Source of the DNA: Arcobacter sp. EP1
GTDB lineage: Bacteria > Campylobacterota > Campylobacteria > Campylobacterales > Arcobacteraceae
Assembly: GCA_001655195.1 (NCBI GenBank)
Contig: LPNY01000042.1
Coordinates: 375,627 to 439,626, forward strand
Length of the DNA: 64,000 nucleotides
Reading direction: 5' to 3'
Positions 1 through 64,000 of the stretch are shown here, in pieces. Numbering within the stretch: the first letter of the stretch is position 1; every line of letters starts with the position of its first letter. The position numbers were made by a program, and so were the translations under genes. The notes below the pieces were generated by a model. It worked only from the letters and a program-made list of their open reading frames with translations. It searched no databases and was not told the origin of the DNA.

Positions 1-497
1 TAGGACTAGAAGACTTCTTAAATGAAATTGCTTTGGAGTCTGAACAAGATGAACTTTATAATGAAGCAATCTCTATGATGAGTATTCATGCCTCTAAAGG
101 ATTAGAGTATAAACACCTGTTTATTATTGGACTTGAAGAGGGATTCTTCCCAATTATTGGGGATGGAAGTGATATAGAAGAAGAGCGACGTTTAGGTTAT
201 GTGGCATTAACAAGGGCTATGGATAACTTAACGCTATCTTTTGTACACTCACGATTTTATAAAGGAAAACGTGCCAATCTATTAAAATCACGATTCTTAA
301 GTGAATCAGGTTTAGTTAAAGGGTGTTTAACCATTGAAAAACATAGCTCCTATAAAAAAGGTGATTTAATTAAACACAAAATCTTTGGAATGGGACGTGT
401 TCAAAAAGCTGTGAAAGCTGGTAAAGATTTTAAACTTACAATTAATTTTGGCGGTACTCGTCGAGATATCTTATCTTCATTCGTAGAAAAAATTTAA
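1..497 (+). CDS. UvrD/PcrA/Rep-family DNA helicase, C-terminal part (gene starts before the window)
   Basis: ATP-dependent 3'-5' superfamily 1A helicase of repair or replication restart. The reading frame is open from base 3 (GLEDFLNEIALESEQ...), so the TTG at 33 is internal and the gene is cut by the window edge. Visible are helicase motif V (SIHASKGLEYKHLFIIGLE, then EGFFP) and motif VI (EEERRLGYVALTRAMDNL), whose arginines contact ATP. The last 50 residues hold the Tudor-like tail typical of UvrD/PcrA (KKGDLIKHKIFGMGRV). truB follows after 24 bases, so it probably heads a uvrD-truB-ispE-smpB operon. Whether it is UvrD, PcrA or Rep cannot be decided from this fragment. Confidence 0.93.
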   Translation, partial: GLEDFLNEIALESEQDELYNEAISMMSIHASKGLEYKHLFIIGLEEGFFPIIGDGSDIEEERRLGYVALTRAMDNLTLSFVHSRFYKGKRANLLKSRFLSESGLVKGCLTIEKHSSYKKGDLIKHKIFGMGRVQKAVKAGKDFKLTINFGGTRRDILSSFVEKI

Positions 498-521
498 TTT
501 TTCTACGGCTAGAGTAGGTTA

Positions 522-1370
522 ATGCAAAAAAAGTTATATGATAATAAACCCTTAAATAAACTGTTGGTTGTCAATAAACCAATGTTTCGAAGTTCAAACT
601 CCTATTTAAATCAAATCAAACGTAAATACCGCAATAAAAAAGCTGGCTTTAGTGGAACTCTGGATCCTTTTGCTTGTGGTTGTTTGATTGTGGCATTTGG
701 GCAATACTCTAAACTTTTTAATTACATTCAAAAAACACCAAAAACATATCGTGCAACCATTTGGCTAGGAACAACTTCTGATTCACTTGATACTGAGAAT
801 ATCATTGAAATAAATGATGCAAAGATTTTAAATGAGCAGAGTGTACAAGAAGCCGTTCTTTCAACAATCGGGGAGATTAAATATTATCCTCCAAAGTTTT
901 CAGCTAAAAAAATCGATGGAAAACGTGCCTATGATTTAGCCAGAGAAGGTATAGATGTACAAATGAAACAGTCTGTTATGAATATAACAAATACAAAGTT
1001 TATAAACTATAATCACCCTTTTATTACCTTTGAAGCAACCGTTAGTGAAGGTTCATATATACGAAGTCTTGCTCAAATTATATTAGAGAAGTTAGATAGG
1101 GTTGGGACACTTTCCTATTTGGAACGGTTAAATGAAGGGCTATTTAAATTTGATAATGAAAAATCTTTGAACCCTTTAGCTTATTTGGATTTAGATGAAA
1201 TAGAGTATAAAGGAACTAAAAAATGGATAGAAGATGGTAAATCCATCTCTACGGAATTTTTGGGAGATAATAGTGATGGAACTTTTTATATCAAGTTTGA
1301 TGATTTTTTCAGTATAATCCAAATTCAAAATAGTGAAGTTAAATATCTACTCAATAAGGTTATGCTTTAA
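522..1370 (+). CDS. truB: tRNA pseudouridine(55) synthase TruB
   Basis: Makes pseudouridine 55 in the T-loop of tRNAs. The 282-residue protein carries the TruB catalytic motif AGFSGTLDPFACGCLIV, with the likely nucleophile Asp48, followed by the family pattern YRATIWLGTTSDSLDTE near residue 78 and the Arg-containing SYIRSLAQ motif near residue 184. Length is close to other short TruB proteins; the C-terminal PUA-like part is divergent. The stop overlaps the ispE start by one base (TAATG), which points to translational coupling. A weak upstream AGGTTA precedes the ATG. Confidence 0.95.
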   Translation: MQKKLYDNKPLNKLLVVNKPMFRSSNSYLNQIKRKYRNKKAGFSGTLDPFACGCLIVAFGQYSKLFNYIQKTPKTYRATIWLGTTSDSLDTENIIEINDAKILNEQSVQEAVLSTIGEIKYYPPKFSAKKIDGKRAYDLAREGIDVQMKQSVMNITNTKFINYNHPFITFEATVSEGSYIRSLAQIILEKLDRVGTLSYLERLNEGLFKFDNEKSLNPLAYLDLDEIEYKGTKKWIEDGKSISTEFLGDNSDGTFYIKFDDFFSIIQIQNSEVKYLLNKVML

Positions 1371-2131
1371 TGACTCAAAAATCATATGCAAAAGTGAATA
1401 TTTTTTTAAAAATTGCAGGTCGAAGGGAAAATTACCATGAGTTAGTCTCTCGATTTGTACGCGTTAAAAACTTATATGATGAAATGAGTTTTATTAAAAA
1501 AGATTGTGATACTTTTACCCTAGAGGGTAATTTTGGTTGTGAAACAAAAAAGAACACAGTTTATAAGGCTTTTATGGCACTAAAAGAATTGTCCCCAAAA
1601 GTAGAACAATATTTTAAAACACATTATGTCAAGGTAATAAAAAGAATTCCTGAGTTTGCTGGATTAGGTGGCGGAAGCTCAAATGCAGCAACCTTTATGA
1701 TAATGGTAAATGAATCATGTAAGCTAGGTCTTACAAAAGATGAATTAGCAAAAATAAGTGTAACAATTGGTGCTGATGTACCATTTTTTGTTTATGAATA
1801 TGACAGTGCAAATGTGACAGGAATTGGTGAAAATGTCACAAAATATGAGGAAGAACCTTTAAAAATTGAGACCGTAACCCCTAATGTAGAATGTAACACG
1901 GGTGTTATTTTTTCTTCATTTAGAGATGACTTTTATAAAGAAGTGTCACAAAATGAAGGGACAAAACTTCTTGGTATGGCCTCTCTTAAAATATTAGAAG
2001 AGTACGATATAATCGAAGCTAATGATCTGTATTTACCTGCAGTGACACAATATGATGAGTTAAAAAGCTTCGCAAAACCAAAATGGTACTTCTCAGGCTC
2101 GGGAAGTTCGTTTTTTAGGGTGGTAGAATAA
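1370..2131 (+). CDS. ispE: 4-diphosphocytidyl-2-C-methyl-D-erythritol kinase IspE
   Basis: Phosphorylates CDP-methylerythritol in the non-mevalonate (MEP) isoprenoid pathway. GHMP-kinase features are clear: [12 protein letters not shown] at the N terminus with Lys8, the ATP loop [17 protein letters not shown] at about residues 94-110, and the GADVPFF motif containing the likely catalytic Asp136. 253 residues, at the short end for the family, typical of Campylobacterota. It starts within the truB stop and is followed two bases later by smpB. ispH of the same pathway lies at 32848-33684. Confidence 0.95.
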
Positions 2132-2132
2132 G

Positions 2133-2606
2133 ATGAGTAAACAAGATAAAACGGTAAATTTAACGTTTAAGAATAAAAAGGCTTTTCACGATTATTTTAT
2201 AATAGATAAGCTTGAAGCGGGTGTTGAATTAAAAGGAAGTGAAGTAAAAGCTATTAGAGAAGGGCGTGTAAATTTAAAGGATTCTTTTGTCAGAATTATC
2301 CGAAATGAGGTCTTTATTTTTAATATGCATATTACTCATTTAAGTACCGCACATGCAACCTATCGTCCTGAAGAAAACCGTGATAGAAAACTACTGCTTC
2401 ATCGTAAAGAAATTGATAAACTTTTTACTAAGGTGACAAAGGATGGAATGTCCATTGTACCGATAAAACTCTACTTCAACTCAAAAAATATGGTGAAGAT
2501 TCAAATAGCCACTGCCCAAGGGAAAAAACTCCACGATAAGCGGGAAGATTTAAAGAAAAAAAGCATGCAACGGGAGACCCAACAAGCCCTTAAAAATTGG
2601 AAATAA
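2133..2606 (+). CDS. smpB: SsrA-binding protein SmpB
   Basis: Binds tmRNA and delivers it to stalled ribosomes (trans-translation). The 157-residue sequence shows the SmpB core: [31 protein letters not shown], the NLKDSF segment, the [19 protein letters not shown] stretch and the basic C-terminal tail ([22 protein letters not shown]), which enters the decoding centre. It starts two bases after ispE stops. No convincing intrinsic terminator follows; the downstream 190 bases are very AT-rich and lead to ccoN. Confidence 0.97.
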
Positions 2607-2751
2607 TAATGAGTATCAAGATGGAGCTAAAATTATAAAACTTACTTATAATTTACAAAATGTAACTCTTTTTATTTTTAAAGAAAACTTAAAAAAAAAA
2701 CTAAATTATTAAGCTTAATTTAACTGCTCTTTAGATAATATTTTTGCAATG

Positions 2752-2795
2752 AGTGACATTTTAGTGACTTGTATATAAAAAATTAGTAGGAGGAG
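2752..2795 (+). promoter_or_regulatory. candidate ccoN upstream control region: tandem AGTGAC repeats and strong ribosome binding site
   Basis: Two AGTGAC copies (2752-2757 and 2763-2768) lie 11 bases apart, one helical turn, just upstream of an AT-rich GTATATAAAA stretch and a strong AGGAGGAG Shine-Dalgarno at 2788-2795. The spacing suits a dimeric activator such as a response regulator, but no consensus I know matches. A GATAAT hexamer at 2734-2739 could be a -10 element. No FNR-type TTGAT-N4-ATCAA palindrome was seen here. The start of ccoN is set by this Shine-Dalgarno at the ATG at 2800. Confidence 0.3.
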
Positions 2796-2799
2796 ATTG

Positions 2800-4266
2800 A
2801 TGCAAAACGGTGCACAAATAGAGTATGATTACTCGATTGCAAAAGCCTTTACATTTGCAACAATTCTGTTTGGTATCATTGGTATGTTAGTGGGTGTTAT
2901 TCTAGCATTTCAAATGGCTTTCCCTGAGTTAAACAACTTAGCAGGTGAGTATGGTACATTCAGTAGATTAAGACCTTTACACACAAATGGTGTAGCTTTT
3001 GGTTTTACTCTTAGTGGTATCTTTGCTACATGGTATTACATTGGGCAAAGAGTACTTAAGGTTTCTTTAAAGGAATCACCATTCTTAATGGCAGTAGCTA
3101 AGTTACATTTCTTATTGTACTTTATTACGATTCTTTTAGCAGTTGTTACACTTTTAGCAGGTATTACAACATCAAAAGAGTATGCTGAGTTAGAGTGGCC
3201 ACTTGATATTCTTATCACAGTATGGTGGGTATTATGGGGAATTGGTATTTTTGGTTTAATTGGAATTAGAAGAGAGCGAACACTTTATATTTCAATCTGG
3301 TATTTCATTGCTTCATTTTTAGCTGTAGCAATGTTACACTTATTTAACTCAATGGCAGTACCAACTGCATTATTCTCTGGATACGGTGACTGGTTCCATT
3401 CAGTTTCTATGTATGCAGGATCAAATGATGCGTTAGTTGAGTGGTGGTATGGACACAACGCAGTTGGATTTGTATTTACAGTTCCAATTATTGCAATGAT
3501 CTACTACTTCTTACCAAAAGAGTCTGGACAAAACGTTTATTCTTATAAGTTATCTATTTTAGCTTTCTGGGGAACATTATTTGTTTACCTTTGGGCAGGT
3601 GGACATCACTTAATTTATTCAACAGTTCCAGATTGGATGCAAACTATGGGATCTGTAATGTCAGTTGTATTAATTTTACCATCATGGGGATCAGCAATTA
3701 ATATGCTTTTAACTATGAAAGGTGAGTGGCAACAGTTACAATCAAATACATTAATTAAGTTTATGATTTTAGCATCAACTTTCTATATGTTATCAACAAT
3801 TGAAGGACCTATTCAGTCTATTAAATCTGTAAATGCAATTGCGCACTTTACTGATTGGATTCCAGGTCACGTTCATGATGGTGTATTAGGATGGGTTGTA
3901 TTTATGATTATGGCAGCATTGTTCCATATGGCTCCAAGAATGTACGGAAGAGAACTTTACTCTAAATCATTAATGGATACACAATTCTGGTTACAAACTA
4001 CAGCGATCGTATTATACTTTACATCTATGTGGATTGCAGGTATTACGCAAGGTATGATGTGGAGAGCTTATGACGAGTACGGTTCATTAGTTTACTCTTT
4101 CATTGATACAGTAAATGTATTACAACCATACTACACAATTAGAGCGGTTGGTGGATTAATGTACTTAATTGGTTTCTTCATGTTTGCATATAACATGTAT
4201 AAAACAGCGACTGCAGGTAGAGTTCTTGATAAAGAACCAACTAACGCAACGCCAGTAGCTGCATAA
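2800..4266 (+). CDS. ccoN: cbb3-type cytochrome c oxidase subunit I
   Basis: Catalytic membrane subunit of the high-affinity cbb3 oxidase: reduces O2 to water and pumps protons. About 12 membrane segments over 488 residues. Metal ligands are in place: His61 (LRPLHTNG) and His359 for low-spin heme b, His219 (WWYGHNAVGF) plus His269/His270 (AGGHHLIYS) for CuB, and His357 (WIPGHVHDG) for heme b3. I start it at the ATG at 2800 rather than the TTG three bases earlier because of the AGGAGGAG site. First gene of ccoNOQP; ccoO follows after 15 bases. Confidence 0.98.
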   Translation: MQNGAQIEYDYSIAKAFTFATILFGIIGMLVGVILAFQMAFPELNNLAGEYGTFSRLRPLHTNGVAFGFTLSGIFATWYYIGQRVLKVSLKESPFLMAVAKLHFLLYFITILLAVVTLLAGITTSKEYAELEWPLDILITVWWVLWGIGIFGLIGIRRERTLYISIWYFIASFLAVAMLHLFNSMAVPTALFSGYGDWFHSVSMYAGSNDALVEWWYGHNAVGFVFTVPIIAMIYYFLPKESGQNVYSYKLSILAFWGTLFVYLWAGGHHLIYSTVPDWMQTMGSVMSVVLILPSWGSAINMLLTMKGEWQQLQSNTLIKFMILASTFYMLSTIEGPIQSIKSVNAIAHFTDWIPGHVHDGVLGWVVFMIMAALFHMAPRMYGRELYSKSLMDTQFWLQTTAIVLYFTSMWIAGITQGMMWRAYDEYGSLVYSFIDTVNVLQPYYTIRAVGGLMYLIGFFMFAYNMYKTATAGRVLDKEPTNATPVAA

Positions 4267-4281
4267 GAAGGAGGGATTATT

Positions 4282-4965
4282 ATGTTTCATTGGTTCGAAC
4301 AACGACCGTTTTTCTTTGCGGTATTAGTATTTATTTTTATTTCATTCGCAGGTATAATCGAAATTATTCCTGATTTTGCAAAACAGGCACGTCCTACAGT
4401 TGGTACTAAACCATACTCTGTTTTAGAGTTAACTGGTAGACACGTATATATTAAAGATAGCTGTAATGCTTGTCACTCACAAATGATTAGACCATTTAAA
4501 TCAGAAACTGATAGATATGGTATGTATTCATTAAGTGGTGAGTATGCATATGATAGACCATTCTTATGGGGATCAAAAAGAACTGGTCCAGACTTAATGA
4601 GAGTTGGTAACTATAGAACAACTGACTGGCACGAAAATCATATGATGGATCCTGCTTCAGTAGTTCCTGGTTCAATCATGCCAGCTTATCCACACCAGTT
4701 CACAAATATGGCTGATATTGAAACTGCATATGGTGAAGCATTCACTGTTAAAAATGTTTTCAATACACCTTATGATGTTGATTTAGACGGTGATGGTAAA
4801 ATTGATGTTCCATTAGGAACATACGAAGAAGCAAGTGCATTAGCTTTAGAAGAAGCAAAAGCAATTGCGGCTGATATGAAAAATCAAGCTGTGAAAGATG
4901 CCGTAGCAAACGGTAAAATTCCTGAAATTGTTGCGTTAATCGCGTACATGAATTCTTTAAAATAG
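4282..4965 (+). CDS. ccoO: cbb3-type cytochrome c oxidase monoheme subunit II
   Basis: Membrane-anchored c-type cytochrome passing electrons to CcoN. 227 residues: an N-terminal anchor (about residues 11-30), then the single heme c motif CNACHSQ (Cys61-His65) and the family patterns DRPFLWGSKRTGPDLMRVG and PGSIMPAYPH, whose Met is the likely sixth heme ligand. A run of acidic residues (DVDLDGDGKIDVP) in the C-terminal third resembles a calcium-binding loop. A GAAGGAGGG Shine-Dalgarno lies just before the ATG. Heme is attached in the periplasm. Confidence 0.97.
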   Translation: MFHWFEQRPFFFAVLVFIFISFAGIIEIIPDFAKQARPTVGTKPYSVLELTGRHVYIKDSCNACHSQMIRPFKSETDRYGMYSLSGEYAYDRPFLWGSKRTGPDLMRVGNYRTTDWHENHMMDPASVVPGSIMPAYPHQFTNMADIETAYGEAFTVKNVFNTPYDVDLDGDGKIDVPLGTYEEASALALEEAKAIAADMKNQAVKDAVANGKIPEIVALIAYMNSLK

Positions 4966-4973
4966 AGGTTTAA

Positions 4974-5192
4974 ATGAGTCATCAAGAGCTAGTTGATTTA
5001 CAGGGGTATGCAAAGTTTGTCTTACTCCTGATTGTATTTGTAGTTTTTTATTCGTATGCTTGGACTATTTACAAACGAGATAAAAAAGGCGAAAAAGATT
5101 ATGAAAAATACTCTGACTTAGTGCATGATGATTCGATTCAATCAGATCCTCTTGAAGATAGAAAAAATATAAAAGACGAGAAGGAGAACTAA
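4974..5192 (+). CDS. ccoQ: cbb3-type oxidase small subunit CcoQ/FixQ
   Basis: A 72-residue protein with one membrane helix (about residues 14-31, KFVLLLIVFVVFYSYAW) followed by a charged cytoplasmic tail rich in Lys and Asp. This size, topology and position between ccoO and ccoP are typical of CcoQ/FixQ, which stabilises the CcoNOP complex. It starts eight bases after ccoO and ends one base before ccoP, so it is translated within the operon. The assignment rests on topology and context more than on conserved residues. Confidence 0.88.
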   Translation: MSHQELVDLQGYAKFVLLLIVFVVFYSYAWTIYKRDKKGEKDYEKYSDLVHDDSIQSDPLEDRKNIKDEKEN

Positions 5193-5193
5193 T

Positions 5194-6081
5194 ATGAAAT
5201 CTATGGTTATAGGTGGACTTATTCTTATCATCGCTTTAATGGCAGGAACTTACTTTGTAGCAGGTGATGCTTTTGTTAGTGATGATTATATTAATAGTTT
5301 AACTATGCTTGGGGCATTAGCGATTATTGTTATTACAGTATTTGTTGCGTTAAAGTATGTTAATCAGATTAAAAACGATACTGCTGGTGGTGATCTAGCA
5401 GAAGAGAAGTGGGATGGTATTGGTGAGTATAAAAACCCGATTCCTACAGGTTGGGGATTAGCATTTATTGGAACAATTGTTTGGATGCTATGGTACTGGA
5501 CAGTTGGATACCCAACTGCTGGTTTCTCACAAATTGGTCAATGGAATGAAGAGACTTTAGAATATAATGCTAAATTCGCTTCAAAATGGGAAAACCCATC
5601 TAAAGAAGATTTAGTTGCAATGGGTGAATCTATCTACTTAGTACAGTGTGCACCATGTCACGGTGTTGATGCTGAAGGTATTGATGGAAAAGCGCAAGAT
5701 TTAACAAAAAGAATTTTAAAAACTTCTGTTGAACATGTAATTAATAATGGTGCAAATAACTTAAAAACTGCATTCCCAGGTGGTATGCCTGCAGGTATGG
5801 CAGCAGGTCCTGATGTTGGACTTATTGCTGATTACGTTGCTGGTGGATTCAAAGGTGAACAACCTGCAGCTTATGCAGCTTGTGCTGGATGTCATGGGGC
5901 AGATGGAAAAGGTATTGCATTTGTAGGTCCAAATATTGCTGAATACGATGACGCTGTTATCTCAGCTGTATTACAAGACGGAAAAAAAGCTAATATTGGT
6001 ACGATGCCAAGTTTCAAAGGTAGATTAAACCCTACTCAAGAAAAAGCACTTGCTAATTACATTAGAAGTTTAGGAGAGTAA
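5194..6081 (+). CDS. ccoP: cbb3-type cytochrome c oxidase diheme subunit III
   Basis: Entry point of electrons into the cbb3 oxidase. 295 residues with hydrophobic segments near 5-22, 37-55 and 87-103, the FixP-type EEKWDGIGEYKNPIPTGW block at 70-87, and two periplasmic heme c sites, CAPCHG (Cys152-His156) and CAGCHG (Cys230-His234). Met-containing FPGGMPAGM and TMPSF segments supply likely axial ligands. The ATG follows ccoQ directly, with an AAGGAGAA Shine-Dalgarno inside the ccoQ end. The DUF4006 gene follows one base later. Confidence 0.97.
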   Translation: MKSMVIGGLILIIALMAGTYFVAGDAFVSDDYINSLTMLGALAIIVITVFVALKYVNQIKNDTAGGDLAEEKWDGIGEYKNPIPTGWGLAFIGTIVWMLWYWTVGYPTAGFSQIGQWNEETLEYNAKFASKWENPSKEDLVAMGESIYLVQCAPCHGVDAEGIDGKAQDLTKRILKTSVEHVINNGANNLKTAFPGGMPAGMAAGPDVGLIADYVAGGFKGEQPAAYAACAGCHGADGKGIAFVGPNIAEYDDAVISAVLQDGKKANIGTMPSFKGRLNPTQEKALANYIRSLGE

Positions 6082-6082
6082 G

Positions 6083-6322
6083 ATGGCTGGAAATTCTCAA
6101 ATGAACGAAAACGAAAGAGGATTATTTGCTTTAAATGGTATTACAGGTATGTTAATTGCAACTGTATTACTATTATCAATCCTTGCAGTATTAACTGTAT
6201 TAAGTGTTGGTGCACAGCAAAATAATGCACAAAAATTTTATACAATCAACCAAGACTTGAATGGTCTTAAAGCTAACAGTGCTGATAATATTAATCAGTA
6301 CCAGCTTGTTGATAAGAAGTAA
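6083..6322 (+). CDS. DUF4006-type small membrane protein of the cbb3 oxidase operon
   Basis: 79 residues with one strongly hydrophobic helix (about 20-43, GMLIATVLLLSILAVLTVLS) preceded by a polar N terminus containing NERGLFALNGITG. I recognise this as the DUF4006 family that follows ccoP in Campylobacterota (Cj1486c position in C. jejuni, from memory). Role unknown; a part in oxidase assembly or stability is inferred from its fixed place. One base separates it from ccoP. Confidence 0.75.
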   Translation: MAGNSQMNENERGLFALNGITGMLIATVLLLSILAVLTVLSVGAQQNNAQKFYTINQDLNGLKANSADNINQYQLVDKK

Positions 6323-6332
6323 GGAGTAGGAC

Positions 6333-6425
6333 ATGGATAAAATAATTGGATTACTATTATTAGTATCGGCACTGCTTTCTGCTTACCTTTCATTCTTTGA
6401 CTCTGCAAGAGTATATGTAGGATAA
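6333..6425 (+). CDS. 30-residue membrane micro-protein between DUF4006 gene and TPM-like gene
   Basis: An ATG at 6333 opens a 30-codon frame encoding a short hydrophobic peptide (MDKIIGLLLLVSALLSAYLS then FFDSARVYVG). It has a clear Shine-Dalgarno (AAGGAGTAGG, 6321-6330), sits 10 bases after the DUF4006 stop, and its TAA at 6423-6425 is followed at once by the ATG of the next gene. The composition is a single membrane helix with a short polar tail. A small gene in the same position (Cj1485c region, from memory) supports it. Function unknown; a small oxidase subunit is one possibility. Confidence 0.72.
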   Translation: MDKIIGLLLLVSALLSAYLSFFDSARVYVG

Positions 6426-7055
6426 ATGAAAGCTTTAAAACTTTTAAAAGTAGCAGTGATTTCACTGCTACTTTTTTTTATTACAACTGCAAGCGCAACA
6501 ACGTTTATGTTAAAAGGTGATAACTATATCATCGATGAACGTGTTCAATTAAAAATCACAGAAATTGGAAATGAATTAAAAACAAAAACAAACGTAAGTG
6601 TCTACGTTTATATAAAGAACTCCTACGGGCTTCAAAAAGAGATGCCAATGAAGGAAAAGTTTCAACTAATTAAAAAGAAAGAATTAGCATTACAAGAGGG
6701 TTTACAAAAACCTTATGTTTTATTGACAATGTCAATGGAAGATATACATGTAAACTTATTAACTTCACAAAAATTACAATCAATAATAGATAAAGATGAT
6801 GTTCTTAATGGGTATGTGATACCACTATTAGCATCTAAAGATAAAAATGAATTATACGCAAAAGCAAGTGCAGCAGTACTTAATGGTTACGGACATATTG
6901 CTCATGTGATTGCAAAACACAATAAGATTAAGCTTGAAAGTAACATTCCTAACCAAGGTAAAGTAACTGGAACAATTTGGAAAGTATTCATGTATACACT
7001 TGTTGTTGGAGGAATACTTCTTTATACTTACGCAGTTATGCGGCGTAGAAAGTAG
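6426..7055 (+). CDS. membrane-anchored periplasmic protein with TPM-like domain
   Basis: 209 residues: signal peptide (MKALKLLKVAVISLLLFF, ending ITTASA near residue 24), a periplasmic alpha/beta domain of about 150 residues whose pattern (YIIDERVQLKITEIGNELK, VSVYVYI, KPYVLLTMSMEDIHVNLL) resembles the TPM domain, and a C-terminal anchor (about 186-204) followed by RRRK. Members of the TPM family have been linked to photosystem or metal-center repair, but no function can be claimed here. The ATG abuts the preceding stop and no Shine-Dalgarno is visible, so it is probably translated by coupling. Codons 8-18 contain a terminator-like hairpin. Confidence 0.6.
   Translation: MKALKLLKVAVISLLLFFITTASATTFMLKGDNYIIDERVQLKITEIGNELKTKTNVSVYVYIKNSYGLQKEMPMKEKFQLIKKKELALQEGLQKPYVLLTMSMEDIHVNLLTSQKLQSIIDKDDVLNGYVIPLLASKDKNELYAKASAAVLNGYGHIAHVIAKHNKIKLESNIPNQGKVTGTIWKVFMYTLVVGGILLYTYAVMRRRK
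6446..6479 (+). terminator. intrinsic-terminator-like hairpin inside the signal-peptide codons of the 6426 gene
   Basis: The arm AAAAGTAGCAGTG (6446-6458) pairs perfectly with CACTGCTACTTTT (6463-6475), a 13-bp stem with an ATTT loop, and the right arm runs into eight T residues (6472-6479). That is a textbook rho-independent terminator, yet it lies in codons of a gene that looks intact. It may attenuate transcription from the cco operon into the downstream TPM-fixH-addB part, depending on whether ribosomes cover it. Confidence 0.7.
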
Positions 7056-7060
7056 GAAAA

Positions 7061-7618
7061 ATGAAAAAAAGAAACTACTGGCCAATATTTTTTATTGGTC
7101 TCTTTTCATATACATTAGGGATGATTGTCTGGACAATTATGAGTGCAGTGAAAACTCCTGTTCATGAAGATAAAACATTTCTTGAAAAATATCAGCAAGT
7201 TGATGATAACTTTAATAAGATGTTAACATCTAATGATAACTTCAAAAAGAAATATAACTTTTCTATTTCAATTAATGGAAAAGCCTTTGATTTGACTACA
7301 GAAGATATCTTTTATTCTCAACGTGTTTTAGAAAAACGATCACTTCATAAAGACTTGTTAAAAAAAGGTGAAAATAAAATTATTATTACCTTAGAAGATA
7401 AGCAAAAAAATAGAATAAAAGATGCTACAATTGCTTTTAGAGTTACAAAAGCGACAAACAATAAATCAGATATGGATTTCTCAAATAGTGAAAACCAAAG
7501 TGATAGTTTTAGCTCACTTGTAAATATACCAATACAAGGAAATTGGAATATTACTGGTACTGTTGAAACAAAAGATGGTAACAAAGGATATTTCTATATA
7601 AAAACCAATGCACTTTAG
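7061..7618 (+). CDS. FixH/CcoH-like membrane protein
   Basis: 185 residues with one N-terminal helix (about 6-28, YWPIFFIGLFSYTLGMIVWT) and a long periplasmic part containing YQQVDDNFNKML and beta-rich C-terminal repeats ending GYFYIKTNAL. The N-terminal WP-containing helix, the Y-Q-x-V-D-D-N-F segment and the operon position fit the FixH/CcoH family, needed for maturation or stability of cbb3 oxidases. It starts five bases after the previous stop and overlaps addB by 11 bases. Overall similarity is moderate, so the family call is likely but not certain. Confidence 0.65.
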   Translation: MKKRNYWPIFFIGLFSYTLGMIVWTIMSAVKTPVHEDKTFLEKYQQVDDNFNKMLTSNDNFKKKYNFSISINGKAFDLTTEDIFYSQRVLEKRSLHKDLLKKGENKIIITLEDKQKNRIKDATIAFRVTKATNNKSDMDFSNSENQSDSFSSLVNIPIQGNWNITGTVETKDGNKGYFYIKTNAL

Positions 7619-9977
7619 CACTTTTAATAAAAAACTTCTTATATTCCCTACTAGCCGAGCTATTAGGGAATATTTAAAAAACTTCACAACCACTAATACA
7701 CTTTTACCGACATTTCTAACAATCGATGAATTCTTAAAAAAAGTTTTACTTTTTGATAACCGACACTTTATTGATGAAGAAGAACGATTTCTATTTTTAA
7801 AAGAGGCTGCAAATATCGAGGGACTCAAAAAGTTAGGTTTTTCAAATGAGTTTAGCTTCTTTTTTAAGCAAAGTGATTATCTTTTTCGTTTTTTTGGTGA
7901 AATGGCAAGTGAAAAAGTTAACATAGATACTTTAACTGATTTTGATACCTATGAGTTTTACCATGAACATATTGAAATTCTTAAAGAGATATATACAAAC
8001 TATGTAAAAATTTTAGATAAAAATAGTGCTGTTGATAAAATAAATATGCCACAACACTATAAACTCAATGAAAATTTTTTAGATAAATTTGATGAAATAG
8101 GATTCTTTTTTGAAGGGTATTTAACTAACGTTGAATTGGATATTATAAAAGAGGTAGCTCAAATAAAGCCGTTTTTAATCAACTTACATGTTAATGAGTA
8201 TAATCAAAAATCAATTGAATCATTTAAAACTCTAGGGTTTACTTTAGATGACAATACCCAGTACACATTAAATTTATCAGAGAATAAAATCATAACTAAA
8301 AGTCCAACTGATAAAAACAGACAAAATATAAATGTAGAAGCATTTAATAGCCGTACAAATCAAATTGCATTCATAAAAAAATCCATTACATCTATGTTAG
8401 AAAAAGGAGTTGACCCTGCTAAAATTGCTTTAGTTTTACCCGATGAAAATTTTGCCTTACAACTTCAGCTATACGATAATGAAGGCTACTTTAACTACGC
8501 GATGGGACTTGATATCTATAATGAGAAACTTTATAAATATCTATTAACGATTATTGAATATCTTAATGAAGATGAACTCAAAACTGTTGAAGAGTTAGAA
8601 TTTTTAAAAATTGATAGAGAGTATTTAGATTCAACCCTTAAAAAAGTTTGGCATGAAAATATTAGTGAAATCATTTTTGATGAGACGATAGAGTATTTAA
8701 AAAGTATTGAAACAAATAGTGAACTGTTGGAAAAGTTTGATGAAACTGTTTTTCGTTTAAAACAGCTCTTTTTTAAGACCCAACAAAATCTTAGTACAAA
8801 AGAAGCCTACAAAATACTTTTCCAAAAGGTTTCCAAAATAACACTTGATGATGTTAGTTCTGGGCCAATAACCGTAATGGGTCTTTTAGAGAGTAGGGCA
8901 GTAAATTATGACGGGTTAATTATTGTTGATTTTAATGAAGGATTTATCCCTAAGCGTTCTGTCAAAGATAAGTTTTTATCAACGTCGCTAAAAAAAGGGG
9001 TTAATTTACCTACTGCACAAGACCGTGAAAATTTACAAAAGTATTATTATCATAGAATAATTACCCAAGCAAATGAGGTTTATATTTCCTATGTGAAAAA
9101 TGAAACCATGCAAATCAGTCGATTTGCAAGTGAACTTTTTAAAGAGCATAAGTTTGATACAAATATTCAAGATGATAGATATAAACATATTTTGTTTAAT
9201 CGCCATAAAATTAATCATTTTGATAGTGATGTTAGTTTAGAAATAGATTTATCCAAACTAACTTGGTCTGCAACATCACTGAAAACCTATCTATCTTGTA
9301 AAAGAAAGTTCTATTTACACTATATTAGTGCTATAAAAGAGCATAATACCTCTTTAAAGCCACAAGGCTATGAATTAGGTGATTTGATACATAAAACCCT
9401 TCATAAGCTTTATACACAAAGTGAGCCTAGGTTAATAAACTATGAAAAACTTTTAGAGACACTCAATGAGACTAAAAATAATAATGCCTATTTGTTATTA
9501 GATATAGAAGTATGGAAAAAAAGACTAGATTCTTTTATCGCTTATGAAAAAGAGCGTTTTAAAAGTAATCTAAATATAGTTGCTTTGGAAAAACCCTTTA
9601 TGATTGAACATAAGGGGATTAAATTAAAAGGTGTGATTGATAGAATTGATCAAGTGAATAAAAACCTAGTAGTACTTGACTATAAAACAAGTAGTTCCTT
9701 AAAAGTAGATACCTTAAAAAATTATGAAAAAACAAAAGACTTTCAGCTGGAGTTCTATTTTCTTGCTGCAAAAGCATTGTATCAAGCTGAAGAAATTGAA
9801 ACCGCTTACTATGATTTATATGAGACGACTTTAAAAGAAGAAGTTACATTAGTGCCTAAGTTAGAACTACTTGATAAAGTATTAGAAGAGTTACATACAA
9901 CGCAGGTTGAATTTAATAAATGTGAAGAAAAATCGAACTGTCTTTATTGTGAGTATAAAACTATTTGTGATAGATAG
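7608..9977 (+). CDS. addB: AddB-type PD-(D/E)XK nuclease with iron-sulfur cluster
   Basis: Partner of AddA in double-strand-break end processing. 789 residues: a degenerate N-terminal helicase-like part (no Walker A seen; LLIFPTSRAIREYL at the start), then a C-terminal RecB-type nuclease with the GVIDRIDQ and VVLDYKTSS motifs (PD-DxK active site). Four Cys expected to hold a 4Fe-4S cluster are present: Cys564 (LSCKRKFYLHY) and Cys778, Cys781, Cys787 (CLYCEYKTIC). Its ATG lies inside the end of the FixH-like gene. In this window addA is not next door but 48 kb away. Confidence 0.85.
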   Translation: MHFSTFNKKLLIFPTSRAIREYLKNFTTTNTLLPTFLTIDEFLKKVLLFDNRHFIDEEERFLFLKEAANIEGLKKLGFSNEFSFFFKQSDYLFRFFGEMASEKVNIDTLTDFDTYEFYHEHIEILKEIYTNYVKILDKNSAVDKINMPQHYKLNENFLDKFDEIGFFFEGYLTNVELDIIKEVAQIKPFLINLHVNEYNQKSIESFKTLGFTLDDNTQYTLNLSENKIITKSPTDKNRQNINVEAFNSRTNQIAFIKKSITSMLEKGVDPAKIALVLPDENFALQLQLYDNEGYFNYAMGLDIYNEKLYKYLLTIIEYLNEDELKTVEELEFLKIDREYLDSTLKKVWHENISEIIFDETIEYLKSIETNSELLEKFDETVFRLKQLFFKTQQNLSTKEAYKILFQKVSKITLDDVSSGPITVMGLLESRAVNYDGLIIVDFNEGFIPKRSVKDKFLSTSLKKGVNLPTAQDRENLQKYYYHRIITQANEVYISYVKNETMQISRFASELFKEHKFDTNIQDDRYKHILFNRHKINHFDSDVSLEIDLSKLTWSATSLKTYLSCKRKFYLHYISAIKEHNTSLKPQGYELGDLIHKTLHKLYTQSEPRLINYEKLLETLNETKNNNAYLLLDIEVWKKRLDSFIAYEKERFKSNLNIVALEKPFMIEHKGIKLKGVIDRIDQVNKNLVVLDYKTSSSLKVDTLKNYEKTKDFQLEFYFLAAKALYQAEEIETAYYDLYETTLKEEVTLVPKLELLDKVLEELHTTQVEFNKCEEKSNCLYCEYKTICDR

Positions 9978-10010
9978 TTGTAAGAGTTTTTTCTATGAGT
10001 AAAAACTGCA

Positions 10011-10035
10011 TCTAAATAGTTATTAACTATTTAGA
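10011..10035 (-). terminator. hairpin at the convergent addB/prfB ends
   Basis: TCTAAATAGTT (10011-10021) pairs with AACTATTTAGA (10025-10035) around a three-base loop. It covers the prfB stop codon. On the minus strand the hairpin is followed after a few bases by TTTTT, so it could end prfB transcripts; GC content of the stem is low and the call is tentative. Confidence 0.4.
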
Positions 10036-11121
10036 AGTAGCTATTAGTACGTCTTCAATGATTTTTGTAATATCACCGTCTAAAATGGCACTAACATTAG
10101 AGTATCCGATGTTTGAACGGGTATCTTTTACTTGTTGGTAGGGTTGTAGTACGTATGAGCGAATCTGATGCCCCCATCCAATTTCACTTTTTTCAACACC
10201 ATCTTTATCTGCTTGTTGTTTTTCAAGTTCTAATTCATAGAGTCTTGATTTTAGCATTTTCATAGCACTGGCTTTATTTTTATGCTGACTTCTGTCATTT
10301 TGACACTGAACAACAATGTTAGTTTCAATATGTGTAATTCGAATAGCAGATTCCGTTTTATTAACGTGTTGCCCACCTGCTCCACTGGCTCTATAGGTGT
10401 CAATTCTAATATCTTTATCTTCAATTTCAATATCAATGTTATCATCAATCTCAGGACTGACCATAACAGAAGCAAATGAGGTATGACGTTTAGCATTGGA
10501 ATCAAATGGTGAAATACGTACTAATCTGTGAATTCCGTTTTCGGCTTTTAAATACCCGTAGGCATTTTCACCTTTAATAATGAAAGAGACATCTTTGATT
10601 CCTGCTTCCTCACCATCTTGATAATCAAGAAGTTCGATTTTAAAATCATTTCTCTCTGACCATCGTAAGTACATACGATAAAGCATGGAAGCCCAATCTT
10701 GTGATTCTGTACCACCTGCTCCTGGATGAATAGAAACAATTGCATTTGAAGAATCATCAGGATTACTTAACATTACTTCAATTTCAGTTTTTTTAATCAA
10801 TTCATCTAAATCATTAGCTTCATCATGAAGCATTTCAAAAGTGTCTTCATCATTATCTTCAGTTGCTAATTCATGTAGTTCATTGGTTTCTTGAAGGGCT
10901 TCATAGGCTTTATTAAATTTAGAAAGTTTACTTAAGATTCGATTCTTTTCAATTCCAATTTTAGTTGCAGTATCAACATCATTCCAAAAGTCTTGGTCTG
11001 CTTCTAAGTCTTCAATCTCTTTAATCCTAATGTTGAGCTTATCAGGTTTTAAAATATTTTTAATATTATCAAGTTTTGTATTAAGTAGTTTAAGTAGTTC
11101 TGAGTATTCGTATGCATCCAT
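10027..11121 (-). CDS. prfB: peptide chain release factor 2 (no programmed frameshift)
   Basis: Recognises UAA and UGA stops and triggers peptide release. 364 residues with the tripeptide anticodon SPF (RISPFDS, near residue 204) and the universal GGQ loop ([18 protein letters not shown], near 248). The protein reads through the N-terminal region in one frame ([20 protein letters not shown]), so the autoregulatory +1 frameshift found in many prfB genes is absent. AAGGGA precedes the ATG by six bases. It is transcribed convergently to addB and stands alone. Confidence 0.96.
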
Positions 11122-11150
11122 GTATAATCCCTTATAAAAAAGGATTATAC
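11122..11150 (-). promoter_or_regulatory. prfB promoter region with 9-bp inverted repeat
   Basis: GTATAATCC (11122-11130) and GGATTATAC (11142-11150) form a perfect 9-bp inverted repeat with an 11-base spacer. On the minus strand the distal arm gives a TGTATAAT -10 element (hexamer 11144-11149), placing the transcript start about 16 bases before the prfB ATG. The proximal arm includes part of the Shine-Dalgarno GGGA, so longer transcripts could fold and mask it. Confidence 0.5.
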
Positions 11151-11193
11151 ATTATTAAGTTTTATAGCTTTATAAGAGCAAGTTTTACTATAA

Positions 11194-11826
11194 CTATTTT
11201 ATAGTTTCTTCTTTTTTCGCCTTAATTGATTGGATGTAAGCATAAACTTCTTTAATTTTTTGAGAATTTAAAGTAATAGCATAAGGTCTCATAATCATTG
11301 CATAACCTCTATCATACTTTTCTAATGTGTACTCGCGTATAGCTAAAGTAAAATCAGATAAATTCATATTGATGAGTGCTCGAGCCGTGTTATAAGGTGT
11401 TTTTTCTGCTTTTTCTCCATGACATCGAGTACACGTATTTTGATAAATAGCTTTTCCGTTGACCATCATTCTTTCTCTTCGTTCAATTCCTGCTTGTTTT
11501 TTATCTTCTTTTTTCTTATTTTCTAATCTTTCAATAATTTTTCGTTCTAGTTCTGCCATATTTACTGAATCTATAGTTGTTTCTTTTTTGAAAATATAGA
11601 TGTAATTAGAGTTTGAGATTTTAATATCGTCAACACTCCATCCTTCTTTTTTCATATCTTGTACTGTTTTAGAACCATTACAAAGTCCACCATCAAGATT
11701 AACTTTTTCAATTGTTGTAAAATTTTTATGATCTTCTTTAAAACACATTGTTGTCTCTGCTTGAAGAGAGGTTAGACTGAGTGTTCCAAAAAGAAATAGT
11801 GTGACAAGTTTAGCGTTTAGTTTCAT
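11194..11826 (-). CDS. secreted monoheme c-type cytochrome
   Basis: 210 residues: signal peptide (MKLNAKLVTLFLFGTLSLTS, cleavage after LQA), a region with two Cys (MCFKED, GGLCNG), a charged coiled-coil-like stretch (ELERKIIERLENKKKEDKKQ) and a C-terminal cytochrome c domain with CTRCHG and a Met-containing RGYAMIMRPYA as probable sixth ligand. I start at the ATG at 11826: the upstream ATG at 11832 overlaps the AAAGGA ribosome binding site. Likely a periplasmic electron carrier or sensor-like protein; the N-terminal domain is not recognised. Confidence 0.75.
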   Translation of the reverse strand: MKLNAKLVTLFLFGTLSLTSLQAETTMCFKEDHKNFTTIEKVNLDGGLCNGSKTVQDMKKEGWSVDDIKISNSNYIYIFKKETTIDSVNMAELERKIIERLENKKKEDKKQAGIERRERMMVNGKAIYQNTCTRCHGEKAEKTPYNTARALINMNLSDFTLAIREYTLEKYDRGYAMIMRPYAITLNSQKIKEVYAYIQSIKAKKEETIK

Positions 11827-11900
11827 ATCCATCCTTTAAAAAGGTTATTTTATCATAAAGTAACTTTTATTTATAAAGAATTTGAGTCGTTTTAGAAATA

Positions 11901-11932
11901 AAAAAAGGTTAGAGAAAGAACCTCTAACCTTT
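11901..11932 (-). terminator. intrinsic terminator of the porin gene
   Basis: AAAGGTTAGAG (11904-11914) pairs with CTCTAACCTTT (11922-11932), an 11-bp stem with a seven-base loop; on the minus strand it is followed by a run of seven T. It sits 30 bases after the porin stop, as expected for a strongly expressed single gene. Confidence 0.85.
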
Positions 11933-11961
11933 ATGAGTTTAGTCGTATTTTAACTTCTAGA

Positions 11962-13089
11962 TTAGAAAGTATATTGAACTTCTACTCTACCTCTAACTTT
12001 TTCAGTATCATTACCAGTTGTGTAATCAACTTCGTATTGAGAAATTCTGAAGTAAGTATTTAAGTTTGAAGACATTTTGTAAGAAACTTGTCCTAAAATC
12101 TCAGTAAGATCTTGTTTTTCAGTTGCAGATTCTTTCATGTCACCATCAGCATATGCCGCTCTTAAAGTTACTTTGTCAGTTAATGCGTAAGAAGCATCTA
12201 ATGCAACGATTGATAAATCAGCTTTTGTAGCAGAACCTAATTGCCATAATAAGAACTCTGCTGGTGTTTCAGCTGATGCAGCGTAATCATTAGAAGCTAC
12301 GGCGTGGTAAGAACCAGAACCATCTTTACCTGTAGAAGCATAAGTTAATTTAGCAGATAATGCTTCGATTGAACCAGAAACGTAAGCTTTGAAAGTATCA
12401 TACTCAGCTGAAGAGTTATCTAAATCAGTTTCAGAGTACTCAACACCAACCATTACAGGACCAACAGTTGCGTCAGCTTTAACATTGTAAGCGTTTCCTA
12501 AATCAGGAACGTCAGCATATTGACCTAATAATGCAACAGGACCAGCGTTACCCATAGCAATTACAGAGTATAAATCGTACCCTTCGTATGGACCAACATT
12601 AGAGTTAGTAGTTGTGTTAGATGCAGATTGAGTAATAAATCCAGCAGCACCTACAGTAAATGCTCCAGCATTATATAATGCAACAACACCATCACCTTGT
12701 GCAGCGTCTGTCATTCTTCCTGGGATATTTTGTTGACCGAAGTTAACAGTTGTAGCACCATTTACATATTGGAAGTAGTAATCTTCAATAGTAACAGCAC
12801 CCTTATCTACATTGTTTGTATCATCATTTGCATTGTCAATTTTAAATACAGCAGTTACCATATCGTTAACTGGAACTTTAGCATTGATTTCTATTTCAAC
12901 ATCTGACTTGTTAGCATTTCCATTATCATTATTACCTGCAGTATCAGTTGCAGTATCTTCATATCTTAATCTGAATTGACCAGATACATCAACACCTTTA
13001 ATAGCTTCAGCTAAATCAGCTGCACTTGCAGAAGTCATACCAGCTACAGCTACCGCTGCTACTAAACTCATTTTTGCGAATTTTTTCAT
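11962..13089 (-). CDS. major outer membrane porin
   Basis: A 375-residue outer membrane beta-barrel precursor. Signal peptide MKKFAKMSLVAAVAVAGMTS-ASA with cleavage before ADLAEAIKGVDVSGQFRLRYE, alternating strands rich in Gly, Asn, Asp and aromatic residues, and the terminal Phe (RVEVQYTF) used for barrel insertion. It resembles Campylobacter and Arcobacter major porins (Campylobacter porin family). Codon choice, a strong AGGAGAA binding site, its own promoter and a terminator point to high expression. Acidic Ca-binding-like stretches (DTATDTAGNNDNGN) occur in the first external loop. Confidence 0.88.
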   Translation of the reverse strand: MKKFAKMSLVAAVAVAGMTSASAADLAEAIKGVDVSGQFRLRYEDTATDTAGNNDNGNANKSDVEIEINAKVPVNDMVTAVFKIDNANDDTNNVDKGAVTIEDYYFQYVNGATTVNFGQQNIPGRMTDAAQGDGVVALYNAGAFTVGAAGFITQSASNTTTNSNVGPYEGYDLYSVIAMGNAGPVALLGQYADVPDLGNAYNVKADATVGPVMVGVEYSETDLDNSSAEYDTFKAYVSGSIEALSAKLTYASTGKDGSGSYHAVASNDYAASAETPAEFLLWQLGSATKADLSIVALDASYALTDKVTLRAAYADGDMKESATEKQDLTEILGQVSYKMSSNLNTYFRISQYEVDYTTGNDTEKVRGRVEVQYTF

Positions 13090-13109
13090 TTGTTCTCCTA
13101 AATTTCGAA

Positions 13110-13115
13110 ATTATA
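13110..13115 (-). promoter_or_regulatory. porin -10 element
   Basis: On the minus strand GATTATAATTTC contains a perfect TATAAT, 22 bases upstream of the ATG; the AGGAGAA ribosome binding site lies between. No clear -35 box, as is common in Campylobacterota. Just upstream is a GC-rich patch (13120-13138). Confidence 0.55.
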
Positions 13116-13119
13116 ATCA

Positions 13120-13138
13120 GTTCCCGGAGCGCGCGAAC
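13120..13138. promoter_or_regulatory. GC-rich imperfect palindrome upstream of the porin -10
   Basis: GTTCCCGGAGCGCGCGAAC has GTTC/GAAC ends and inner CG/CG pairs. It stands out in a very AT-rich intergenic region and lies directly upstream of the porin -10, where a regulator or the RNA polymerase spacer region would sit. Possible operator; no known consensus matched. Confidence 0.3.
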
Positions 13139-13298
13139 AATCTCTATATACATATATAAAGAAACCTTTCCGGTACACCGTTGCGAAAATTCTACCCCTA
13201 TTAATTTTAAAATATTCTTAAATGAAGCTATATTGATGTAATTTAGAAGAAATTTAATGTAATGTTAAGTTTCAAGAAACTTTATAAATGTACCTATT

Positions 13299-13610
13299 TT
13301 AGGCAGTGACAGAGACTGAACAGTTTTTCAGTATGGTAGGTTTTTCAATAGTTAGATTGATTTTTGTAATAGGATATCGAGTTTTGAGTCTATTCTTTAT
13401 ATAGAGTAACGCCTCTTCAATAAGTTGAAACTTCTTTTTTTTCATGATAGATTCAATCTCTTTAGCTATTTTTGAGTAGTCAACAAATTGACCTTCTTGA
13501 TAGTTGTAGTGGCAAGAAAACTGAATGATTACTTTTTGTTTTTTTACACGCTCTTTGGGCAAGATACCAAGAATACATTTAAATGTTAAATCTTTAATAA
13601 CTATTTTCAT
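13299..13610 (-). CDS. folB: dihydroneopterin aldolase-type protein FolB
   Basis: 103 residues with the FolB pattern: IKDLTFKCILGILPKERVKKQKV (active-site region with the conserved LTF-x3-GI-x-ExE-like segment), DYSKIAKEIESIMKKKKFQLIEEAL and the C-terminal INLTIEKP. FolB converts dihydroneopterin to 6-hydroxymethyl-dihydropterin in folate synthesis. It is short for the family (about 120) and lacks some usual acidic residues after GILP, but the fold pattern is good. The ATG follows the plsY stop with no spacer, so the two genes form an operon. Confidence 0.75.
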   Translation of the reverse strand: MKIVIKDLTFKCILGILPKERVKKQKVIIQFSCHYNYQEGQFVDYSKIAKEIESIMKKKKFQLIEEALLYIKNRLKTRYPITKINLTIEKPTILKNCSVSVTA

Positions 13611-14231
13611 CTATACGACTTTTGCTTCTTCTTTTTTGATGAGTCGAATAATATTTGGAATGTGTTTATAATAAATCACAAAAGCAATAATATACATTGG
13701 TGCATTGCTACCTACTCCTAAACCATTATTAAAAATGATTGCAGAGATAACTACTCCTGCAAGACCTAAAAGTGAGGCTAAAGAGGATACTTTGAGCACT
13801 TTTGCACAAAATCCCCAAACAGCAGCACCGATTAATGTTGGAATTGGAATTAAAACTAAGAAAACACCAAGTCCTGTAGCAACACCCTTTCCACCCTCTA
13901 ATCCTAAATAAATAGAGTAACAGTGACCTAAGATTGATAAAACAGCCATTCCCCAAAGTGTTGATTCACTTAAACCATATGCCATACCAATGAGTAAGAC
14001 AAGTGTTCCTTTAATAGCGTCTAATATAACAGTTGCAAGTCCGAGTTTTTTAGCCAAGGTTGGATTCGTCTCTTTTACAACACGAAGAACATTGGTTGCT
14101 CCAATAGATTTACTTCCGTGCTCTTTAATATTAACACCTGCAAAGGTTTTAGCCAGTAATAAACCAAAAGGAATTGACCCGATTAAGTAAGCAGCTGCAA
14201 AGAAAACAATATTCGTATTAAAAAAATCCAT
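13611..14231 (-). CDS. plsY: acyl-phosphate:glycerol-3-phosphate acyltransferase PlsY
   Basis: Integral membrane enzyme that acylates glycerol-3-phosphate from acyl-phosphate, the first step of phospholipid synthesis. 206 residues, about five membrane segments, and the three conserved loops: GSIPFGLLLAK near residue 18, EHGSKSIGATNVLRV near 37-50, and LEGGKGVATGLGV near 110. Pairs with folB downstream. The gene is divergent from nadA. Confidence 0.95.
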   Translation of the reverse strand: MDFFNTNIVFFAAAYLIGSIPFGLLLAKTFAGVNIKEHGSKSIGATNVLRVVKETNPTLAKKLGLATVILDAIKGTLVLLIGMAYGLSESTLWGMAVLSILGHCYSIYLGLEGGKGVATGLGVFLVLIPIPTLIGAAVWGFCAKVLKVSSLASLLGLAGVVISAIIFNNGLGVGSNAPMYIIAFVIYYKHIPNIIRLIKKEEAKVV

Positions 14232-14271
14232 TTAGACCCTTATTTTATATGTATAGTTAATGTAAAAGAAG

Positions 14272-14277
14272 ATTATA
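14272..14277 (-). promoter_or_regulatory. plsY -10 element
   Basis: Minus-strand AGTTATAATC contains TATAAT 41 bases upstream of the plsY ATG. No convincing -35 box. The nadA promoter must lie on the other side of this 122-base divergent region; GATAAC at about 14334 with ATGACA upstream is a weak candidate. Confidence 0.45.
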
Positions 14278-14353
14278 ACTAAAATTTTGTTATATTCCGA
14301 TTTAATTATATCAATGACAATAAAAATTGAGCAAAGATAACTAGAGGTAAATT

Positions 14354-15346
14354 TTGAATTTAAAAGAAGAAATTTTAAAGTTAAAAGAGAAACTGGATGT
14401 AACAGTTGTAGCACACTTTTATCAACGTGATGAAGTGTTTGAGTTAGCGGATATTACAGGAGACTCTTTAGAGTTAGCCAAAAGAGCAATGCAAACAAAA
14501 AGTAAATATGTACTATTTTGTGGTGTTGGTTTTATGGGTGAAAGTGTAAAAGTTTTAAGTCCGCAAAAACGAGTTTTGATGCCAAAAGTTGCATGTTGTG
14601 CCATGGCACGAATGATTGATGTGCAGTATTTTGATGAGAATTTAGCCATTTTAAATAAGGTGGGCATTAATAATGATGATATTCTCCCAATTACTTATAT
14701 TAATTCCAGTGCCGCAGTAAAAGCACGAGTGGGTGAAATGGGTGGTATGGTATGTACATCGTCAAATGCCTATAAAATTATAGAAAAAGGGTTAAAATCA
14801 GGGAAGAAGATTTTCTTTGTTCCTGATAGATGTTTAGGACAAAACTTTGCCAAATCATTAAACCTAACTTCTGCAGTTGTTGGTGATGGCACAGATTTAC
14901 ATAAAGCTGATATTATTTGTTATAACGGTTTTTGTTCAGTACATCAACTCTTTACTGTTGAAGATATCGAGTTTTATCGAGAAAAATATCCTGATATTTT
15001 AATTGCAGTGCATCCTGAATGTGACCCGTCTATTTGTGATGCTGCTGATTTTGTGGGTTCAACCTCACAATTAATTACTTTCATTAAAGAGTTACCCGTT
15101 GAGCAAAAAGTTGCTGTTGGAACAGAGTATAATATGGTAAATCGTCTCCGAGAAAAAAATACCTATATTTTAAGTTCTACCAAACCAGAGTGTCCTACTA
15201 TGAATGAAACAACACTAGAAGATGTTTATGCAACGTTAAAACAGATTGAACAAGGTAGTGATGAACCTTATGAAAATGAAATCAAAGTGGATGAAAAAAC
15301 AGTAAAATATGCAAAATTAGCATTAGAGAGGATGTTTGACGTATGA
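14354..15346 (+). CDS. nadA: quinolinate synthase NadA
   Basis: 4Fe-4S enzyme that condenses iminoaspartate with dihydroxyacetone phosphate to quinolinate in NAD synthesis. 330 residues with HFYQRDEVFELADITGDSL near the start and three cluster cysteines in the expected contexts (KVACC near 81, NGFCSVHQLFT, and KPECPTMNETT). Starts at a TTG (14354) preceded by AGAGGT. nadC overlaps it by four bases (ATGA), a tight operon. Confidence 0.96.
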   Translation: MNLKEEILKLKEKLDVTVVAHFYQRDEVFELADITGDSLELAKRAMQTKSKYVLFCGVGFMGESVKVLSPQKRVLMPKVACCAMARMIDVQYFDENLAILNKVGINNDDILPITYINSSAAVKARVGEMGGMVCTSSNAYKIIEKGLKSGKKIFFVPDRCLGQNFAKSLNLTSAVVGDGTDLHKADIICYNGFCSVHQLFTVEDIEFYREKYPDILIAVHPECDPSICDAADFVGSTSQLITFIKELPVEQKVAVGTEYNMVNRLREKNTYILSSTKPECPTMNETTLEDVYATLKQIEQGSDEPYENEIKVDEKTVKYAKLALERMFDV

Positions 15347-16164
15347 TTAATATTAAAAAGTTTGTAAAAAATGCCATTATAGAAGATAATGGTCGAGGTG
15401 ACCTTTTCTTTGATGTTGCTCCAAAAGGAAGATTTAAAGCACGTGCTATTGCCAAAGATGATGGAATTCTTGCTGGAGAAATCTATGCTAAGGCATTGGC
15501 AAAAACTGAAAAGTTTGATTGCAAGTTTTTAAAACATGATGGTGAAGTGATTAAAAAGGGTGATGTTATTGCAAAACTAGAAGGAAAAGCCTCTATTCTT
15601 TTATCATCAGAGCGAACTTTTTTAAATATGTTACAACATGCTTCTGGAATTGCAACAATGGCAAACTCTTTTGCCTCTAAAATAGATGATTTAGAGGTTG
15701 CTCTATTAGATACTCGAAAAACACGACCCCAGTTAAGAGACTTTGAAAAGTATGCCTCTAGAATTGGTGGAGCAATTAATCATAGACTTGGACTTGATGA
15801 TTGTTTGATGATTAAAGATACTCATATGAAAACCATAGATAATCTTTCAGAGTTTATTAAAAAAGCACGTAAACGAATTTCATGGGTTACAAAAATAGAG
15901 ATCGAATGTGAAACGTTTGAACAAGTTAAAGAAGCCATGGAAGCGGGTGGTGATATTATTATGTGTGATAATATGACACCAGAACAAATCAAAGCAGTTG
16001 TTAAATTTAGAGATGAAGTACATCCTCATGTTTTATTAGAAGCTAGCGGTAATATCTCACTTGAAACAGTGCGTGATTACGCGTTGAGTGGTGTTGATGC
16101 ATTGAGTTCAGGTTCAATAATTCACCAAGCAACGTGGTTAGATTTTTCCATGAAATTTGATTAA
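15343..16164 (+). CDS. nadC: nicotinate-nucleotide diphosphorylase (carboxylating) NadC
   Basis: Turns quinolinate and PRPP into nicotinate mononucleotide. 273 residues; diagnostic stretches are ERTFLNMLQHASGIATM, the PRPP/quinolinate-binding LDTRKTRPQLRDFEKYA, GGAINHRLGLDDCLMIKDTH and the EASGNISLETVRDYALSGV segment near the end. Overlaps nadA by ATGA. About 75 bases and a promoter-like TATAAT separate it from nrnA. Confidence 0.97.
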   Translation: MINIKKFVKNAIIEDNGRGDLFFDVAPKGRFKARAIAKDDGILAGEIYAKALAKTEKFDCKFLKHDGEVIKKGDVIAKLEGKASILLSSERTFLNMLQHASGIATMANSFASKIDDLEVALLDTRKTRPQLRDFEKYASRIGGAINHRLGLDDCLMIKDTHMKTIDNLSEFIKKARKRISWVTKIEIECETFEQVKEAMEAGGDIIMCDNMTPEQIKAVVKFRDEVHPHVLLEASGNISLETVRDYALSGVDALSSGSIIHQATWLDFSMKFD

Positions 16165-16206
16165 TAATTAAATTGAGTCATTAACGTTTGGTTATCAAAC
16201 AAAAAC

Positions 16207-16212
16207 TATAAT
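16207..16212 (+). promoter_or_regulatory. -10 element upstream of nrnA
   Basis: ACTATAATAG contains TATAAT 26 bases before the nrnA ATG, with AAAGGAGAG between. Directly upstream lies GTTTGGTTATCAAAC (16186-16200), a small inverted repeat that might be an operator or a remnant nadC terminator. Confidence 0.5.
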
Positions 16213-16238
16213 AGTAAGCATTAAATAAAGGAGAGTAA

Positions 16239-17228
16239 ATGAAAAAAGATTTTATTACAAATAATAAATTAGATACCTCTTCTTTAGTTGAAGCTTTGAA
16301 TCTAATAGAAAATGCACGTTATATTTTAATCGTAACTCACGTAAGTCCAGATCCCGATACAATTTCATCTGGCTTAGCACTTTCAAACTACCTGTATGAA
16401 AACCGTATTAAACATAAAGTATTTAATACTAAACTCTCTGATATTCCAAGCCGATTAAATTTTTTGCCACGAAGTGAGAAAATAGTTGAAGAGTTCCCTA
16501 AATCATTTGATTTAATCATTACTGTTGATTGTGGTAGTACAAGTCGTTTTGGCTTTAAGTTACCAGAGGGTGTTCCCGTACTAAATATTGACCACCATAA
16601 ATCAAATAACAATTTTGGAACGGTTAACTTAGTCGATTTTAACAAAGCAGCAACGGCAGAAGTTATTTATGATTTTTTCCGTTTTAATGGTTTGTATATT
16701 TCAAAGAATACGGCTGAGTGTTTGTATGTAGGAATTTACGAAGATTCTATTGCATTTACAACGCCACGATGTGATGAATTTACCTATGAAAAAATCAATT
16801 TTCTAGTGAAATGTGGAGCAGACCCTTCTTATATTGCCCAAAAATTAAAACAGAGAGAATCTCTTGCAAAGTTTAGAATTTTGCCTAAAATCTTTGACAG
16901 TTTGGAACTTCATCAAGAAGGTGAAGTAGCAACTATATATTGTTTAGAAGAGTGGTTTAAAGAAACGGGAGCTTTAGTTCATGAAACTGAGATTGCACTG
17001 GATATGATTTTAAATATGAATATTGTCAAAATAGCCGTTTATTTACGTATTCAAAACGGGAAAACTAGAGTCTCATTACGTTCAAAGAAAAAAATTGATG
17101 TCTCTCAAATTGCAGCTACCTTTAATGGTGGTGGACATCTAAATGCAGCAGGATGTAGTGTGGAAACACTAGATATCTTTGAAGCAAAAGAAAAAGTATT
17201 AAAGGAAATTTTTGAAACGAAGAAATAG
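16239..17228 (+). CDS. DHH/DHHA1 phosphoesterase, NrnA-like (oligoribonuclease / pAp phosphatase)
   Basis: Degrades nano-RNAs and probably 3'-phosphoadenosine-5'-phosphate. 329 residues: THVSPDPDTISSGLAL (DxD metal motif) near 33, TVDCGS near 93, the DHH signature NIDHHKSNNNFGTVNLVD near 117, and the DHHA1 substrate loop FNGGGHLNAAGC near 300. Length and order of motifs fit NrnA rather than RecJ. The 3' end overlaps the M23 peptidase start by 17 bases. Confidence 0.88.
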   Translation: MKKDFITNNKLDTSSLVEALNLIENARYILIVTHVSPDPDTISSGLALSNYLYENRIKHKVFNTKLSDIPSRLNFLPRSEKIVEEFPKSFDLIITVDCGSTSRFGFKLPEGVPVLNIDHHKSNNNFGTVNLVDFNKAATAEVIYDFFRFNGLYISKNTAECLYVGIYEDSIAFTTPRCDEFTYEKINFLVKCGADPSYIAQKLKQRESLAKFRILPKIFDSLELHQEGEVATIYCLEEWFKETGALVHETEIALDMILNMNIVKIAVYLRIQNGKTRVSLRSKKKIDVSQIAATFNGGGHLNAAGCSVETLDIFEAKEKVLKEIFETKK

Positions 17229-18585
17229 TAGTTTTATTAAAGTGTTATTTTCACTTATTTTAATTGTATTAATTGCAGGAACTGCATTTATTTATGTCTC
17301 TCCTCAGTTTGAGAAAAATTCTCCAGTTGTTGAGTTTAAAGAGAATGTTTATTGGAATTTAAGAGATAAACTTACTATGAACCTCTTGGATGATAGTGGA
17401 ATTAAATATTATAAAATAACATTCAAAGATGGAAACAGTGAAAAAGTCTTAAAACAAGAGATTTTAGCAACTCCCAAAAAGAGTATTACTTTAGAGTTAG
17501 AAGCACCAAAATTTAATATGTTCTTTAAAAGTAAAGAAGTCTCTCTTATTGTTGAAGCAATTGATAATAGTAAATGGAACTTCTTTGATGGAAATAAAAC
17601 AATTAACTCTTATAAGATAAAAATTGATAAAAAGCGTCCAGTTGTGGAGATTATCTCTAATTCTTATGCAATTCGTCGTGGTGGAAGTGCTGTTGTTATT
17701 GTAAAAATTGAAGATGAAAATTTAAAAGATGCTTATCTATCTTTTTCTAAAAAAGAGCGTTTTGAACTGATACCTTTTTACAAAGAGAACTACTATATGG
17801 CATTGATTGGTTGGCCAGTAACATTAACTGAATTTAATGGAGCTAATATTGTTGCCATGGATAAAGCCAATAACTTTTCTCAAACGAAAGTCCCTTTATA
17901 TATAAGAGCACTAAAGATGCGAAAATCTAATATAAAAATATCAGACTCTTTTATTAATAATGTAAGCACAAAAGTCATTGAACAAAGTGCAGAAACAATC
18001 CCTGACTCTTTAGAAAAGATATTTGTCAAACAAAACGATTTAATTCGTGCAAAAAATGTAGCAACCATACGACGAGTTTCATCAGATTATATGAATAAAG
18101 ATCGCGTTGATAATTTTGGGATTGGTGTTTTTAAACGTCTAAAAAATGCTTCCACTGCAGGTTACTTTGGGCAAAAAAGACACTATTACCATAATCGCGA
18201 AAAAATAGATGAAGCGTGGCACTTGGGTGTGGATTGGGCAAGTGTAAAACGAGCAGATATTAAAACAAGTAATGGCGGAACGGTTATTTTTAATGATTAT
18301 TTAGGAATTTATGGAAATACTATTATAATAGATCATGGATATGGACTACAAACACTATATGCGCACACGAGTGCTTCTAGTGTTAATGTGGGTGATAGTG
18401 TGAATAAAGGTCAAAAAATAGGAAATACAGGAACGACAGGTGCTGTTTTAGGAGACCATTTACATTTTGGGGTATTAATTCAAGGTGTTGAAGTAAACCC
18501 TTTAGAGTGGATGGATAAAAACTGGATTAAAACACGTATTACAGATATTATAAAAGATGCAAAAGAGGTTATTGATAACAAATGA
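17212..18585 (+). CDS. M23-family peptidoglycan endopeptidase
   Basis: 457 residues: a short basic N terminus and membrane helix (about 8-28), a long beta-rich periplasmic region, and a C-terminal LytM/M23 domain with the zinc motif WHLGVDWAS (HxxxD), LYAHTSASS and HLHFGVLI. Such proteins trim cross-links and influence cell shape in Campylobacterota. It uses a TTG start (17212) inside the end of nrnA, with AAAGGAAAT upstream. It overlaps lpxC by four bases, and this order (peptidase, lpxC, tsaB-like, thrB) matches what I recall from C. jejuni. Confidence 0.88.
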   Translation: MKRRNSSFIKVLFSLILIVLIAGTAFIYVSPQFEKNSPVVEFKENVYWNLRDKLTMNLLDDSGIKYYKITFKDGNSEKVLKQEILATPKKSITLELEAPKFNMFFKSKEVSLIVEAIDNSKWNFFDGNKTINSYKIKIDKKRPVVEIISNSYAIRRGGSAVVIVKIEDENLKDAYLSFSKKERFELIPFYKENYYMALIGWPVTLTEFNGANIVAMDKANNFSQTKVPLYIRALKMRKSNIKISDSFINNVSTKVIEQSAETIPDSLEKIFVKQNDLIRAKNVATIRRVSSDYMNKDRVDNFGIGVFKRLKNASTAGYFGQKRHYYHNREKIDEAWHLGVDWASVKRADIKTSNGGTVIFNDYLGIYGNTIIIDHGYGLQTLYAHTSASSVNVGDSVNKGQKIGNTGTTGAVLGDHLHFGVLIQGVEVNPLEWMDKNWIKTRITDIIKDAKEVIDNK

Positions 18586-19493
18586 AACAAAGAACGATAG
18601 CAAAACCTGTTGAAATAGTTGGAATTGGACTTCATAAAGGAGTACCTGTTAAAATGCGTTTAGAACCCTTAGGCGCAGATGAAGGTATTATCTTTTATCG
18701 AAGTGATGAAGCCTTATCAATCCCTTTAAAAATTGAGAATGTAGTTGATACTAAAATGGCAACTGTGATTGGAAAAAATGGTGTTGTTATTTCAACCATT
18801 GAGCATCTTTTATCAGCAGTGTATGCTTATGGAATCGATAACTTAAGAGTGGTAATTGATAATGATGAAGTTCCAGTTTTAGATGGAAGTTCTTCAGGAT
18901 ATTGTATGCTTATAGATGAAGTGGGAATCAAAGAGCTCAATGCTTCAAAAAAAGCCATCAAAGTAAAAAAAGAGGTTGAAGTAACAACCGAAGATGGTAA
19001 ACGGGTCTGCTTAAAACCTTCAAAAAATCATATTATTTATGATTTTTCAATTGATTTTGATAGCCCAGTTATTGGTGAACAGTCATACCATTTCGATTAT
19101 TCTATTGATGAGTACAAAGAGAATATTAGTCGTGCTAGAACTTTTGGTTTCCTACATGAAGTTCAATATCTACGAAGCATTGGCTTAGCGCAAGGTGGTA
19201 GCTTAGAAAACGCTATTGTTGTTGACAATGATAAGATTTTAAATCCTGAAGGATTACGTTACGATAATGAATTCGTACGCCATAAGATTTTAGATGCAAT
19301 TGGTGATATGGCACTTTTAGGTTATACCTTGATTGGTGAATACGATGCCCATGCAGGAAGTCATCATTTAAATCATTTACTGACCAAAAAACTTTATGAA
19401 TCGGAAGAAAACTACGAAATTATCGATTTAGAACAAGCGGCAGTTGAGTCCCATGTTTTTGAAAAAGCATATGCAACAGTAGCTGCAATTTAG
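18582..19493 (+). CDS. lpxC: UDP-3-O-acyl-N-acetylglucosamine deacetylase LpxC
   Basis: Zinc enzyme for the committed step of lipid A synthesis. 303 residues with KQRTIAKPVEIVGIGLHKG at the start, the zinc-ligand segment VISTIEHLLSAVYAYGIDN, the LDGSSSGY motif, FVRHKILDAIGDMALLG (His and Asp ligands) and AGSHHLNHLL near the end. Overlaps the M23 gene by ATGA; the tsaB-like gene follows after seven bases. Confidence 0.97.
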   Translation: MKQRTIAKPVEIVGIGLHKGVPVKMRLEPLGADEGIIFYRSDEALSIPLKIENVVDTKMATVIGKNGVVISTIEHLLSAVYAYGIDNLRVVIDNDEVPVLDGSSSGYCMLIDEVGIKELNASKKAIKVKKEVEVTTEDGKRVCLKPSKNHIIYDFSIDFDSPVIGEQSYHFDYSIDEYKENISRARTFGFLHEVQYLRSIGLAQGGSLENAIVVDNDKILNPEGLRYDNEFVRHKILDAIGDMALLGYTLIGEYDAHAGSHHLNHLLTKKLYESEENYEIIDLEQAAVESHVFEKAYATVAAI

Positions 19494-19500
19494 GAAATAG

Positions 19501-19953
19501 ATGGTTGATATTTTAGTTATTTCTATTAGTACTCCTGTTAAAATTGGACTTTATAAAGAGAACGTTTTAGTAGAAACTTATGAAATAGATGGTAAAACTT
19601 CAGATGAATTACCAAAGCTGTTTAAAAAAATCACAGCTTTCAATGAATTAAGTCGAATATTTTATGTAAATAGCCCTGGGTCATATATGGCGATAAAAGT
19701 TGCCTATGTGTTTTTAAAAACTATAAGTATTACAAAAAGTTTACCTTTTTTTGCAACCAGTGGATTTCATTTTAATAATAACACTCCCATTAAAGCATTG
19801 GGAAAAAAATATTTTATGCAAGAAAATGGTGAAACAGTTATTGATTTTATTGATGAATCAACAAAAATTGATGACTTTACTGTCCCTCAAACTTTAGATG
19901 AAAACATCTTTAGTGAGGATACGTTACCCATATATAATTTACCAGCAGTTTAA
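19501..19953 (+). CDS. TsaB-like protein (t6A tRNA modification), short form
   Basis: 150 residues that align by eye to the N-terminal half of TsaB/Yea[23 protein letters not shown], the [13 protein letters not shown] helix, and [20 protein letters not shown], equivalent to the GPGSFTGIR motif. TsaB proteins are usually above 200 residues, and key residues are changed (N for G, Y for F). It may be a reduced scaffold for TsaD. It lies between lpxC and thrB, as in C. jejuni from memory. Confidence 0.6.
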
Positions 19954-19970
19954 AAGAAGAAGGAAAGAGA

Positions 19971-20852
19971 GTGAAAGTAAGCGTACCCGCAACGAGTGCA
20001 AATTTAGGGCCAGGTTTTGATAGTCTGGGATTAGCGATAAAAGTAAAAAACCAAGTTATAATTAAACCTTCAAAGTTTCACAGTGTCTCCTTAAAGGGAG
20101 AAGGTGCGAATAATCCTATCTTAAAAGATAACAATATGTTTATTGCTATTTTTAATGATTTTTATAACAACATTAGCCATAAAAAACGCTCTTTTAGATT
20201 TGAATTTGAAAATCAAATCCCACTATCACGAGGACTTGGAAGTTCATCCGCAGTTATTGTTTCAGCAATTGCTTCAGCATATGCTATTGAAGGTATTGAA
20301 TTACCAAAACAAAAACTGTTAAATCTAGCACTTGCTTACGAATCACATCCTGATAATATTACTCCAGCTGTGATGGGTGGATTTAATGTAGCAACTGTGA
20401 AAGATAATGAAGTTAACTTTATTAAAAAATCTATTCCAAAAACGCTTAGTGCTGTTATTGTTGTACCAAATCGTCCAATCTCAACACAACTTTCACGAAA
20501 AACACTTCCATTTAAATACTCTAAAGAGGATGCTATTTTTAATATTTCACATTCTTCACTGTTAACAGCATGTTTTATGAGTGAGAACTGGGATATGCTT
20601 CGTACTGCATCACTGGATAAATTTCATCAAAAATATCGAATGAAACAGATGCCGGAACTTTTCGAAGTTCAGAAGATATCGTTACGTGCAGGAGCGCTGA
20701 TGAGTACCCTATCTGGGTCTGGTTCAACACTGTTTTCAATGTGTTATGCCGAAGATGCTAAAAAAATAGAGACCAAACTTAGAGAGAAATTCCCTCATTT
20801 TAAAGTCTTTATTTCTGGTTTCGATAACTACGGTGTGAGAGTTGAAAATTAA
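19971..20852 (+). CDS. thrB: homoserine kinase ThrB
   Basis: GHMP kinase making O-phosphohomoserine for threonine synthesis. 293 residues: [21 protein letters not shown] at the N terminus and the ATP loop [19 protein letters not shown] near 85, plus [11 protein letters not shown] near 245. Starts at GTG (19971) after AGGAAAGAG. Its product is the substrate of thrC, found at 53250-54725. Confidence 0.96.
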
Positions 20853-20887
20853 CATTTTAGTTAATTAAGTAAGGTTTAGGTATAATC

Positions 20888-21151
20888 TTGGCTAATTTAA
20901 AAAAACCTCTTCGGATGTGTATCCTTTGTAGAAGCAGACTCGAGAAAGATAATCTATTGCGTTTAAGATGTGAAAATAAAAAACTTGTGCCATATAATGG
21001 CTATGGTAGAAGTTTTTATATTTGTTATAAATGCTTAGACGAAAATCTTGAAGGCAATACAAAGAGAATAGAACGAGCACTGTGTAAAGAGTGTAAAAAT
21101 AAAGATGAGTACATTGTACAACTTAAGGAGATATTAACATATGTCAGATAA
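20888..21151 (+). CDS. YlxR family RNA-binding protein
   Basis: 87 residues with the YlxR/DUF448 signature KPLRMCILCRSRLEKDNLLRLR and a later YICYKC/ALCKEC pair of extra cysteines. The position directly before infB, overlapping it by 11 bases, is the usual one. The only usable start is TTG at 20888, because the frame has a stop just upstream; AGG is seven bases before it, and TATAAT overlaps that gap, so a nearly leaderless transcript is possible. Proposed roles include nucleoid or RNA binding; not settled. Confidence 0.82.
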   Translation: MANLKKPLRMCILCRSRLEKDNLLRLRCENKKLVPYNGYGRSFYICYKCLDENLEGNTKRIERALCKECKNKDEYIVQLKEILTYVR

Positions 21152-23825
21152 TGTTAGAGTATATGAAATTGCAGAGGAAGCAGGTGCCTCAAGCACTGAA
21201 GTAATCACAAAAGCAAAAGATTTAGGAATTGAACTAAAATCGCCTCAAAGTGCAGTTTCATTTGAAGATGCAGAAGAAATAGCTAATTATATAATGACAG
21301 GAAAAAGTCCAAAATTAGCTAAAAAACCTGCACCTAAAAAAGTTAAAAAAATAGTCAAAAAAGAAGAGAAGGTTGAAGAAAAAGTTGAAACTCAACCTGT
21401 TCAAGAACAAGAGGTAAAAAAAGAAGAACCTAAAGTTGTTGAACCAAAGACTGTTGACTCTGTAAAGCAAGAAGAAGTCAAACCAGTTGTTGAAGAAAAA
21501 GCTGTTGAAAAAACAGAACCAGCACCTGTTGAAACAAAAGAAGTAATCGAAAATAACACTAAAGTTAAAAAGATTGTTCCTAAACGACGTGGTTTAAAAA
21601 TTATTAAGAAGAAAAAGCCTCGAATAGAAACTCCTACTATTGATACTCAATCTTCAGAAGCTCAGCCTAAAAAACAGATGAAATCGTTAAGTGAAATCCT
21701 TGGAAGTAACAATAACTTGGATTCTGCAGCAGAGTTTAAAAACGATAGCAGACCTGCACATAAATCAAAAGCACAAAAGAAAAAAACTGCAGCTAAAGCA
21801 CATGAACATGGAAAAGTTTTAGATATTGCAACAGCTAAACAAGAGTTTAAAAACTCTGATGACTCTTTACTTGGAGAAGAGGTTGTTCTTTTAGATATGG
21901 ATTTACAAGATACTTCAAAACTATTTGAAGATGAGCAAAAGAAACAACAGCAACAAATCAGAACAACTAAACCATCTGCTTTTGGAAATAGACCACAAGG
22001 TTTAAGAAGAAAGAAAAGAAAGAAAAGAATTAAACGAGAGAGTGAAGAAGTAGAAATTACTGAAGTTGCAATTCCTGAAGATGTACGGGTTTACGAATTT
22101 GCTGAAGCGTGTGGAAAATCACCTGCAGAAGTAATTACTGTACTATTCGGTCTTGGAATGTTAGTAACTAAAAATGACTTCTTAAAACAAGACGAACTTG
22201 AAATTCTTGGTGAAGAGTTTGGTATTGAAGTAACTGTTAAAGATGCTTTAGAGGATGCTAACTATGTTGAAGAGTATGCTGATGAAGAGATTGATACAAC
22301 AAACTTTGTAACACGACCTCCAGTTGTTACTATTATGGGTCACGTTGATCATGGTAAAACTTCGTTACTTGATAAAATTAGATCTGCAAAAGTTGCAAAT
22401 GGTGAAGCAGGTGGAATTACTCAACATATTTCTGCATATACTGTTGAACAAAGAGGCCAAAAAATTACATTTGTAGATACTCCAGGTCACGCCGCATTCT
22501 CTGAAATGCGATCACGTGGAGCAAACGTTACTGATGTTATTATTATTGTTGTTGCCGCTGATGATGGTGTTATGCCACAAACTGAAGAAGTAATTGCGCA
22601 TGCAAAAGCTTCTGGATGTCCAATCATAGTAGCTATGAATAAAATGGATAAAGAGTCTGCAAATCCTGATATGGTTAAATCACAAATGGCAGAAAAAGAG
22701 ATGATGCCAGTTGATTGGGGTGGAGATATTGAATTTATTGGTGTTTCTGCACAAACAGGTGAAGGTATTGATGACTTATTAGAAAATATCTTACTTCAAT
22801 CAGAGATATTAGAACTTCAAGCAGACCCAACAGCAAAAGCAAAAGCAACAGTTGTTGAATCATCATTAGAAAAAGGTCGAGGACCAGTTGCTACAGTTAT
22901 TGTACAAAATGGTACACTAAAAGTGGGTGATAATATTGTTTGTGATACTACATACGGTAGAGTTAAAGCACTGACTAATGATATGGGTAAACCAGTTAAA
23001 GAGCTTGGGCTTTCTGAAACCGGTAATGTTCTTGGTCTTGGTGACGTACCAACTTCTGGTTCATTCTTAGTTGCACAAGATTCTGATAAAGAAGCTAGAG
23101 ATATCGCAACAACGCGAGCAGAACATGCACGTGCTAAAGAGCTTTCTAAATCAACTAAAGTAACACTTGAAGAGATGAGTGGATTAATTGCAGAAGGTAA
23201 AATTAAACAATTACCAGTAATTATTAAAACAGATGTTGGTGGTTCATTAGAAGCTATTAAAGGTTCTTTAGAAAAAATCGCAAACGAAGAAGTTAAAGTA
23301 AAAGTTCTTCATGCAGCAGTTGGTGGAATTACAGAGTCTGACTTAGTACTTGCAAATGCTTCTGAAGGGTGTATTATCTTAGGATTTAACGTTAGACCTA
23401 CAGGTTCTGTTAAACAAAAAGCAAAAGCAGATGGAATCACTATTAATACGTATACAATTATCTACGACTTATTAGATGATGTAAAAGATGCTCTATCTGG
23501 TATGATGAGTGCAGTTATTAGAGAAGAAAATACTGGTCAAGCAGAAGTAAGAGATACATTTGTTGTTCCTAAAATTGGAACAGTTGCAGGATGTTTAGTT
23601 ACTGATGGTAAAGTAATCAGAGGTGGACATGCAAGAATCATTCGAGATGGTATTGTTACATATACTGGTAAAATCTCTAGCTTAAAACGATTCAAAGATG
23701 ATGTTAAAGAAGTTGCTAACGGTTACGAATGTGGTATCATGTTTGATAAATTTAATGATATTAAAGTGGGTGATTTCATTGAAACATTCATTCAAATTGA
23801 AGAAAAAGTTCATATTGACGACTAG
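21141..23825 (+). CDS. infB: translation initiation factor IF-2
   Basis: Ribosomal GTPase that places fMet-tRNA at the start codon. 894 residues: an N-terminal IF2N motif (VRVYEIAEEAGASSTEVI), a long Lys/Glu/Val-rich low-complexity linker (about 55-300), a second IF2N (VRVYEFAEACGKSPAEVI), then the G domain with GHVDHGKTSLLD near 400, DTPGHAAFS and NKMDKE, and domains II-IV. Overlaps ylxR by 11 bases; rbfA follows after eight. Confidence 0.98.
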   Translation: MSDNVRVYEIAEEAGASSTEVITKAKDLGIELKSPQSAVSFEDAEEIANYIMTGKSPKLAKKPAPKKVKKIVKKEEKVEEKVETQPVQEQEVKKEEPKVVEPKTVDSVKQEEVKPVVEEKAVEKTEPAPVETKEVIENNTKVKKIVPKRRGLKIIKKKKPRIETPTIDTQSSEAQPKKQMKSLSEILGSNNNLDSAAEFKNDSRPAHKSKAQKKKTAAKAHEHGKVLDIATAKQEFKNSDDSLLGEEVVLLDMDLQDTSKLFEDEQKKQQQQIRTTKPSAFGNRPQGLRRKKRKKRIKRESEEVEITEVAIPEDVRVYEFAEACGKSPAEVITVLFGLGMLVTKNDFLKQDELEILGEEFGIEVTVKDALEDANYVEEYADEEIDTTNFVTRPPVVTIMGHVDHGKTSLLDKIRSAKVANGEAGGITQHISAYTVEQRGQKITFVDTPGHAAFSEMRSRGANVTDVIIIVVAADDGVMPQTEEVIAHAKASGCPIIVAMNKMDKESANPDMVKSQMAEKEMMPVDWGGDIEFIGVSAQTGEGIDDLLENILLQSEILELQADPTAKAKATVVESSLEKGRGPVATVIVQNGTLKVGDNIVCDTTYGRVKALTNDMGKPVKELGLSETGNVLGLGDVPTSGSFLVAQDSDKEARDIATTRAEHARAKELSKSTKVTLEEMSGLIAEGKIKQLPVIIKTDVGGSLEAIKGSLEKIANEEVKVKVLHAAVGGITESDLVLANASEGCIILGFNVRPTGSVKQKAKADGITINTYTIIYDLLDDVKDALSGMMSAVIREENTGQAEVRDTFVVPKIGTVAGCLVTDGKVIRGGHARIIRDGIVTYTGKISSLKRFKDDVKEVANGYECGIMFDKFNDIKVGDFIETFIQIEEKVHIDD

Positions 23826-23833
23826 GGTATAGT

Positions 23834-24178
23834 TTGAAAAGTGTAAATTTACAACGAACAGAGTCTTTACTCATGGAACTTATTCCAGAGGCTCTGGCTA
23901 CGTTAAACGACAGCCGAATAAATAATCTCGCAGTAACCGAAGTTAATTGTAAAAATGGTAAATATGATGCTATTGTTTATTATGATGGAACTGACTTTAC
24001 AAAAAAAGAACACCAAGTTTTAAACAATTTACTCAATAAAGCCAGTGGTCAAATTAAATCCTATTGTCTAAGCGCAACAGGATGGTATAAGTGTCCTGAC
24101 TTTAAATTCAAAGCAGATGATAACCTCGAAAAATCATTGCATATTGAAGCTCTATTTGATCAAATAAAAAAAGACTAA
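23834..24178 (+). CDS. rbfA: ribosome-binding factor A
   Basis: KH-like factor for 30S maturation. 114 residues with LQRTESLLMELIPEALATL, DSRINNLAVTEVN and the LNKASGQIKSYCLSAT helix typical of RbfA. TTG start at 23834 with AGGG seven bases upstream. The infB-rbfA-rimP order is the conserved translation cluster. Confidence 0.85.
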   Translation: MKSVNLQRTESLLMELIPEALATLNDSRINNLAVTEVNCKNGKYDAIVYYDGTDFTKKEHQVLNNLLNKASGQIKSYCLSATGWYKCPDFKFKADDNLEKSLHIEALFDQIKKD

Positions 24179-24199
24179 TAAAAGAATATAAAGAATTAT

Positions 24200-24223
24200 G
24201 GTTCCAGTAAAATGGGACCTTTT
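24200..24223 (+). terminator. weak hairpin between rbfA and rimP
   Basis: GGTTCCA (24200-24206) pairs with TGGGACC (24213-24219), one G-T wobble included, and is followed by TTTT. The short stem suggests partial termination or an mRNA processing site rather than a full stop. Confidence 0.35.
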
Positions 24224-24236
24224 AAAAGGATAATTG

Positions 24237-24665
24237 ATGAATTTAGAAGAATCAATTGAAATGACCATTAAAGGTTGTGGTGTTGAATTGTATGATCTTG
24301 TAAATACGAAAGAACATGATACTAATATTTTTAGAGTATTTATCACAAGCCCTGATGGAGTAAATTTAGATAAATGTGCGGAAGTTTCACGACTTATTTC
24401 TCCTATTTTAGATATTGATGAACCAATGAATGGTAAATACAATTTAGAAGTAAGCTCACCTGGAATTGAAAGAAAATTAAAAAAAGTGCAACACTATAAA
24501 GGTTCATTAGGTGAAAAAGTACGAATTAAAGACTTTGATAAAAATATTGTTAAAGGTAAACTTTTAAGTGCCGATGAAAATGAAATAAAAATAGAAACTG
24601 AGCACGGCGAAGAAATCATTTCATATGATGAAATCTCTGCTGCTTCAACATACTACGAGTGGTAA
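24237..24665 (+). CDS. rimP: ribosome maturation factor RimP
   Basis: 30S subunit assembly factor. 142 residues: [32 protein letters not shown], the hallmark [16 protein letters not shown], and a C-terminal SH3-like part ([16 protein letters not shown]). I place the start at the ATG at 24237, six bases after AAAAGGA; the TTG three bases earlier is too close to that site. Last gene before a strong terminator. Confidence 0.93.
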
Positions 24666-24685
24666 AATAAAAAGAATTTTAAATG

Positions 24686-24716
24686 AAAGGAAGTTGAGTT
24701 TCAACTTCCTTTTTTT
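24686..24716 (+). terminator. intrinsic terminator after rimP
   Basis: AAAGGAAGTTGA (24686-24697) pairs perfectly with TCAACTTCCTTT (24701-24712) around GTT, and T residues run to 24716. It ends the thrB/ylxR-infB-rbfA-rimP transcript. The T tract abuts an ATG at 24717, which argues against that ATG as the ribD start. Confidence 0.9.
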
Positions 24717-24737
24717 ATGGTTAAAAAAGGGGTAATA

Positions 24738-25745
24738 ATGAAAATAGATGATAGTTTTTATATGAAACTTGCACTTGATGAGGCATGGAAATATCAACTT
24801 TTAACCTATCCAAATCCAGCAGTTGGTTGTGTTGTGGTGAAAAATGGTGAGTTATTATCAATAGAAGCCCATAAAGAAGCAGGACATCCCCATGCCGAAG
24901 TTAATGCACTCAAAGCTGCATTCTTAAAAAAACATCCAAATGATAAAATCAAAACAATTAATGATGCTTTTAAAGTACATGAGTACTTAATGGAACATCA
25001 CAAGAATTTTTTTACTGACTGCGAAGTGTACGTAACCCTTGAACCATGTAATCATGTAGGCAAAACGCCGGCATGTACCAATTTACTAAAAGAGCTCAAA
25101 CCAAATCGTGTTGTTATTGCTCATGAAGATTTAAATAAAGAGGCATCAGGTGGGCAAGAAACCCTCAAAAGTGTAAATATTGATGTGAGTATAGGTTGCA
25201 TGAAAAAAGAGGCGTATGACCTTTTATATCCTTTTATTAAATGGAGCAATGGTACGTTTATCTTTTACAAAATGGCACAAACATTAAATGGTTCAATTGA
25301 TGGGCAAATCTCTTCTAATAAAGCCAAAGCATATGTGCATACATTAAGAGATCGAATTGATTGTATGGCAATTGGTGGTAATACTGTTCGAACTGATAAA
25401 CCAACATTAGATGCTAGATATGTTGCTGGACGTGCACCTGATATTTTCATCTATAGTAAAAATAAAATCTTTGATAAAAAAATCCCATTGTTTCATGTCC
25501 CTAATCGTAAAGTCACCATTTCAGATGACTTGTTTAAACTCTTAGATTATAAGTTTATAATGGTTGAAGGTGTTTATAATTTATTAGATATTTTAAAAGA
25601 GAGAATCGATTATATAGTACTATTAATTAGTCCAAAGATTAGGCGTGGTCATAATGCTTTGAGTGAAATTAATATGGATTTTGAAATTATTCATGAGAAC
25701 TATATTGGTGAAGAAAAAATTATTTATCTTAAAAGAAAAAGTTAA
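24738..25745 (+). CDS. ribD: bifunctional riboflavin biosynthesis deaminase/reductase RibD
   Basis: Deaminates and reduces the pyrimidine intermediate of riboflavin synthesis. Deaminase half: NPAVGCVVVKNG, GHPHAEVNAL (zinc His and catalytic Glu) and the zinc motif EPCNHVGKTPACTNLL. Reductase half: KMAQTLNGSIDGQISSNKA, LRDRIDCMAIGGNTVRTDKP. 335 residues. I start at the ATG at 24738 behind AAGGGG; the ATG at 24717 sits on the terminator T tract. The reductase domain is at the short end. Confidence 0.93.
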   Translation: MKIDDSFYMKLALDEAWKYQLLTYPNPAVGCVVVKNGELLSIEAHKEAGHPHAEVNALKAAFLKKHPNDKIKTINDAFKVHEYLMEHHKNFFTDCEVYVTLEPCNHVGKTPACTNLLKELKPNRVVIAHEDLNKEASGGQETLKSVNIDVSIGCMKKEAYDLLYPFIKWSNGTFIFYKMAQTLNGSIDGQISSNKAKAYVHTLRDRIDCMAIGGNTVRTDKPTLDARYVAGRAPDIFIYSKNKIFDKKIPLFHVPNRKVTISDDLFKLLDYKFIMVEGVYNLLDILKERIDYIVLLISPKIRRGHNALSEINMDFEIIHENYIGEEKIIYLKRKS

Positions 25746-25816
25746 AAACAAAGTAACGTGACTTATTTACATTAAAGTAGTATCATTAGATATACCTTTA
25801 TTATAAAGGGGTAAAA

Positions 25817-27130
25817 ATGAGACGACTTCTTTTACTTTTATCAATACTTCTTTTTTCGCTTAATCTTAGCGCCAATAATATACTGCATATCAGAATTCAT
25901 AATGCTATTTCCCCTGCAACTGCTATGTACCTTAATGATGCTTTTACTGAAGCAAAAAAATCTAATGTAAAGCTACTACTCATCGAATTGGATACTCCGG
26001 GGGGTCTTGTTACAATAACACGAGAAATGGTTCAAAAAATTCTTAATAGTGAAATTCCTGTACTTATGTATGTATCACCAAAAGGCTCAAGGGCAGCAAG
26101 TGCAGGTACTTTTTTGATGTATGCTTCTCATATAAATGCCATGTCCCCAGGAACAAATATAGGTGCTGCAACACCTGTTAATTTAATGCCACAAACCAAT
26201 AATAAACCTAAAGAAAATCAAAAAGAGGACAAATTAAAAAACACTAAGAGTGCTATGGAAAAAAAAGTTATTAATGACACAGTTGCCTATATAAAAAGTT
26301 TAGCTCAATTAAGAAAACGAAATGTACTGTGGGCAATTGAAGCAGTAAAAGAAGGTAAAAGTCTCTCTGAAAATGAAGCTTTAGAAAAAAATGTTATTGA
26401 TTATATAGCAAATGATATTCCTACACTATTAAAAAAAATAGATGGTAAAAAAGTTGATGTTAATGGAAATGAAGTCGTAATTGATACTAATACTTATACG
26501 CTTATTCCTTTTGTAGCCTCATGGAAAACAAACTTTTTACAACATATATCGAACCCAAACATTGCGTATATATTTTTACTTTTAGCTATGTACGGAATAC
26601 TTTTTGAGATGATGAATCCCGGTTCTATTTTTCCGGGAGTTATTGGTGCTGTTGCCGCCTTAATTTCATTATATGCATTAAATATCTTGCCATTTAATTA
26701 TGTAGGCTTACTACTTATTGCCTTAGGTATTGGACTCATGTTAGCTGAAATCAGCGTTGCAGGATTTGGTATTTTAGGAATTGGTGGTGTAATTGCTTTT
26801 GCCTTTGGTTCAATTTTACTCTTTGATGAGGAGACCTTAGGTGTTGGATTATCCCTACCACTTGTCATTGCTTTTAGTTTAGTTTCTCTTGGTTTCTTTA
26901 GTTATCTATTAAGTTTTTTGATACAAGTAAGAAAGGAGAAATCAGTTATTGGCGTCAATAATTTAAAAGGATTAAAAGCAAGAGTAATTACTGTTGATGA
27001 TAAAAACTACAAAATAGAGTGTAATGCCGAAACTTGGAATGCACATAGTGACGAAAAGTTTAATCTTAATGATGAAGTTATTGTAGAAGAAGTCAATGGT
27101 TTAAATATGAAAATAAGGAGCATCAAATGA
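25817..27130 (+). CDS. NfeD-type membrane-bound ClpP-class serine protease
   Basis: 437 residues: signal peptide ([19 protein letters not shown]), a periplasmic ClpP-fold protease domain with [18 protein letters not shown] and the catalytic Ser context [14 protein letters not shown], about four membrane helices (about 247-375), and a C-terminal OB-fold NfeD domain ([16 protein letters not shown]). This long NfeD form pairs with a slipin, here overlapping by ATGA, and is thought to cleave membrane proteins including stomatins. AAGGGG precedes the ATG. Confidence 0.9.
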
Positions 27131-27873
27131 TTAGTTATACAGTTTTATATATTGGAGTATTTGTATTAGTAATTTTAGCAGCATCTATTCGGATTTTTAG
27201 AGAATATGAGCGTGGAGTTATTTTTACACTTGGACGGTTTACTGGAGTAAAAGGACCGGGTCTTATTATTGTAATTCCTATTATTCAACAGCTAGTTCGT
27301 GTTGATTTAAGAACAGTAGTTTTAGATGTACCTACTCAAGATGTTATCTCCTATGATAATGTTTCAGTACATGTTAATGCAGTTGTTTACTTTAGAGTAG
27401 TTGATCCGGAAAAAGCGATTATTCAAGTGGAAAATTATTATCTAGCAACCAGTCAATTGGCGCAGACTACACTGAGGTCAGTTCTTGGTGGACATGAATT
27501 AGATGAGATGTTAAGTGAAAGAAAAAAACTTAATGTGGATATTCAAGATATATTAGATAAACAAACCGATATTTGGGGTATTAAAATATCTAATGTAGAA
27601 ATTAAAGATATTGATTTAGATGAGAGTATGATTCGAGCTATTGCAAAACAAGCAGAAGCAGAACGTGAACGACGTGCAAAAGTGATTAATGCAAAAGGTG
27701 AATTGGAAGCCAGCAAAAACTTACTAGAAGCTGCAAAAGTTATTAGTCAAAATCCACAAACTATTCAGTTACGGTATTTACAGACTTTAAATGATATTTC
27801 AAGTGATAAAACAAATACATTAGTTTTTCCATTTCCAACTGAATTAAAACAGATGTTTAATGCAGGAAAATAA
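27127..27873 (+). CDS. slipin / stomatin-like SPFH domain protein
   Basis: 248 residues: an N-terminal membrane helix (about 5-22) then the SPFH band, with [42 protein letters not shown] and a helical C-terminal part [22 protein letters not shown]. Forms membrane microdomain oligomers. Overlap with the NfeD gene shows they form a functional pair. No regulator seen nearby. Confidence 0.93.
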
Positions 27874-27877
27874 AAGG

Positions 27878-27950
27878 GACTTTTTAAATACTTGTTACAA
27901 CATAAAGAGTGTGATGATTAATTAAAAAGTCTTGATGTATAACAAAGTAT
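27878..27950. repeat. two interleaved inverted repeats downstream of the slipin gene
   Basis: GACTTTTTAA (27878-27887) has its complement TTAAAAAGTC at 27922-27931. ATACTTGTTACA (27888-27899) is imperfectly complementary to TGTATAACAAAGTAT (27936-27950). The order A-B-A'-B' would make a pseudoknot or two competing hairpins in RNA. No T run follows A', so it is not a simple terminator. Confidence 0.4.
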
Positions 27951-27978
27951 TTTTAATTTAGTTGTGTTAGAATGGCTC

Positions 27979-28263
27979 ATGAATAATAGAAATAAATATG
28001 TAATTTTAGCAGCAATAGTATTTGCAATCTCTTTTGCAACGAAAGTACTAGAAGCTTTTTCAGACGTTGAACTATCTTTAGAACGGTATGTTTTAGTTGG
28101 TATCATTTTCCCATTATTGGTTATGATGCATTTTATCCACCATTTAAGAAACCCAGATTTTTATGAAGACAAAAAAGAGTACAAATTTTTAAGTTTAATG
28201 TACAAGTATGTTTTTATACCGGGTTGTTTTTTATATATCTTCGCAGGATATTTATTTAGCTAA
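27979..28263 (+). CDS. small three-helix membrane protein of unknown function
   Basis: 94 residues with three hydrophobic segments (about 8-23, 36-55 and 73-93) and a central charged loop HHLRNPDFYEDKKEYK. I do not recognise a family. The start is uncertain: the ATG at 27979 or an in-frame GTG at 27964; neither has a Shine-Dalgarno, and a TTAGAAT -10-like sequence lies five bases before the ATG, so the message could be leaderless. Independent of the slipin operon by about 100 bases. Confidence 0.6.
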   Translation: MNNRNKYVILAAIVFAISFATKVLEAFSDVELSLERYVLVGIIFPLLVMMHFIHHLRNPDFYEDKKEYKFLSLMYKYVFIPGCFLYIFAGYLFS

Positions 28264-28270
28264 TAAAAAA

Positions 28271-28364
28271 GCCATCTTTTTGGCAATCTCTGAGTCAGAG
28301 GGAGAAATTCACTCAGTCACATACTGATGTATGCTTCCTCCCACATCTATCCCTCTTCCTTGAC
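28271..28364. other. structured intergenic element, possible repeat or small RNA
   Basis: Contains CATAC-TGAT-GTATG (28320-28333), an outer pairing of GTCAGAGGGA (28294-28303) with TCCCTC (28350-28355) plus TGAC (28361-28364), the palindrome CTGAGTCAG (28290-28298), and GCCA/TGGC at 28271-28284. Base composition is less AT-rich than the surroundings. No protein frame explains it. It resembles, from memory, short intergenic repeats with a CACATACT...TATG hairpin in gammaproteobacteria; unverified. Confidence 0.45.
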
Positions 28365-28409
28365 CTTACAAAAAATATGACTTTAAGCTTCTCTTTTATA
28401 TAGTTTTTT

Positions 28410-28784
28410 ATGAAAAATAATATTCTAATCTTAATTCACCACATACTATTTATTATAAATTTGAATCTGTTTTCATTTTTATGTTTTGAGAATGAATACT
28501 TTGTGGGTATTGATGCTAAATTAATAATAAGTATGACGCTTTTTAGTATTTTGATATATAAATTATATGGATATATTTATAAAACAAATGTATTTATTTT
28601 AAGTTGCATTATAATTCTGGTTATTGGATTATTTGCGAATTATCACCTATTAGATATATCTATTACTACCGAGAATCATGGATACCTATTTTTTCTTATT
28701 TTTGAATTTTTTCTTATCTATCAGTATCATTTACATATAAAAGAAAATGGTGTAGATGCAAAATGGAATCAAAAAACTAATTAA
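28410..28784 (+). CDS. hydrophobic four-helix membrane protein of unknown function
   Basis: 124 residues, very rich in Ile, Leu, Phe and Tyr, with about four membrane segments (5-24, 36-52, 59-77, 91-107) and a short polar tail (HIKENGVDAKWNQKTN). No recognised family. It lacks a Shine-Dalgarno; TATATAG seven bases before the ATG looks like a -10 box, so translation may be leaderless. AT content is high even for this genome, which hints at an accessory gene. Confidence 0.5.
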   Translation: MKNNILILIHHILFIINLNLFSFLCFENEYFVGIDAKLIISMTLFSILIYKLYGYIYKTNVFILSCIIILVIGLFANYHLLDISITTENHGYLFFLIFEFFLIYQYHLHIKENGVDAKWNQKTN

Positions 28785-28832
28785 TTTTGAAAACTATAAA
28801 TATTTATTGTTAGAAACAAGAGAGGGGTTTAT

Positions 28833-28910
28833 TTGAAAAGGGAGCTTATGTCAATAAGTGACCGAAGAAAAGAAATCTCTATCGCCGTTTATAGCGATAA
28901 AGATTTATAG
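28833..28910 (+). CDS. candidate 25-residue small ORF
   Basis: A TTG at 28833 behind AGAGGGG, or an in-frame ATG at 28848 behind AAGGGAG, opens a short frame ending at TAG 28910 (MKRELMSISDRRKEISIAVY, then SDKDL). Two well-placed ribosome binding sites are unusual for chance. The frame overlaps the hairpin that probably terminates efp from the other strand, so it may be fortuitous or a gene remnant. Confidence 0.25.
   Translation: MKRELMSISDRRKEISIAVYSDKDL
28873..28906 (-). terminator. terminator of the rpsA-serA-efp operon
   Basis: AAATCTCTATCGC (28873-28885) pairs with GCGATAAAGATTT (28894-28906) with one mismatch and an eight-base loop. On the minus strand it is followed by TTTCTTTTCTTC, seven bases past the efp stop. 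The stem is strong; the T tract is interrupted. Confidence 0.65.
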
Positions 28911-28912
28911 TT

Positions 28913-29473
28913 TTACTTTACTTTTTCTAAGTACTCACCTGTTCTTGTGTCACATTTAATCATGTCACCTTCAACTAAGTGAAAAGGTATTTGTACAACT
29001 GCACCACACTCTAAAGTAGCAGGTTTTTTACCACCTTGAGAGTCACCTTTAAAGTTAGGTGGAGTCTCTACAATTTTCATCTCTACTGTCATTGGTGGTT
29101 CAACGGTAATAGCTTCACCTTTGAAAAACATCATATCAACATTCATTCCATCAATAATCCATTTTTCAGTATCCCCAACTTGCTCATATGTTAAACCAAT
29201 TTGGTCATAGGTTGCAGTATCCATGAATTGTAACATTTCACCATCATCATATAAAAACTGCATTGTTTTTTGTTCTAAATCTGGAGTTCCAAATTTATCA
29301 CCAGCATGAAATGTTTTTTCAATAGTTTTTGCATTTAAATAGTTTTTGATTTTACATCTTACAAATGCAGCACCTTTACCCGGTTTTACATGTGCGTAAT
29401 CTGTAATTTTATATGGAATACCATCCAATTCAATCTTCATACCTTTTTTTAAATCACTCATTCCTAAAGCCAT
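28913..29473 (-). CDS. efp: translation elongation factor P
   Basis: Relieves ribosome stalling at polyproline. 186 residues in three OB-like domains; the tip loop reads [12 protein letters not shown] with Lys33 at the position that is modified in other bacteria. C-terminal [18 protein letters not shown] is typical. Third gene of rpsA-serA-efp, nine bases after serA, with AAGGAGAA before the ATG. Confidence 0.97.
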
Positions 29474-29482
29474 AAGTTCTCC

Positions 29483-31066
29483 TTAAATTTCTGCGTAAGC
29501 CACAGAAATAGCAGCTTCAAGATTTTCTAATTTATTTAATAATTCGTGGTTAACTTTACTATCTACTAAGATAACTGCTAGTGCACCATCTTTTCCTCGA
29601 GATAATCTAAAGTCAGCGATGTTAACATCGTTATCGCCAAGTGTTTTACCAACTTCTCCAATAACCCCTGGAACATCTGAGTTTCGTAACATAATCATAT
29701 TACCTTTTGGTTCAATATCAAAGGCAAAACCATTGATATCTACGATTCGTTGAACGTTTTCATCAAATACTGTTCCAGAAATAGTATTAACACCTTTTTC
29801 TGTGGTAACTTTAACAGTCACTTTATTGCTGTATCCACTATTGTGAGAGATTTCACAAGTATCAAAAGAGATACCTTTCTCTTCTGCCATAAATGTTGCA
29901 TTTACGTAGTTTACTTCGTTGCCTGCACATACGGAAAGTGCACCAACAGTAGCAAATGTAGAGAGTGATTCTAAGTAGTCTTTGATTTCACCTTCTGCAC
30001 ATACAGAAATAGATCGAATTGCAGATTTATCACTTTGAGCTGTTAAAAACGCCATTTTTTGAGTTAACTCAATATATGGTTTAACAAAAGATGGAATTTT
30101 ACTCTCATCAATTGGTAAGTTAAGAGCATTTGGATAAGCAATTCCACGAGCTGATTCAATAGCATTTTCAGCAGCTTGTGTTGCAATTTTTCGTTGTGAT
30201 TCTTTTGTATTTGCACCTAAGTGAGCAGTAACAGTAACATTATCTAAGTCAATAAGTTTGTTATCTGTTGCTGGCTCTTTAATAAATACATCAATACCAG
30301 CCATTGCAATCTTTCCAGATTTTAGGTTATTATAAAGTGCATCTTCGTTGTATAACCCACCACGAGCACAGTTAATTAAAATAACCCCATCTTTCATTTT
30401 TGCAATTTCTGTTTCACCAATCATATTCAGTGTTTCTTGATTTTTTGGTGTATGAATTGTAATAATATCACAATCTAAAATATCAGCAAAGTTTGTTGTG
30501 TATTCGATACCTAAATCAGTTGCTTTTGTCGAAGGAATGTAAGGGTCGTATGTTACTACGTCCATTTCAAATGATTTAGCTCGAAGGGCAACTCTATGTC
30601 CAATGTTACCAAAACCAATAACACCAAGTTTTTTACCATAGAGTTCATTTCCATACCAATCTTCTCTTTTCCAGATTCTATCTAGTTTAAGTTGATTGTG
30701 TGCGTATGGGAATTTTCGCATACATGACAGCATATGTGCCATTGTTAATTCTACTGCTGCAATAGTATTCGCTGTTGGAACGTTCATAGCAATGATTCCT
30801 CGTTTGCTACAACCTTCCATATCAACGTTATCATACCCTACACCAGCTCGAATAACAGCTTTTAAATTGTTTGCAGCATTCAAGAATTTTTCATCAACAT
30901 CTGTTGAACTTCTTGTAATTGCTACATCTGCATCTTTTATAACATCTAAAAGTGCAGTTTTATCAATATCTGCCGCGTATACGTAATTTATATCTTCTGT
31001 AGTTTGTAAGATGTTTAATCCATCTTCATGGATATGATCACAAACTACGATGGTATATTTACTCAT
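29483..31066 (-). CDS. serA: D-3-phosphoglycerate dehydrogenase SerA
   Basis: First step of serine synthesis. 527 residues: catalytic and NAD domains with KLGVIGFGNIGHRVALRAKSFEMDVV, INCARGGLYNEDAL and the His in TVTAHLGANTKESQ, an intervening ASB-like domain, and a C-terminal ACT domain (MIMLRNSDVPGVIGEVGKTL) that usually binds serine for feedback inhibition. Lies between rpsA (17 bases upstream) and efp. Confidence 0.96.
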   Translation of the reverse strand: MSKYTIVVCDHIHEDGLNILQTTEDINYVYAADIDKTALLDVIKDADVAITRSSTDVDEKFLNAANNLKAVIRAGVGYDNVDMEGCSKRGIIAMNVPTANTIAAVELTMAHMLSCMRKFPYAHNQLKLDRIWKREDWYGNELYGKKLGVIGFGNIGHRVALRAKSFEMDVVTYDPYIPSTKATDLGIEYTTNFADILDCDIITIHTPKNQETLNMIGETEIAKMKDGVILINCARGGLYNEDALYNNLKSGKIAMAGIDVFIKEPATDNKLIDLDNVTVTAHLGANTKESQRKIATQAAENAIESARGIAYPNALNLPIDESKIPSFVKPYIELTQKMAFLTAQSDKSAIRSISVCAEGEIKDYLESLSTFATVGALSVCAGNEVNYVNATFMAEEKGISFDTCEISHNSGYSNKVTVKVTTEKGVNTISGTVFDENVQRIVDINGFAFDIEPKGNMIMLRNSDVPGVIGEVGKTLGDNDVNIADFRLSRGKDGALAVILVDSKVNHELLNKLENLEAAISVAYAEI

Positions 31067-31082
31067 ATTAGTAAACCTTCAA

Positions 31083-32735
31083 TTATTTAATTTGATCTTT
31101 TAATAAATCACCAAGAGTCATAGATGAGTTATCATTTACAGATTTTAACATTTCTCTTTCTTGTTGTTGCTCTAATCTTTTTACTGATAATCTAACTCTA
31201 TTTCGTTTAGTATCAATGTTTACAACAACTGCTTCAATCTCTTGACCAATTTCAACTTCTTCAGCTTTTAATGGTCCGAAATCTTCAGTTCTAACTAAAC
31301 CATCTAAGTTATCATCTAATTTAATGAAAAGTCCGAAGTCTTTTAAATCTTTGATTGGTCCTTTTACAATGTCACCCATTTTATGTGCGTCTTGGAATTG
31401 TTTAGCAGGAGAGTCAGTAATATCTTTAATAGATAGTGAAATATTCTCTTTTTCTCTATCAATTTTGATAATCTTAACTTGAACGTCGTCACCTTTTTTG
31501 TAAATTGCTTTACATTTAGCGTTACCTTCCCAAGATGCTTCTTCGTTGTGTAATAACCCATCAACTTCACCAATAGTAACAAATGCACCAAATTCAGTTA
31601 ATGTAGCAATTTTACCATCAACTACATCACCAACTTTATGCTCTTTAGTGAATTTTGCGAATGGTTTTTCTTGTAAGTTCTTTAATGAAACTCGTAATCT
31701 TTTTTTATCAACATCTAGCTCGATAACTTCAACGTTAACTTCTTCACCTAATGTTAATAAATCTTTTGGATTTTTAAGGTTTTTGTTCCAAGAGATTTCA
31801 GAGATATGTAATAATCCCTCGATATCATTTCCTAAGTCAACAAATGCACCATATGATTCAAAGTTAGAAATAGTAACAGTAATTGTATCACCTACTTCTA
31901 ATTCGTCTCTAATCTCTTCCCATGGATTTGGAAGCGCTGCTTTAACTGAAAGACTTAAGTGTTGTTTTGCTTTGTCATAAGAAAGAACTAAAACAGTAAC
32001 TTCATCACCTTCGTCATAATAGTTAGCTGGATTAACTGGTCCTTTGTAAGAGATTTCATTGTAGTTAACTAAACCATCAATTCCACCTAAATCAACAAAC
32101 ATACCGTATGAAGTGATTTTTTTAATTGTTCCGTTAATTGGTTCGTTCTTTTCTAAAATTTCTGCAACTTTAGAATCTTTTTGAACCTTACCTTCTTCAA
32201 TTAATTTTTTTCTTGAGATGATAATAGAGTTTTGCGCTTTGTTTACTTTTAAAACTTTAGCTTTAACTTTTTTACCAATAGCACCTTGTGCTTTTAAGTA
32301 AGACTGTGCCATTGGCATGAAGTATTCACAACCATCTTCATCTTCAACGATAAATCCACCTCTGTTTTTAACAGAAATAACTTTACCTTCAACAGTTACG
32401 TCTTCTACTTCTTCACCATGTTTTTCAACAAATGCGTCGAACTTAGCTTTTTGTAAAACTTTTTTGTAAGAAATAGATGGTCTTTCCCCTCTAGAACCCA
32501 TTAACATAACAGGGATAGTATCACCTGCATTAAACTTTACTTCACCATTAACTGTGATTTCAGAAAGGTATAATCTACCTTCAACTTTTTGACCAACGTC
32601 TACAAGTACGTTATCACCATTGATTTCAACAATCACACCATCTACAACTGAATTATTTTCCGCATTCTCAAAAGACTCATTAAGCATTTGCTCAAAGTCA
32701 AAGTCTTCACCAATTTCAATATCTTCGATACCCAT
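31083..32735 (-). CDS. rpsA: 30S ribosomal protein S1
   Basis: 550 residues with six S1 RNA-binding repeats, seen as recurring GxV-x-F/YGxFVDLG and ISWNK / EVxVxVxxIDxxKxRxxLS patterns (for example ITSYGMFVDLGGIDGLVNYNEI, FESYGAFVDLGNDIEGLLH). S1 recruits mRNA to the small subunit. It heads the rpsA-serA-efp operon, with AAGGAATAAA before the ATG and its own TATAAT box. Confidence 0.97.
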   Translation of the reverse strand: MGIEDIEIGEDFDFEQMLNESFENAENNSVVDGVIVEINGDNVLVDVGQKVEGRLYLSEITVNGEVKFNAGDTIPVMLMGSRGERPSISYKKVLQKAKFDAFVEKHGEEVEDVTVEGKVISVKNRGGFIVEDEDGCEYFMPMAQSYLKAQGAIGKKVKAKVLKVNKAQNSIIISRKKLIEEGKVQKDSKVAEILEKNEPINGTIKKITSYGMFVDLGGIDGLVNYNEISYKGPVNPANYYDEGDEVTVLVLSYDKAKQHLSLSVKAALPNPWEEIRDELEVGDTITVTISNFESYGAFVDLGNDIEGLLHISEISWNKNLKNPKDLLTLGEEVNVEVIELDVDKKRLRVSLKNLQEKPFAKFTKEHKVGDVVDGKIATLTEFGAFVTIGEVDGLLHNEEASWEGNAKCKAIYKKGDDVQVKIIKIDREKENISLSIKDITDSPAKQFQDAHKMGDIVKGPIKDLKDFGLFIKLDDNLDGLVRTEDFGPLKAEEVEIGQEIEAVVVNIDTKRNRVRLSVKRLEQQQEREMLKSVNDNSSMTLGDLLKDQIK

Positions 32736-32778
32736 TTTATTCCTTCGTTTTAAACGTTTTTTTTATTAAATGGCTATG

Positions 32779-32784
32779 ATTATA
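32779..32784 (-). promoter_or_regulatory. rpsA -10 element
   Basis: Minus-strand GATATAATC holds TATAAT 44 bases upstream of the rpsA ATG. The palindrome TCTCTTAAGAGA (32793-32804) lies just upstream, overlapping the spacer/-35 zone, and could be a regulator site. Confidence 0.5.
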
Positions 32785-32847
32785 TCGAAAACTCTCTTAA
32801 GAGACCTCAAAAATGAAAATAGGGGGATAAAGAAGAGGAGTGACTAC

Positions 32848-33684
32848 TTAGATTTTCTCGATTGTGTCAACCACTTGTTGGATAATCCAATCAGGTGTTG
32901 AAGCGCCTGCCGTGATACCACAAAGGTTTTTGTCTTTAAACCAAGTTAAATCAAGTTCTGTTTCGTTCTCAATCAAGTAGGAGTCTTCACAGTTTTCTAA
33001 ACAGATACTATGAAGCTGTTTTGTATTAGAGGAGTTTTTACCACCAATAACAACCATGATATCAACCTCTTTAGAGAGGTCACGAGCAGCATCTTGATTT
33101 TCAAAGGTTGCGTCGCAAATAGTATTAAAAACACGAACCTCTTTGTTTCTTAAAATTAGTGCATTAACGATTTCTAAATATTTCTCTTTTTTCTTAGTTG
33201 TTTGTGCTACAGTAGCAATTTTTTCATATTTAAATGAAATTTTATTTAAATCTTCTGGCTCTAAAATCACATGAACATCATCTTGATTTTTTCCATAAGA
33301 TTTTACCCCTTTTACTTCAGGGTGATCTTTATCTCCGAAAATAAGAATAGAGTATTGATGTTCACTCATTTTTTTGACAATTTGTTGAGGAGTTGTCACA
33401 AAGGGACAAGTTGCATTGATGATTTTTGCATCTTTTTCTTTACGAAGTTCTTTTAAATCATTTTTAGGAATACCGTGAGTTCGTATGATGACTGTATCAT
33501 TATCTTTGACTTCATCTAATCCTTGATATAGCCCCACGTTATAATCAGTTTTTAAACGATCAATTTCATTTTGGTTATGTATGAGTGGTCCCATAGTTGC
33601 GGAATTTTCATAGGCTTCAGCTATTTTAATAGCCCGTTTTACTCCGAAACAAAATCCATATGATGATGCTAAACGTACTTTCAT
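32848..33684 (-). CDS. ispH: 4-hydroxy-3-methylbut-2-enyl diphosphate reductase IspH
   Basis: 4Fe-4S enzyme for the last MEP pathway step, giving IPP and DMAPP. 278 residues with Cys12 (YGFCFGVKRAIK), the second Cys in NATCPFVT and the third in NTICDATFENQDAA; IRTHGIPK and GGKNSSNTKQL are also diagnostic. One base after aroA; part of pheS-pheT-aroA-ispH. Confidence 0.96.
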   Translation of the reverse strand: MKVRLASSYGFCFGVKRAIKIAEAYENSATMGPLIHNQNEIDRLKTDYNVGLYQGLDEVKDNDTVIIRTHGIPKNDLKELRKEKDAKIINATCPFVTTPQQIVKKMSEHQYSILIFGDKDHPEVKGVKSYGKNQDDVHVILEPEDLNKISFKYEKIATVAQTTKKKEKYLEIVNALILRNKEVRVFNTICDATFENQDAARDLSKEVDIMVVIGGKNSSNTKQLHSICLENCEDSYLIENETELDLTWFKDKNLCGITAGASTPDWIIQQVVDTIEKI

Positions 33685-33685
33685 A

Positions 33686-34984
33686 TTATGCTCGTAAACT
33701 TTCTAAAATGTCCATAAAGTTTGGAAAAGATGTTCGAATGTACTCAGTGTCAAGTATTTCCATACCATTAATAAGTCCTGCAATGGCAAAACTCATGGCA
33801 ATTCGATGATCACCAAAAGAGTTAATAGTGGCTTTATTAAGGGTTGTTCCCCCATGAATTTCGTAACCATCTTCATGTTCTGTAAAATTAACACCACAAA
33901 GTGCTAAGTTATCAACAACAGCAGAAATTCTATCTGATTCTTTTACGCGCAATTCTTTGGCATTTTTAACAACAGATGTTCCTTTTGCTAAACTCATTGC
34001 AATAGAAAGTGCTGGTAACTCGTCAATTAACCATGAGATATTATTCTCAACAGTTATAGCATTCAGTTCTTTGTGAGAAACAATGATATCTCCTAAAGGT
34101 TCATAAATATTTTCATGTTCAACATACTCAATGTTAGCACCCATTTTCTCTAATGCTTTATAAGCTTCAATTCGAGTAGGGTTGAGGGTAACGTTTTTGA
34201 GTACCACACGAGAATTTGGTGTAATTGCAGCAGCAACAGCAAAGAAAAAAGCTGAACTAGGATCTGTTGGTACTGTGATTTCTAAAGGTTTTAAAACCCC
34301 TGTTAGTGGGTGAATATTAATATACCCTTGGTCATCTTTTGTGATGGTTGCACCCATACCACTTAACATTCTTTCTGTATGGTCTCGTGTTAGTTCATTC
34401 TCTTTATACTTACACACTCCATTACTTCTTAAAGCGGCTAAAATCATTGCTGATTTTACTTGGGCTGAATCAATTGGAGATTCATAAGTAAAGGCATCGA
34501 GTGTTCCACCTCGAATGGCTAAGGGAGCTTTATTTCCATTTTCTCGTCCATCAATTTTAGCGCCAATACTTCGTAAGGGTTTTGCCACACGATTCATTGG
34601 ACGCTCTTTTAAATGTTTGTCCCCTGTTAAAATATAAGAACCCTCTTGTGAAGATAAAAGTCCACAAAAAAGTCGTATACCAGTTCCTGCATTTCCACAA
34701 TCCAAAATATTTGCAGGTTCACTAATTTTACCCGTGGGAGTGATTTCAATGTATGAACCATCTCTTTTGACTTGTGCTCCTAGTTGCTCAACAATACTTA
34801 GTGAGTTGAGGGTATCTTCCGCACACAAAAAGTTTTTAATCTTTGATGTTTTATCTGAAAAGATTGAAAACATTGCACATCGATGGGAAATCGATTTATC
34901 ACTGGCAATAGAGTCAATCTCTATATCAAAAGGTTTGTTTAATGGTTCTATTGATAACTTTTCCATAGATTTAGCTTTTATCAC
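33686..34984 (-). CDS. aroA: 3-phosphoshikimate 1-carboxyvinyltransferase (EPSP synthase)
   Basis: Shikimate pathway enzyme. 432 residues: [49 protein letters not shown] and [14 protein letters not shown]. The family usually starts near MEKLSIEP; here a GTG at 34984, two bases after the pheT stop, adds six residues, and the ATG at 34966 is the alternative. No Shine-Dalgarno is seen for either, so coupling to pheT is likely. Confidence 0.95.
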
Positions 34985-34986
34985 TT

Positions 34987-37305
34987 CTAACGAAGTGTTA
35001 CTCCTAATTCACTGTTTAATGTGTTGATGATTTTATCCATTGTTGAAGTAATATCTTCTTCTTCTAATGTTTTTTCATCATTTTGTAAAACAAATCGAAT
35101 GGTAATACTCTCATTGTCGCCCAACTCTTTATCACTATATGTATCAATAAGATTAAATTGTTTGATATTTTCATCACTAATTGTTCGAATCACACTTTTC
35201 ATTTTTGCATATGGCATACTTTTTGGTGCAATAAGACTTAAATCTTTTCGTGAAGCTTGGAATTTTGAGTATGAAAGAACTTTTGTAAGTTCATTTTGTA
35301 CCATTTCAAAATCAATTTCTGCAATAAATGTATCATCAAGGTCAAAATCATTTGCTGCATTTGGATGCAGTTTTGAAATATAACCCGCAACCTTACCATT
35401 AATGATGATATTCCCATTTTGGTATGGGTGAATAAAGTCATTGTTGATTGATTCCATTGGCTCAATCTCAAACTCACCAACAGTATTAAGAACTTTTTTA
35501 GCAAAGGCAAAGAAATCAATCTTTTCAGGTTTACCAGCATTTAAAAAGTTTTCTTCTTCTTTGTCACCACTAAAAATAAATGAAATTCTTTGTGCTTCTT
35601 CTCTTTTTTGATTGTAAATTGTTCCAATCTCAAAGAAAGCAATTTTCTTAAATCCTAGTTTTGCATTATTTGATGCGGCTTCAACAAGATTGAGTAAAAT
35701 TGTTGTTCTAAAGGTATCTAACTCTTTTACAATTGGGTTTAAAATATCAAGTTTTTCATTTACTAGACCAAAGTTATATTTTTCTAAACTTTCTCTATTT
35801 GTGAAAACATAAGTTAAGGTTTCAAAGAAACCATTTTCAATTGCTTTTCTTCGTAAAAGGTTTTTCTTTACAAGTCGATTGGATGTAACATTATCTCGGT
35901 TTGCTTCAGGAATTGCTAAGGGTTTTGCTTGAATATTATCAATACCAATGATTCGAACAATCTCTTCAGTTACATCGGCAATATTTTTAATATCGTGACG
36001 ACAGTGAGGAACTGCAATTGATAACACTTCATTTCCGCCATCTTTTACTTCAAAGCCTAAACCGCTTAAGATTTTTTCCACTTGTGCTTTTGGCACATCT
36101 TGACCAATAATCGCATTTACTTTTTGTGTATTAATATCAATGGTCTCTTTTTGAATGTCATCCATAAACATCTCTGAACCTCGGAAAACTTTTGCTCCAA
36201 ATTTAGAGATAAATGTTGTAAAGAAGTCAATACCATCTTTAATATTTGGTTCACTTCCTCGTGAAGTTCGGTAGTAAATTTCGCCAGTTTTCTTTTTCTT
36301 TTCAAAAACATTTTTTGATAAAAGTTCAGGGTTAATGTATGATGCTTCAATAATCATTGTACTATCATCAGTGTTCATTTTTCCATGGTCAATACAGATT
36401 GTACTTAAAGGCTCTTTTCCGTAAACGCAATCGAAACCTTCCTTGTCTTTTTTAACATGAATTAGGGCTAAATCATCATGTGAGTCTGTATCTTCTTTAG
36501 CATAAGCATTAAGAATAACACCATTACAATGAGTTACATAAGAAATTGCATCTTTTATATCATTAGCACTGTATTTATCTAAAGCAGCAATTCGTAGTTT
36601 TTGTAAAATTGGAAGTTTGAAGGTTTCAAAATCTATGGCTTTAAAAATGAGTGAACTATCAATGGTACTTTCACACTCAACTTCAAGAACTTGACCAATT
36701 CCAAAATCGTTGTAGTTTAGAGATTTTTCTTTTTCTAAAAGTGGTAAATTATAAAAAGCACTTAATTCTCTAGCCACTCCATTGATACTTAAACAATCCC
36801 CTCTATTAGCAGTTAATTCAATCTCAATGATATCATCATTTAAAAGACGGTACTCATTTAACTCTTTACCAATTACAAGTTCACCAATAGAATCATCTAG
36901 TTCTAAAATTCCATCATTGAGTTTAGGAAGACCAATTTCAGTTGATGAACAAATCATTCCAATAGATTCTAGACCTCTGAGTTTTGCTTTTTTGATCTTG
37001 AAGTTTTCACCTAACACTGCACCAACAGTTGCAACAGGTACGTATTGCCCTGCAGCTACATTTTTAGCACCACATACGATTTGAACAGTTTCACTACCAA
37101 TATCAACTTGACAAACAGAGAGTTTATCTGCATCAGGGTGTTTCTCTTTTTCTTTAACAAATCCAATAACAACACCTGCAGGAATTCTCACCTTTTCCAA
37201 TGAGTCAACTTCTAATCCAATAGCATTAAAGGTTGTGCAAATATTGTTCGTATCGATATTAGAAATATCAATAAAGTCTTGTAACCATGTTTTTGTAACT
37301 ATCAT
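34987..37305 (-). CDS. pheT: phenylalanyl-tRNA synthetase beta subunit
   Basis: 772 residues: N-terminal tRNA-binding EMAP-like domain ([27 protein letters not shown]), B3/B4 editing domain region, B5 domain and a C-terminal anticodon-binding ferredoxin-like fold ([22 protein letters not shown]). Forms an alpha2-beta2 enzyme with PheS. Overlaps pheS by ATGA and is followed by aroA. Confidence 0.97.
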
Positions 37306-38294
37306 TTAAACTGTCCTAATAATCGTAAATCACTTTCAAATAAAGAGCGTAAGTCTCCAATGTTATGAATAAGCATTGCAAATCGTTCAATTCCTAATCC
37401 AAAGGCATAGCCAGAATAGTTCTCATATCCTACTGCTTTAAATACATTTTCATCAACAACACCACATCCAAGAACTTCTAGCCATCCTGTGTGTGAACAG
37501 ACACGACATCCGTCACCCTTACAGAATACACATGAGATATCTACTTCTGCAGATGGTTCTGTGAATGGAAAAAATGATGGTCTAAATCGTACTTCAACAT
37601 CACCAAACATATGATGTAAAAACTCTTCTAGAACATGTTTTAAATTTGCAAAAGATACTTTGTCTGCTTCATCAACTACCAGTGCTTCAATTTGGTGAAA
37701 CATAGGTGTATGAGTTAAATCGAAATCTCGTCTAAAAACAGTCCCTGGTGCAATCATTCGAATTGGCGGTTTTTGAGATAACATTGTTCGAATTTGAACA
37801 GGAGATGTATGTGTTCGTAAAAGCGTATAGTCTTTATTGTAAAAAGTATCTTGCATATCTCGTGCAGGGTGATACTTTGGTAGATTTAGTGCTTCAAAGT
37901 TATGGAAATCATCTTCAACTAGTGGACCCTCTTCAACTGAGAAGTTAAGGTTCTGGAAATATTGAATAATTCTATCCATTGTATCGACAGTAGGGTGAAC
38001 TGCCCCACAAGTTAATTCATTGTTAAATCGAGTAACATCGATTTTTTCACTTTCTAATTGCTTGTTTAAAGCCTCTTTTTCTAAGTCTACTTTACGTACT
38101 TCAATAGCATTTGCAACGGCAGCTTTTTGCGTGTTAAGATTTTGTGCAAATGCTTTTTTCTCTTCATTTGGTATATCTTTAAGTCGTGCAAACTCTTTTG
38201 TTAGAGTTCCTTTTTTCCCTAAGATATCAACTCTTAAGGTTTCTAAGGTTTCTAGTGAGTCTGCGTTTTCAATTTGGGTAATCAACGCTTCCAA
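37302..38294 (-). CDS. pheS: phenylalanyl-tRNA synthetase alpha subunit
   Basis: Catalytic subunit. 330 residues: coiled-coil N terminus, class II motif 2 ([26 protein letters not shown]), a four-Cys zinc-like segment ([17 protein letters not shown]) seen in many PheS, and motif 3 ([14 protein letters not shown]). TTG start at 38294 behind GGAGA. First gene of the minus-strand operon; a long inverted repeat lies just upstream. Confidence 0.97.
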
Positions 38295-38316
38295 AAAAAT
38301 CTCCTAATCTCTTTTG

Positions 38317-38380
38317 CGTAGTAAGATATAATCATTTATCTAAGCCTAAAATGTTTAGAAAATAATTACATCTTACTACG
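38317..38380. repeat. 64-base imperfect inverted repeat between pheS and hinT
   Basis: CGTAGTAAGAT (38317-38327) and ATCTTACTACG (38370-38380) are perfect 11-bp arms. Inner segments TAAT/ATTA, ATTT/AAAT and TCTAA/TTAGA extend it to about 24 paired positions with two mismatches and a bulge, loop near 38344-38354. It begins 22 bases upstream of the pheS start. It may be a leader hairpin of pheST, an operator or a small decayed mobile element. Confidence 0.5.
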
Positions 38381-38442
38381 TCTATAAATACTTATTTATT
38401 ATAAGGGCAATGATTATACTTAAAGATTTATTAGAGTTTGGT

Positions 38443-38448
38443 TATAAT
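38443..38448 (+). promoter_or_regulatory. hinT -10 element
   Basis: GGTTATAATCA contains TATAAT 41 bases before the hinT ATG; TTAAAG at 38420-38425, 17 bases upstream, is a weak -35. It probably drives hinT and the following aldolase, kinase and cupin genes. Confidence 0.55.
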
Positions 38449-38489
38449 CATTTTTATATGAAATATCATCGATTTAAAAAGGATTTATA

Positions 38490-38825
38490 ATGTGTATTTT
38501 TTGCAAAATTGTAGGGGGTGAAATCCCAAATAAAACTGTCTTAGAAAATGATAACTTTTTAGCTTTTGAGGATATTAATCCGTCAGCAAAAGTTCATGTA
38601 TTAATTATTCCAAAAGCTCATTACGACTCTTTTGATGTAACACCACCTGAAATCATAGGTGAAATGACATCGTTTGTTCAGGACGTTGCGTCAAAATTAG
38701 GTGTAAAAGAGAGCGGATATCGAATTATTACAAATATTGGAAAACATGGTGGTCAAGAAGTACCCCATTTACATTTTCACCTTTTAGCGGGTGAATATGT
38801 TGGCAGATTAGTAGGGCAAAAATAG
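38490..38825 (+). CDS. HIT-family nucleotide hydrolase (HinT type)
   Basis: 111 residues: CIFCKIVGGEIPNKTVLEND at the N terminus and the histidine triad PHLHFHLLAG near the C terminus. HinT proteins hydrolyse purine phosphoramidates such as AMP-lysine. Divergent from pheS, as in C. jejuni (from memory). The stop touches the ATG of the aldolase gene, so it is transcribed with the sugar-type cassette. Confidence 0.93.
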   Translation: MCIFCKIVGGEIPNKTVLENDNFLAFEDINPSAKVHVLIIPKAHYDSFDVTPPEIIGEMTSFVQDVASKLGVKESGYRIITNIGKHGGQEVPHLHFHLLAGEYVGRLVGQK

Positions 38826-39995
38826 ATGAAGAGTTTGTTTAATGATAAAGAAGCATTATCTTATGGTTCTGATGTTGCGATGCGAGTTTATACTTCACGA
38901 CTTTTAGGACAAGATTCAAATCTTGTTTTACACGGTGGAGGAAATACATCTGTTAAATCAAAGGTAGATGGCGAAGAGATACTATTTGTAAAAGGAAGTG
39001 GTTGGGATTTAGCAACTATTGAAGAGCCAGGTTTTGCACCTGTTAAATTAGATCCACTAATTGAAATGGCAAAACTTGATGCTTTAAGTGATAGTGATAT
39101 GGTAAAACAACAACGGGAAGCTATGATTGATGAAACTGCTCCAAATCCTTCTATTGAGGCAATTTTGCATGCAATTATTCCTTTTAAATTTGTTGATCAT
39201 ACTCACTCTGATGCAGTGGTGACTATTTCAAATACTCCTAATGGTGAAGCTATTATTAAAGAGCTGTATCCTAATTTTTTGATTGTTCCTTATGTTATGC
39301 CTGGATTTATTTTGGCAAAAACTATTTACGATATGAGTAAAGATTTAGATTGGTCGCAATGTGAAGGTATGATTTTGCTCAATCATGGAGTTTTTACTTT
39401 TAATGAAGATGCCAAAGTAGCTTATGAAGATATGATTAAAGCTGTTACTATTTCTGAAGAGTATTTAGAAAAAAATAGTTCAATACAAGTTGTAAAAAGT
39501 CAAGAAAAAGGTTTTGATTTTACGCAGTTACAAAAAGCTGTAAGTAGTGCGAAAGGTTTTGAAGTTAAAATGCGAATCAATCAATCACAAACAGCAGTTA
39601 CATTTGCTTCTCAAGATAGTGTTGCACAACTTGCTAAAAAAGGTATCTTAACGCCTGAACATATTATTCGAACAAAACGATTTCCCCTACTTGTAGATGA
39701 AAATATTAGTGCTTCACTAGAAAATTATATGCAAGAGTATGAATCATACTTTAATACTTTTGCTACTGATGAAATCTGTTTAAATAAAGCACCCAATTGG
39801 GCAATTATTCCTAATGTTGGAACGGTGAGTTTTGGTAAAAATGAAAAAGAGTGTCAAGTGATTGAAGATATTAATAATCATACAATGGATGCAATTTTAA
39901 AAGGGGAGTGTTTAGGTGGTTTTGAATCTATTAGTTTAAAAGATGGATTTGAAATGGAGTATTGGGAACTTGAACAGGCAAAATTAAAAAAGTAG
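38826..39995 (+). CDS. class II aldolase/adducin family protein
   Basis: 389 residues. Metal and catalytic residues of class II aldolases are visible: substrate loop LHGGGNTSVKSK near 36-46, Glu111 (NPSIEAILHA), His125 and His127 (DHTHSDA), and His187 (LLNHGVFTF). The sequence resembles the aldolase half of RhaD-type bifunctional rhamnulose-1-phosphate aldolase/dehydrogenases, without the dehydrogenase half. The substrate is unknown; the next gene is an LsrK-like kinase, so a phosphorylated ketose is likely. Its ATG follows the hinT stop with no gap. Confidence 0.83.
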   Translation: MKSLFNDKEALSYGSDVAMRVYTSRLLGQDSNLVLHGGGNTSVKSKVDGEEILFVKGSGWDLATIEEPGFAPVKLDPLIEMAKLDALSDSDMVKQQREAMIDETAPNPSIEAILHAIIPFKFVDHTHSDAVVTISNTPNGEAIIKELYPNFLIVPYVMPGFILAKTIYDMSKDLDWSQCEGMILLNHGVFTFNEDAKVAYEDMIKAVTISEEYLEKNSSIQVVKSQEKGFDFTQLQKAVSSAKGFEVKMRINQSQTAVTFASQDSVAQLAKKGILTPEHIIRTKRFPLLVDENISASLENYMQEYESYFNTFATDEICLNKAPNWAIIPNVGTVSFGKNEKECQVIEDINNHTMDAILKGECLGGFESISLKDGFEMEYWELEQAKLKK

Positions 39996-40003
39996 GAATA
40001 AAC

Positions 40004-41566
40004 ATGAAGTATTTATTAGCTATTGATGCAGGAACAGGAAGTATTCGTGCTGTTTTATTTGATACTAAAGGGAAACAAATAGAGGTTTCACAACAGGAGT
40101 GGACGCACAAAGAAGAGCAGGGCGTGCCAAACTCCATGACTTTTGATTGTAAAACAAACTGGAAAAAAGTGTGTGAATGTATTGTTGATGTTGTTAAAAA
40201 AGCAAAAATAGATGCCAAAGATATTATCTCACTCAGTGCTACTAGTATGCGTGAAGGAATTGTGCTTTACGATAAAAATGGAAAAGAACTTTGGGGTGTT
40301 GCAAATGTTGATGCACGAGCTTCAAAAGAGGTAGAGTTTTTAAATAAAAAGTTTAAAAACCTTGAAAAAAAGTTTTATAAAACTTCTGGTCAAACCTTTG
40401 CTTTAGGGGCACTTCCACGAATTTTATGGGTTAAAAATAATCTTCCAAATGTCTATAAAAAAACAGCTAATGTCTCTATGATTAGTGATTGGGTTTTAGC
40501 TAAACTCTCTGGACAAATTGCAACAGACCCTTCTAATGGTGGAACAACTGGGATTTTTTCATTAAAAAAACGAAAGTGGTCTTCAAAAATGGCAAAAGAA
40601 GTAGGGATAAAAAATAATATTTTCCCACCAGTACTTGAGAGTGGAGAAGTTCTTGGAACGGTTAATAAAGAAGCCTCTAAACAGACTGGATTATGTACGG
40701 ATACTCTGGTTGTTATGGGTGGTGGAGATGTTCAATTAGGCAGTGCAGGGCTTGGTGTTACAAAACTAGGTCAATGTGCAGTTATTGGAGGTTCTTTTTG
40801 GCAACAGGTGGTGAATATGAAATCAAATGTAACACCTCCTTCAAACATGAGTGTACGAGTGAATCCTCATGTGATTTCGGGACAATCTCAAGCAGAAGGT
40901 ATTACTTTTTTTAGTGGATTAATTATGCGTTGGTTTAGAGATGCTTTTTGTCAGTATCAAAAAGATAAAGCAAAACACATGAATATCGATGCTTATGCAC
41001 TATTAGAAAATATGGCAAGTAAAGTCCCTGTGGGTTCACATGGAATTATGCCAATTTTTTCTGATGATATGAAATATGGGAAATGGTATCATGCAGCACC
41101 CTCGTTTATTAATTTAAATATTGACCCAGAAATTTGTAATATTGCCAGTATGTTTAGAAGTCTACAAGAAAATGCAGCCATAGTAAGTGCTATAAATTTA
41201 ACTAAAATTGAAAAGTTTACTAAGGTAAATGTGGATGAAATTGTTTTTGCAGGTGGAGCGAGTAAAGGGCAGTTGTGGCCTCAAATCCTTGCGGATGTAA
41301 CTGGTAAAAAAGTTAAAATTCCTATAGTAAAAGAAGCAACTGCATTAGGATGTGCAATTTGTGCAGGTGTTGGAGCAGGTATTTATAAAGATATTGACAG
41401 TGGTGTAACTAAGTTAGTTAAATGGGATAAAAAGTTTAAACCTAATATGAAAAATCATAAAAAATATCAAGAGATAATTAATAACTGGAAGAAGGTGTAT
41501 AAGTCACAGATGGAATTGGTTGATAAAAATTTAACAACATCAATGTGGAAAGCACCAGGAATATAA
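40004..41566 (+). CDS. FGGY kinase, closely LsrK-like (autoinducer-2 kinase)
   Basis: 520 residues with an FGGY nucleotide fold: AIDAGTGSIRAVLFD at 6-20, SATSMREGIVLYD, VANVDARASKEVE, MISDWVLAKLSGQIATDPS, VNPHVISGQSQAEG, GLIMRWFRDAFC, YHAAPSFINLNIDP, the ATP-site VFAGGASKGQLWPQIL and C-terminal TTSMWKAPGI. These match E. coli LsrK, which phosphorylates AI-2 (DPD), almost block for block by memory. No lsrACDB, lsrR, lsrF or lsrG is present. True substrate may be AI-2 or another short ketose. Eight bases after the aldolase. Confidence 0.85.
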   Translation: MKYLLAIDAGTGSIRAVLFDTKGKQIEVSQQEWTHKEEQGVPNSMTFDCKTNWKKVCECIVDVVKKAKIDAKDIISLSATSMREGIVLYDKNGKELWGVANVDARASKEVEFLNKKFKNLEKKFYKTSGQTFALGALPRILWVKNNLPNVYKKTANVSMISDWVLAKLSGQIATDPSNGGTTGIFSLKKRKWSSKMAKEVGIKNNIFPPVLESGEVLGTVNKEASKQTGLCTDTLVVMGGGDVQLGSAGLGVTKLGQCAVIGGSFWQQVVNMKSNVTPPSNMSVRVNPHVISGQSQAEGITFFSGLIMRWFRDAFCQYQKDKAKHMNIDAYALLENMASKVPVGSHGIMPIFSDDMKYGKWYHAAPSFINLNIDPEICNIASMFRSLQENAAIVSAINLTKIEKFTKVNVDEIVFAGGASKGQLWPQILADVTGKKVKIPIVKEATALGCAICAGVGAGIYKDIDSGVTKLVKWDKKFKPNMKNHKKYQEIINNWKKVYKSQMELVDKNLTTSMWKAPGI

Positions 41567-41607
41567 ATTTATTTACTAGGTTAAAAAGTAGAGAGAAAAG
41601 GAAATAG

Positions 41608-41982
41608 ATGTATTTAACCAATGAAAATGATCATGAGTATAGATTTGGAACCCATGGGCCAAAATATTTAACCAATGGTCCTAAAATTGATATGGGGGTT
41701 GTAGTAATCACTGCAGGTGAATGCCACCCTTGTCATAAACATGTGCACCAAGAGGAGTCTTTTTTGGCCTTGGAAGGTGAATGTAATGTCTATGTTGATG
41801 GAGAACTTGTTGTGCTTAAAAAAGGGGATTATTTACGGTGTGATCCAGGAGAAGCACACCTATTTAAAAATGATTCAAATGAAGACTTTAAAGCTGTTTT
41901 TATTAAAGCAGCCCATGCCCAAGTAAAAGATTCTGTTTATATTGAGTGGGAGCCTGGGCAACCTTTTATTAAAGAAGACTAA
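41608..41982 (+). CDS. cupin-domain protein
   Basis: 124 residues, a single cupin: metal-binding motif 1 CHKHVHQEESFLALEGECNV (His and Glu ligands) and motif 2 YLRCDPGEAHLFKN. Such small cupins act as isomerases, dioxygenases or sugar-binding proteins. It is the last gene of the cassette with the aldolase and LsrK-like kinase, 41 bases after the kinase and behind AAAAGGAA, and it is followed by a strong terminator. Likely handles the same metabolite. Confidence 0.8.
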   Translation: MYLTNENDHEYRFGTHGPKYLTNGPKIDMGVVVITAGECHPCHKHVHQEESFLALEGECNVYVDGELVVLKKGDYLRCDPGEAHLFKNDSNEDFKAVFIKAAHAQVKDSVYIEWEPGQPFIKED

Positions 41983-42005
41983 CGAGAATTAAAAGGTAGA
42001 GATAA

Positions 42006-42039
42006 AAAAAGGGGAGAGTTAAACAACTCTCCCCTTTTT
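42006..42039. terminator. bidirectional intrinsic terminator between cupin gene and accA
   Basis: AAAAAGGGGAGAGTT (42006-42020) pairs perfectly with AACTCTCCCCTTTTT (42025-42039) around AAAC. With A and T tracts on both sides it can end the cupin transcript (+) and the accA transcript (-). Confidence 0.9.
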
Positions 42040-42055
42040 CTTTGATTCATAATGG

Positions 42056-42994
42056 TTATTCGTCAGTAAAACTACCTAAGCTCATAAGTTTTTCATAACG
42101 TTTTTCATGTCGCTCTTCTTTTGGTACAGCACTTAACTCTTCTACTGAATTTAAGAAATAATCACCTAATGCTTGAATTGCTTCATCTTTTTGACGATGT
42201 CCACCCATTAAAGGCTCATTGACTACATCATCAATTAAGTTTAACTCTTTTAAGTTTTCAGCAGTAATTTTTAATGAATTAGCTGCAGTCTCTGCTTGTG
42301 CTGGGTCATTCCATAAAATAGCAGCACACCCTTCTGGTGAAATAACAGCATATACTGAGTATCGCATCATTGCTAATTTATCTGAAACTGAAATGGCAAG
42401 TGCTCCACCTGAACCACCTTCACCAATAACAACAGATACAGTGATTGTATCAAGATTTGAAAATTCATATAAGTTTCTAGCAATAGCTTCAGATTGATTT
42501 CTCTCTTCAGCTCCTAAACCTGGGTATGCACCCGGAGTGTCTACAAGCATTAAAATTGGAAGGTTAAACTTTTCTGCTAATTTTGCAGCTCTTAGTGCTT
42601 TTCTGTATCCTTCAGGACTTGGCATACCAAAATTTCTTTTTAATTTGTTTTTAGTACCTCGACCTTTTTGTTCACCAATAACCACACATTTTTGTTCACC
42701 AATATATCCTAGGTAACAAACAATTGCTTGGTCATCTACATAGTGTCGATCCCCATGAATTTCATACTCATCATGCATTAAACCACGGATATAGTCCATA
42801 GCATAAGGTCTATCAGGGTGACGTGCAAGTTGAAGTTTTTGATAGTCGTTTAAATTAGTGAATGTTTTTTCAACTTCTTTTTGAAGTTTTTTGTCTAAAA
42901 TTTCCGCTGCATGTTCATCAGATTTTGTTTGTGCAACTATTATATCTTCTTCAATTTTTCTAATTTTTTCTTCAAACTCTAAATACGTTGCCAA
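42056..42994 (-). CDS. accA: acetyl-CoA carboxylase carboxyltransferase subunit alpha
   Basis: 312 residues, carboxyltransferase alpha: [68 protein letters not shown] (given in part) and [13 protein letters not shown]. Produces malonyl-CoA with AccBCD. TTG start at 42994 behind AAAGGACAACA. It follows fabF on the minus strand, giving a fabG-acpP-fabF-accA fatty acid cluster. Confidence 0.96.
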
Positions 42995-43010
42995 TGTTGT
43001 CCTTTATAAG

Positions 43011-43030
43011 TAAGAGGGAAATCCCTCTTA
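43011..43030 (-). other. intercistronic hairpin between fabF and accA
   Basis: TAAGAGGGA (43011-43019) pairs with TCCCTCTTA (43022-43030) around two A, ten bases after the fabF stop. No T run follows on the minus strand, so it is more likely an mRNA stability or processing element than a terminator. Confidence 0.45.
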
Positions 43031-43040
43031 AAGTTTCTAA

Positions 43041-44300
43041 TTATTTAATAAATTTTTTAAAGATTATAGAACCGTTTGTTCCACCAAAACCAAAGTTATT
43101 ACTCATAACAGTTGTAAGTTCAACGTTTCTTGCTGTGTTTGGAACATAATCTAAATCACACTCTGGGTCTTGATTTTCGATATTAATTGTTGGAGGAATA
43201 ACTCCTTCATTTAATGCTTTAATTGTGAAGATTGCTTCAATGGCACCCGCAGCTCCTAAACAGTGACCAATTTGTCCCTTTGTTGAAGTTACAGGAGGGC
43301 AGTTTTCAACACCTCCAAATAGTTCTTTAATTGCTTTTGTCTCATTTACATCTCCAACAGGAGTAGAAGTACCGTGAGAGTTAACATAATCAATTTTAAT
43401 TTTTTCACCAATTGTTGCTTCTGCCATATTTAAAGCAGCTTTCATTGAACGAAGCGGTCCGTCCATTACTGGAGAAGTAATGTGGTTTGCGTCACCACTT
43501 TCACCAAATCCAATAATTTCACAATAGATTTTAGCTCCTCTTGCTTCTGCTGATTCTAATGTTTCAACAACAAGTGCTCCAGCACCTTCACCCATAACAA
43601 AACCATCTCGGTCTGTATCAAATGGTCGTGAAGCTTTTTTAGGATCATCATTTCGAGTAGATAGTGCTTTCATTGCAGCAAACCCACCAACACCAGCACC
43701 ACAAACAGCACTCTCTGCACCAACAACTAAGATTCTGTCTGCACCATTAATTTTAATAGTTTTAACAGCATCTGCTAACGCATGTGTTGAAGCAGCACAA
43801 GCAGTTACGTGTGATAAAGATGGACCTTTTAATCCATGCTCAATTGAAATAAATCCACCAAGCATATTTACTAATGATGAAGGAATAAAGAATGGTGAAA
43901 TTCTTTTTGGACCTCTATTTTCACATACAACAGAGTTTTTTTGAATTGTTCCTAATCCACCAATACCTGATGCAGAAATAACACCAAATCTATCAGCAAT
44001 TGATTCATCTACTCTTTTATTTTCAGCATTTACAAAACCTGAATCATTCATGGCTTCATTTGCTGCTTTAATTCCAAGTTGAATAAATCTATCTGCTTTT
44101 TTAACTTCTTTTTTATCCATAACTGTCGTTGGATCAAAATCTTTTACTTCTCCTGCAATTCTTACAGGGTATTCACTTGCATCAAATAGTGTAATCGTGT
44201 CAATTCCACACTCACCTGCAACTGCAGCTTTGAATGACGTCTCAACATCATTTCCAATAGAATTAATAGTACCAATACCAGTTACAACAACTCTTCTCAT
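43041..44300 (-). CDS. fabF: beta-ketoacyl-ACP synthase II
   Basis: Elongating condensing enzyme of fatty acid synthesis. 419 residues: RRVVVTGIGTINSIG at the start, the nucleophilic Cys in HVTACAASTHALA, and the two catalytic His in NSHGTSTPVGDVNE and TKGQIGHCLGAAG; NNFGFGGTNGS near the end. I use the ATG at 44300, nine bases after TGGAGC; an upstream in-frame ATG at 44315 overlaps that site. Confidence 0.97.
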   Translation of the reverse strand: MRRVVVTGIGTINSIGNDVETSFKAAVAGECGIDTITLFDASEYPVRIAGEVKDFDPTTVMDKKEVKKADRFIQLGIKAANEAMNDSGFVNAENKRVDESIADRFGVISASGIGGLGTIQKNSVVCENRGPKRISPFFIPSSLVNMLGGFISIEHGLKGPSLSHVTACAASTHALADAVKTIKINGADRILVVGAESAVCGAGVGGFAAMKALSTRNDDPKKASRPFDTDRDGFVMGEGAGALVVETLESAEARGAKIYCEIIGFGESGDANHITSPVMDGPLRSMKAALNMAEATIGEKIKIDYVNSHGTSTPVGDVNETKAIKELFGGVENCPPVTSTKGQIGHCLGAAGAIEAIFTIKALNEGVIPPTINIENQDPECDLDYVPNTARNVELTTVMSNNFGFGGTNGSIIFKKFIK

Positions 44301-44367
44301 TATAATTTGCTCCATATATTATTTAAATTATTCAATTTTTTGATTGTAAAAACTCAATAGTTTAAAT

Positions 44368-44397
44368 AAAAAGCATTGGATAAATCCAATACTTTTT
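44368..44397 (-). terminator. hairpin with T tract between acpP and fabF
   Basis: AAAAAGCATTGGAT (44368-44381) pairs with ATCCAATACTTTTT (44384-44397), one mismatch, and on the minus strand runs into TTTTTATTT. It lies 17 bases past the acpP stop and could let acpP be made in excess over fabF by partial termination. Confidence 0.65.
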
Positions 44398-44413
44398 ATT
44401 TGTGCGTTAAGAA

Positions 44414-44644
44414 TTACGCGTTATTTTCGATGTACTTAATAGCGTCAGCTACAGTTTGAATACCTTCAGCATCTTCATCTGGGATTTCGATATCAAATTT
44501 CTCTTCTAAAGCCATAACTAATTCAACTACGTCTAAAGAATCTGCACCTAAATCTTCAATAAATTTTGAATCTTCTTTAACTTCTGCTGCGTCACAATCT
44601 AATTGTTCTACTACTACTTCTTTTACATCTTCTAATAATGCCAT
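44414..44644 (-). CDS. acpP: acyl carrier protein
   Basis: 76-residue acidic protein with the phosphopantetheine-attachment motif [19 protein letters not shown] (Ser at the DSL). Carries acyl chains for fabG and fabF, its neighbours, and for PlsY/LpxC pathways. AAGGAAAG precedes the ATG. Separated from fabF by a hairpin with a T tract. Confidence 0.98.
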
Positions 44645-44725
44645 TTTCTTTCCTTTTTAAAAATTATCACGTTATTATATCAAAAAAGATTTTAAAATTA
44701 CTTTTTTGTATATTTTTGATTTGGA

Positions 44726-45469
44726 TTATACGTATAATCCACCATTTACTTTTAAGATTTCACCCGTAATATACGATGAATGGTCACTTAATAAAAATGC
44801 TACTGCATCAGCAATTTCTTTAGGTTGTCCAAATCGTGAAAGTGGAATATTTTTCTCATATTCTGCTTTTACTTCATCTTTTAATTCATCAGTCATATCG
44901 GTTTGAATAAAACCAGGAGTTACGGCGTTGTATCTAATACCACGAGCTGCTGCCTCTTTTGCAAACGATTTAGTCATTGCATTAAGACCACCTTTAGAAG
45001 CAGAATAGTTTGTTTGACCTGGATTTCCCATTTCTCCAACAATTGAAGAGATGTTAACAATTGAACCAAATTTCTTTTTACCCATAGCTTTTAAAGATGC
45101 TTTACATCCAATAAATGCCGATGTTAAGTTTGCTGCAATAACATCATTAAAATCTTGAACTGACATTCTTAGTGCTAGTTTATCACGTGTAATTCCTGCA
45201 TTGTTTACAAGATATGACATTTCACCATCTGCATCAATAATTGTTTTAATAGCTGCTGTAAATTCTTCTTCAATAGTAACGTCAGCTTTTACAATAGCGG
45301 CAGATCCACCTGCTGCTTCAATCTCTTCTTTGATTTTTTCTGCTGCATCAGCACCACTTCGATAATTGATCCAAACTTTGAGTCCAAACGAAGCAAGTGT
45401 TTTAGCAATCTCTGCTCCAATCCCTCGGCTTGCTCCTGTTACGAGAACATTTTTTCCTGTAAACTTCAT
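44726..45469 (-). CDS. fabG: 3-oxoacyl-ACP reductase
   Basis: 247-residue short-chain dehydrogenase: NADP loop VTGASRGIGAEIAKTLA, NNAGITRDKLALRM, the Ser-Tyr-Lys active site (INISSIVGEMGNPGQTNYSASKGGL, in part) and C-terminal YITGEILKVNGGLYV. Reduces beta-ketoacyl-ACP. First gene of the minus-strand fab cluster, with an operator-like palindrome 41-61 bases upstream. Confidence 0.96.
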   Translation of the reverse strand: MKFTGKNVLVTGASRGIGAEIAKTLASFGLKVWINYRSGADAAEKIKEEIEAAGGSAAIVKADVTIEEEFTAAIKTIIDADGEMSYLVNNAGITRDKLALRMSVQDFNDVIAANLTSAFIGCKASLKAMGKKKFGSIVNISSIVGEMGNPGQTNYSASKGGLNAMTKSFAKEAAARGIRYNAVTPGFIQTDMTDELKDEVKAEYEKNIPLSRFGQPKEIADAVAFLLSDHSSYITGEILKVNGGLYV

Positions 45470-45509
45470 AGTTGTCCTTAATTAAAAATTCACAGCATTT
45501 TATCTAAAT

Positions 45510-45530
45510 TTTGATTTATACTAAATCAAA
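45510..45530. promoter_or_regulatory. perfect 21-base palindromic operator candidate upstream of fabG
   Basis: TTTGATTTA (45510-45518) and TAAATCAAA (45522-45530) are exact complements around TAC. On the minus strand TTGATT within it could be the -35 of fabG with TAGATA 17 bases on. A repressor bound here would block the fabG-acpP-fabF promoter. It does not fit an FNR box (half-sites too far apart). Confidence 0.5.
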
Positions 45531-45586
45531 CTAAATTAAGATGTGAAAAAGCAGGTAAAAAAAGTAAGAAATAAGAGAAAAGATTA

Positions 45587-45603
45587 AGGCGTCTTAGACG
45601 CCT
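45587..45603 (-). terminator. hairpin over the queE stop codon
   Basis: AGGCGTCT (45587-45594) and AGACGCCT (45596-45603) are complementary around one base; a realistic fold keeps six pairs and a five-base loop. The minus strand continues TTAATCTTTTCTC. GC-rich for this genome, so a weak terminator of the moeA-queC-queD-queE operon. Confidence 0.5.
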
Positions 45604-46358
45604 CTTTGGTTGTCCCAAACACGAATATGTAAACGATCACAATATTTATAACCACACTCAATGGCCATTGCAATAACACTTTGACAGTGTTCTCGTATCT
45701 CTTGGGCACTATCTCCCATGGGCATGAGGTAGATTTGTGCCGTTGGTACGAGTTGTGCAATAACTTTGATTTCTTCTTTGGCTTGTGTTATAAAATCATT
45801 ACTCACAACAAATTTTAAATAGGAGTCTTGGGTATGCTTTAAAATACGTTTTAATGTTATCTCATTGATACGTTTTTTTAATGGTTCCAGTGAATTTGAA
45901 AGTTTTACACTCATGGAAAAAAGTATACTCTTTTGATACTTATGTTCAAAGTCAATTGTTAAAGAAGCATTGGTTTCTATAGTAACTTTATATCCATTAT
46001 TTACATAATATTTCAAAAGTTGTTGAAACTCTTGGTGTTTCCAATACAGTAGAGGTTCACCACCAGTTATAACAATATCTGTTTTATAGGTAGGCTCAAG
46101 TTTTTTGACTTCTTGAATAATAGTATCAGCACTCATTTGATGCCATTGATCTTTAAAGGCTGGATCAACTGCATAATATGAATCACAAGAACATTTTTTA
46201 ATACCACTTGGTGTTTCATACTCTACAGCAAAGCCTTCGCATTTAAAGTTACATTTTCCAAAACGAATAAAAATAGAAGGGTTACCAACAAGTTTTCCTT
46301 CTCCTTGGATAGTGGGACCAAAGATTTCATTCACTTCAAGAAGAGAAGTTTTAAGCAT
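45594..46358 (-). CDS. queE: 7-carboxy-7-deazaguanine synthase QueE
   Basis: Radical SAM enzyme of queuosine precursor synthesis. 254 residues: EIFGPTIQGEGKLVGNPSIFIR, then cysteines 36, 40, 56 and 58 (GKCNFKCEGF...KKCSCDS), ITGGEPLLY for SAM, and NASLTIDF. The spacing between the first pair and the last Cys is much longer than the usual CxxxCxxC, a form I recall in Campylobacterota. Overlaps queD by eight bases. Confidence 0.88.
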   Translation of the reverse strand: MLKTSLLEVNEIFGPTIQGEGKLVGNPSIFIRFGKCNFKCEGFAVEYETPSGIKKCSCDSYYAVDPAFKDQWHQMSADTIIQEVKKLEPTYKTDIVITGGEPLLYWKHQEFQQLLKYYVNNGYKVTIETNASLTIDFEHKYQKSILFSMSVKLSNSLEPLKKRINEITLKRILKHTQDSYLKFVVSNDFITQAKEEIKVIAQLVPTAQIYLMPMGDSAQEIREHCQSVIAMAIECGYKYCDRLHIRVWDNQRGV

Positions 46359-46884
46359 GCACTACACTTTTACTTTTAGGTGTCTCTTGAAACTCTACCG
46401 AACTCACTTTAATATCAATCTCAGACATTTTATTTTGGGTGATTTGTAAAAACCATGCAGAGAGGTTTTCGCTGGTTGGAACAAAATCAACGATAACATA
46501 ACCTTCATACATTTCGTGTATATGAGATGGTTCATTTTTTATTTTTGTTAAATCTGGGGTATAGAAACCTTGAGGATGTGAAATCAACTCTTCTTTTTTA
46601 TAGTGTGGTAGTAGGGTGTCAAAAAGAGGATCATTAATATCAATAATAAATTTATGATCTAATACATCATCTAGAAACTGTTTAAACCAATTGAGATGTT
46701 TAAAATCTGTTACCATACCATTATGCAGTTGGGAACTTTTTAATGTGATAACCACTTTTCCTTGATGTCCATGAAGATGCCGACACTTTAGACATGGGTC
46801 TAAAGAAAACTCAGGATTTAGTTCTTGTGACCAAACTCTATGCCCGTAACAAAAATCAAAAGCTTTAGATATTTCCCACGTCAT
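46351..46884 (-). CDS. queD: 6-carboxytetrahydropterin synthase QueD
   Basis: Converts dihydroneopterin triphosphate to 6-carboxytetrahydropterin. 177 residues: zinc His in CYGHRVWS and HLHGHQGKVV, catalytic-type Cys in DPCLKCRHLHG, a FKHLNWFKQFLDDVLDHKFI segment and PTSENLSAW. Longer than E. coli QueD owing to an insertion around residue 100. It overlaps queE and touches queC. Confidence 0.9.
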   Translation of the reverse strand: MTWEISKAFDFCYGHRVWSQELNPEFSLDPCLKCRHLHGHQGKVVITLKSSQLHNGMVTDFKHLNWFKQFLDDVLDHKFIIDINDPLFDTLLPHYKKEELISHPQGFYTPDLTKIKNEPSHIHEMYEGYVIVDFVPTSENLSAWFLQITQNKMSEIDIKVSSVEFQETPKSKSVVHA

Positions 46885-47567
46885 TATAGAGCCTTGTAAG
46901 GAATTGGATCAACAGCATTGGCTTTTTTAAATCCATTAAGTCGTAATCGGCAACTATCACAAACACCACAGGCTTCATCTTCTTCTTTGTAACATGACCA
47001 AGTATGTTCTAAAGGAACATTGAGTTCTACTGCTTTTTTAACAATTTCATCTTTATGTAGTGTTACAAGAGGGGTGAGAATATCGATTTTTGTTGACTCT
47101 TTTGTCCCTTCATTAATAGCATTTTTTTGCTTATTGATAAAAGAATCTGTACAATCAGGGTACCCTGAACTGTCCTCTTCAACAACTCCAATAAACAGAG
47201 CTTCAGCATTATGTTTTTCTGCAATTGCAGCAGCAATTGAAAGAAAAATTCCATTTCTAAAAGGTACATAGGTAATAGGAACACCTGGTTTTACTCCATC
47301 AATGGGAATATCAATCGTTTCATCTGTTAATGCAGATGCTCCAATTTGCGTGAAAAATGGAATATCGATTTCATATTTATCTTCAATACCTAAATCATCA
47401 CAGACATCTCGAAAAGCTTTAAGTTCTCGTTTTTCTGTTCGTTGTCCATAGTTAAAGTGTACAGCAATAATATTAAACCCGTCGTTTTTTGCAATATATG
47501 AAGTTAGTGTGGAGTCCATTCCTCCACTTAAAATACAGACGGCTCGTTTGTTTGATGTATTACTCAT
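46884..47567 (-). CDS. queC: 7-cyano-7-deazaguanine synthase QueC
   Basis: ATP-dependent formation of preQ0. 227 residues: PP-loop ILSGGMDSTLTSYIA near 12-26, NYGQRTEKRELKAF, VPFRNGIFLSIAAA, and the zinc cysteines CYKEEDEACGVCDSCRLRL (given to show the four-Cys pattern). Shares one base with queD and overlaps moeA by eight bases. Confidence 0.96.
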   Translation of the reverse strand: MSNTSNKRAVCILSGGMDSTLTSYIAKNDGFNIIAVHFNYGQRTEKRELKAFRDVCDDLGIEDKYEIDIPFFTQIGASALTDETIDIPIDGVKPGVPITYVPFRNGIFLSIAAAIAEKHNAEALFIGVVEEDSSGYPDCTDSFINKQKNAINEGTKESTKIDILTPLVTLHKDEIVKKAVELNVPLEHTWSCYKEEDEACGVCDSCRLRLNGFKKANAVDPIPYKAL

Positions 47568-48783
47568 ACGTTAAATAATCCTTATTTGTGTTACTAAAAA
47601 ATTTCCAATTAATAGGCAGTACTTGAACACTACTTCCTGCTTCAAGTTTTGATACCTCTTTGTCTAAAACAATCATACTATTACAGTTACTTAATGTACT
47701 CACCATCCCAGGACTTCGCTTAATTGCAGGTGTAAAATTTTGCCCGTCAAATAAGCCTGGAATAATTGTCTCTCGACCTTTTTTGTTGTTTAAATCACAA
47801 GCCATTGTTGTGGCAATTGTGTTGTGATAAATTTGTGTATCCCCTAAAAGGTTTTGAATAATGATTTTTCCAAACATCTCAAAAATCAAAGCACTTGCTA
47901 GAGGATTTCCTGGAAGATTGAGAATAAAGGTATTATCAATTTTTCCAAAAACAGTTGGTTTACCTGGTTTGATGATAATACCATCAAAGAGAGTTTCAAA
48001 CCCAAGTGCGTTAAAAGCAGCTTTTGTAAAATCAGCATCACCAACGCTCACTCCTCCAGAAGTGATAATCAAATCAGCATCTAGTGAGTTTAAGACTGAT
48101 TCTTTGATTGAATCAATACTATCATGGGCTTGACCAATAAAATTAACATCACATCCTAACTCTTTACAACGTGCAATAAAAGTTGGGGTATTGGAGTTAT
48201 AGATTTGGTAGTCTTCAATTTTTTCATAATGAAGTTTTAACTCTTCTCCACTTGCAAAAACGACAATTTTTGGTTTTTTGTAAACTTTAATGTGAGAAAC
48301 ACCTTGGCTTGCTAGGATGGTAACTTTTGCAAAGTTAATCATCTCTTTTTTTTCAATAAGCAGTTCTCCCTCTTTGATATCTTCACCAATAAATCTGATG
48401 TGTTGATTCATTTTAATATTTTGAGGAACTTTAATTGTTTGATCATCAATGAGTTCAATATCCTCTTTAGGAATAATTGCTGTAGTATTTTGAGGAACCC
48501 TCGCACCTGTCATTATTTTAACTGCAGTTTTAGAAGCTAATACTGTTGTATTGTTGTCTCCCGCAAAAATAGTATCAATAACGTTTAGAGTTTGGTTTGC
48601 ATCTTCATGTAGTATGGCATATCCATCCATTGCTGAGTTATCAAACTTTGGTAGACTATGTGTTGCAATGATTTCTTGTGCACATATTCTGTCAATTGCA
48701 TTTTCGATTGGTACAATTTCAAAATTCTCTTTATTGATTGACTTGCAAATTATATTGATTGCTTCTTTGGGTGAAATTGCCAT
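47560..48783 (-). CDS. moeA: molybdopterin molybdenumtransferase MoeA
   Basis: Inserts molybdenum into molybdopterin. 407 residues: LPKFDNSAMDGYAI, MTGARVPQNTTAIIPKED, IITSGGVSVGDADFTKAAF, KPGKPTVFGKIDNTFILNLPG (split here) and NPLASALIFE. Heads the operon with queC-queD-queE although the pathways are unrelated. An alternative short form cannot be excluded, but all MoeA domains are present. Confidence 0.95.
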   Translation of the reverse strand: MAISPKEAINIICKSINKENFEIVPIENAIDRICAQEIIATHSLPKFDNSAMDGYAILHEDANQTLNVIDTIFAGDNNTTVLASKTAVKIMTGARVPQNTTAIIPKEDIELIDDQTIKVPQNIKMNQHIRFIGEDIKEGELLIEKKEMINFAKVTILASQGVSHIKVYKKPKIVVFASGEELKLHYEKIEDYQIYNSNTPTFIARCKELGCDVNFIGQAHDSIDSIKESVLNSLDADLIITSGGVSVGDADFTKAAFNALGFETLFDGIIIKPGKPTVFGKIDNTFILNLPGNPLASALIFEMFGKIIIQNLLGDTQIYHNTIATTMACDLNNKKGRETIIPGLFDGQNFTPAIKRSPGMVSTLSNCNSMIVLDKEVSKLEAGSSVQVLPINWKFFSNTNKDYLTYE

Positions 48784-48842
48784 ATATTACTCCACTAATA
48801 AAATATATAAATAATTGGGGTTTTACCTTTATAATATTTTGG

Positions 48843-48848
48843 TATAAT
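48843..48848 (+). promoter_or_regulatory. -10 element upstream of the 48876 gene
   Basis: GGTATAATAG contains TATAAT 27 bases before the ATG; TTTTAC 16 bases upstream is a weak -35. AAAGTGAG serves as ribosome binding site. Confidence 0.5.
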
Positions 48849-48875
48849 AGCGAAATTTTTTAAAAGTGAGATTAC

Positions 48876-49280
48876 ATGGATATATTGAGTGATTCAGTTG
48901 TTACCCATAACTTTATGGTATATATTTTCTTAAGCGTAATGCTTTTTAATATGTACACTGTTGCAACAACTAAAAATTTTATTCGATTAGCAAAAACATT
49001 ACGATTTACAACACCTTTATACCATACTATGAATGCAATGATTATGTATACAGGCGCAATAGTTAGCGCTTATACCCATGATATGAGTTTAACTGTAGTT
49101 TTGATGATTGCAACTTCTATATTTCTTATGGTTGCTGAGATTAAACGGTATAAAAAGATGCGAACAATTAAATCAGGTGACACTGATTTACAAGAAGCAT
49201 TTTTGCTTTATGCCAAAAAAATCTATACCATCGAAATTGTTGTTTTAGTGATTGTGTATATTATTTGTAAAGTCTTTTAA
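48876..49280 (+). CDS. four-helix membrane protein of unknown function
   Basis: 134 residues with four hydrophobic segments (about 13-29, 52-65, 69-88 and 115-132) separated by short basic loops (TTKNFIRLAKTLRF, EIKRYKKMRTIKSG). I do not recognise the family. It shares one base with rsmE (TAATG), so the two are co-translated. A role linked to rsmE is not implied by the sequence. Confidence 0.7.
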   Translation: MDILSDSVVTHNFMVYIFLSVMLFNMYTVATTKNFIRLAKTLRFTTPLYHTMNAMIMYTGAIVSAYTHDMSLTVVLMIATSIFLMVAEIKRYKKMRTIKSGDTDLQEAFLLYAKKIYTIEIVVLVIVYIICKVF

Positions 49281-49951
49281 TGCAGTTTATTTATGCCAAA
49301 GATGCTGGTGTTCAAACCTTGGGTGTGGACAATGAAATTTATAAATATCTTTTTAAAGCTAGACGTCATAAAATTGGTGATTTAATTAGTTTTAGAAATT
49401 TAATTGATCAGCAACTTTACAGTTATGAAGTTGCATCAATCAATAAAAAAGAAGCGCAACTACTTTTATCTTCACAAGAAGAGTCAGTTCTACAGAATTC
49501 TAAGAAACTACATTTGATATGGTCAGTTGTTGATCCTAAAACAATTGAGAAACAACTTCCTTTTTTAAATGAAATGGGTGTGGAAAAGATATCTTTTTTT
49601 TATGCTGATTATTCACAAAAGAATTTTAAACTCAATTTTGATAAGTTTGAAAAGATTTTAATAAATTCATCACAACAGTGTGGAAGAAGTTCTATTATTG
49701 AATTGAGTATTATTGAAAATTTAGAAGAGTATTTAGAACATAATCCTAATACTTATATGCTTAACTTTTCATCTCAAACTGTGAATGATGTTGTTGAAAA
49801 TATTCAAACAGTTGTTATTGGATGTGAAGGTGGTTTTTCAAAGGATGAAATAGCATTATTCGAAAAAAAACAAGTTGTGGGATTAAATTCTAATTTAATT
49901 CTGCGTAGTGAAACAGCAACCACTGCTGTTGCTGCTAAAATTTTATTATAA
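49280..49951 (+). CDS. rsmE: 16S rRNA (uracil(1498)-N(3))-methyltransferase RsmE
   Basis: Methylates U1498 in the decoding centre. 223 residues, slightly short: N-terminal PUA-like part (YKYLFKARRHKIGDLISFRN), a SPOUT domain with FYADYSQKNFK, QQCGRSSIIEL, the SAM-knot VVIGCEGGFSKDEIALF and LILRSETATTAVAAKIL. Ends at a strong bidirectional terminator. Confidence 0.92.
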   Translation: MQFIYAKDAGVQTLGVDNEIYKYLFKARRHKIGDLISFRNLIDQQLYSYEVASINKKEAQLLLSSQEESVLQNSKKLHLIWSVVDPKTIEKQLPFLNEMGVEKISFFYADYSQKNFKLNFDKFEKILINSSQQCGRSSIIELSIIENLEEYLEHNPNTYMLNFSSQTVNDVVENIQTVVIGCEGGFSKDEIALFEKKQVVGLNSNLILRSETATTAVAAKILL

Positions 49952-49985
49952 AAAAAGGGGATGAACAAAAGTTCATCCCCTTTTT
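49952..49985. terminator. bidirectional intrinsic terminator between rsmE and the cytochrome c'-like gene
   Basis: AAAAAGGGGATGAAC (49952-49966) pairs perfectly with GTTCATCCCCTTTTT (49971-49985) around AAAA. Flanking A and T tracts allow it to work on both strands. It begins one base after the rsmE stop. Confidence 0.9.
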
Positions 49986-50002
49986 ATTGTATGGTAAGTT
50001 GA

Positions 50003-50398
50003 TTACCAGTTTCTAACAATTGAGTGACATCTTGAACATGCGTTTAACATGTCAGAATATGCGTTAGAAGCGTTTACATATGCTTTATCATCTAAGTTAA
50101 GATTTAAAACGTTAACGTCTAAAGAAATTCTTTTTGCTGCATTTTCAGCAACATTTGCCATATGCTTTTTCTCTTTTGGAAGATACTCTGCAATAACTTT
50201 TTTGTCAGAGAACATTGCATTCCCTTCATCAACAAGTTTAGAACCATTTCTAATTAAAGTAATGTTGTTATTTAAAAAACCTTGTTGAATTTGTGTCATC
50301 CCTTGCTCCATAATAGCCATAGATTTTTGCATTACATCTTGTGCACTTGCAATTGACACAGTTAAAATTCCAGCTACTAATAATTTACCTAGTTTCAT
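50003..50398 (-). CDS. cytochrome c'-like periplasmic protein
   Basis: 131 residues: signal peptide (MKLGKLLVAGILTVSIASAQ), a helical body rich in Met and Asn, and a C-terminal CSRCH heme motif eight residues from the end, the layout of class II cytochromes c. Cytochromes c' bind NO or act as electron carriers. Start set at 50398; a second ATG directly upstream sits too close to AAAGGGA. It follows petC on the minus strand by 25 bases. Confidence 0.75.
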   Translation of the reverse strand: MKLGKLLVAGILTVSIASAQDVMQKSMAIMEQGMTQIQQGFLNNNITLIRNGSKLVDEGNAMFSDKKVIAEYLPKEKKHMANVAENAAKRISLDVNVLNLNLDDKAYVNASNAYSDMLNACSRCHSIVRNW

Positions 50399-50425
50399 CA
50401 TTTCCCTTTATGTGAAAAGATATGC

Positions 50426-51298
50426 TTAATGCATATCTCTCCATTGTTTAACTTTCCATAACCATGCAAAAATTGCGAAGATTACAAAGTAGATTAGGAA
50501 TTTAGGTCCTAATGCTTCTCTTTTATCTTTACTTGAATCACCAATTTCTTGCATATAAGTTACAACTTGGTTTTCAGCATCTTGAGTTAACCCAACTCTA
50601 GGCATTGCTGTACCTTCTAAGTGTTTTTGAGGGTCATTGATAAATTCATGTAAATAAGACTCAGATCTAGATCGAATGTATTGAGATAAATCTGGTGGAA
50701 TTTTACCCATGTATGCTTTGATATTTGCATCAGGTGTAAATGCTGCCATTGTACCTTTTTGCATATCAGCATATTTTAAAGCGTGACATCTTTGACAAGC
50801 ATCTTTAAATACTTCTTTGTTTGTCATCTCTTTTGGTGCAATTGATTGTAAATATGCAACCATATCAGCAATCTCTTGTGGTTGCATCCAATCGTAGTTA
50901 GGCATTGGATGAACTGCTCCATCTTCAAACTTGTGTTGTACTTTTGCTGCTTTTGCTGGGTTTTTAATAAACGCAGCTAAATAGTCAGCATTGTATAACT
51001 TTCCTGAAGTTGCTAAATCTGGTGGTGTAACACCGTAAGCTGCCGCTGAACTTGCATTATCCATAAGTTGTGGGAATCCTGCACTTTCAATTGAGTGACA
51101 TGCAATACAGTTTGCTTGTACTAAGGTAGCACCTGCTTCTGCGTTACCAGTTAAACCTTTTAATCCATCAACATCTTGAAAAGTGTAATCAGGAGCTGGT
51201 TTTGGTGGATGCATTTCATGGTGAGCATAAGGCTCAACACCCCAGTAAGTAATAAGTGTAAAAACTACTACTACTGCAAATATTTTTAACTCTCTCAT
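50426..51298 (-). CDS. petC: cytochrome bc1 complex diheme cytochrome c subunit
   Basis: 290 residues: N-terminal helix (about 5-22), two cytochrome c domains with CIACHS near 64 and CQRCHA near 167, Met-containing PMPNYDW and AMPRVGL segments, and a C-terminal anchor (FLIYFVIFAIFAWLWKV). The two-heme form is the Campylobacterota type of cytochrome c1. Shares one base with petB. Confidence 0.92.
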   Translation of the reverse strand: MRELKIFAVVVVFTLITYWGVEPYAHHEMHPPKPAPDYTFQDVDGLKGLTGNAEAGATLVQANCIACHSIESAGFPQLMDNASSAAAYGVTPPDLATSGKLYNADYLAAFIKNPAKAAKVQHKFEDGAVHPMPNYDWMQPQEIADMVAYLQSIAPKEMTNKEVFKDACQRCHALKYADMQKGTMAAFTPDANIKAYMGKIPPDLSQYIRSRSESYLHEFINDPQKHLEGTAMPRVGLTQDAENQVVTYMQEIGDSSKDKREALGPKFLIYFVIFAIFAWLWKVKQWRDMH

Positions 51299-52548
51299 TA
51301 TAGTACACCTCTCTTTTTAGCATCTGCTTTTGTAACAAACGGCATTGCTACAAAAATTAGAATAAATGCAACAGCTGCAAAGAATCCAACCCATGCATTT
51401 GTACCTGTTGGTGGTAATTTACCGTAAACAGTTAAGACAATTAAGTCAACTAATAAAATCCAGAACCAAATAAAGAATAGAGGTCGTTTATGAGCTGGTA
51501 ATACTTCAGGATCTCTATCTAAGAATGGTAACACAAGGAAAATTGCATTTGCAAATCCGAATGCCATAAGACCAATATCAAATGCCTTAATTCCTGCAAT
51601 ATCAAAGAAGAAACCTCTAAGAACTTCGTATGACCATAAGAAATACCACTCTGGGTAAATGTGCGCTGGTGTAACCATGTTATCAGCTGGGTCGAAGTTT
51701 ACTGGGTCCATTGCGAAGTTATAATGGAAGAATACTAAATAGAAGTAGAAGATTAAGAAAATTCCAAGTACTGCTAAATCTTTAGAGATAAATACAGGCC
51801 AGAAAGGAATAACTTTTGACTCTTTCTTGTTTCCAGATAAGTATTTTTCAGCTTCAGCATCAAAATCAATATCTTCAGAAGTTTGGTTGTTTACGTGAGG
51901 AATTCTTAATGTATAGAAGTGTAATCCAATAAGACCCATAATTGCTAATGGCAATAAGAATACGTGTAACATAAAGAATCGTGTTAATGTTGCATCTGCA
52001 ACGTTAAAGTCACCTCTAATCCATACAACTAATGCATCACCAATCACTGGAATACCACCAAATAAGTTAGTAATAACCATTGCTGCCCAGTAAGACATTT
52101 GTCCCCATGGTAACATATATCCAGAGAATCCTGCTGCTGAGAATGTCATAAATAATAACATACCAGAAATCCAGATCATCTCTCTACCTTTCTTATAAGA
52201 ACCGTAGTAGATACCTGTTAACATATGAATATAGATTACTAAGAATACAACTGATGCGGCAACACCATGCATATGTCTAAATAGCCAACCGTATGCAACT
52301 TCTTGCATAATTGTGTAGTTTACAGAATCAAATGCTAAATTTACATCTGGCTTGTAGTACATCATTAAGAAAATACCAGTAACAAGTAAAATTCCAAATG
52401 TTGTTGCTAGAAGTACACCCATTGCCCATAAGAAGTTAATATCTTTTGGAATCCAGTATTCTGTCATCATCACTTTGTTAAATTGCGTTGTATTAAGTCG
52501 TTGATCTAACCACTCACCAACAGAGTTTGCTTTTTCAATTTTTGCCAT
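51298..52548 (-). CDS. petB: cytochrome bc1 complex cytochrome b
   Basis: 416 residues, about nine membrane helices. Heme ligands: FRHMHGVAASVVF (two His) and FMLHVFLLPLAIMGLIGLHF; the quinol-site loop PEWYFLWSYEVLR is present. GYMLPWGQMSYWAA marks the Qo region. A TM-poor insert (SEDIDFDAEAEKYLSGNKKE) lies on a loop near 230. Oxidises quinol for the cytochrome pool feeding the cbb3 oxidase. Confidence 0.96.
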   Translation of the reverse strand: MAKIEKANSVGEWLDQRLNTTQFNKVMMTEYWIPKDINFLWAMGVLLATTFGILLVTGIFLMMYYKPDVNLAFDSVNYTIMQEVAYGWLFRHMHGVAASVVFLVIYIHMLTGIYYGSYKKGREMIWISGMLLFMTFSAAGFSGYMLPWGQMSYWAAMVITNLFGGIPVIGDALVVWIRGDFNVADATLTRFFMLHVFLLPLAIMGLIGLHFYTLRIPHVNNQTSEDIDFDAEAEKYLSGNKKESKVIPFWPVFISKDLAVLGIFLIFYFYLVFFHYNFAMDPVNFDPADNMVTPAHIYPEWYFLWSYEVLRGFFFDIAGIKAFDIGLMAFGFANAIFLVLPFLDRDPEVLPAHKRPLFFIWFWILLVDLIVLTVYGKLPPTGTNAWVGFFAAVAFILIFVAMPFVTKADAKKRGVL

Positions 52549-52557
52549 GACTACTCC

Positions 52558-53064
52558 CTATGCTTGTGTTGCTAAGAATGCAGCAATTTTTTTATGTTCA
52601 GGACCATCTTCGCCTAAAACGATAGTAGTACCCTTAACACCAAATGGAGGTAAATCAAGTGGTCTTGGTGGAGGTCCAAATGTTTGCTTACCACTAGAGT
52701 TGAACTCTCCCCCGTGACATGCACATTTCCACACATCTTTTTTCCATGCTGGAATACACCCTAGGTGAGTACAAAGACCAATTGCAACAACAAATCTGTC
52801 GTTACCAATTATTAAATCTCTCTCATCTTTATCCATTGCGTCAGTTTTTTTAAGAACAAAAACTGGCTTTCCTCTCCACGTAACTGTTTCTGGTTTACCT
52901 GGTTTTAAAGCTGCTAAATCTACTGTTGTAAATCCTCCAGCTAGTACACTTGGAAGTGGATCCCATGCTTTCTTCATACCTACTAAAGAAGCTGCACCAC
53001 CTACAGCTGCTACGGCTGCGAATGTGTAACCAAGAAAATCTCGTCTATTTGTTTCGTTAGACAT
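52558..53064 (-). CDS. petA: cytochrome bc1 complex Rieske iron-sulfur subunit
   Basis: 168 residues: twin-arginine N terminus NRRDFLGYTFAAVAAVGG, then the 2Fe-2S Rieske motifs CTHLGCIPAW and CACHGGEFNSSG, and GPPPRPLDLPPFGV. First gene of petA-petB-petC. The gene is exported folded by Tat. AAGGAAGAT precedes the ATG. Confidence 0.96.
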   Translation of the reverse strand: MSNETNRRDFLGYTFAAVAAVGGAASLVGMKKAWDPLPSVLAGGFTTVDLAALKPGKPETVTWRGKPVFVLKKTDAMDKDERDLIIGNDRFVVAIGLCTHLGCIPAWKKDVWKCACHGGEFNSSGKQTFGPPPRPLDLPPFGVKGTTIVLGEDGPEHKKIAAFLATQA

Positions 53065-53124
53065 CTATCTTCCTTATTTTAAAATAAAATCTATATATTA
53101 TATTTTTTTTTTACTTAAAATGAT

Positions 53125-53138
53125 ATGATGTAGGTCAA
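53125..53138. promoter_or_regulatory. FNR/CRP-type half-palindrome upstream of petA
   Basis: Read on the minus strand, TTGACCTACATCAT matches the TTGAY-N4-RTCAA pattern at nine of ten positions, 60-74 bases before the petA ATG. Some Campylobacterota use CRP/FNR relatives for respiratory genes. A TTGACA lies 14 bases further upstream. Candidate only. Confidence 0.4.
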
Positions 53139-53203
53139 AGTGTATAAGAAATGTCAAATGAGTGTGAGAAAACTACACAGAATGCTTATAGTTTCCTTAA
53201 AAT

Positions 53204-53240
53204 ATAAGCAATAAAATTATTTTCAAATTTTATTGCTTAT
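53204..53240 (-). terminator. hairpin downstream of thrC
   Basis: ATAAGCAATAAAATT (53204-53218) and AATTTTATTGCTTAT (53226-53240) form a perfect 15-bp stem with a seven-base loop, nine bases past the thrC stop. The minus strand continues with ATTTTAAGG, a weak T tract. It separates thrC from the pet promoter. Confidence 0.6.
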
Positions 53241-53249
53241 GGGTAAGAA

Positions 53250-54725
53250 TTATGAGATAAATTTAATAATCTCTTCTTCGATATCTGCTTTATCAATAAC
53301 AGTATCATGTTTAATTTTGGCTTCAAATAGTGCTGAAATTTGTGCAGGAATTAGCGCGCCACATTTATGTGAAATTTGCTCTAATGCTTCTTTATCTGCA
53401 TAACTGTTGTCATCTTTATTGAGTGCGTTTAAAACCGTTGGTGAAAATTTTGTCCATTCAGCAGTTGAATACATCACTGCTTTTAAATCTTGATCTTTAA
53501 GTTCTTCATATGCTTTTAGACATGTTGCTGTATGTGGATCCATTAAGTATCCATCATCTAAAAAGTTTTGAATTATCTCTTTTCCATAAGAATCATCTGA
53601 ATTAACAGCACTAAACTCTTTTTGTAAAACAGCAAGTTCATCTGGTGTTAATTGGAAAATCTCTTTTTCATTTAAATCGGTCATAAACTCTTTTGTTCGC
53701 TTATCTCCAAATAGATCATAAAGTACACGTTCAATATTAGATGATTTTAAAATATCCATTGCAGGTGACTTTGTTAAGATAAGTTCTTTTCCTCGAATAT
53801 CATAAATACCTGTATTAATCCATTGGGTTAAAATATTGTTTTCATTTGAAGCAATAAGAATTTTTTCAATAGGGATTCCCATTTTCTTTGCATAGTATCC
53901 ACCTAAAGCATTTCCAAAATTTCCACTTGGAACGATTAGGTAAATTTTTTCACCCAATTTAATCTCATCTTGTTTAACTAATTCAATGTATGAGTGAATA
54001 TGATAAACGATTTGGAAGATAATTCGTCCAAAGTTTACAGAGTTTGCCGCACTAAGTTTAATACCATCTTTTTCTAATTCATCCTTAAAGCTTTGTGAAG
54101 CTAAAAGATTTTTTAATGCTGCTTGTGCATCATCAAAGTTTCCTTCAATACCAATAACTTTTAAGTTGTCTCCATCTTCACATACCATTTGAAGACGTTG
54201 TACATCAGATGTTCCACCACTTGGATACATACAAGCAACTTGAATACCCTCTTTGTTTTTAAAAGTATTGAGTGCTGCTGGTCCTGTATCTCCTGATGTT
54301 GCTGCTAAAATCAGATATTTTTCATTTTTAGCTTTTGCAATTGAACTCAAAATCGAACCAAAAGGTTGCAGTGCCATATCTTTAAAAGCTCGTGTAGGAC
54401 CATGGTATTGTTCTTGTACAAAAAGATCCTTTTTGATTTTTTGTACGGGACATGGATTTTGTGCATCATCAAAGGCATCATACAAATCTAAAGCTTCATT
54501 AATATCAGATTCACTTATATCAATTTCGAAAGCTTTTAGTAAACTGTAGGCTAATTCCTTATAAGTTTTACTTATGTGTGACTCTACAAAATCTAATCCT
54601 AAATTTGGTAAATCTTTTGGAACATAAAGCCCACCAAAAGATGCACTCGGATTTAAAATTGCTTCTGAGAAAGTAACTTCACTTGATTTGATTCCGTCGT
54701 TTCCTCGTGTTTCAATAAAATTCAT
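53250..54725 (-). CDS. thrC: threonine synthase ThrC
   Basis: PLP enzyme turning phosphohomoserine into threonine. 491 residues, the long class: SEAILNPSASFGGLYVP, the PLP lysine in YHGPTRAFKDMALQPFG, AATSGDTGPAALN, and VPSGNFGNALGGYYAKKMG. Uses the product of thrB at 19971. It follows argB after seven bases. Confidence 0.96.
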   Translation of the reverse strand: MNFIETRGNDGIKSSEVTFSEAILNPSASFGGLYVPKDLPNLGLDFVESHISKTYKELAYSLLKAFEIDISESDINEALDLYDAFDDAQNPCPVQKIKKDLFVQEQYHGPTRAFKDMALQPFGSILSSIAKAKNEKYLILAATSGDTGPAALNTFKNKEGIQVACMYPSGGTSDVQRLQMVCEDGDNLKVIGIEGNFDDAQAALKNLLASQSFKDELEKDGIKLSAANSVNFGRIIFQIVYHIHSYIELVKQDEIKLGEKIYLIVPSGNFGNALGGYYAKKMGIPIEKILIASNENNILTQWINTGIYDIRGKELILTKSPAMDILKSSNIERVLYDLFGDKRTKEFMTDLNEKEIFQLTPDELAVLQKEFSAVNSDDSYGKEIIQNFLDDGYLMDPHTATCLKAYEELKDQDLKAVMYSTAEWTKFSPTVLNALNKDDNSYADKEALEQISHKCGALIPAQISALFEAKIKHDTVIDKADIEEEIIKFIS

Positions 54726-54732
54726 TTTTTTA

Positions 54733-55638
54733 TTAACCTTTTGTATTTAATAGTTTATTTATATCAATTCCATTATTTGGATTGTCTCGTCGTACGAATT
54801 GTGTACCAATACCATCACTCGTAAAGAGTTCAAGCAATAGTGAATGTTCAACTCTTCCATCAATAATATGGGCTTTATTAACTCCATTAAAGATAGCATC
54901 AATACATGAATCAACTTTAGGAATCATTCCCCCCGCAATTGTTTCATCTGTTTTATACTCATCAACTTCAACTTCATCTAAAGAGTGTAAAAGGTTTCCA
55001 CTTTTATCTAAAACCCCTTTTGTATCAGTTAGGAAAAGTACTTTTTGAGCATTAATAGCGCTGGCAACTTTACTTGCTGCTACGTCTGCATTGATATTAA
55101 AACCAGGATGGTTTGGTTCAGCACTATCAGCAATTGGAGCAATAACAGGAATGAAACCTTCATTAATAAGGTTATCAATCATCTCTCCATCAACTTTAGT
55201 AATAACACCGGTGTAACCAAATTTACCATTCTCTTTTGGTTCTGCATTGATAATTGAAGAGTCTTTACCTGAAATACCTATGGCTTTTGCACCATGGTGG
55301 TTAAGTAGTGAGGTGATGTTTTTATTGATTTCTCCACTTAGAACCATTTCAACAACACGCATGGTCTCTTCAGACGTAACACGGTGTCCATCAACAAACT
55401 CTGAGTGAATTTCTAACTTTTCTAACAGCTCAGAAATACGTGCTCCACCACCATGAACAATAACAGGATTCATCCCTACAAGTTTTAGTAGAACAATGTC
55501 CTCTGCAAACTTCTCTTTGAGTTCTGGAGAGGTTTGTGCTGAGCCACCATATTTAATTACAATTTTTTTCCCATAAAATTTCTTGATATGTGGAATTGCA
55601 TCAAGAAGGGTTTCAACGGTTTTATGCTTTTTTTGCAT
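54733..55638 (-). CDS. argB: acetylglutamate kinase ArgB
   Basis: Second step of arginine synthesis. 301 residues: KKIVIKYGGSAQTS, LVGMNPVIVHGGGARIS, DGHRVTSEETMRVVEMVLSG (in part), NINADVAASKVASAINAQKVLFLTD and GGMIPKVDSCIDAI. I start at the ATG at 55638, preceded by AAAGGTG; the in-frame GTG/ATG region upstream to 55707 would add a 23-residue basic extension not expected for the family. Confidence 0.95.
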   Translation of the reverse strand: MQKKHKTVETLLDAIPHIKKFYGKKIVIKYGGSAQTSPELKEKFAEDIVLLKLVGMNPVIVHGGGARISELLEKLEIHSEFVDGHRVTSEETMRVVEMVLSGEINKNITSLLNHHGAKAIGISGKDSSIINAEPKENGKFGYTGVITKVDGEMIDNLINEGFIPVIAPIADSAEPNHPGFNINADVAASKVASAINAQKVLFLTDTKGVLDKSGNLLHSLDEVEVDEYKTDETIAGGMIPKVDSCIDAIFNGVNKAHIIDGRVEHSLLLELFTSDGIGTQFVRRDNPNNGIDINKLLNTKG

Positions 55639-55728
55639 GGAAGTTTCACCTTTAAAGGGTTTTCTTTTTCTATTAACCCTTAAGAAATATCCGCGCATTA
55701 TACTCAAAACTAGCTAAAAAGCAAACTT

Positions 55729-57570
55729 TTAGTACTCGTCGTCAAATTCACCCTCTTTAACTAATTCTTTAGAGAAGACAACACTTTTGTTTCTCCCTGT
55801 ATCTTTTGCATTGTAAAGTGCCATATCTGCAAACTTTACACATTGCCAGAAGTTATCAGTATGTGTTGGGAATACGCTAGCTCCAATACTAATTGTTTTG
55901 CAGAACGTACTTGTTCCTGCAGGAATCTCTTTTTTAGCAAATGCAAGTCTAATTTTTTCAGAAACCTCTTTTACATAGTTTTCATCACAGTTATATAAAA
56001 GAACAATAAACTCTTCTCCACCAAATCGAACTACAATATCTGATTCTCGTGTATTTTCAATAAGTGTTTGAGCAATAATTTTAATGGCCACATCACCCAC
56101 ATCATGACCATAAGTATCATTAATCATTTTAAAGAAATCAATATCAACCATAAGAACACCGTATGCAGTGTCTGTTCTTTTAGCTTGTGAAACAATGGTT
56201 TTCACTGATTCTTCTAAGTATTTACGGTTATACAATCCAGTCAATGGATCAGTACGAGCTGTGAGTTCTAACATGTGCATTAGTTTTTTACTGACAATTT
56301 CTGGTTTTGCTGTATCAATATAGTCTTGAATAGATGGCAGTAACATTCTTACTCTATCATGTTCTTCTTTTGTGTCACTTACAATTGAAACGATAAAGTC
56401 TAAGTCATTTGAAATTGAGTATGGAGTACAAATATAGAACTCTGCTTTATCGTGATTAAACTTATCGCACATTTTATTAAATTGACAACTATCTACTACT
56501 GTGTTGGTTCTATCTGCTCGACACCCTTCTTGGGCTTGACAGTGAATCTCTTTTTCCACATAAACAATTTTTACATCTTTACCCGTTGTATCAGCTTCAA
56601 TAAAGTTAAAATTAGTAAGTTTAAATTTCTGTTTTAATATGTATGCTAGTCTGTCATAGACTTCATTAATATGTTCATCATGCTCAATGGTTTTTCTAAA
56701 CTTATAAATAGAAGCTAATCGATTAACTGTTGCTTTTACGTCAATGAGTGGATCTTGGTCTTTTTGCTTTTGGTGTACTAAAAAGACATTAATCTTTTGT
56801 TCAATTTCATCCAGGGTTGTTTGTAGTTTTTCTAAAAGCCCATCAACCCAACCCGCAACAGTGTCACTTTGTTTTCCACGTGTTTTACCAATTCTGTCTG
56901 AATAGTCCCCACTTTGCGCTTTTTTCATTACACGGTTGATTGAATCAAAAAGAGTTAAGAAAGGTGAAACTAATTTATTAACAAAGAAAAGAATAAAAAT
57001 AATTAAAATCAGTGCAATAATTATTGTATTCCCTACTGTTTTCATACCTACTTCTTTAATATCATCAACAGACATAGCAATAGTAATGGCTCCAAGGGTG
57101 TCACCGTGTTGAGCCGTTGTATGACACGACAGGCAATCAATCTCTCCATCAGAGGTTCCAATATATGGAATAGTAATCCTATATGAACTTTTACCAAAGA
57201 TTCGCTCTTCTACAACGGTTTGTTCAACCCCATTTTTTAAAACATACTCATCCGTTGCATCTCGGGCTACTTCATTATTATGCCCTTCTCCAAACTGTTC
57301 AATAACAGACTCTCCTCGAGATAGCCAGATTTCATCAATGTTTTCTAGTTTTGTAATTTGATCTAAAAAAAGGCTTCGATTATTTATTACGCCATTAACC
57401 ATGTGGGAGGTAAGACTGTGTTTAACTGTTTGCGCAATTGCTTTTGCTTTGTTTTCAACACTTGTTAGTCCGTATTCTCTAAAGTTCATTAAAATATTTA
57501 CAATTAAAATAAGAAACATGACGGTCATAACGATAAAGAGTGAGAGTGAGATTTTTTGCTTTGAGTTCAT
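55729..57570 (-). CDS. membrane diguanylate cyclase with periplasmic heme c motif
   Basis: 613 residues: helix 1 (about 9-29), a periplasmic sensor ending in a heme-attachment motif CLSCH (Cys146-His150), helix 2 (180-198), a HAMP-like linker, a coiled coil, a cytoplasmic Cys-rich sensor (HCQAQEGCRADR, DSCQFNKMCDKF) and a GGDEF domain with active site FGGEEF and an RESD inhibitory site (RxxD) before it. Makes cyclic di-GMP, probably in response to redox or gas ligands. Start at the ATG at 57570 behind AGG; a GTG nine bases upstream is the alternative. Confidence 0.85.
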   Translation of the reverse strand: MNSKQKISLSLFIVMTVMFLILIVNILMNFREYGLTSVENKAKAIAQTVKHSLTSHMVNGVINNRSLFLDQITKLENIDEIWLSRGESVIEQFGEGHNNEVARDATDEYVLKNGVEQTVVEERIFGKSSYRITIPYIGTSDGEIDCLSCHTTAQHGDTLGAITIAMSVDDIKEVGMKTVGNTIIIALILIIFILFFVNKLVSPFLTLFDSINRVMKKAQSGDYSDRIGKTRGKQSDTVAGWVDGLLEKLQTTLDEIEQKINVFLVHQKQKDQDPLIDVKATVNRLASIYKFRKTIEHDEHINEVYDRLAYILKQKFKLTNFNFIEADTTGKDVKIVYVEKEIHCQAQEGCRADRTNTVVDSCQFNKMCDKFNHDKAEFYICTPYSISNDLDFIVSIVSDTKEEHDRVRMLLPSIQDYIDTAKPEIVSKKLMHMLELTARTDPLTGLYNRKYLEESVKTIVSQAKRTDTAYGVLMVDIDFFKMINDTYGHDVGDVAIKIIAQTLIENTRESDIVVRFGGEEFIVLLYNCDENYVKEVSEKIRLAFAKKEIPAGTSTFCKTISIGASVFPTHTDNFWQCVKFADMALYNAKDTGRNKSVVFSKELVKEGEFDDEY

Positions 57571-57699
57571 TGAAAACACCTATTTGAAATTAGGGAAAAT
57601 TCTATCATTATTTTTCTTAATTGTAAAATTAAATTAAAAATATAAGTAATATGTAATAATTGTATTATTTTGAGATTAGTAGCTTAACCATATTTATAG

Positions 57700-57705
57700 T
57701 ACAAT
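57700..57705 (+). promoter_or_regulatory. addA -10 element, nearly leaderless
   Basis: TATAGTACAATCC holds TACAAT seven bases before the addA ATG; no Shine-Dalgarno is present between it and the start codon. If used, the transcript begins at or one base before the ATG. Confidence 0.4.
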
Positions 57706-57712
57706 CCTTTTT

Positions 57713-60454
57713 ATGAAACAATTTTTAGCCTTAAAAGCCAGTGCGGGAAGTGGTAAAACATTTGCGTTAACTGTGCGATATATATCACTGCTACTTCATG
57801 GCGCTAATCCTAGCGAAATTTTAACTCTAACTTTTACCAATAAAGCGGCCAATGAGATGAGTGAACGTATTTATAAAACGTTACTTACCCTTGGAGATGA
57901 TGAAGGTTACTTAACTGCAATAATTGAACAATCGGGACTTTCTCAAGAAGTGATTTTAGGACAAAAGGCAACATTGTTAAAACTCTTTATTAATTCAGAA
58001 ATTGCAATTTATACTATTGATAAATTTGTCAATAAAATTTTGCGAGAGTTTTGTGGTTATTTATCCATAAACGATGACTTTGAAATTCGTGAAGATGATG
58101 TAGAACACTTAAGTTATAAGTTTTTGCAATCAATGAGTTTAGAGAGTTTTGATAAACTCATTGAGTTCTCTTTTGTAGAATCTAAAAAATTTAATTCTAT
58201 TTTTGATTTATTTAAAATATTGTTAGAAAAAAATGACAATGTTGATATGGTTAATATTGACTTATCTCTATTATCATTACAAAAAAATGAGATTTTACAA
58301 ATTGCCTATAAACTCAAAGAACATATTTTAAACTGTGATGCTGCTTCAAAGTCAGCAATCAATGCCGTAAATTTTGACTCTTTTGAGGCGTTACTTAAAA
58401 AAGGAAAGACCTGGCTTACTAAAGAGAACAGTTATAACTCCCGTGATTTTAAAAAGTGTTCCAATGAAATTTTTGAAGCTAATTTTCAAAAGGTAAAAAG
58501 TGAATTAGCGATTTATTATAAACTGCGCAGTTCTTATTCTTTGAGCTCTTTATTTAAACTCTATTTGGAGTTTAAAGAGTTCAAAATGAAATACAATAAA
58601 AACAAAAACTATTTAGAGTTTAATGATATCTCTAATCTCGTTTTTGATTTATTAAATTCAAAAATTGATAAAGAATTTTTATATTTTAGGCTAGATAGTA
58701 AATATAACCACATGCTTATAGATGAGTTCCAAGATACTTCTATTTTACAATTTAAGATTTTACAACCTTTGATTGAAGAGATTGTTTCAGGTTCAAGTGA
58801 AACCTATAAAACCTTTTTTTATGTGGGAGATACAAAACAGTCAATTTACCGATTTCGAGGAGGTAAACGAGAGCTGTTTGATTATGTGAGTAAAATTTAT
58901 CCTCAAATAGAGATTGAAGTACTCAACACAAATTATCGTTCTTGTGAGAATATTGTCTCTTATGTAAATCAACAGTTTTTACAACTACATGCTTATGAGT
59001 ATTATGAACAGTTTAGTGTAAATAAAAATGGTTTTGTGGAAGTGATTAATGATAGTGCTTTAGAGAGTGATGAAAAGTTTGCTTCTATTGCTTCAAAAAT
59101 TGCCGAACTTTTTAAACAAGGGGTCAACGCAAACTCCATTGCAATTCTTACGTATACCAATGCGGATGTTTTGTCACTATATTCATATTTAAGTCAAAAA
59201 TTCCCACAACTTAAAATTGCTACGGAGATGACCTCAAGGCTTGTTAATCAAGAGAATGTAAAAGCGCTGATTAATGCTATAAAATATCTGTATTATCAAG
59301 AAGATATCTATAAAGAGAACTGTAATGCAATTTTAGGATTTGCCCCACTAAGCGCTTTTGAGTTTAGTTATGATTTACAAAAATTAAATCTACAACAGTT
59401 AGCATATAGTCTAGCACAGGATTTAAAACTTATTGATGACAATGTTATTAAATTTATTGAAGAGTGTAGTCGTTATCAAAATATTGTTGATTTTGTTTAT
59501 GAGGTTGATAAGCTTGAAACTCCAATGGAAAACAAAGAGCAGAGTGGCTTACAAATTTTAACCATATTTAAATCAAAGGGTTTAGAATTTGACACAGTCT
59601 TTTTATTAGATAGAATCAAACGAAAAAATGCCGATAGAAGTTCCCTACTATTTGAGTATGATGATATTGCATTAAAAAATGTTTATTATAAGATTTCCTC
59701 TTTGGAAAACTTCGATGAGCACTATGCTAAAGCATTAGAAAAAGAGAAACGACTCAGTCTTGATGATGAAATAAATATTTTATATGTAGCAATGACCCGA
59801 GCAAAAAACAATCTGTTTATTTTCAAAAAAGAAAAAAGTTCTGTTTTTGATATCTTAAAACTTCAATCCCAAACCGTTGGGCAACTTATGGTAAGTTCTG
59901 ATATTAAAAACGAGATTAGAAAAATTGAACCAGTTATTTATACTCCGTTGGATTTAGGCAAACAAGAAAAACAAATCAGTGGCGAAAAAGAGGAGAGTTC
60001 ATATACTATCCATGCAAAGTATTTTGGTATTGCAACTCACCTTTGTTTAGAGATGATGAACGAGTTTACTTTAGATGCTTTACAGACAGCTCTAGCTTTA
60101 GTTAAAAACCGCTATAGTAGTTATTTAAGTGAGCGTGATTTTACAGATATTCAAAAACGTATAGAGTTGTTGATTAATCATAGTGAGTTTAATGCTTTAG
60201 TCACACAAAGTGAATTTATAACCGAACAAGCATTAATGTATAAAAATGAGTTAAAGATTATTGATTTATTACTCAAAACTGCAGATGGTTATGTGATTAT
60301 TGATTATAAAACAACTAAAGATGAACTTCCTGAACACCTACAACAAGTTAATCATTATAAAAAAGCCATCACTTCTATTTTTAATACACAAAATGTAAAA
60401 GGGTATTTAGTCTATTTACGACCTACACAGATTCATTTAAAAAGTACCGAATAG
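57713..60454 (+). CDS. addA: AddA/RecB-type helicase-nuclease
   Basis: 913 residues: Walker A KASAGSGKTFAL at 8-19, LTFTNKAANEMSERI (motif Ia), MLIDEFQDTS (Walker B), YVGDTKQSIYRFRGGKREL (motif III), TIFKSKGLEFDTVFLL (motif V), NILYVAMTRAKNNLFI (motif VI) and a C-terminal nuclease with YVIIDYKTTKDE. Helicase partner of AddB at 7608. Shorter than AddA of Firmicutes, as usual in Campylobacterota. Its 3' end overlaps the convergent thiE-like gene by 32 bases. Confidence 0.88.
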   Translation: MKQFLALKASAGSGKTFALTVRYISLLLHGANPSEILTLTFTNKAANEMSERIYKTLLTLGDDEGYLTAIIEQSGLSQEVILGQKATLLKLFINSEIAIYTIDKFVNKILREFCGYLSINDDFEIREDDVEHLSYKFLQSMSLESFDKLIEFSFVESKKFNSIFDLFKILLEKNDNVDMVNIDLSLLSLQKNEILQIAYKLKEHILNCDAASKSAINAVNFDSFEALLKKGKTWLTKENSYNSRDFKKCSNEIFEANFQKVKSELAIYYKLRSSYSLSSLFKLYLEFKEFKMKYNKNKNYLEFNDISNLVFDLLNSKIDKEFLYFRLDSKYNHMLIDEFQDTSILQFKILQPLIEEIVSGSSETYKTFFYVGDTKQSIYRFRGGKRELFDYVSKIYPQIEIEVLNTNYRSCENIVSYVNQQFLQLHAYEYYEQFSVNKNGFVEVINDSALESDEKFASIASKIAELFKQGVNANSIAILTYTNADVLSLYSYLSQKFPQLKIATEMTSRLVNQENVKALINAIKYLYYQEDIYKENCNAILGFAPLSAFEFSYDLQKLNLQQLAYSLAQDLKLIDDNVIKFIEECSRYQNIVDFVYEVDKLETPMENKEQSGLQILTIFKSKGLEFDTVFLLDRIKRKNADRSSLLFEYDDIALKNVYYKISSLENFDEHYAKALEKEKRLSLDDEINILYVAMTRAKNNLFIFKKEKSSVFDILKLQSQTVGQLMVSSDIKNEIRKIEPVIYTPLDLGKQEKQISGEKEESSYTIHAKYFGIATHLCLEMMNEFTLDALQTALALVKNRYSSYLSERDFTDIQKRIELLINHSEFNALVTQSEFITEQALMYKNELKIIDLLLKTADGYVIIDYKTTKDELPEHLQQVNHYKKAITSIFNTQNVKGYLVYLRPTQIHLKSTE

Positions 60455-60995
60455 ACGCAAATCCATAGGCTCGTGTTTTTGATATTTGTGTTACGTGTTC
60501 TTGGGTAATAATTCCTCCCAAAGCAATAATATTCATATCAAAAATAGAGAGTAACTTTTTTAAGTTTGGTACCCCTTTGGGTTCACCTTTATTAGGTGTT
60601 TTAAAAATAGGGGAGTAGGTGACTGCATTGACAAAAGCTTTTTGGGCTTTTTCAACTTGTAAGATATCATGACATGAGATAACAACATACATATCATTTT
60701 GTTTTGCCTCTTTAATCAACTCAAATTGCTTTGAAGTTAGATGCACGCCGCACTTTAACTCTTTTGCTAGTGCAATGTTTTCATTGAGTAAAACTTGTTG
60801 AATATTATGTTTTTGACACACTCTTACAAAGATACGTGCTAACGCTTCATAGTTTGATGAATGTTTATCTCTAAAACAGGCATGGTCTACATGGGTAGTA
60901 GAGAGAATACTTTCAAGTTTTTTTTCAAATATCGTTTCATCACTGCTATAATAATCGGGATCGGTTATTAGGTAATGAACTAAATCTTCATTCAT
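60423..60995 (-). CDS. ThiE/TenI-like thiamine phosphate synthase family protein
   Basis: 190 residues forming a TIM-barrel pattern: YLITDPDYY, NEALARIFVRVCQ-type helix, GVHLTSKQF, VISCHD, YSPIFKTPNKGEPKGVPNL and IIALGGIITQEHV. These are ThiE/TenI hallmarks. It is shorter than ThiE (about 210), and the Mg-binding aspartates near LLND are changed (LLNENIALA), so a TenI-like or altered role is possible. Convergent with addA and overlapping it. Confidence 0.7.
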   Translation of the reverse strand: MNEDLVHYLITDPDYYSSDETIFEKKLESILSTTHVDHACFRDKHSSNYEALARIFVRVCQKHNIQQVLLNENIALAKELKCGVHLTSKQFELIKEAKQNDMYVVISCHDILQVEKAQKAFVNAVTYSPIFKTPNKGEPKGVPNLKKLLSIFDMNIIALGGIITQEHVTQISKTRAYGFASIRYFLNESV

Positions 60996-61034
60996 AAAGA
61001 ATATTTTCCTTCACACAGTCTTTACATTAAAGTT

Positions 61035-61058
61035 ATATGATTTATATAGAAATCATAT
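61035..61058. promoter_or_regulatory. perfect palindrome at the promoter of the DUF3179 gene
   Basis: ATATGATTT (61035-61043) and AAATCATAT (61050-61058) are exact complements around ATATAG. TTTACA at 61021-61026 and TATAGA at 61045-61050, 18 bases apart, are a plausible -35/-10 pair, so the palindrome covers the -10. The Shine-Dalgarno TGAGGAG follows immediately. Confidence 0.5.
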
Positions 61059-61070
61059 GAGGAGTATATT

Positions 61071-62189
61071 ATGAAATTTCTAATAGGTACATTAATTTTT
61101 TTGACACTTCTTTTTTCTAATGAGATTCAAACAATTGATAACAGAAGTTTTAAACTTAAACTTCACACGATGAGTTGGGAAACCAATTGGAAAAAACATA
61201 CAATAGATTATGATGAACTACTCAGTGGTGGTCCAAGTAGGGATGGAATACCTCCCTTGGATACGCCGAAATTTGTGGATATCCAAAGTGCAAAACAGTG
61301 GCTCAATGATAGAGAGCCTGTGATTTTTGTTAAAATAAATAATGAGGTAAAAGCTTATGCTTTACAGGTACTCATTTGGCATGAAATAGTTAATGATACC
61401 CTAGGAGATAAAAAAATCTCAGTAACCTTTTGTCCTTTGTGTAATGCCTCAATTGTATTTGATAGAAAGCTTGATGGTAAAACTTATGATTTTGGGACCT
61501 CTGGGTTACTTCGGCACTCTGATTTAGTCATGTATGATAGACAAACAGAATCTTTATGGCAACAGTTTACTGGAACAGCAATTGTGGGAGATTTGACCAA
61601 TAAAATACTCACTCAAATACCCTCTTCAATTATGAGTTTCAAAGAGGTTTATACACGATTTCCTCAAGCTAAGATTCTCTCTCGTAATACGGGATACCTA
61701 AGAGATTATGGGCGTAATCCTTATGCGGGTTATGACGATGTTAATCAAACACCATTTATGTTACGACAAGAAGCAGATGGAAGAATGTTGCCCATGCAAC
61801 GTGTTGCAACAGTGAGTTTTGGTACGAAAGATAAAGCATACTCATATAATGTGCTTAAAAAGAAAAAAGTGGTAAACGATACTTTTGCTCATCAAAACTT
61901 AACACTTTTTTATGGAAACAATGTTGCTTCAGCATTAGACCGAAGTGATATTGCTTCATCAAAAGATAGTGGTACGGTTGTTGTTTATGATCGTCATGTA
62001 AATGGAAAAGTGCTGGAGTTTTATTATAAGGATGGTTTTTTTGATAAACAGACAAACTCACAATGGAACCTTTTTGGAGAAGCAGTTCAGGGTGAATTAA
62101 AAGGTGAAAAATTAACACCCATTGTTTTTGGAAGTCATTTTTGGTTTGCATGGGCAGTTTTTAAACCCAATACAATAATTTATAAATAG
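61071..62189 (+). CDS. DUF3179 domain secreted protein
   Basis: 372 residues: signal peptide (MKFLIGTLIFLTLLFS), then the DUF3179 pattern with RDGIPPLDTPKFV, REPVIFVKINNEVKAYALQVL, WHEIVND, the CPLCNASIVFDR Cys pair, FGTSGLLRHSDLVMYDRQTES and LWQQFTGTAIVGDL. The family is widespread in marine bacteria and has no settled function. The CPLC motif may bind metal or be redox-active. Single gene with its own palindromic promoter and terminator. Confidence 0.82.
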   Translation: MKFLIGTLIFLTLLFSNEIQTIDNRSFKLKLHTMSWETNWKKHTIDYDELLSGGPSRDGIPPLDTPKFVDIQSAKQWLNDREPVIFVKINNEVKAYALQVLIWHEIVNDTLGDKKISVTFCPLCNASIVFDRKLDGKTYDFGTSGLLRHSDLVMYDRQTESLWQQFTGTAIVGDLTNKILTQIPSSIMSFKEVYTRFPQAKILSRNTGYLRDYGRNPYAGYDDVNQTPFMLRQEADGRMLPMQRVATVSFGTKDKAYSYNVLKKKKVVNDTFAHQNLTLFYGNNVASALDRSDIASSKDSGTVVVYDRHVNGKVLEFYYKDGFFDKQTNSQWNLFGEAVQGELKGEKLTPIVFGSHFWFAWAVFKPNTIIYK

Positions 62190-62206
62190 AAAATTTTAGG
62201 CATAAA

Positions 62207-62238
62207 AAAAGGGAAGAATCATTTGATTCTTCCCTTTT
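62207..62238. terminator. bidirectional intrinsic terminator between the DUF3179 gene and atpB
   Basis: AAAAGGGAAGAATCA (62207-62221) pairs with TGATTCTTCCCTTTT (62224-62238), leaving only two or four loop bases. A and T tracts flank both sides. It lies 17 bases after the DUF3179 stop and 28 before the atpB end. Confidence 0.88.
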
Positions 62239-62266
62239 AAAGTAACTAAGTACTTATTAGTCTCTT

Positions 62267-62953
62267 TTAGTGTTCCTCTTCTGCCATCATAACAGAACCT
62301 GCAATATAAACGTAAGTTAAAATTGCAAAAATGAATGCTTGTAAGAATCCAAATGCTGTTAATAAGAAGAATGCTGGTAATGGTAATAACCAAGGTACTA
62401 ACATTAAAAGTACCATTAAGAACATATCATCCCCTCTAATTGAACCGAAAAGTCTGAACGATAAAGATACGATTCTAGATAAATGAGAAATAATCTCAAT
62501 TGGGAACATTAAAGGAGCAAGTACTGGCATTGGTCCCATAAAGTGCTTAAAGTAGTTAACAAAACCATTTAATTTGATACCTACGTAGTTGTAGTATACA
62601 AATACCATTAATGCTAATGATAATGTAAAGTTAATATTACTTGTTGGTGATTCAAATCCTGGAATAACACCAATCATATTACTAAAAAATACAACAATTG
62701 CTAATGTACCAATTAATGGTAAATATCGTCGTGCGTTTTTCTCACCCATTGTATCAGCACCCATTGCAATGATACCACCGATAAACGCTTCCATAACATT
62801 TTGCGAACCAGTTGGAACTAGTTGCATTTTTTTCGTAGCTGCACGAGCTACTAAAAAGATTACCGCAATTACTAAAATAAAGTGCGATAAGATTATCCAT
62901 TCTTGTCCGTGTCCACCAATTGAACCCAAGAATGTAAATAGTCTTCCTTCCAT
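62267..62953 (-). CDS. atpB: ATP synthase F0 subunit a
   Basis: Proton channel half of F0. 228 residues, about five membrane helices; the essential Arg is in [15 protein letters not shown] near residue 165, with [10 protein letters not shown] near 50 and [19 protein letters not shown] near the end. In Campylobacterota atpB lies apart from the remaining atp genes, as here. AAAGGAAGA precedes the ATG. Confidence 0.96.
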
Positions 62954-62995
62954 TTTCTTCCTTTACTAATTTTCTTTGTCTAAAATATGTTGAGC

Positions 62996-63001
62996 ATTAT
63001 A
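62996..63001 (-). promoter_or_regulatory. atpB -10 element
   Basis: On the minus strand TATATAATGC contains TATAAT 43 bases before the atpB ATG. No clear -35 box. It lies between ilvA and atpB, so atpB can be transcribed on its own. Confidence 0.5.
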
Positions 63002-63044
63002 TATTTACTTTGCTAAAAATTTTATAAATGTCTCTGGCAAAAAT

Positions 63045-64000
63045 TTAGATATGTTTAAATCTGTAACCATTTTGTTTCAATTTTTCCCGAATCAGTTTTT
63101 GATGCCCTTCTCCCTTAGTCTCTAAAGCAATTGTAACAAGGGCTTCTCCAAATTCTAACTTAATAGAATCTCGGTCATAATCAATTTGTACTATATTGGC
63201 TGAACACTCTCTGAAAATCTCAGTTAAACGCATAAGAGAGCCCGGTTTATCGATTAATGTAACGATTAAGTTCATTTTTCGATTTGATTTTACTAACCCT
63301 TTTTCAATAATTTGAGAAAGCATAGTTACATCAATATTTCCACCACTAATTATTGTACATACTTTTGAATCTTCAATTTCTACTTTTTCATGCATGACTG
63401 CTGCTGTTGCAACTGCTCCTGCACCTTCAACCACTAGTTTGTGACGCTCAAGCAAAAACAAAATAGCATTAGCAATCTCATTATCGCTAACTTCTACAAT
63501 GTCATCCACATAATCTATAATAATATCTAATAGCTTTGGCGTAACATCACGCACTGCAATACCATCTGCAATGGTTCGAACACTGGTTGAATCAATTGGC
63601 ACTTGTGAACGATATGACTCTTTCATACCTGGCGCTCCACTTGCAACAACACCAATGATTTTAATATCAGGATTGATGCTTTTTGCTGCAATTGCAATAC
63701 CGGCTATGAGTCCACCACCACCAATAGGTACAATGATCTGTTTTAAATCAGGAATTTGTTCTAGAATTTCTAAAGATATGGTTCCTTGTCCTGCTATAAC
63801 ATCATCATCGGCAAAAGGATGAATAAACTCTTTATTGTTTTTTTGAGCAAACTCTTGTGCTGCTTCGTAAGCTTCATCAAAATTTTCACCAACTAGTTTA
63901 ACTGTTGCCCCATAGGATTTTACACCACTTACTTTTGTTAAAGGTGTTGCTTCTGGCATAAAAATTGTTGCCTCACAGTTAAAATGTTGTGCCGAAAAAG
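63045..64000 (-). CDS. ilvA: threonine ammonia-lyase, C-terminal part (gene continues beyond the window)
   Basis: PLP enzyme converting threonine to 2-oxobutanoate for isoleucine. The frame is open to the window edge (SAQHFNCEATIFMPEATPLTKV), so the first Met visible is internal. Seen here: GQGTISLEILEQIPDLKQII, VPIGGGGLIAGIAIAAK (PLP phosphate loop), and a C-terminal ACT domain MNLIVTLIDKPGSLMRLTEIF. The single ACT domain suggests the shorter IlvA/TdcB-type enzyme with allosteric control. The N-terminal PLP lysine lies outside. Confidence 0.92.
   Translation of the reverse strand, partial: FSAQHFNCEATIFMPEATPLTKVSGVKSYGATVKLVGENFDEAYEAAQEFAQKNNKEFIHPFADDDVIAGQGTISLEILEQIPDLKQIIVPIGGGGLIAGIAIAAKSINPDIKIIGVVASGAPGMKESYRSQVPIDSTSVRTIADGIAVRDVTPKLLDIIIDYVDDIVEVSDNEIANAILFLLERHKLVVEGAGAVATAAVMHEKVEIEDSKVCTIISGGNIDVTMLSQIIEKGLVKSNRKMNLIVTLIDKPGSLMRLTEIFRECSANIVQIDYDRDSIKLEFGEALVTIALETKGEGHQKLIREKLKQNGYRFKHI

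Follow-up and report, generated by a model that had tools for sequence, protein, structure and literature searches.

An LsrK kinase paired with a class II aldolase in Campylobacterota: a candidate LsrF-independent route for AI-2 disposal

INTRODUCTION

Can the autoinducer AI-2 (DPD) be disposed of by a bacterium that carries a kinase resembling LsrK, with none of the remaining Lsr components encoded beside it? This question is raised by a locus of Arcobacter sp. EP1 situated in a stretch of 64,000 nucleotides (hereafter the window) of a 3.0 Mb genome, where the kinase gene is flanked by genes for a class II aldolase and a cupin. In the E. coli annotation, LsrG is the P-DPD isomerase and LsrF is a thiolase, the enteric LsrF being CoA-dependent. 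LsrK itself phosphorylates C5 of DPD (PMC8016206). A 2008 survey did not find the LsrB receptor in the epsilonproteobacteria that it covered, and left the role of AI-2 in these organisms, signal or waste, undecided (PMC2561040). The first-pass annotation of the window had proposed that the three genes could phosphorylate AI-2 or a related short ketose and split it by a non-Lsr route in organisms not known to carry lsr systems, and it is this proposal that we have followed up here, using 61 genomes of the window's family and a second set of 150 genomes from across the phylum.

RESULTS AND DISCUSSION

Organization of the locus

As listed in Table 1, the aldolase and cupin genes flank the kinase gene in a single-strand unit closed by a strong terminator, exactly as first annotated. 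The terminator hairpin has a predicted folding energy of -24.6 kcal/mol (z = -4.84), and the gene on its 3' side, encoding acetyl-CoA carboxylase alpha, is convergently oriented.

Table 1. Features of the aldolase-kinase-cupin locus (positions in the window)
Feature	Position	Strand	Evidence
hinT (HIT family)	38490-38825	+	Pfam HIT 2e-28
Class II (metal) aldolase, 389 aa	38826-39995	+	Pfam Aldolase_II 4e-19; NF006197 473 bits
LsrK, FGGY kinase, 520 aa	40004-41566	+	NF008187 871.5 bits, cut-off 528
Cupin, single-domain, 124 aa	41608-41982	+	Cupin_2 3e-15
Intrinsic terminator	42006-42039	+	15-pair stem, 4-nt loop, T tail

The unit had also been described as read from the hinT promoter. The ATG of the aldolase directly abuts the hinT stop codon (38825/38826), and from this gene spacing we infer transcription from the hinT promoter, with hinT probably being the leading gene of the transcript. 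Promoter-like sites were no more common between positions 38200 and 42200 than in shuffled sequences (13 found versus 15.6 expected). As to function, hinT is probably a bystander of the set, because it adjoins the set only here; we did not find it beside the aldolase or the kinase in any relative examined. An Rfam search of the window returned zero matches. Finally, base composition lends no support to the earlier suggestion of recent horizontal gain, as the GC content of the locus (about 32 to 36%) falls within the range of the window (27 to 38%), though presence within the family is patchy.

The window kinase has the sequence hallmarks of a true LsrK

We found that the window kinase matches the NCBIfam autoinducer-2 kinase model (NF008187) well above its cut-off (Table 1), and that it scores far below the respective cut-offs of the xylulo-, rhamnulo-, fuculo-, ribulo-, and glycerol kinase models. 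Among solved structures, it best matches E. coli LsrK (5ya0; E 1e-186), and the two proteins are 54% identical. The proposed DPD pocket of LsrK consists of T21, S91, M92, R93, D253, V254, F276, Q278, E308, and I310 (PMC8016206). All ten residues are kept in the window kinase, as well as in all 34 kinases of our Campylobacterota comparison set, which includes one from a binned genome labelled Algicola. Other FGGY kinases likewise have the pocket residues D253, E308, and R93, but not M92, F276, and Q278. Consistently, a maximum-likelihood tree placed the window kinase inside the LsrK clade (support 100/99), beside other Campylobacterota kinases and not with the rhamnulo- or xylulokinases; this clade is separate from AraB, XylB, RhaB, FucK, and GlpK. 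Named kinase relatives at 65 to 70% identity are nearly all from Campylobacterota, Arcobacteraceae included. Thus, judged by model score, pocket residues, and tree, the window kinase is a true LsrK, which is predicted to phosphorylate DPD, and its initial description as LsrK-like can be sharpened accordingly. Control by HPr is probably absent, because the window kinase has Phe, and its relatives mostly Tyr, where E. coli LsrK contacts HPr through E122.

The aldolase is of class II, and a rhamnulose-type unit is improbable

The window aldolase scored 69.5 bits against Pfam PF00596 (Aldolase_II; cut-off 22.2), and its match to NF006197 covers model positions 1 to 410 of 583. From these matches, it is a stand-alone aldolase equivalent to the N-terminal portion of PRK08324-family aldolase/SDR proteins. 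Relatives G012, G029, and G040 have an aldolase with a fused SDR domain; the window copy lacks this domain, and we identified no SDR partner for it. The Glu and three His residues expected for class II chemistry are retained: the predicted metal and catalytic residues E111, H125, H127, and H187 are invariant in the Campylobacterota and lsr-operon homologues, and correspond to E73, H92, H94, and H155 of FucA when matched by eye, the automatic FucA alignment being shifted in this region. A fold search with the aldolase model matched 3m4r, FucA, and DrdA, and the N-terminal domain of the model resembles FucA and DrdA with a TM-score on the target of about 0.6.

The protein had been called RhaD-like. 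Its class holds, but it does not belong to the RhaD/SDR family of rhamnulose-1-phosphate aldolases, as it reached only 209 bits against the corresponding model (TIGR02632; cut-off 567.75). The window aldolase thus shares with TIGR02632 and PRK08324 proteins a common aldolase family, in which some Campylobacterota copies retain the fused SDR, and differs from RhaD-SDR in lacking that domain, in its score, and in having LsrK and an ABM protein (see below) as partners. These data bear on whether the locus is a catabolic unit for a pentulose or deoxyhexulose (rhamnulose, fuculose, or ribulose) served by an LsrK-like kinase of shifted specificity. Such a unit would fit an aldolase fold common to FucA and RhaD and a family shared with RhaD/SDR proteins; the low scores of the sugar kinase and RhaD/SDR models argue against it, however, as does the lack of any sugar isomerase adjoining the set. 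We consider it highly improbable, and its rhamnulose and fuculose versions were rejected on the model scores.

LsrK and the aldolase occur in the same genomes

To what extent the two enzymes belong together can be read from their distribution. luxS is present in 60 of the 61 family genomes, so that AI-2 synthesis does not predict the presence of the kinase. LsrK was detected over cut-off in 26 of the 61, and the aldolase in the identical 26 (chance match P = 8e-18, before any ancestry correction). Similarly, both were found in the identical 11 of the 150 phylum genomes, with zero discordant genomes in either sample. In these counts, shared ancestry is taken into account through within-genus changes only: five genera mix positive and negative species, and in each of them LsrK and the aldolase change together. 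Moreover, the two genes lie on different contigs in six genomes and 1 to 32 kb apart in several others, and such unlinked pairs indicate that adjacency alone does not explain the co-occurrence. Co-occurrence thus supports a tie between the aldolase and LsrK.

Further Lsr components are absent from the locus, and LsrF from the family genomes sampled

None of the ORFs adjoining the set encodes LsrACDB, LsrR, LsrF, or LsrG, in keeping with the first-pass annotation, nor does a dedicated importer adjoin the set. In genomes G013 and G041, ABC genes are situated between the aldolase and the kinase genes; we rejected these as candidates for an AI-2 importer, since they resemble a polyamine-type transporter. 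Beyond the locus, LsrF had no match whatever in the 61 family genomes, that of the window included, and none over cut-off in the 150 phylum genomes. No LsrB was found over cut-off in the window's genome or in the 61 family genomes, so a search for an AI-2 receptor of this kind came back empty, and these LsrF and LsrB results speak against a full lsr operon elsewhere in the genome, a finding that would have counted against the first-pass proposal. Because LsrF and the LsrB receptor/importer, two defining Lsr features, were both searched for and neither was detected over cut-off, we class the set as a variant of AI-2 catabolism and not as an Lsr system.

An LsrG-like ABM protein connects the set to luxS

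luxS, which had been flagged as a gene to look for, is present in the window's genome. We observed that a gene for a distant LsrG-like ABM protein lies 69 bp upstream of it on the same strand, at a distance of 170 kb from the aldolase-kinase-cupin set; its position is 243862-244146 (minus strand) of C76, the contig that contains the window. The earlier statement that LsrG is missing is therefore correct locally, but not for the genome as a whole. In most relatives, the ABM protein (94 to 95 aa) is encoded directly 5' of the aldolase; the two genes abut in 19 of 23 genomes, and in genome G016 the ABM gene is about 1.5 kb from luxS. Of the 26 family genomes with LsrK, 23 have the protein, whereas at that score it is lacking from all 35 genomes without LsrK (Fisher 7e-14); in the phylum sample, it is present in the identical 11 of 150 genomes that carry LsrK. 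LsrG is the sole NCBIfam match of these ABM proteins, at 28 to 36 bits (29.9 bits for the copy of the window's genome) relative to a cut-off of 135, and when the E. coli row was left out of the ABM profile, the PDB entry of LsrG was retrieved at E 1e-7, with other ABM proteins ranked ahead. These data place the ABM protein within the LsrG superfamily, and its genomic context suggests an LsrG function.

The position of the ABM gene just upstream of luxS ties the pathway to DPD synthesis. This arrangement also bears on quorum quenching, i.e., the destruction of incoming AI-2 to disturb neighbours by the same chemistry as we propose below. The set is indeed patchy among close relatives even though luxS is nearly universal in the family, as quenching might lead one to expect, but the vicinity of luxS points to the cell's own DPD, and neither an LsrB over cut-off in the 61 genomes nor a dedicated importer next to the set is available to bring AI-2 in. 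We therefore regard quenching as quite unlikely. The set likely serves instead to salvage or remove the cell's own DPD, or DPD arriving by another route, and not classic Lsr signalling, since LsrB is below cut-off and LsrACDB and LsrR are absent nearby.

A class II aldolase takes the place of lsrF in Sinorhizobium-type lsr operons

The first-pass annotation had placed the proposed route in organisms not known to carry lsr systems, but it is not limited to these: Sinorhizobium-type lsr operons hold the same type of aldolase in the place of lsrF. On pSymB of Sinorhizobium meliloti, lsrA, a permease gene, lsrD, lsrB, and a class II aldolase gene are divergent from the genes for a regulator, lsrK, and an ABM protein. 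A phmmer search with E. coli LsrG clearly identified this ABM protein as a homologue (6e-24), and the aldolase is 39% identical to that of the window. According to annotation, the order lsrACDB-aldolase // lsrR-lsrK-LsrG recurs in Ensifer, Roseateles sp. XES5, Thalassospira, and Alloyangia, and our searches located it in Shinella, Tritonibacter, and Sinorhizobium medicae as well. In Sinorhizobium, Ensifer, Thalassospira, and Alloyangia, the aldolase gene directly follows lsrB, i.e., it occupies the lsrF position. In contrast, the lsr loci of enterics, Pleomorphomonas, Clostridia, Treponema, and Lacticaseibacillus, each covered to its far end, contain LsrF and lack the aldolase, so that LsrF and the aldolase are mutually exclusive over the lsr loci examined.

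The S. meliloti operon and its relatives thus resemble the Campylobacterota arrangement in having LsrK, an ABM/LsrG protein, and a class II aldolase instead of LsrF; they differ from the window in possessing their own LsrACDB and regulator and in lacking the cupin. In the aldolase tree, moreover, the Campylobacterota and Sinorhizobium-type lsr aldolases form separate clades of the family. The parallel may accordingly stem from convergence, and the substrates could differ; either the replacement arose twice, or sampling conceals a deep link. Whether it was recruited once or twice, the aldolase keeps company with AI-2 genes in two phyla.

A proposed pathway from DPD to DHAP

The LsrG product, CH3-CO-CHOH-CO-CH2OP, ends in a DHAP head group, and class II aldolases bind this head group on their metal. 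Because the product carries the very group that class II aldolases hold, we propose cleavage to DHAP, as follows. DPD would be set free inside the cell by LuxS and phosphorylated at C5 by LsrK; the ABM protein, acting like LsrG, would shift the carbonyl to yield CH3-CO-CHOH-CO-CH2OP; and the window aldolase would cleave this compound into DHAP and a two-carbon piece. The latter would be acetate if the hydrated ketone were cleaved directly, or acetaldehyde if the ketone were reduced first, for which the fused SDR of some relatives would be suited. The stand-alone window aldolase would fit direct cleavage to acetate, or else would need a separate reductase.

Taken as a whole, the set probably provides the kinase, cleavage, and accessory parts of AI-2 (DPD) disposal, with a class II aldolase standing in for the thiolase LsrF. 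The genome evidence, namely LsrK identity, the presence of luxS, the missing LsrF, and the co-occurrence of LsrK and aldolase, gives good support to an AI-2 route that does without LsrF; what was originally proposed thus survives with regard to the route, the enzyme activities being predicted ones, and without the restriction to lsr-less organisms. The wider proposal is that of a second, CoA-independent form of AI-2 catabolism: isomerised phospho-DPD would be cleaved by a class II aldolase that forms DHAP and was recruited perhaps twice (in Campylobacterota and in Alphaproteobacteria), and in Campylobacterota this would recycle the LuxS by-product DPD within the cell, outside Lsr import; we give this wider proposal an even chance of being right. 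In the open full-text literature, we found no paper connecting LsrK or AI-2 with a class II aldolase.

A precedent for the aldolase step is DrdA, a class II aldolase that binds DHAP on its metal and converts 5-deoxyribulose 1-phosphate into DHAP and acetaldehyde (PMC6079011). Both the DrdK-DrdI-DrdA pathway and the DHAP shunt MtnK-MtnA-Ald2 (PMC10986504) resemble our proposal in running from kinase through isomerase to an aldolase that yields DHAP and a short aldehyde. Here, in contrast, the kinase is the FGGY-family LsrK, the candidate isomerase is an ABM protein, and the proposed substrate is the dione DPD. The likeness raises the alternative that the set handles another short 5-deoxy sugar arising from SAM by-products (for example, 5-deoxyribulose or methylthioribulose), with the kinase phosphorylating the ketose and the aldolase yielding DHAP and an aldehyde as in those pathways. 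DrdA and Ald2 do use such substrates (PMC6079011, PMC10986504), and in other bacteria relatives of the aldolase gene adjoin mtnA or sit near mtnK. We nevertheless regard this alternative as unlikely, given that the kinase belongs to the LsrK clade and keeps the complete proposed DPD pocket, several residues of which are absent from other FGGY kinases; that the same type of aldolase occurs inside LsrB-containing lsr operons; and that the ABM partner adjoins luxS.

Disposal of DPD via the aldolase also invites comparison with the lsr operons of E. coli and Salmonella. The systems have in common a true LsrK, a candidate LsrG-like isomerase, and DHAP as an expected product, as well as, in Salmonella enterica, a cupin gene after lsrK. 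They differ in that LsrF is absent here, apparently replaced by the class II aldolase; that no LsrB over cut-off was found; that LsrACD and LsrR do not adjoin the set; and that the genes are split between the luxS locus and the window locus. If true, our proposal would show that a thiolase of class I fold and a metal aldolase can stand in for each other at the last step of signal degradation, and it would explain how Sinorhizobium-type lsr operons complete AI-2 breakdown in the absence of LsrF; the aldolase swap looks like a widespread, overlooked second way to dispose of AI-2. In addition, LsrK-based disposal tied to luxS would make the signal-or-waste question directly testable in Campylobacterota, and a marker gene set for such disposal would be gained. 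Tests of the hypothesis would be inexpensive, and their outcome matters for the waste-or-signal question in the luxS-bearing members of this phylum.

The cupin is a recurrent companion of lsrK

The window cupin displays an HxH...E...H metal motif and a GPKYL motif, and its AlphaFold model has a pLDDT of 88.5. A fold search with the cupin retrieved only generic small cupins. In the family sample, the cupin is restricted to LsrK genomes (6 of 26 versus 0 of 35; P = 0.004). The gene immediately 3' of lsrK encodes a close relative in a number of complete lsr operons, namely those of Edwardsiella hoshinae, Salmonella enterica, Pleomorphomonas, Treponema, Clostridia, and Lacticaseibacillus. A simple substitution of LsrG by the cupin is not supported, as LsrG, LsrF, and the cupin coexist in Salmonella, Edwardsiella, and Pleomorphomonas, and as the window's genome, G013, G030, G040, and G041 contain the cupin and the ABM protein together. 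In Clostridia and Treponema, where LsrG was not found within the stretch of the lsr loci examined, such a substitution is possible. We regard the cupin as a putative accessory lsr enzyme, which might, at a guess, help the ring of DPD or P-DPD to open or either compound to isomerise. Its link to lsrK and AI-2 operons is already known and is not new here: RAST annotates a "Cupin domain protein in autoinducer 2 (AI-2)-related operon" (PMC8876208), and an lsrK-adjacent "mannose-6-phosphate isomerase" (PMC3420918) may be the same gene.

Kinase and aldolase relatives

At the position matching Glu122 of E. coli LsrK, the proposed HPr switch, the window kinase carries Phe, and its relatives mostly carry Tyr; with Glu replaced, HPr control of the window kinase has probably been lost. 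Because aldolase/SDR fusions of the same family as the window aldolase adjoin mtnA in Ruegeria and lie near mtnK in Rhizobium rosettiformans, our comparison suggests that close relatives of the window aldolase serve the DHAP shunt (MtnK-MtnA-Ald2).

lsr-type genes in other contexts

In the Arcobacter genome itself, an ABM-domain (LsrG-like) gene lies directly upstream of luxS on the same strand. In the pSymB lsr operon of Sinorhizobium meliloti, lsrB is followed by a class II aldolase gene and lsrK by an ABM/LsrG gene; lsrF was not found in the examined stretch. In contrast to other strains, the lsrK match in reference strain 1021 spans only residues 3-446 of 520, and this gene is possibly truncated or frameshifted.

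On a Deinococcus psychrotolerans plasmid, lsrK and a cupin gene are adjoined by an MFS transporter gene, a possible candidate AI-2 importer, and LsrACDB was not found nearby. A Campylobacterota-type lsrK and cupin occur in a binned genome labelled Algicola, likely through misbinning. In Lacticaseibacillus paracasei, a complete lsr-type operon that includes cupin and rbsD genes is located on a conjugative plasmid.

Positions of the features compared (L, comparison locus)
Feature	Position
Window kinase	40004-41566
Aldolase/SDR fusion with mtnA (Ruegeria) / mtnK (R. rosettiformans)	L217:3741-6950 / L220:5001-11275
ABM gene and luxS, own genome	L175:5275-6147 (contig C76, near 243270-244150)
S. 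meliloti pSymB lsr operon	L201:4911-13906
S. meliloti 1021 lsrK	NC_003078.1 645139-646464
D. psychrotolerans plasmid	L203:6683-10366
Algicola-labelled bin	L007:3490-5497
L. paracasei plasmid	L204:676-9766
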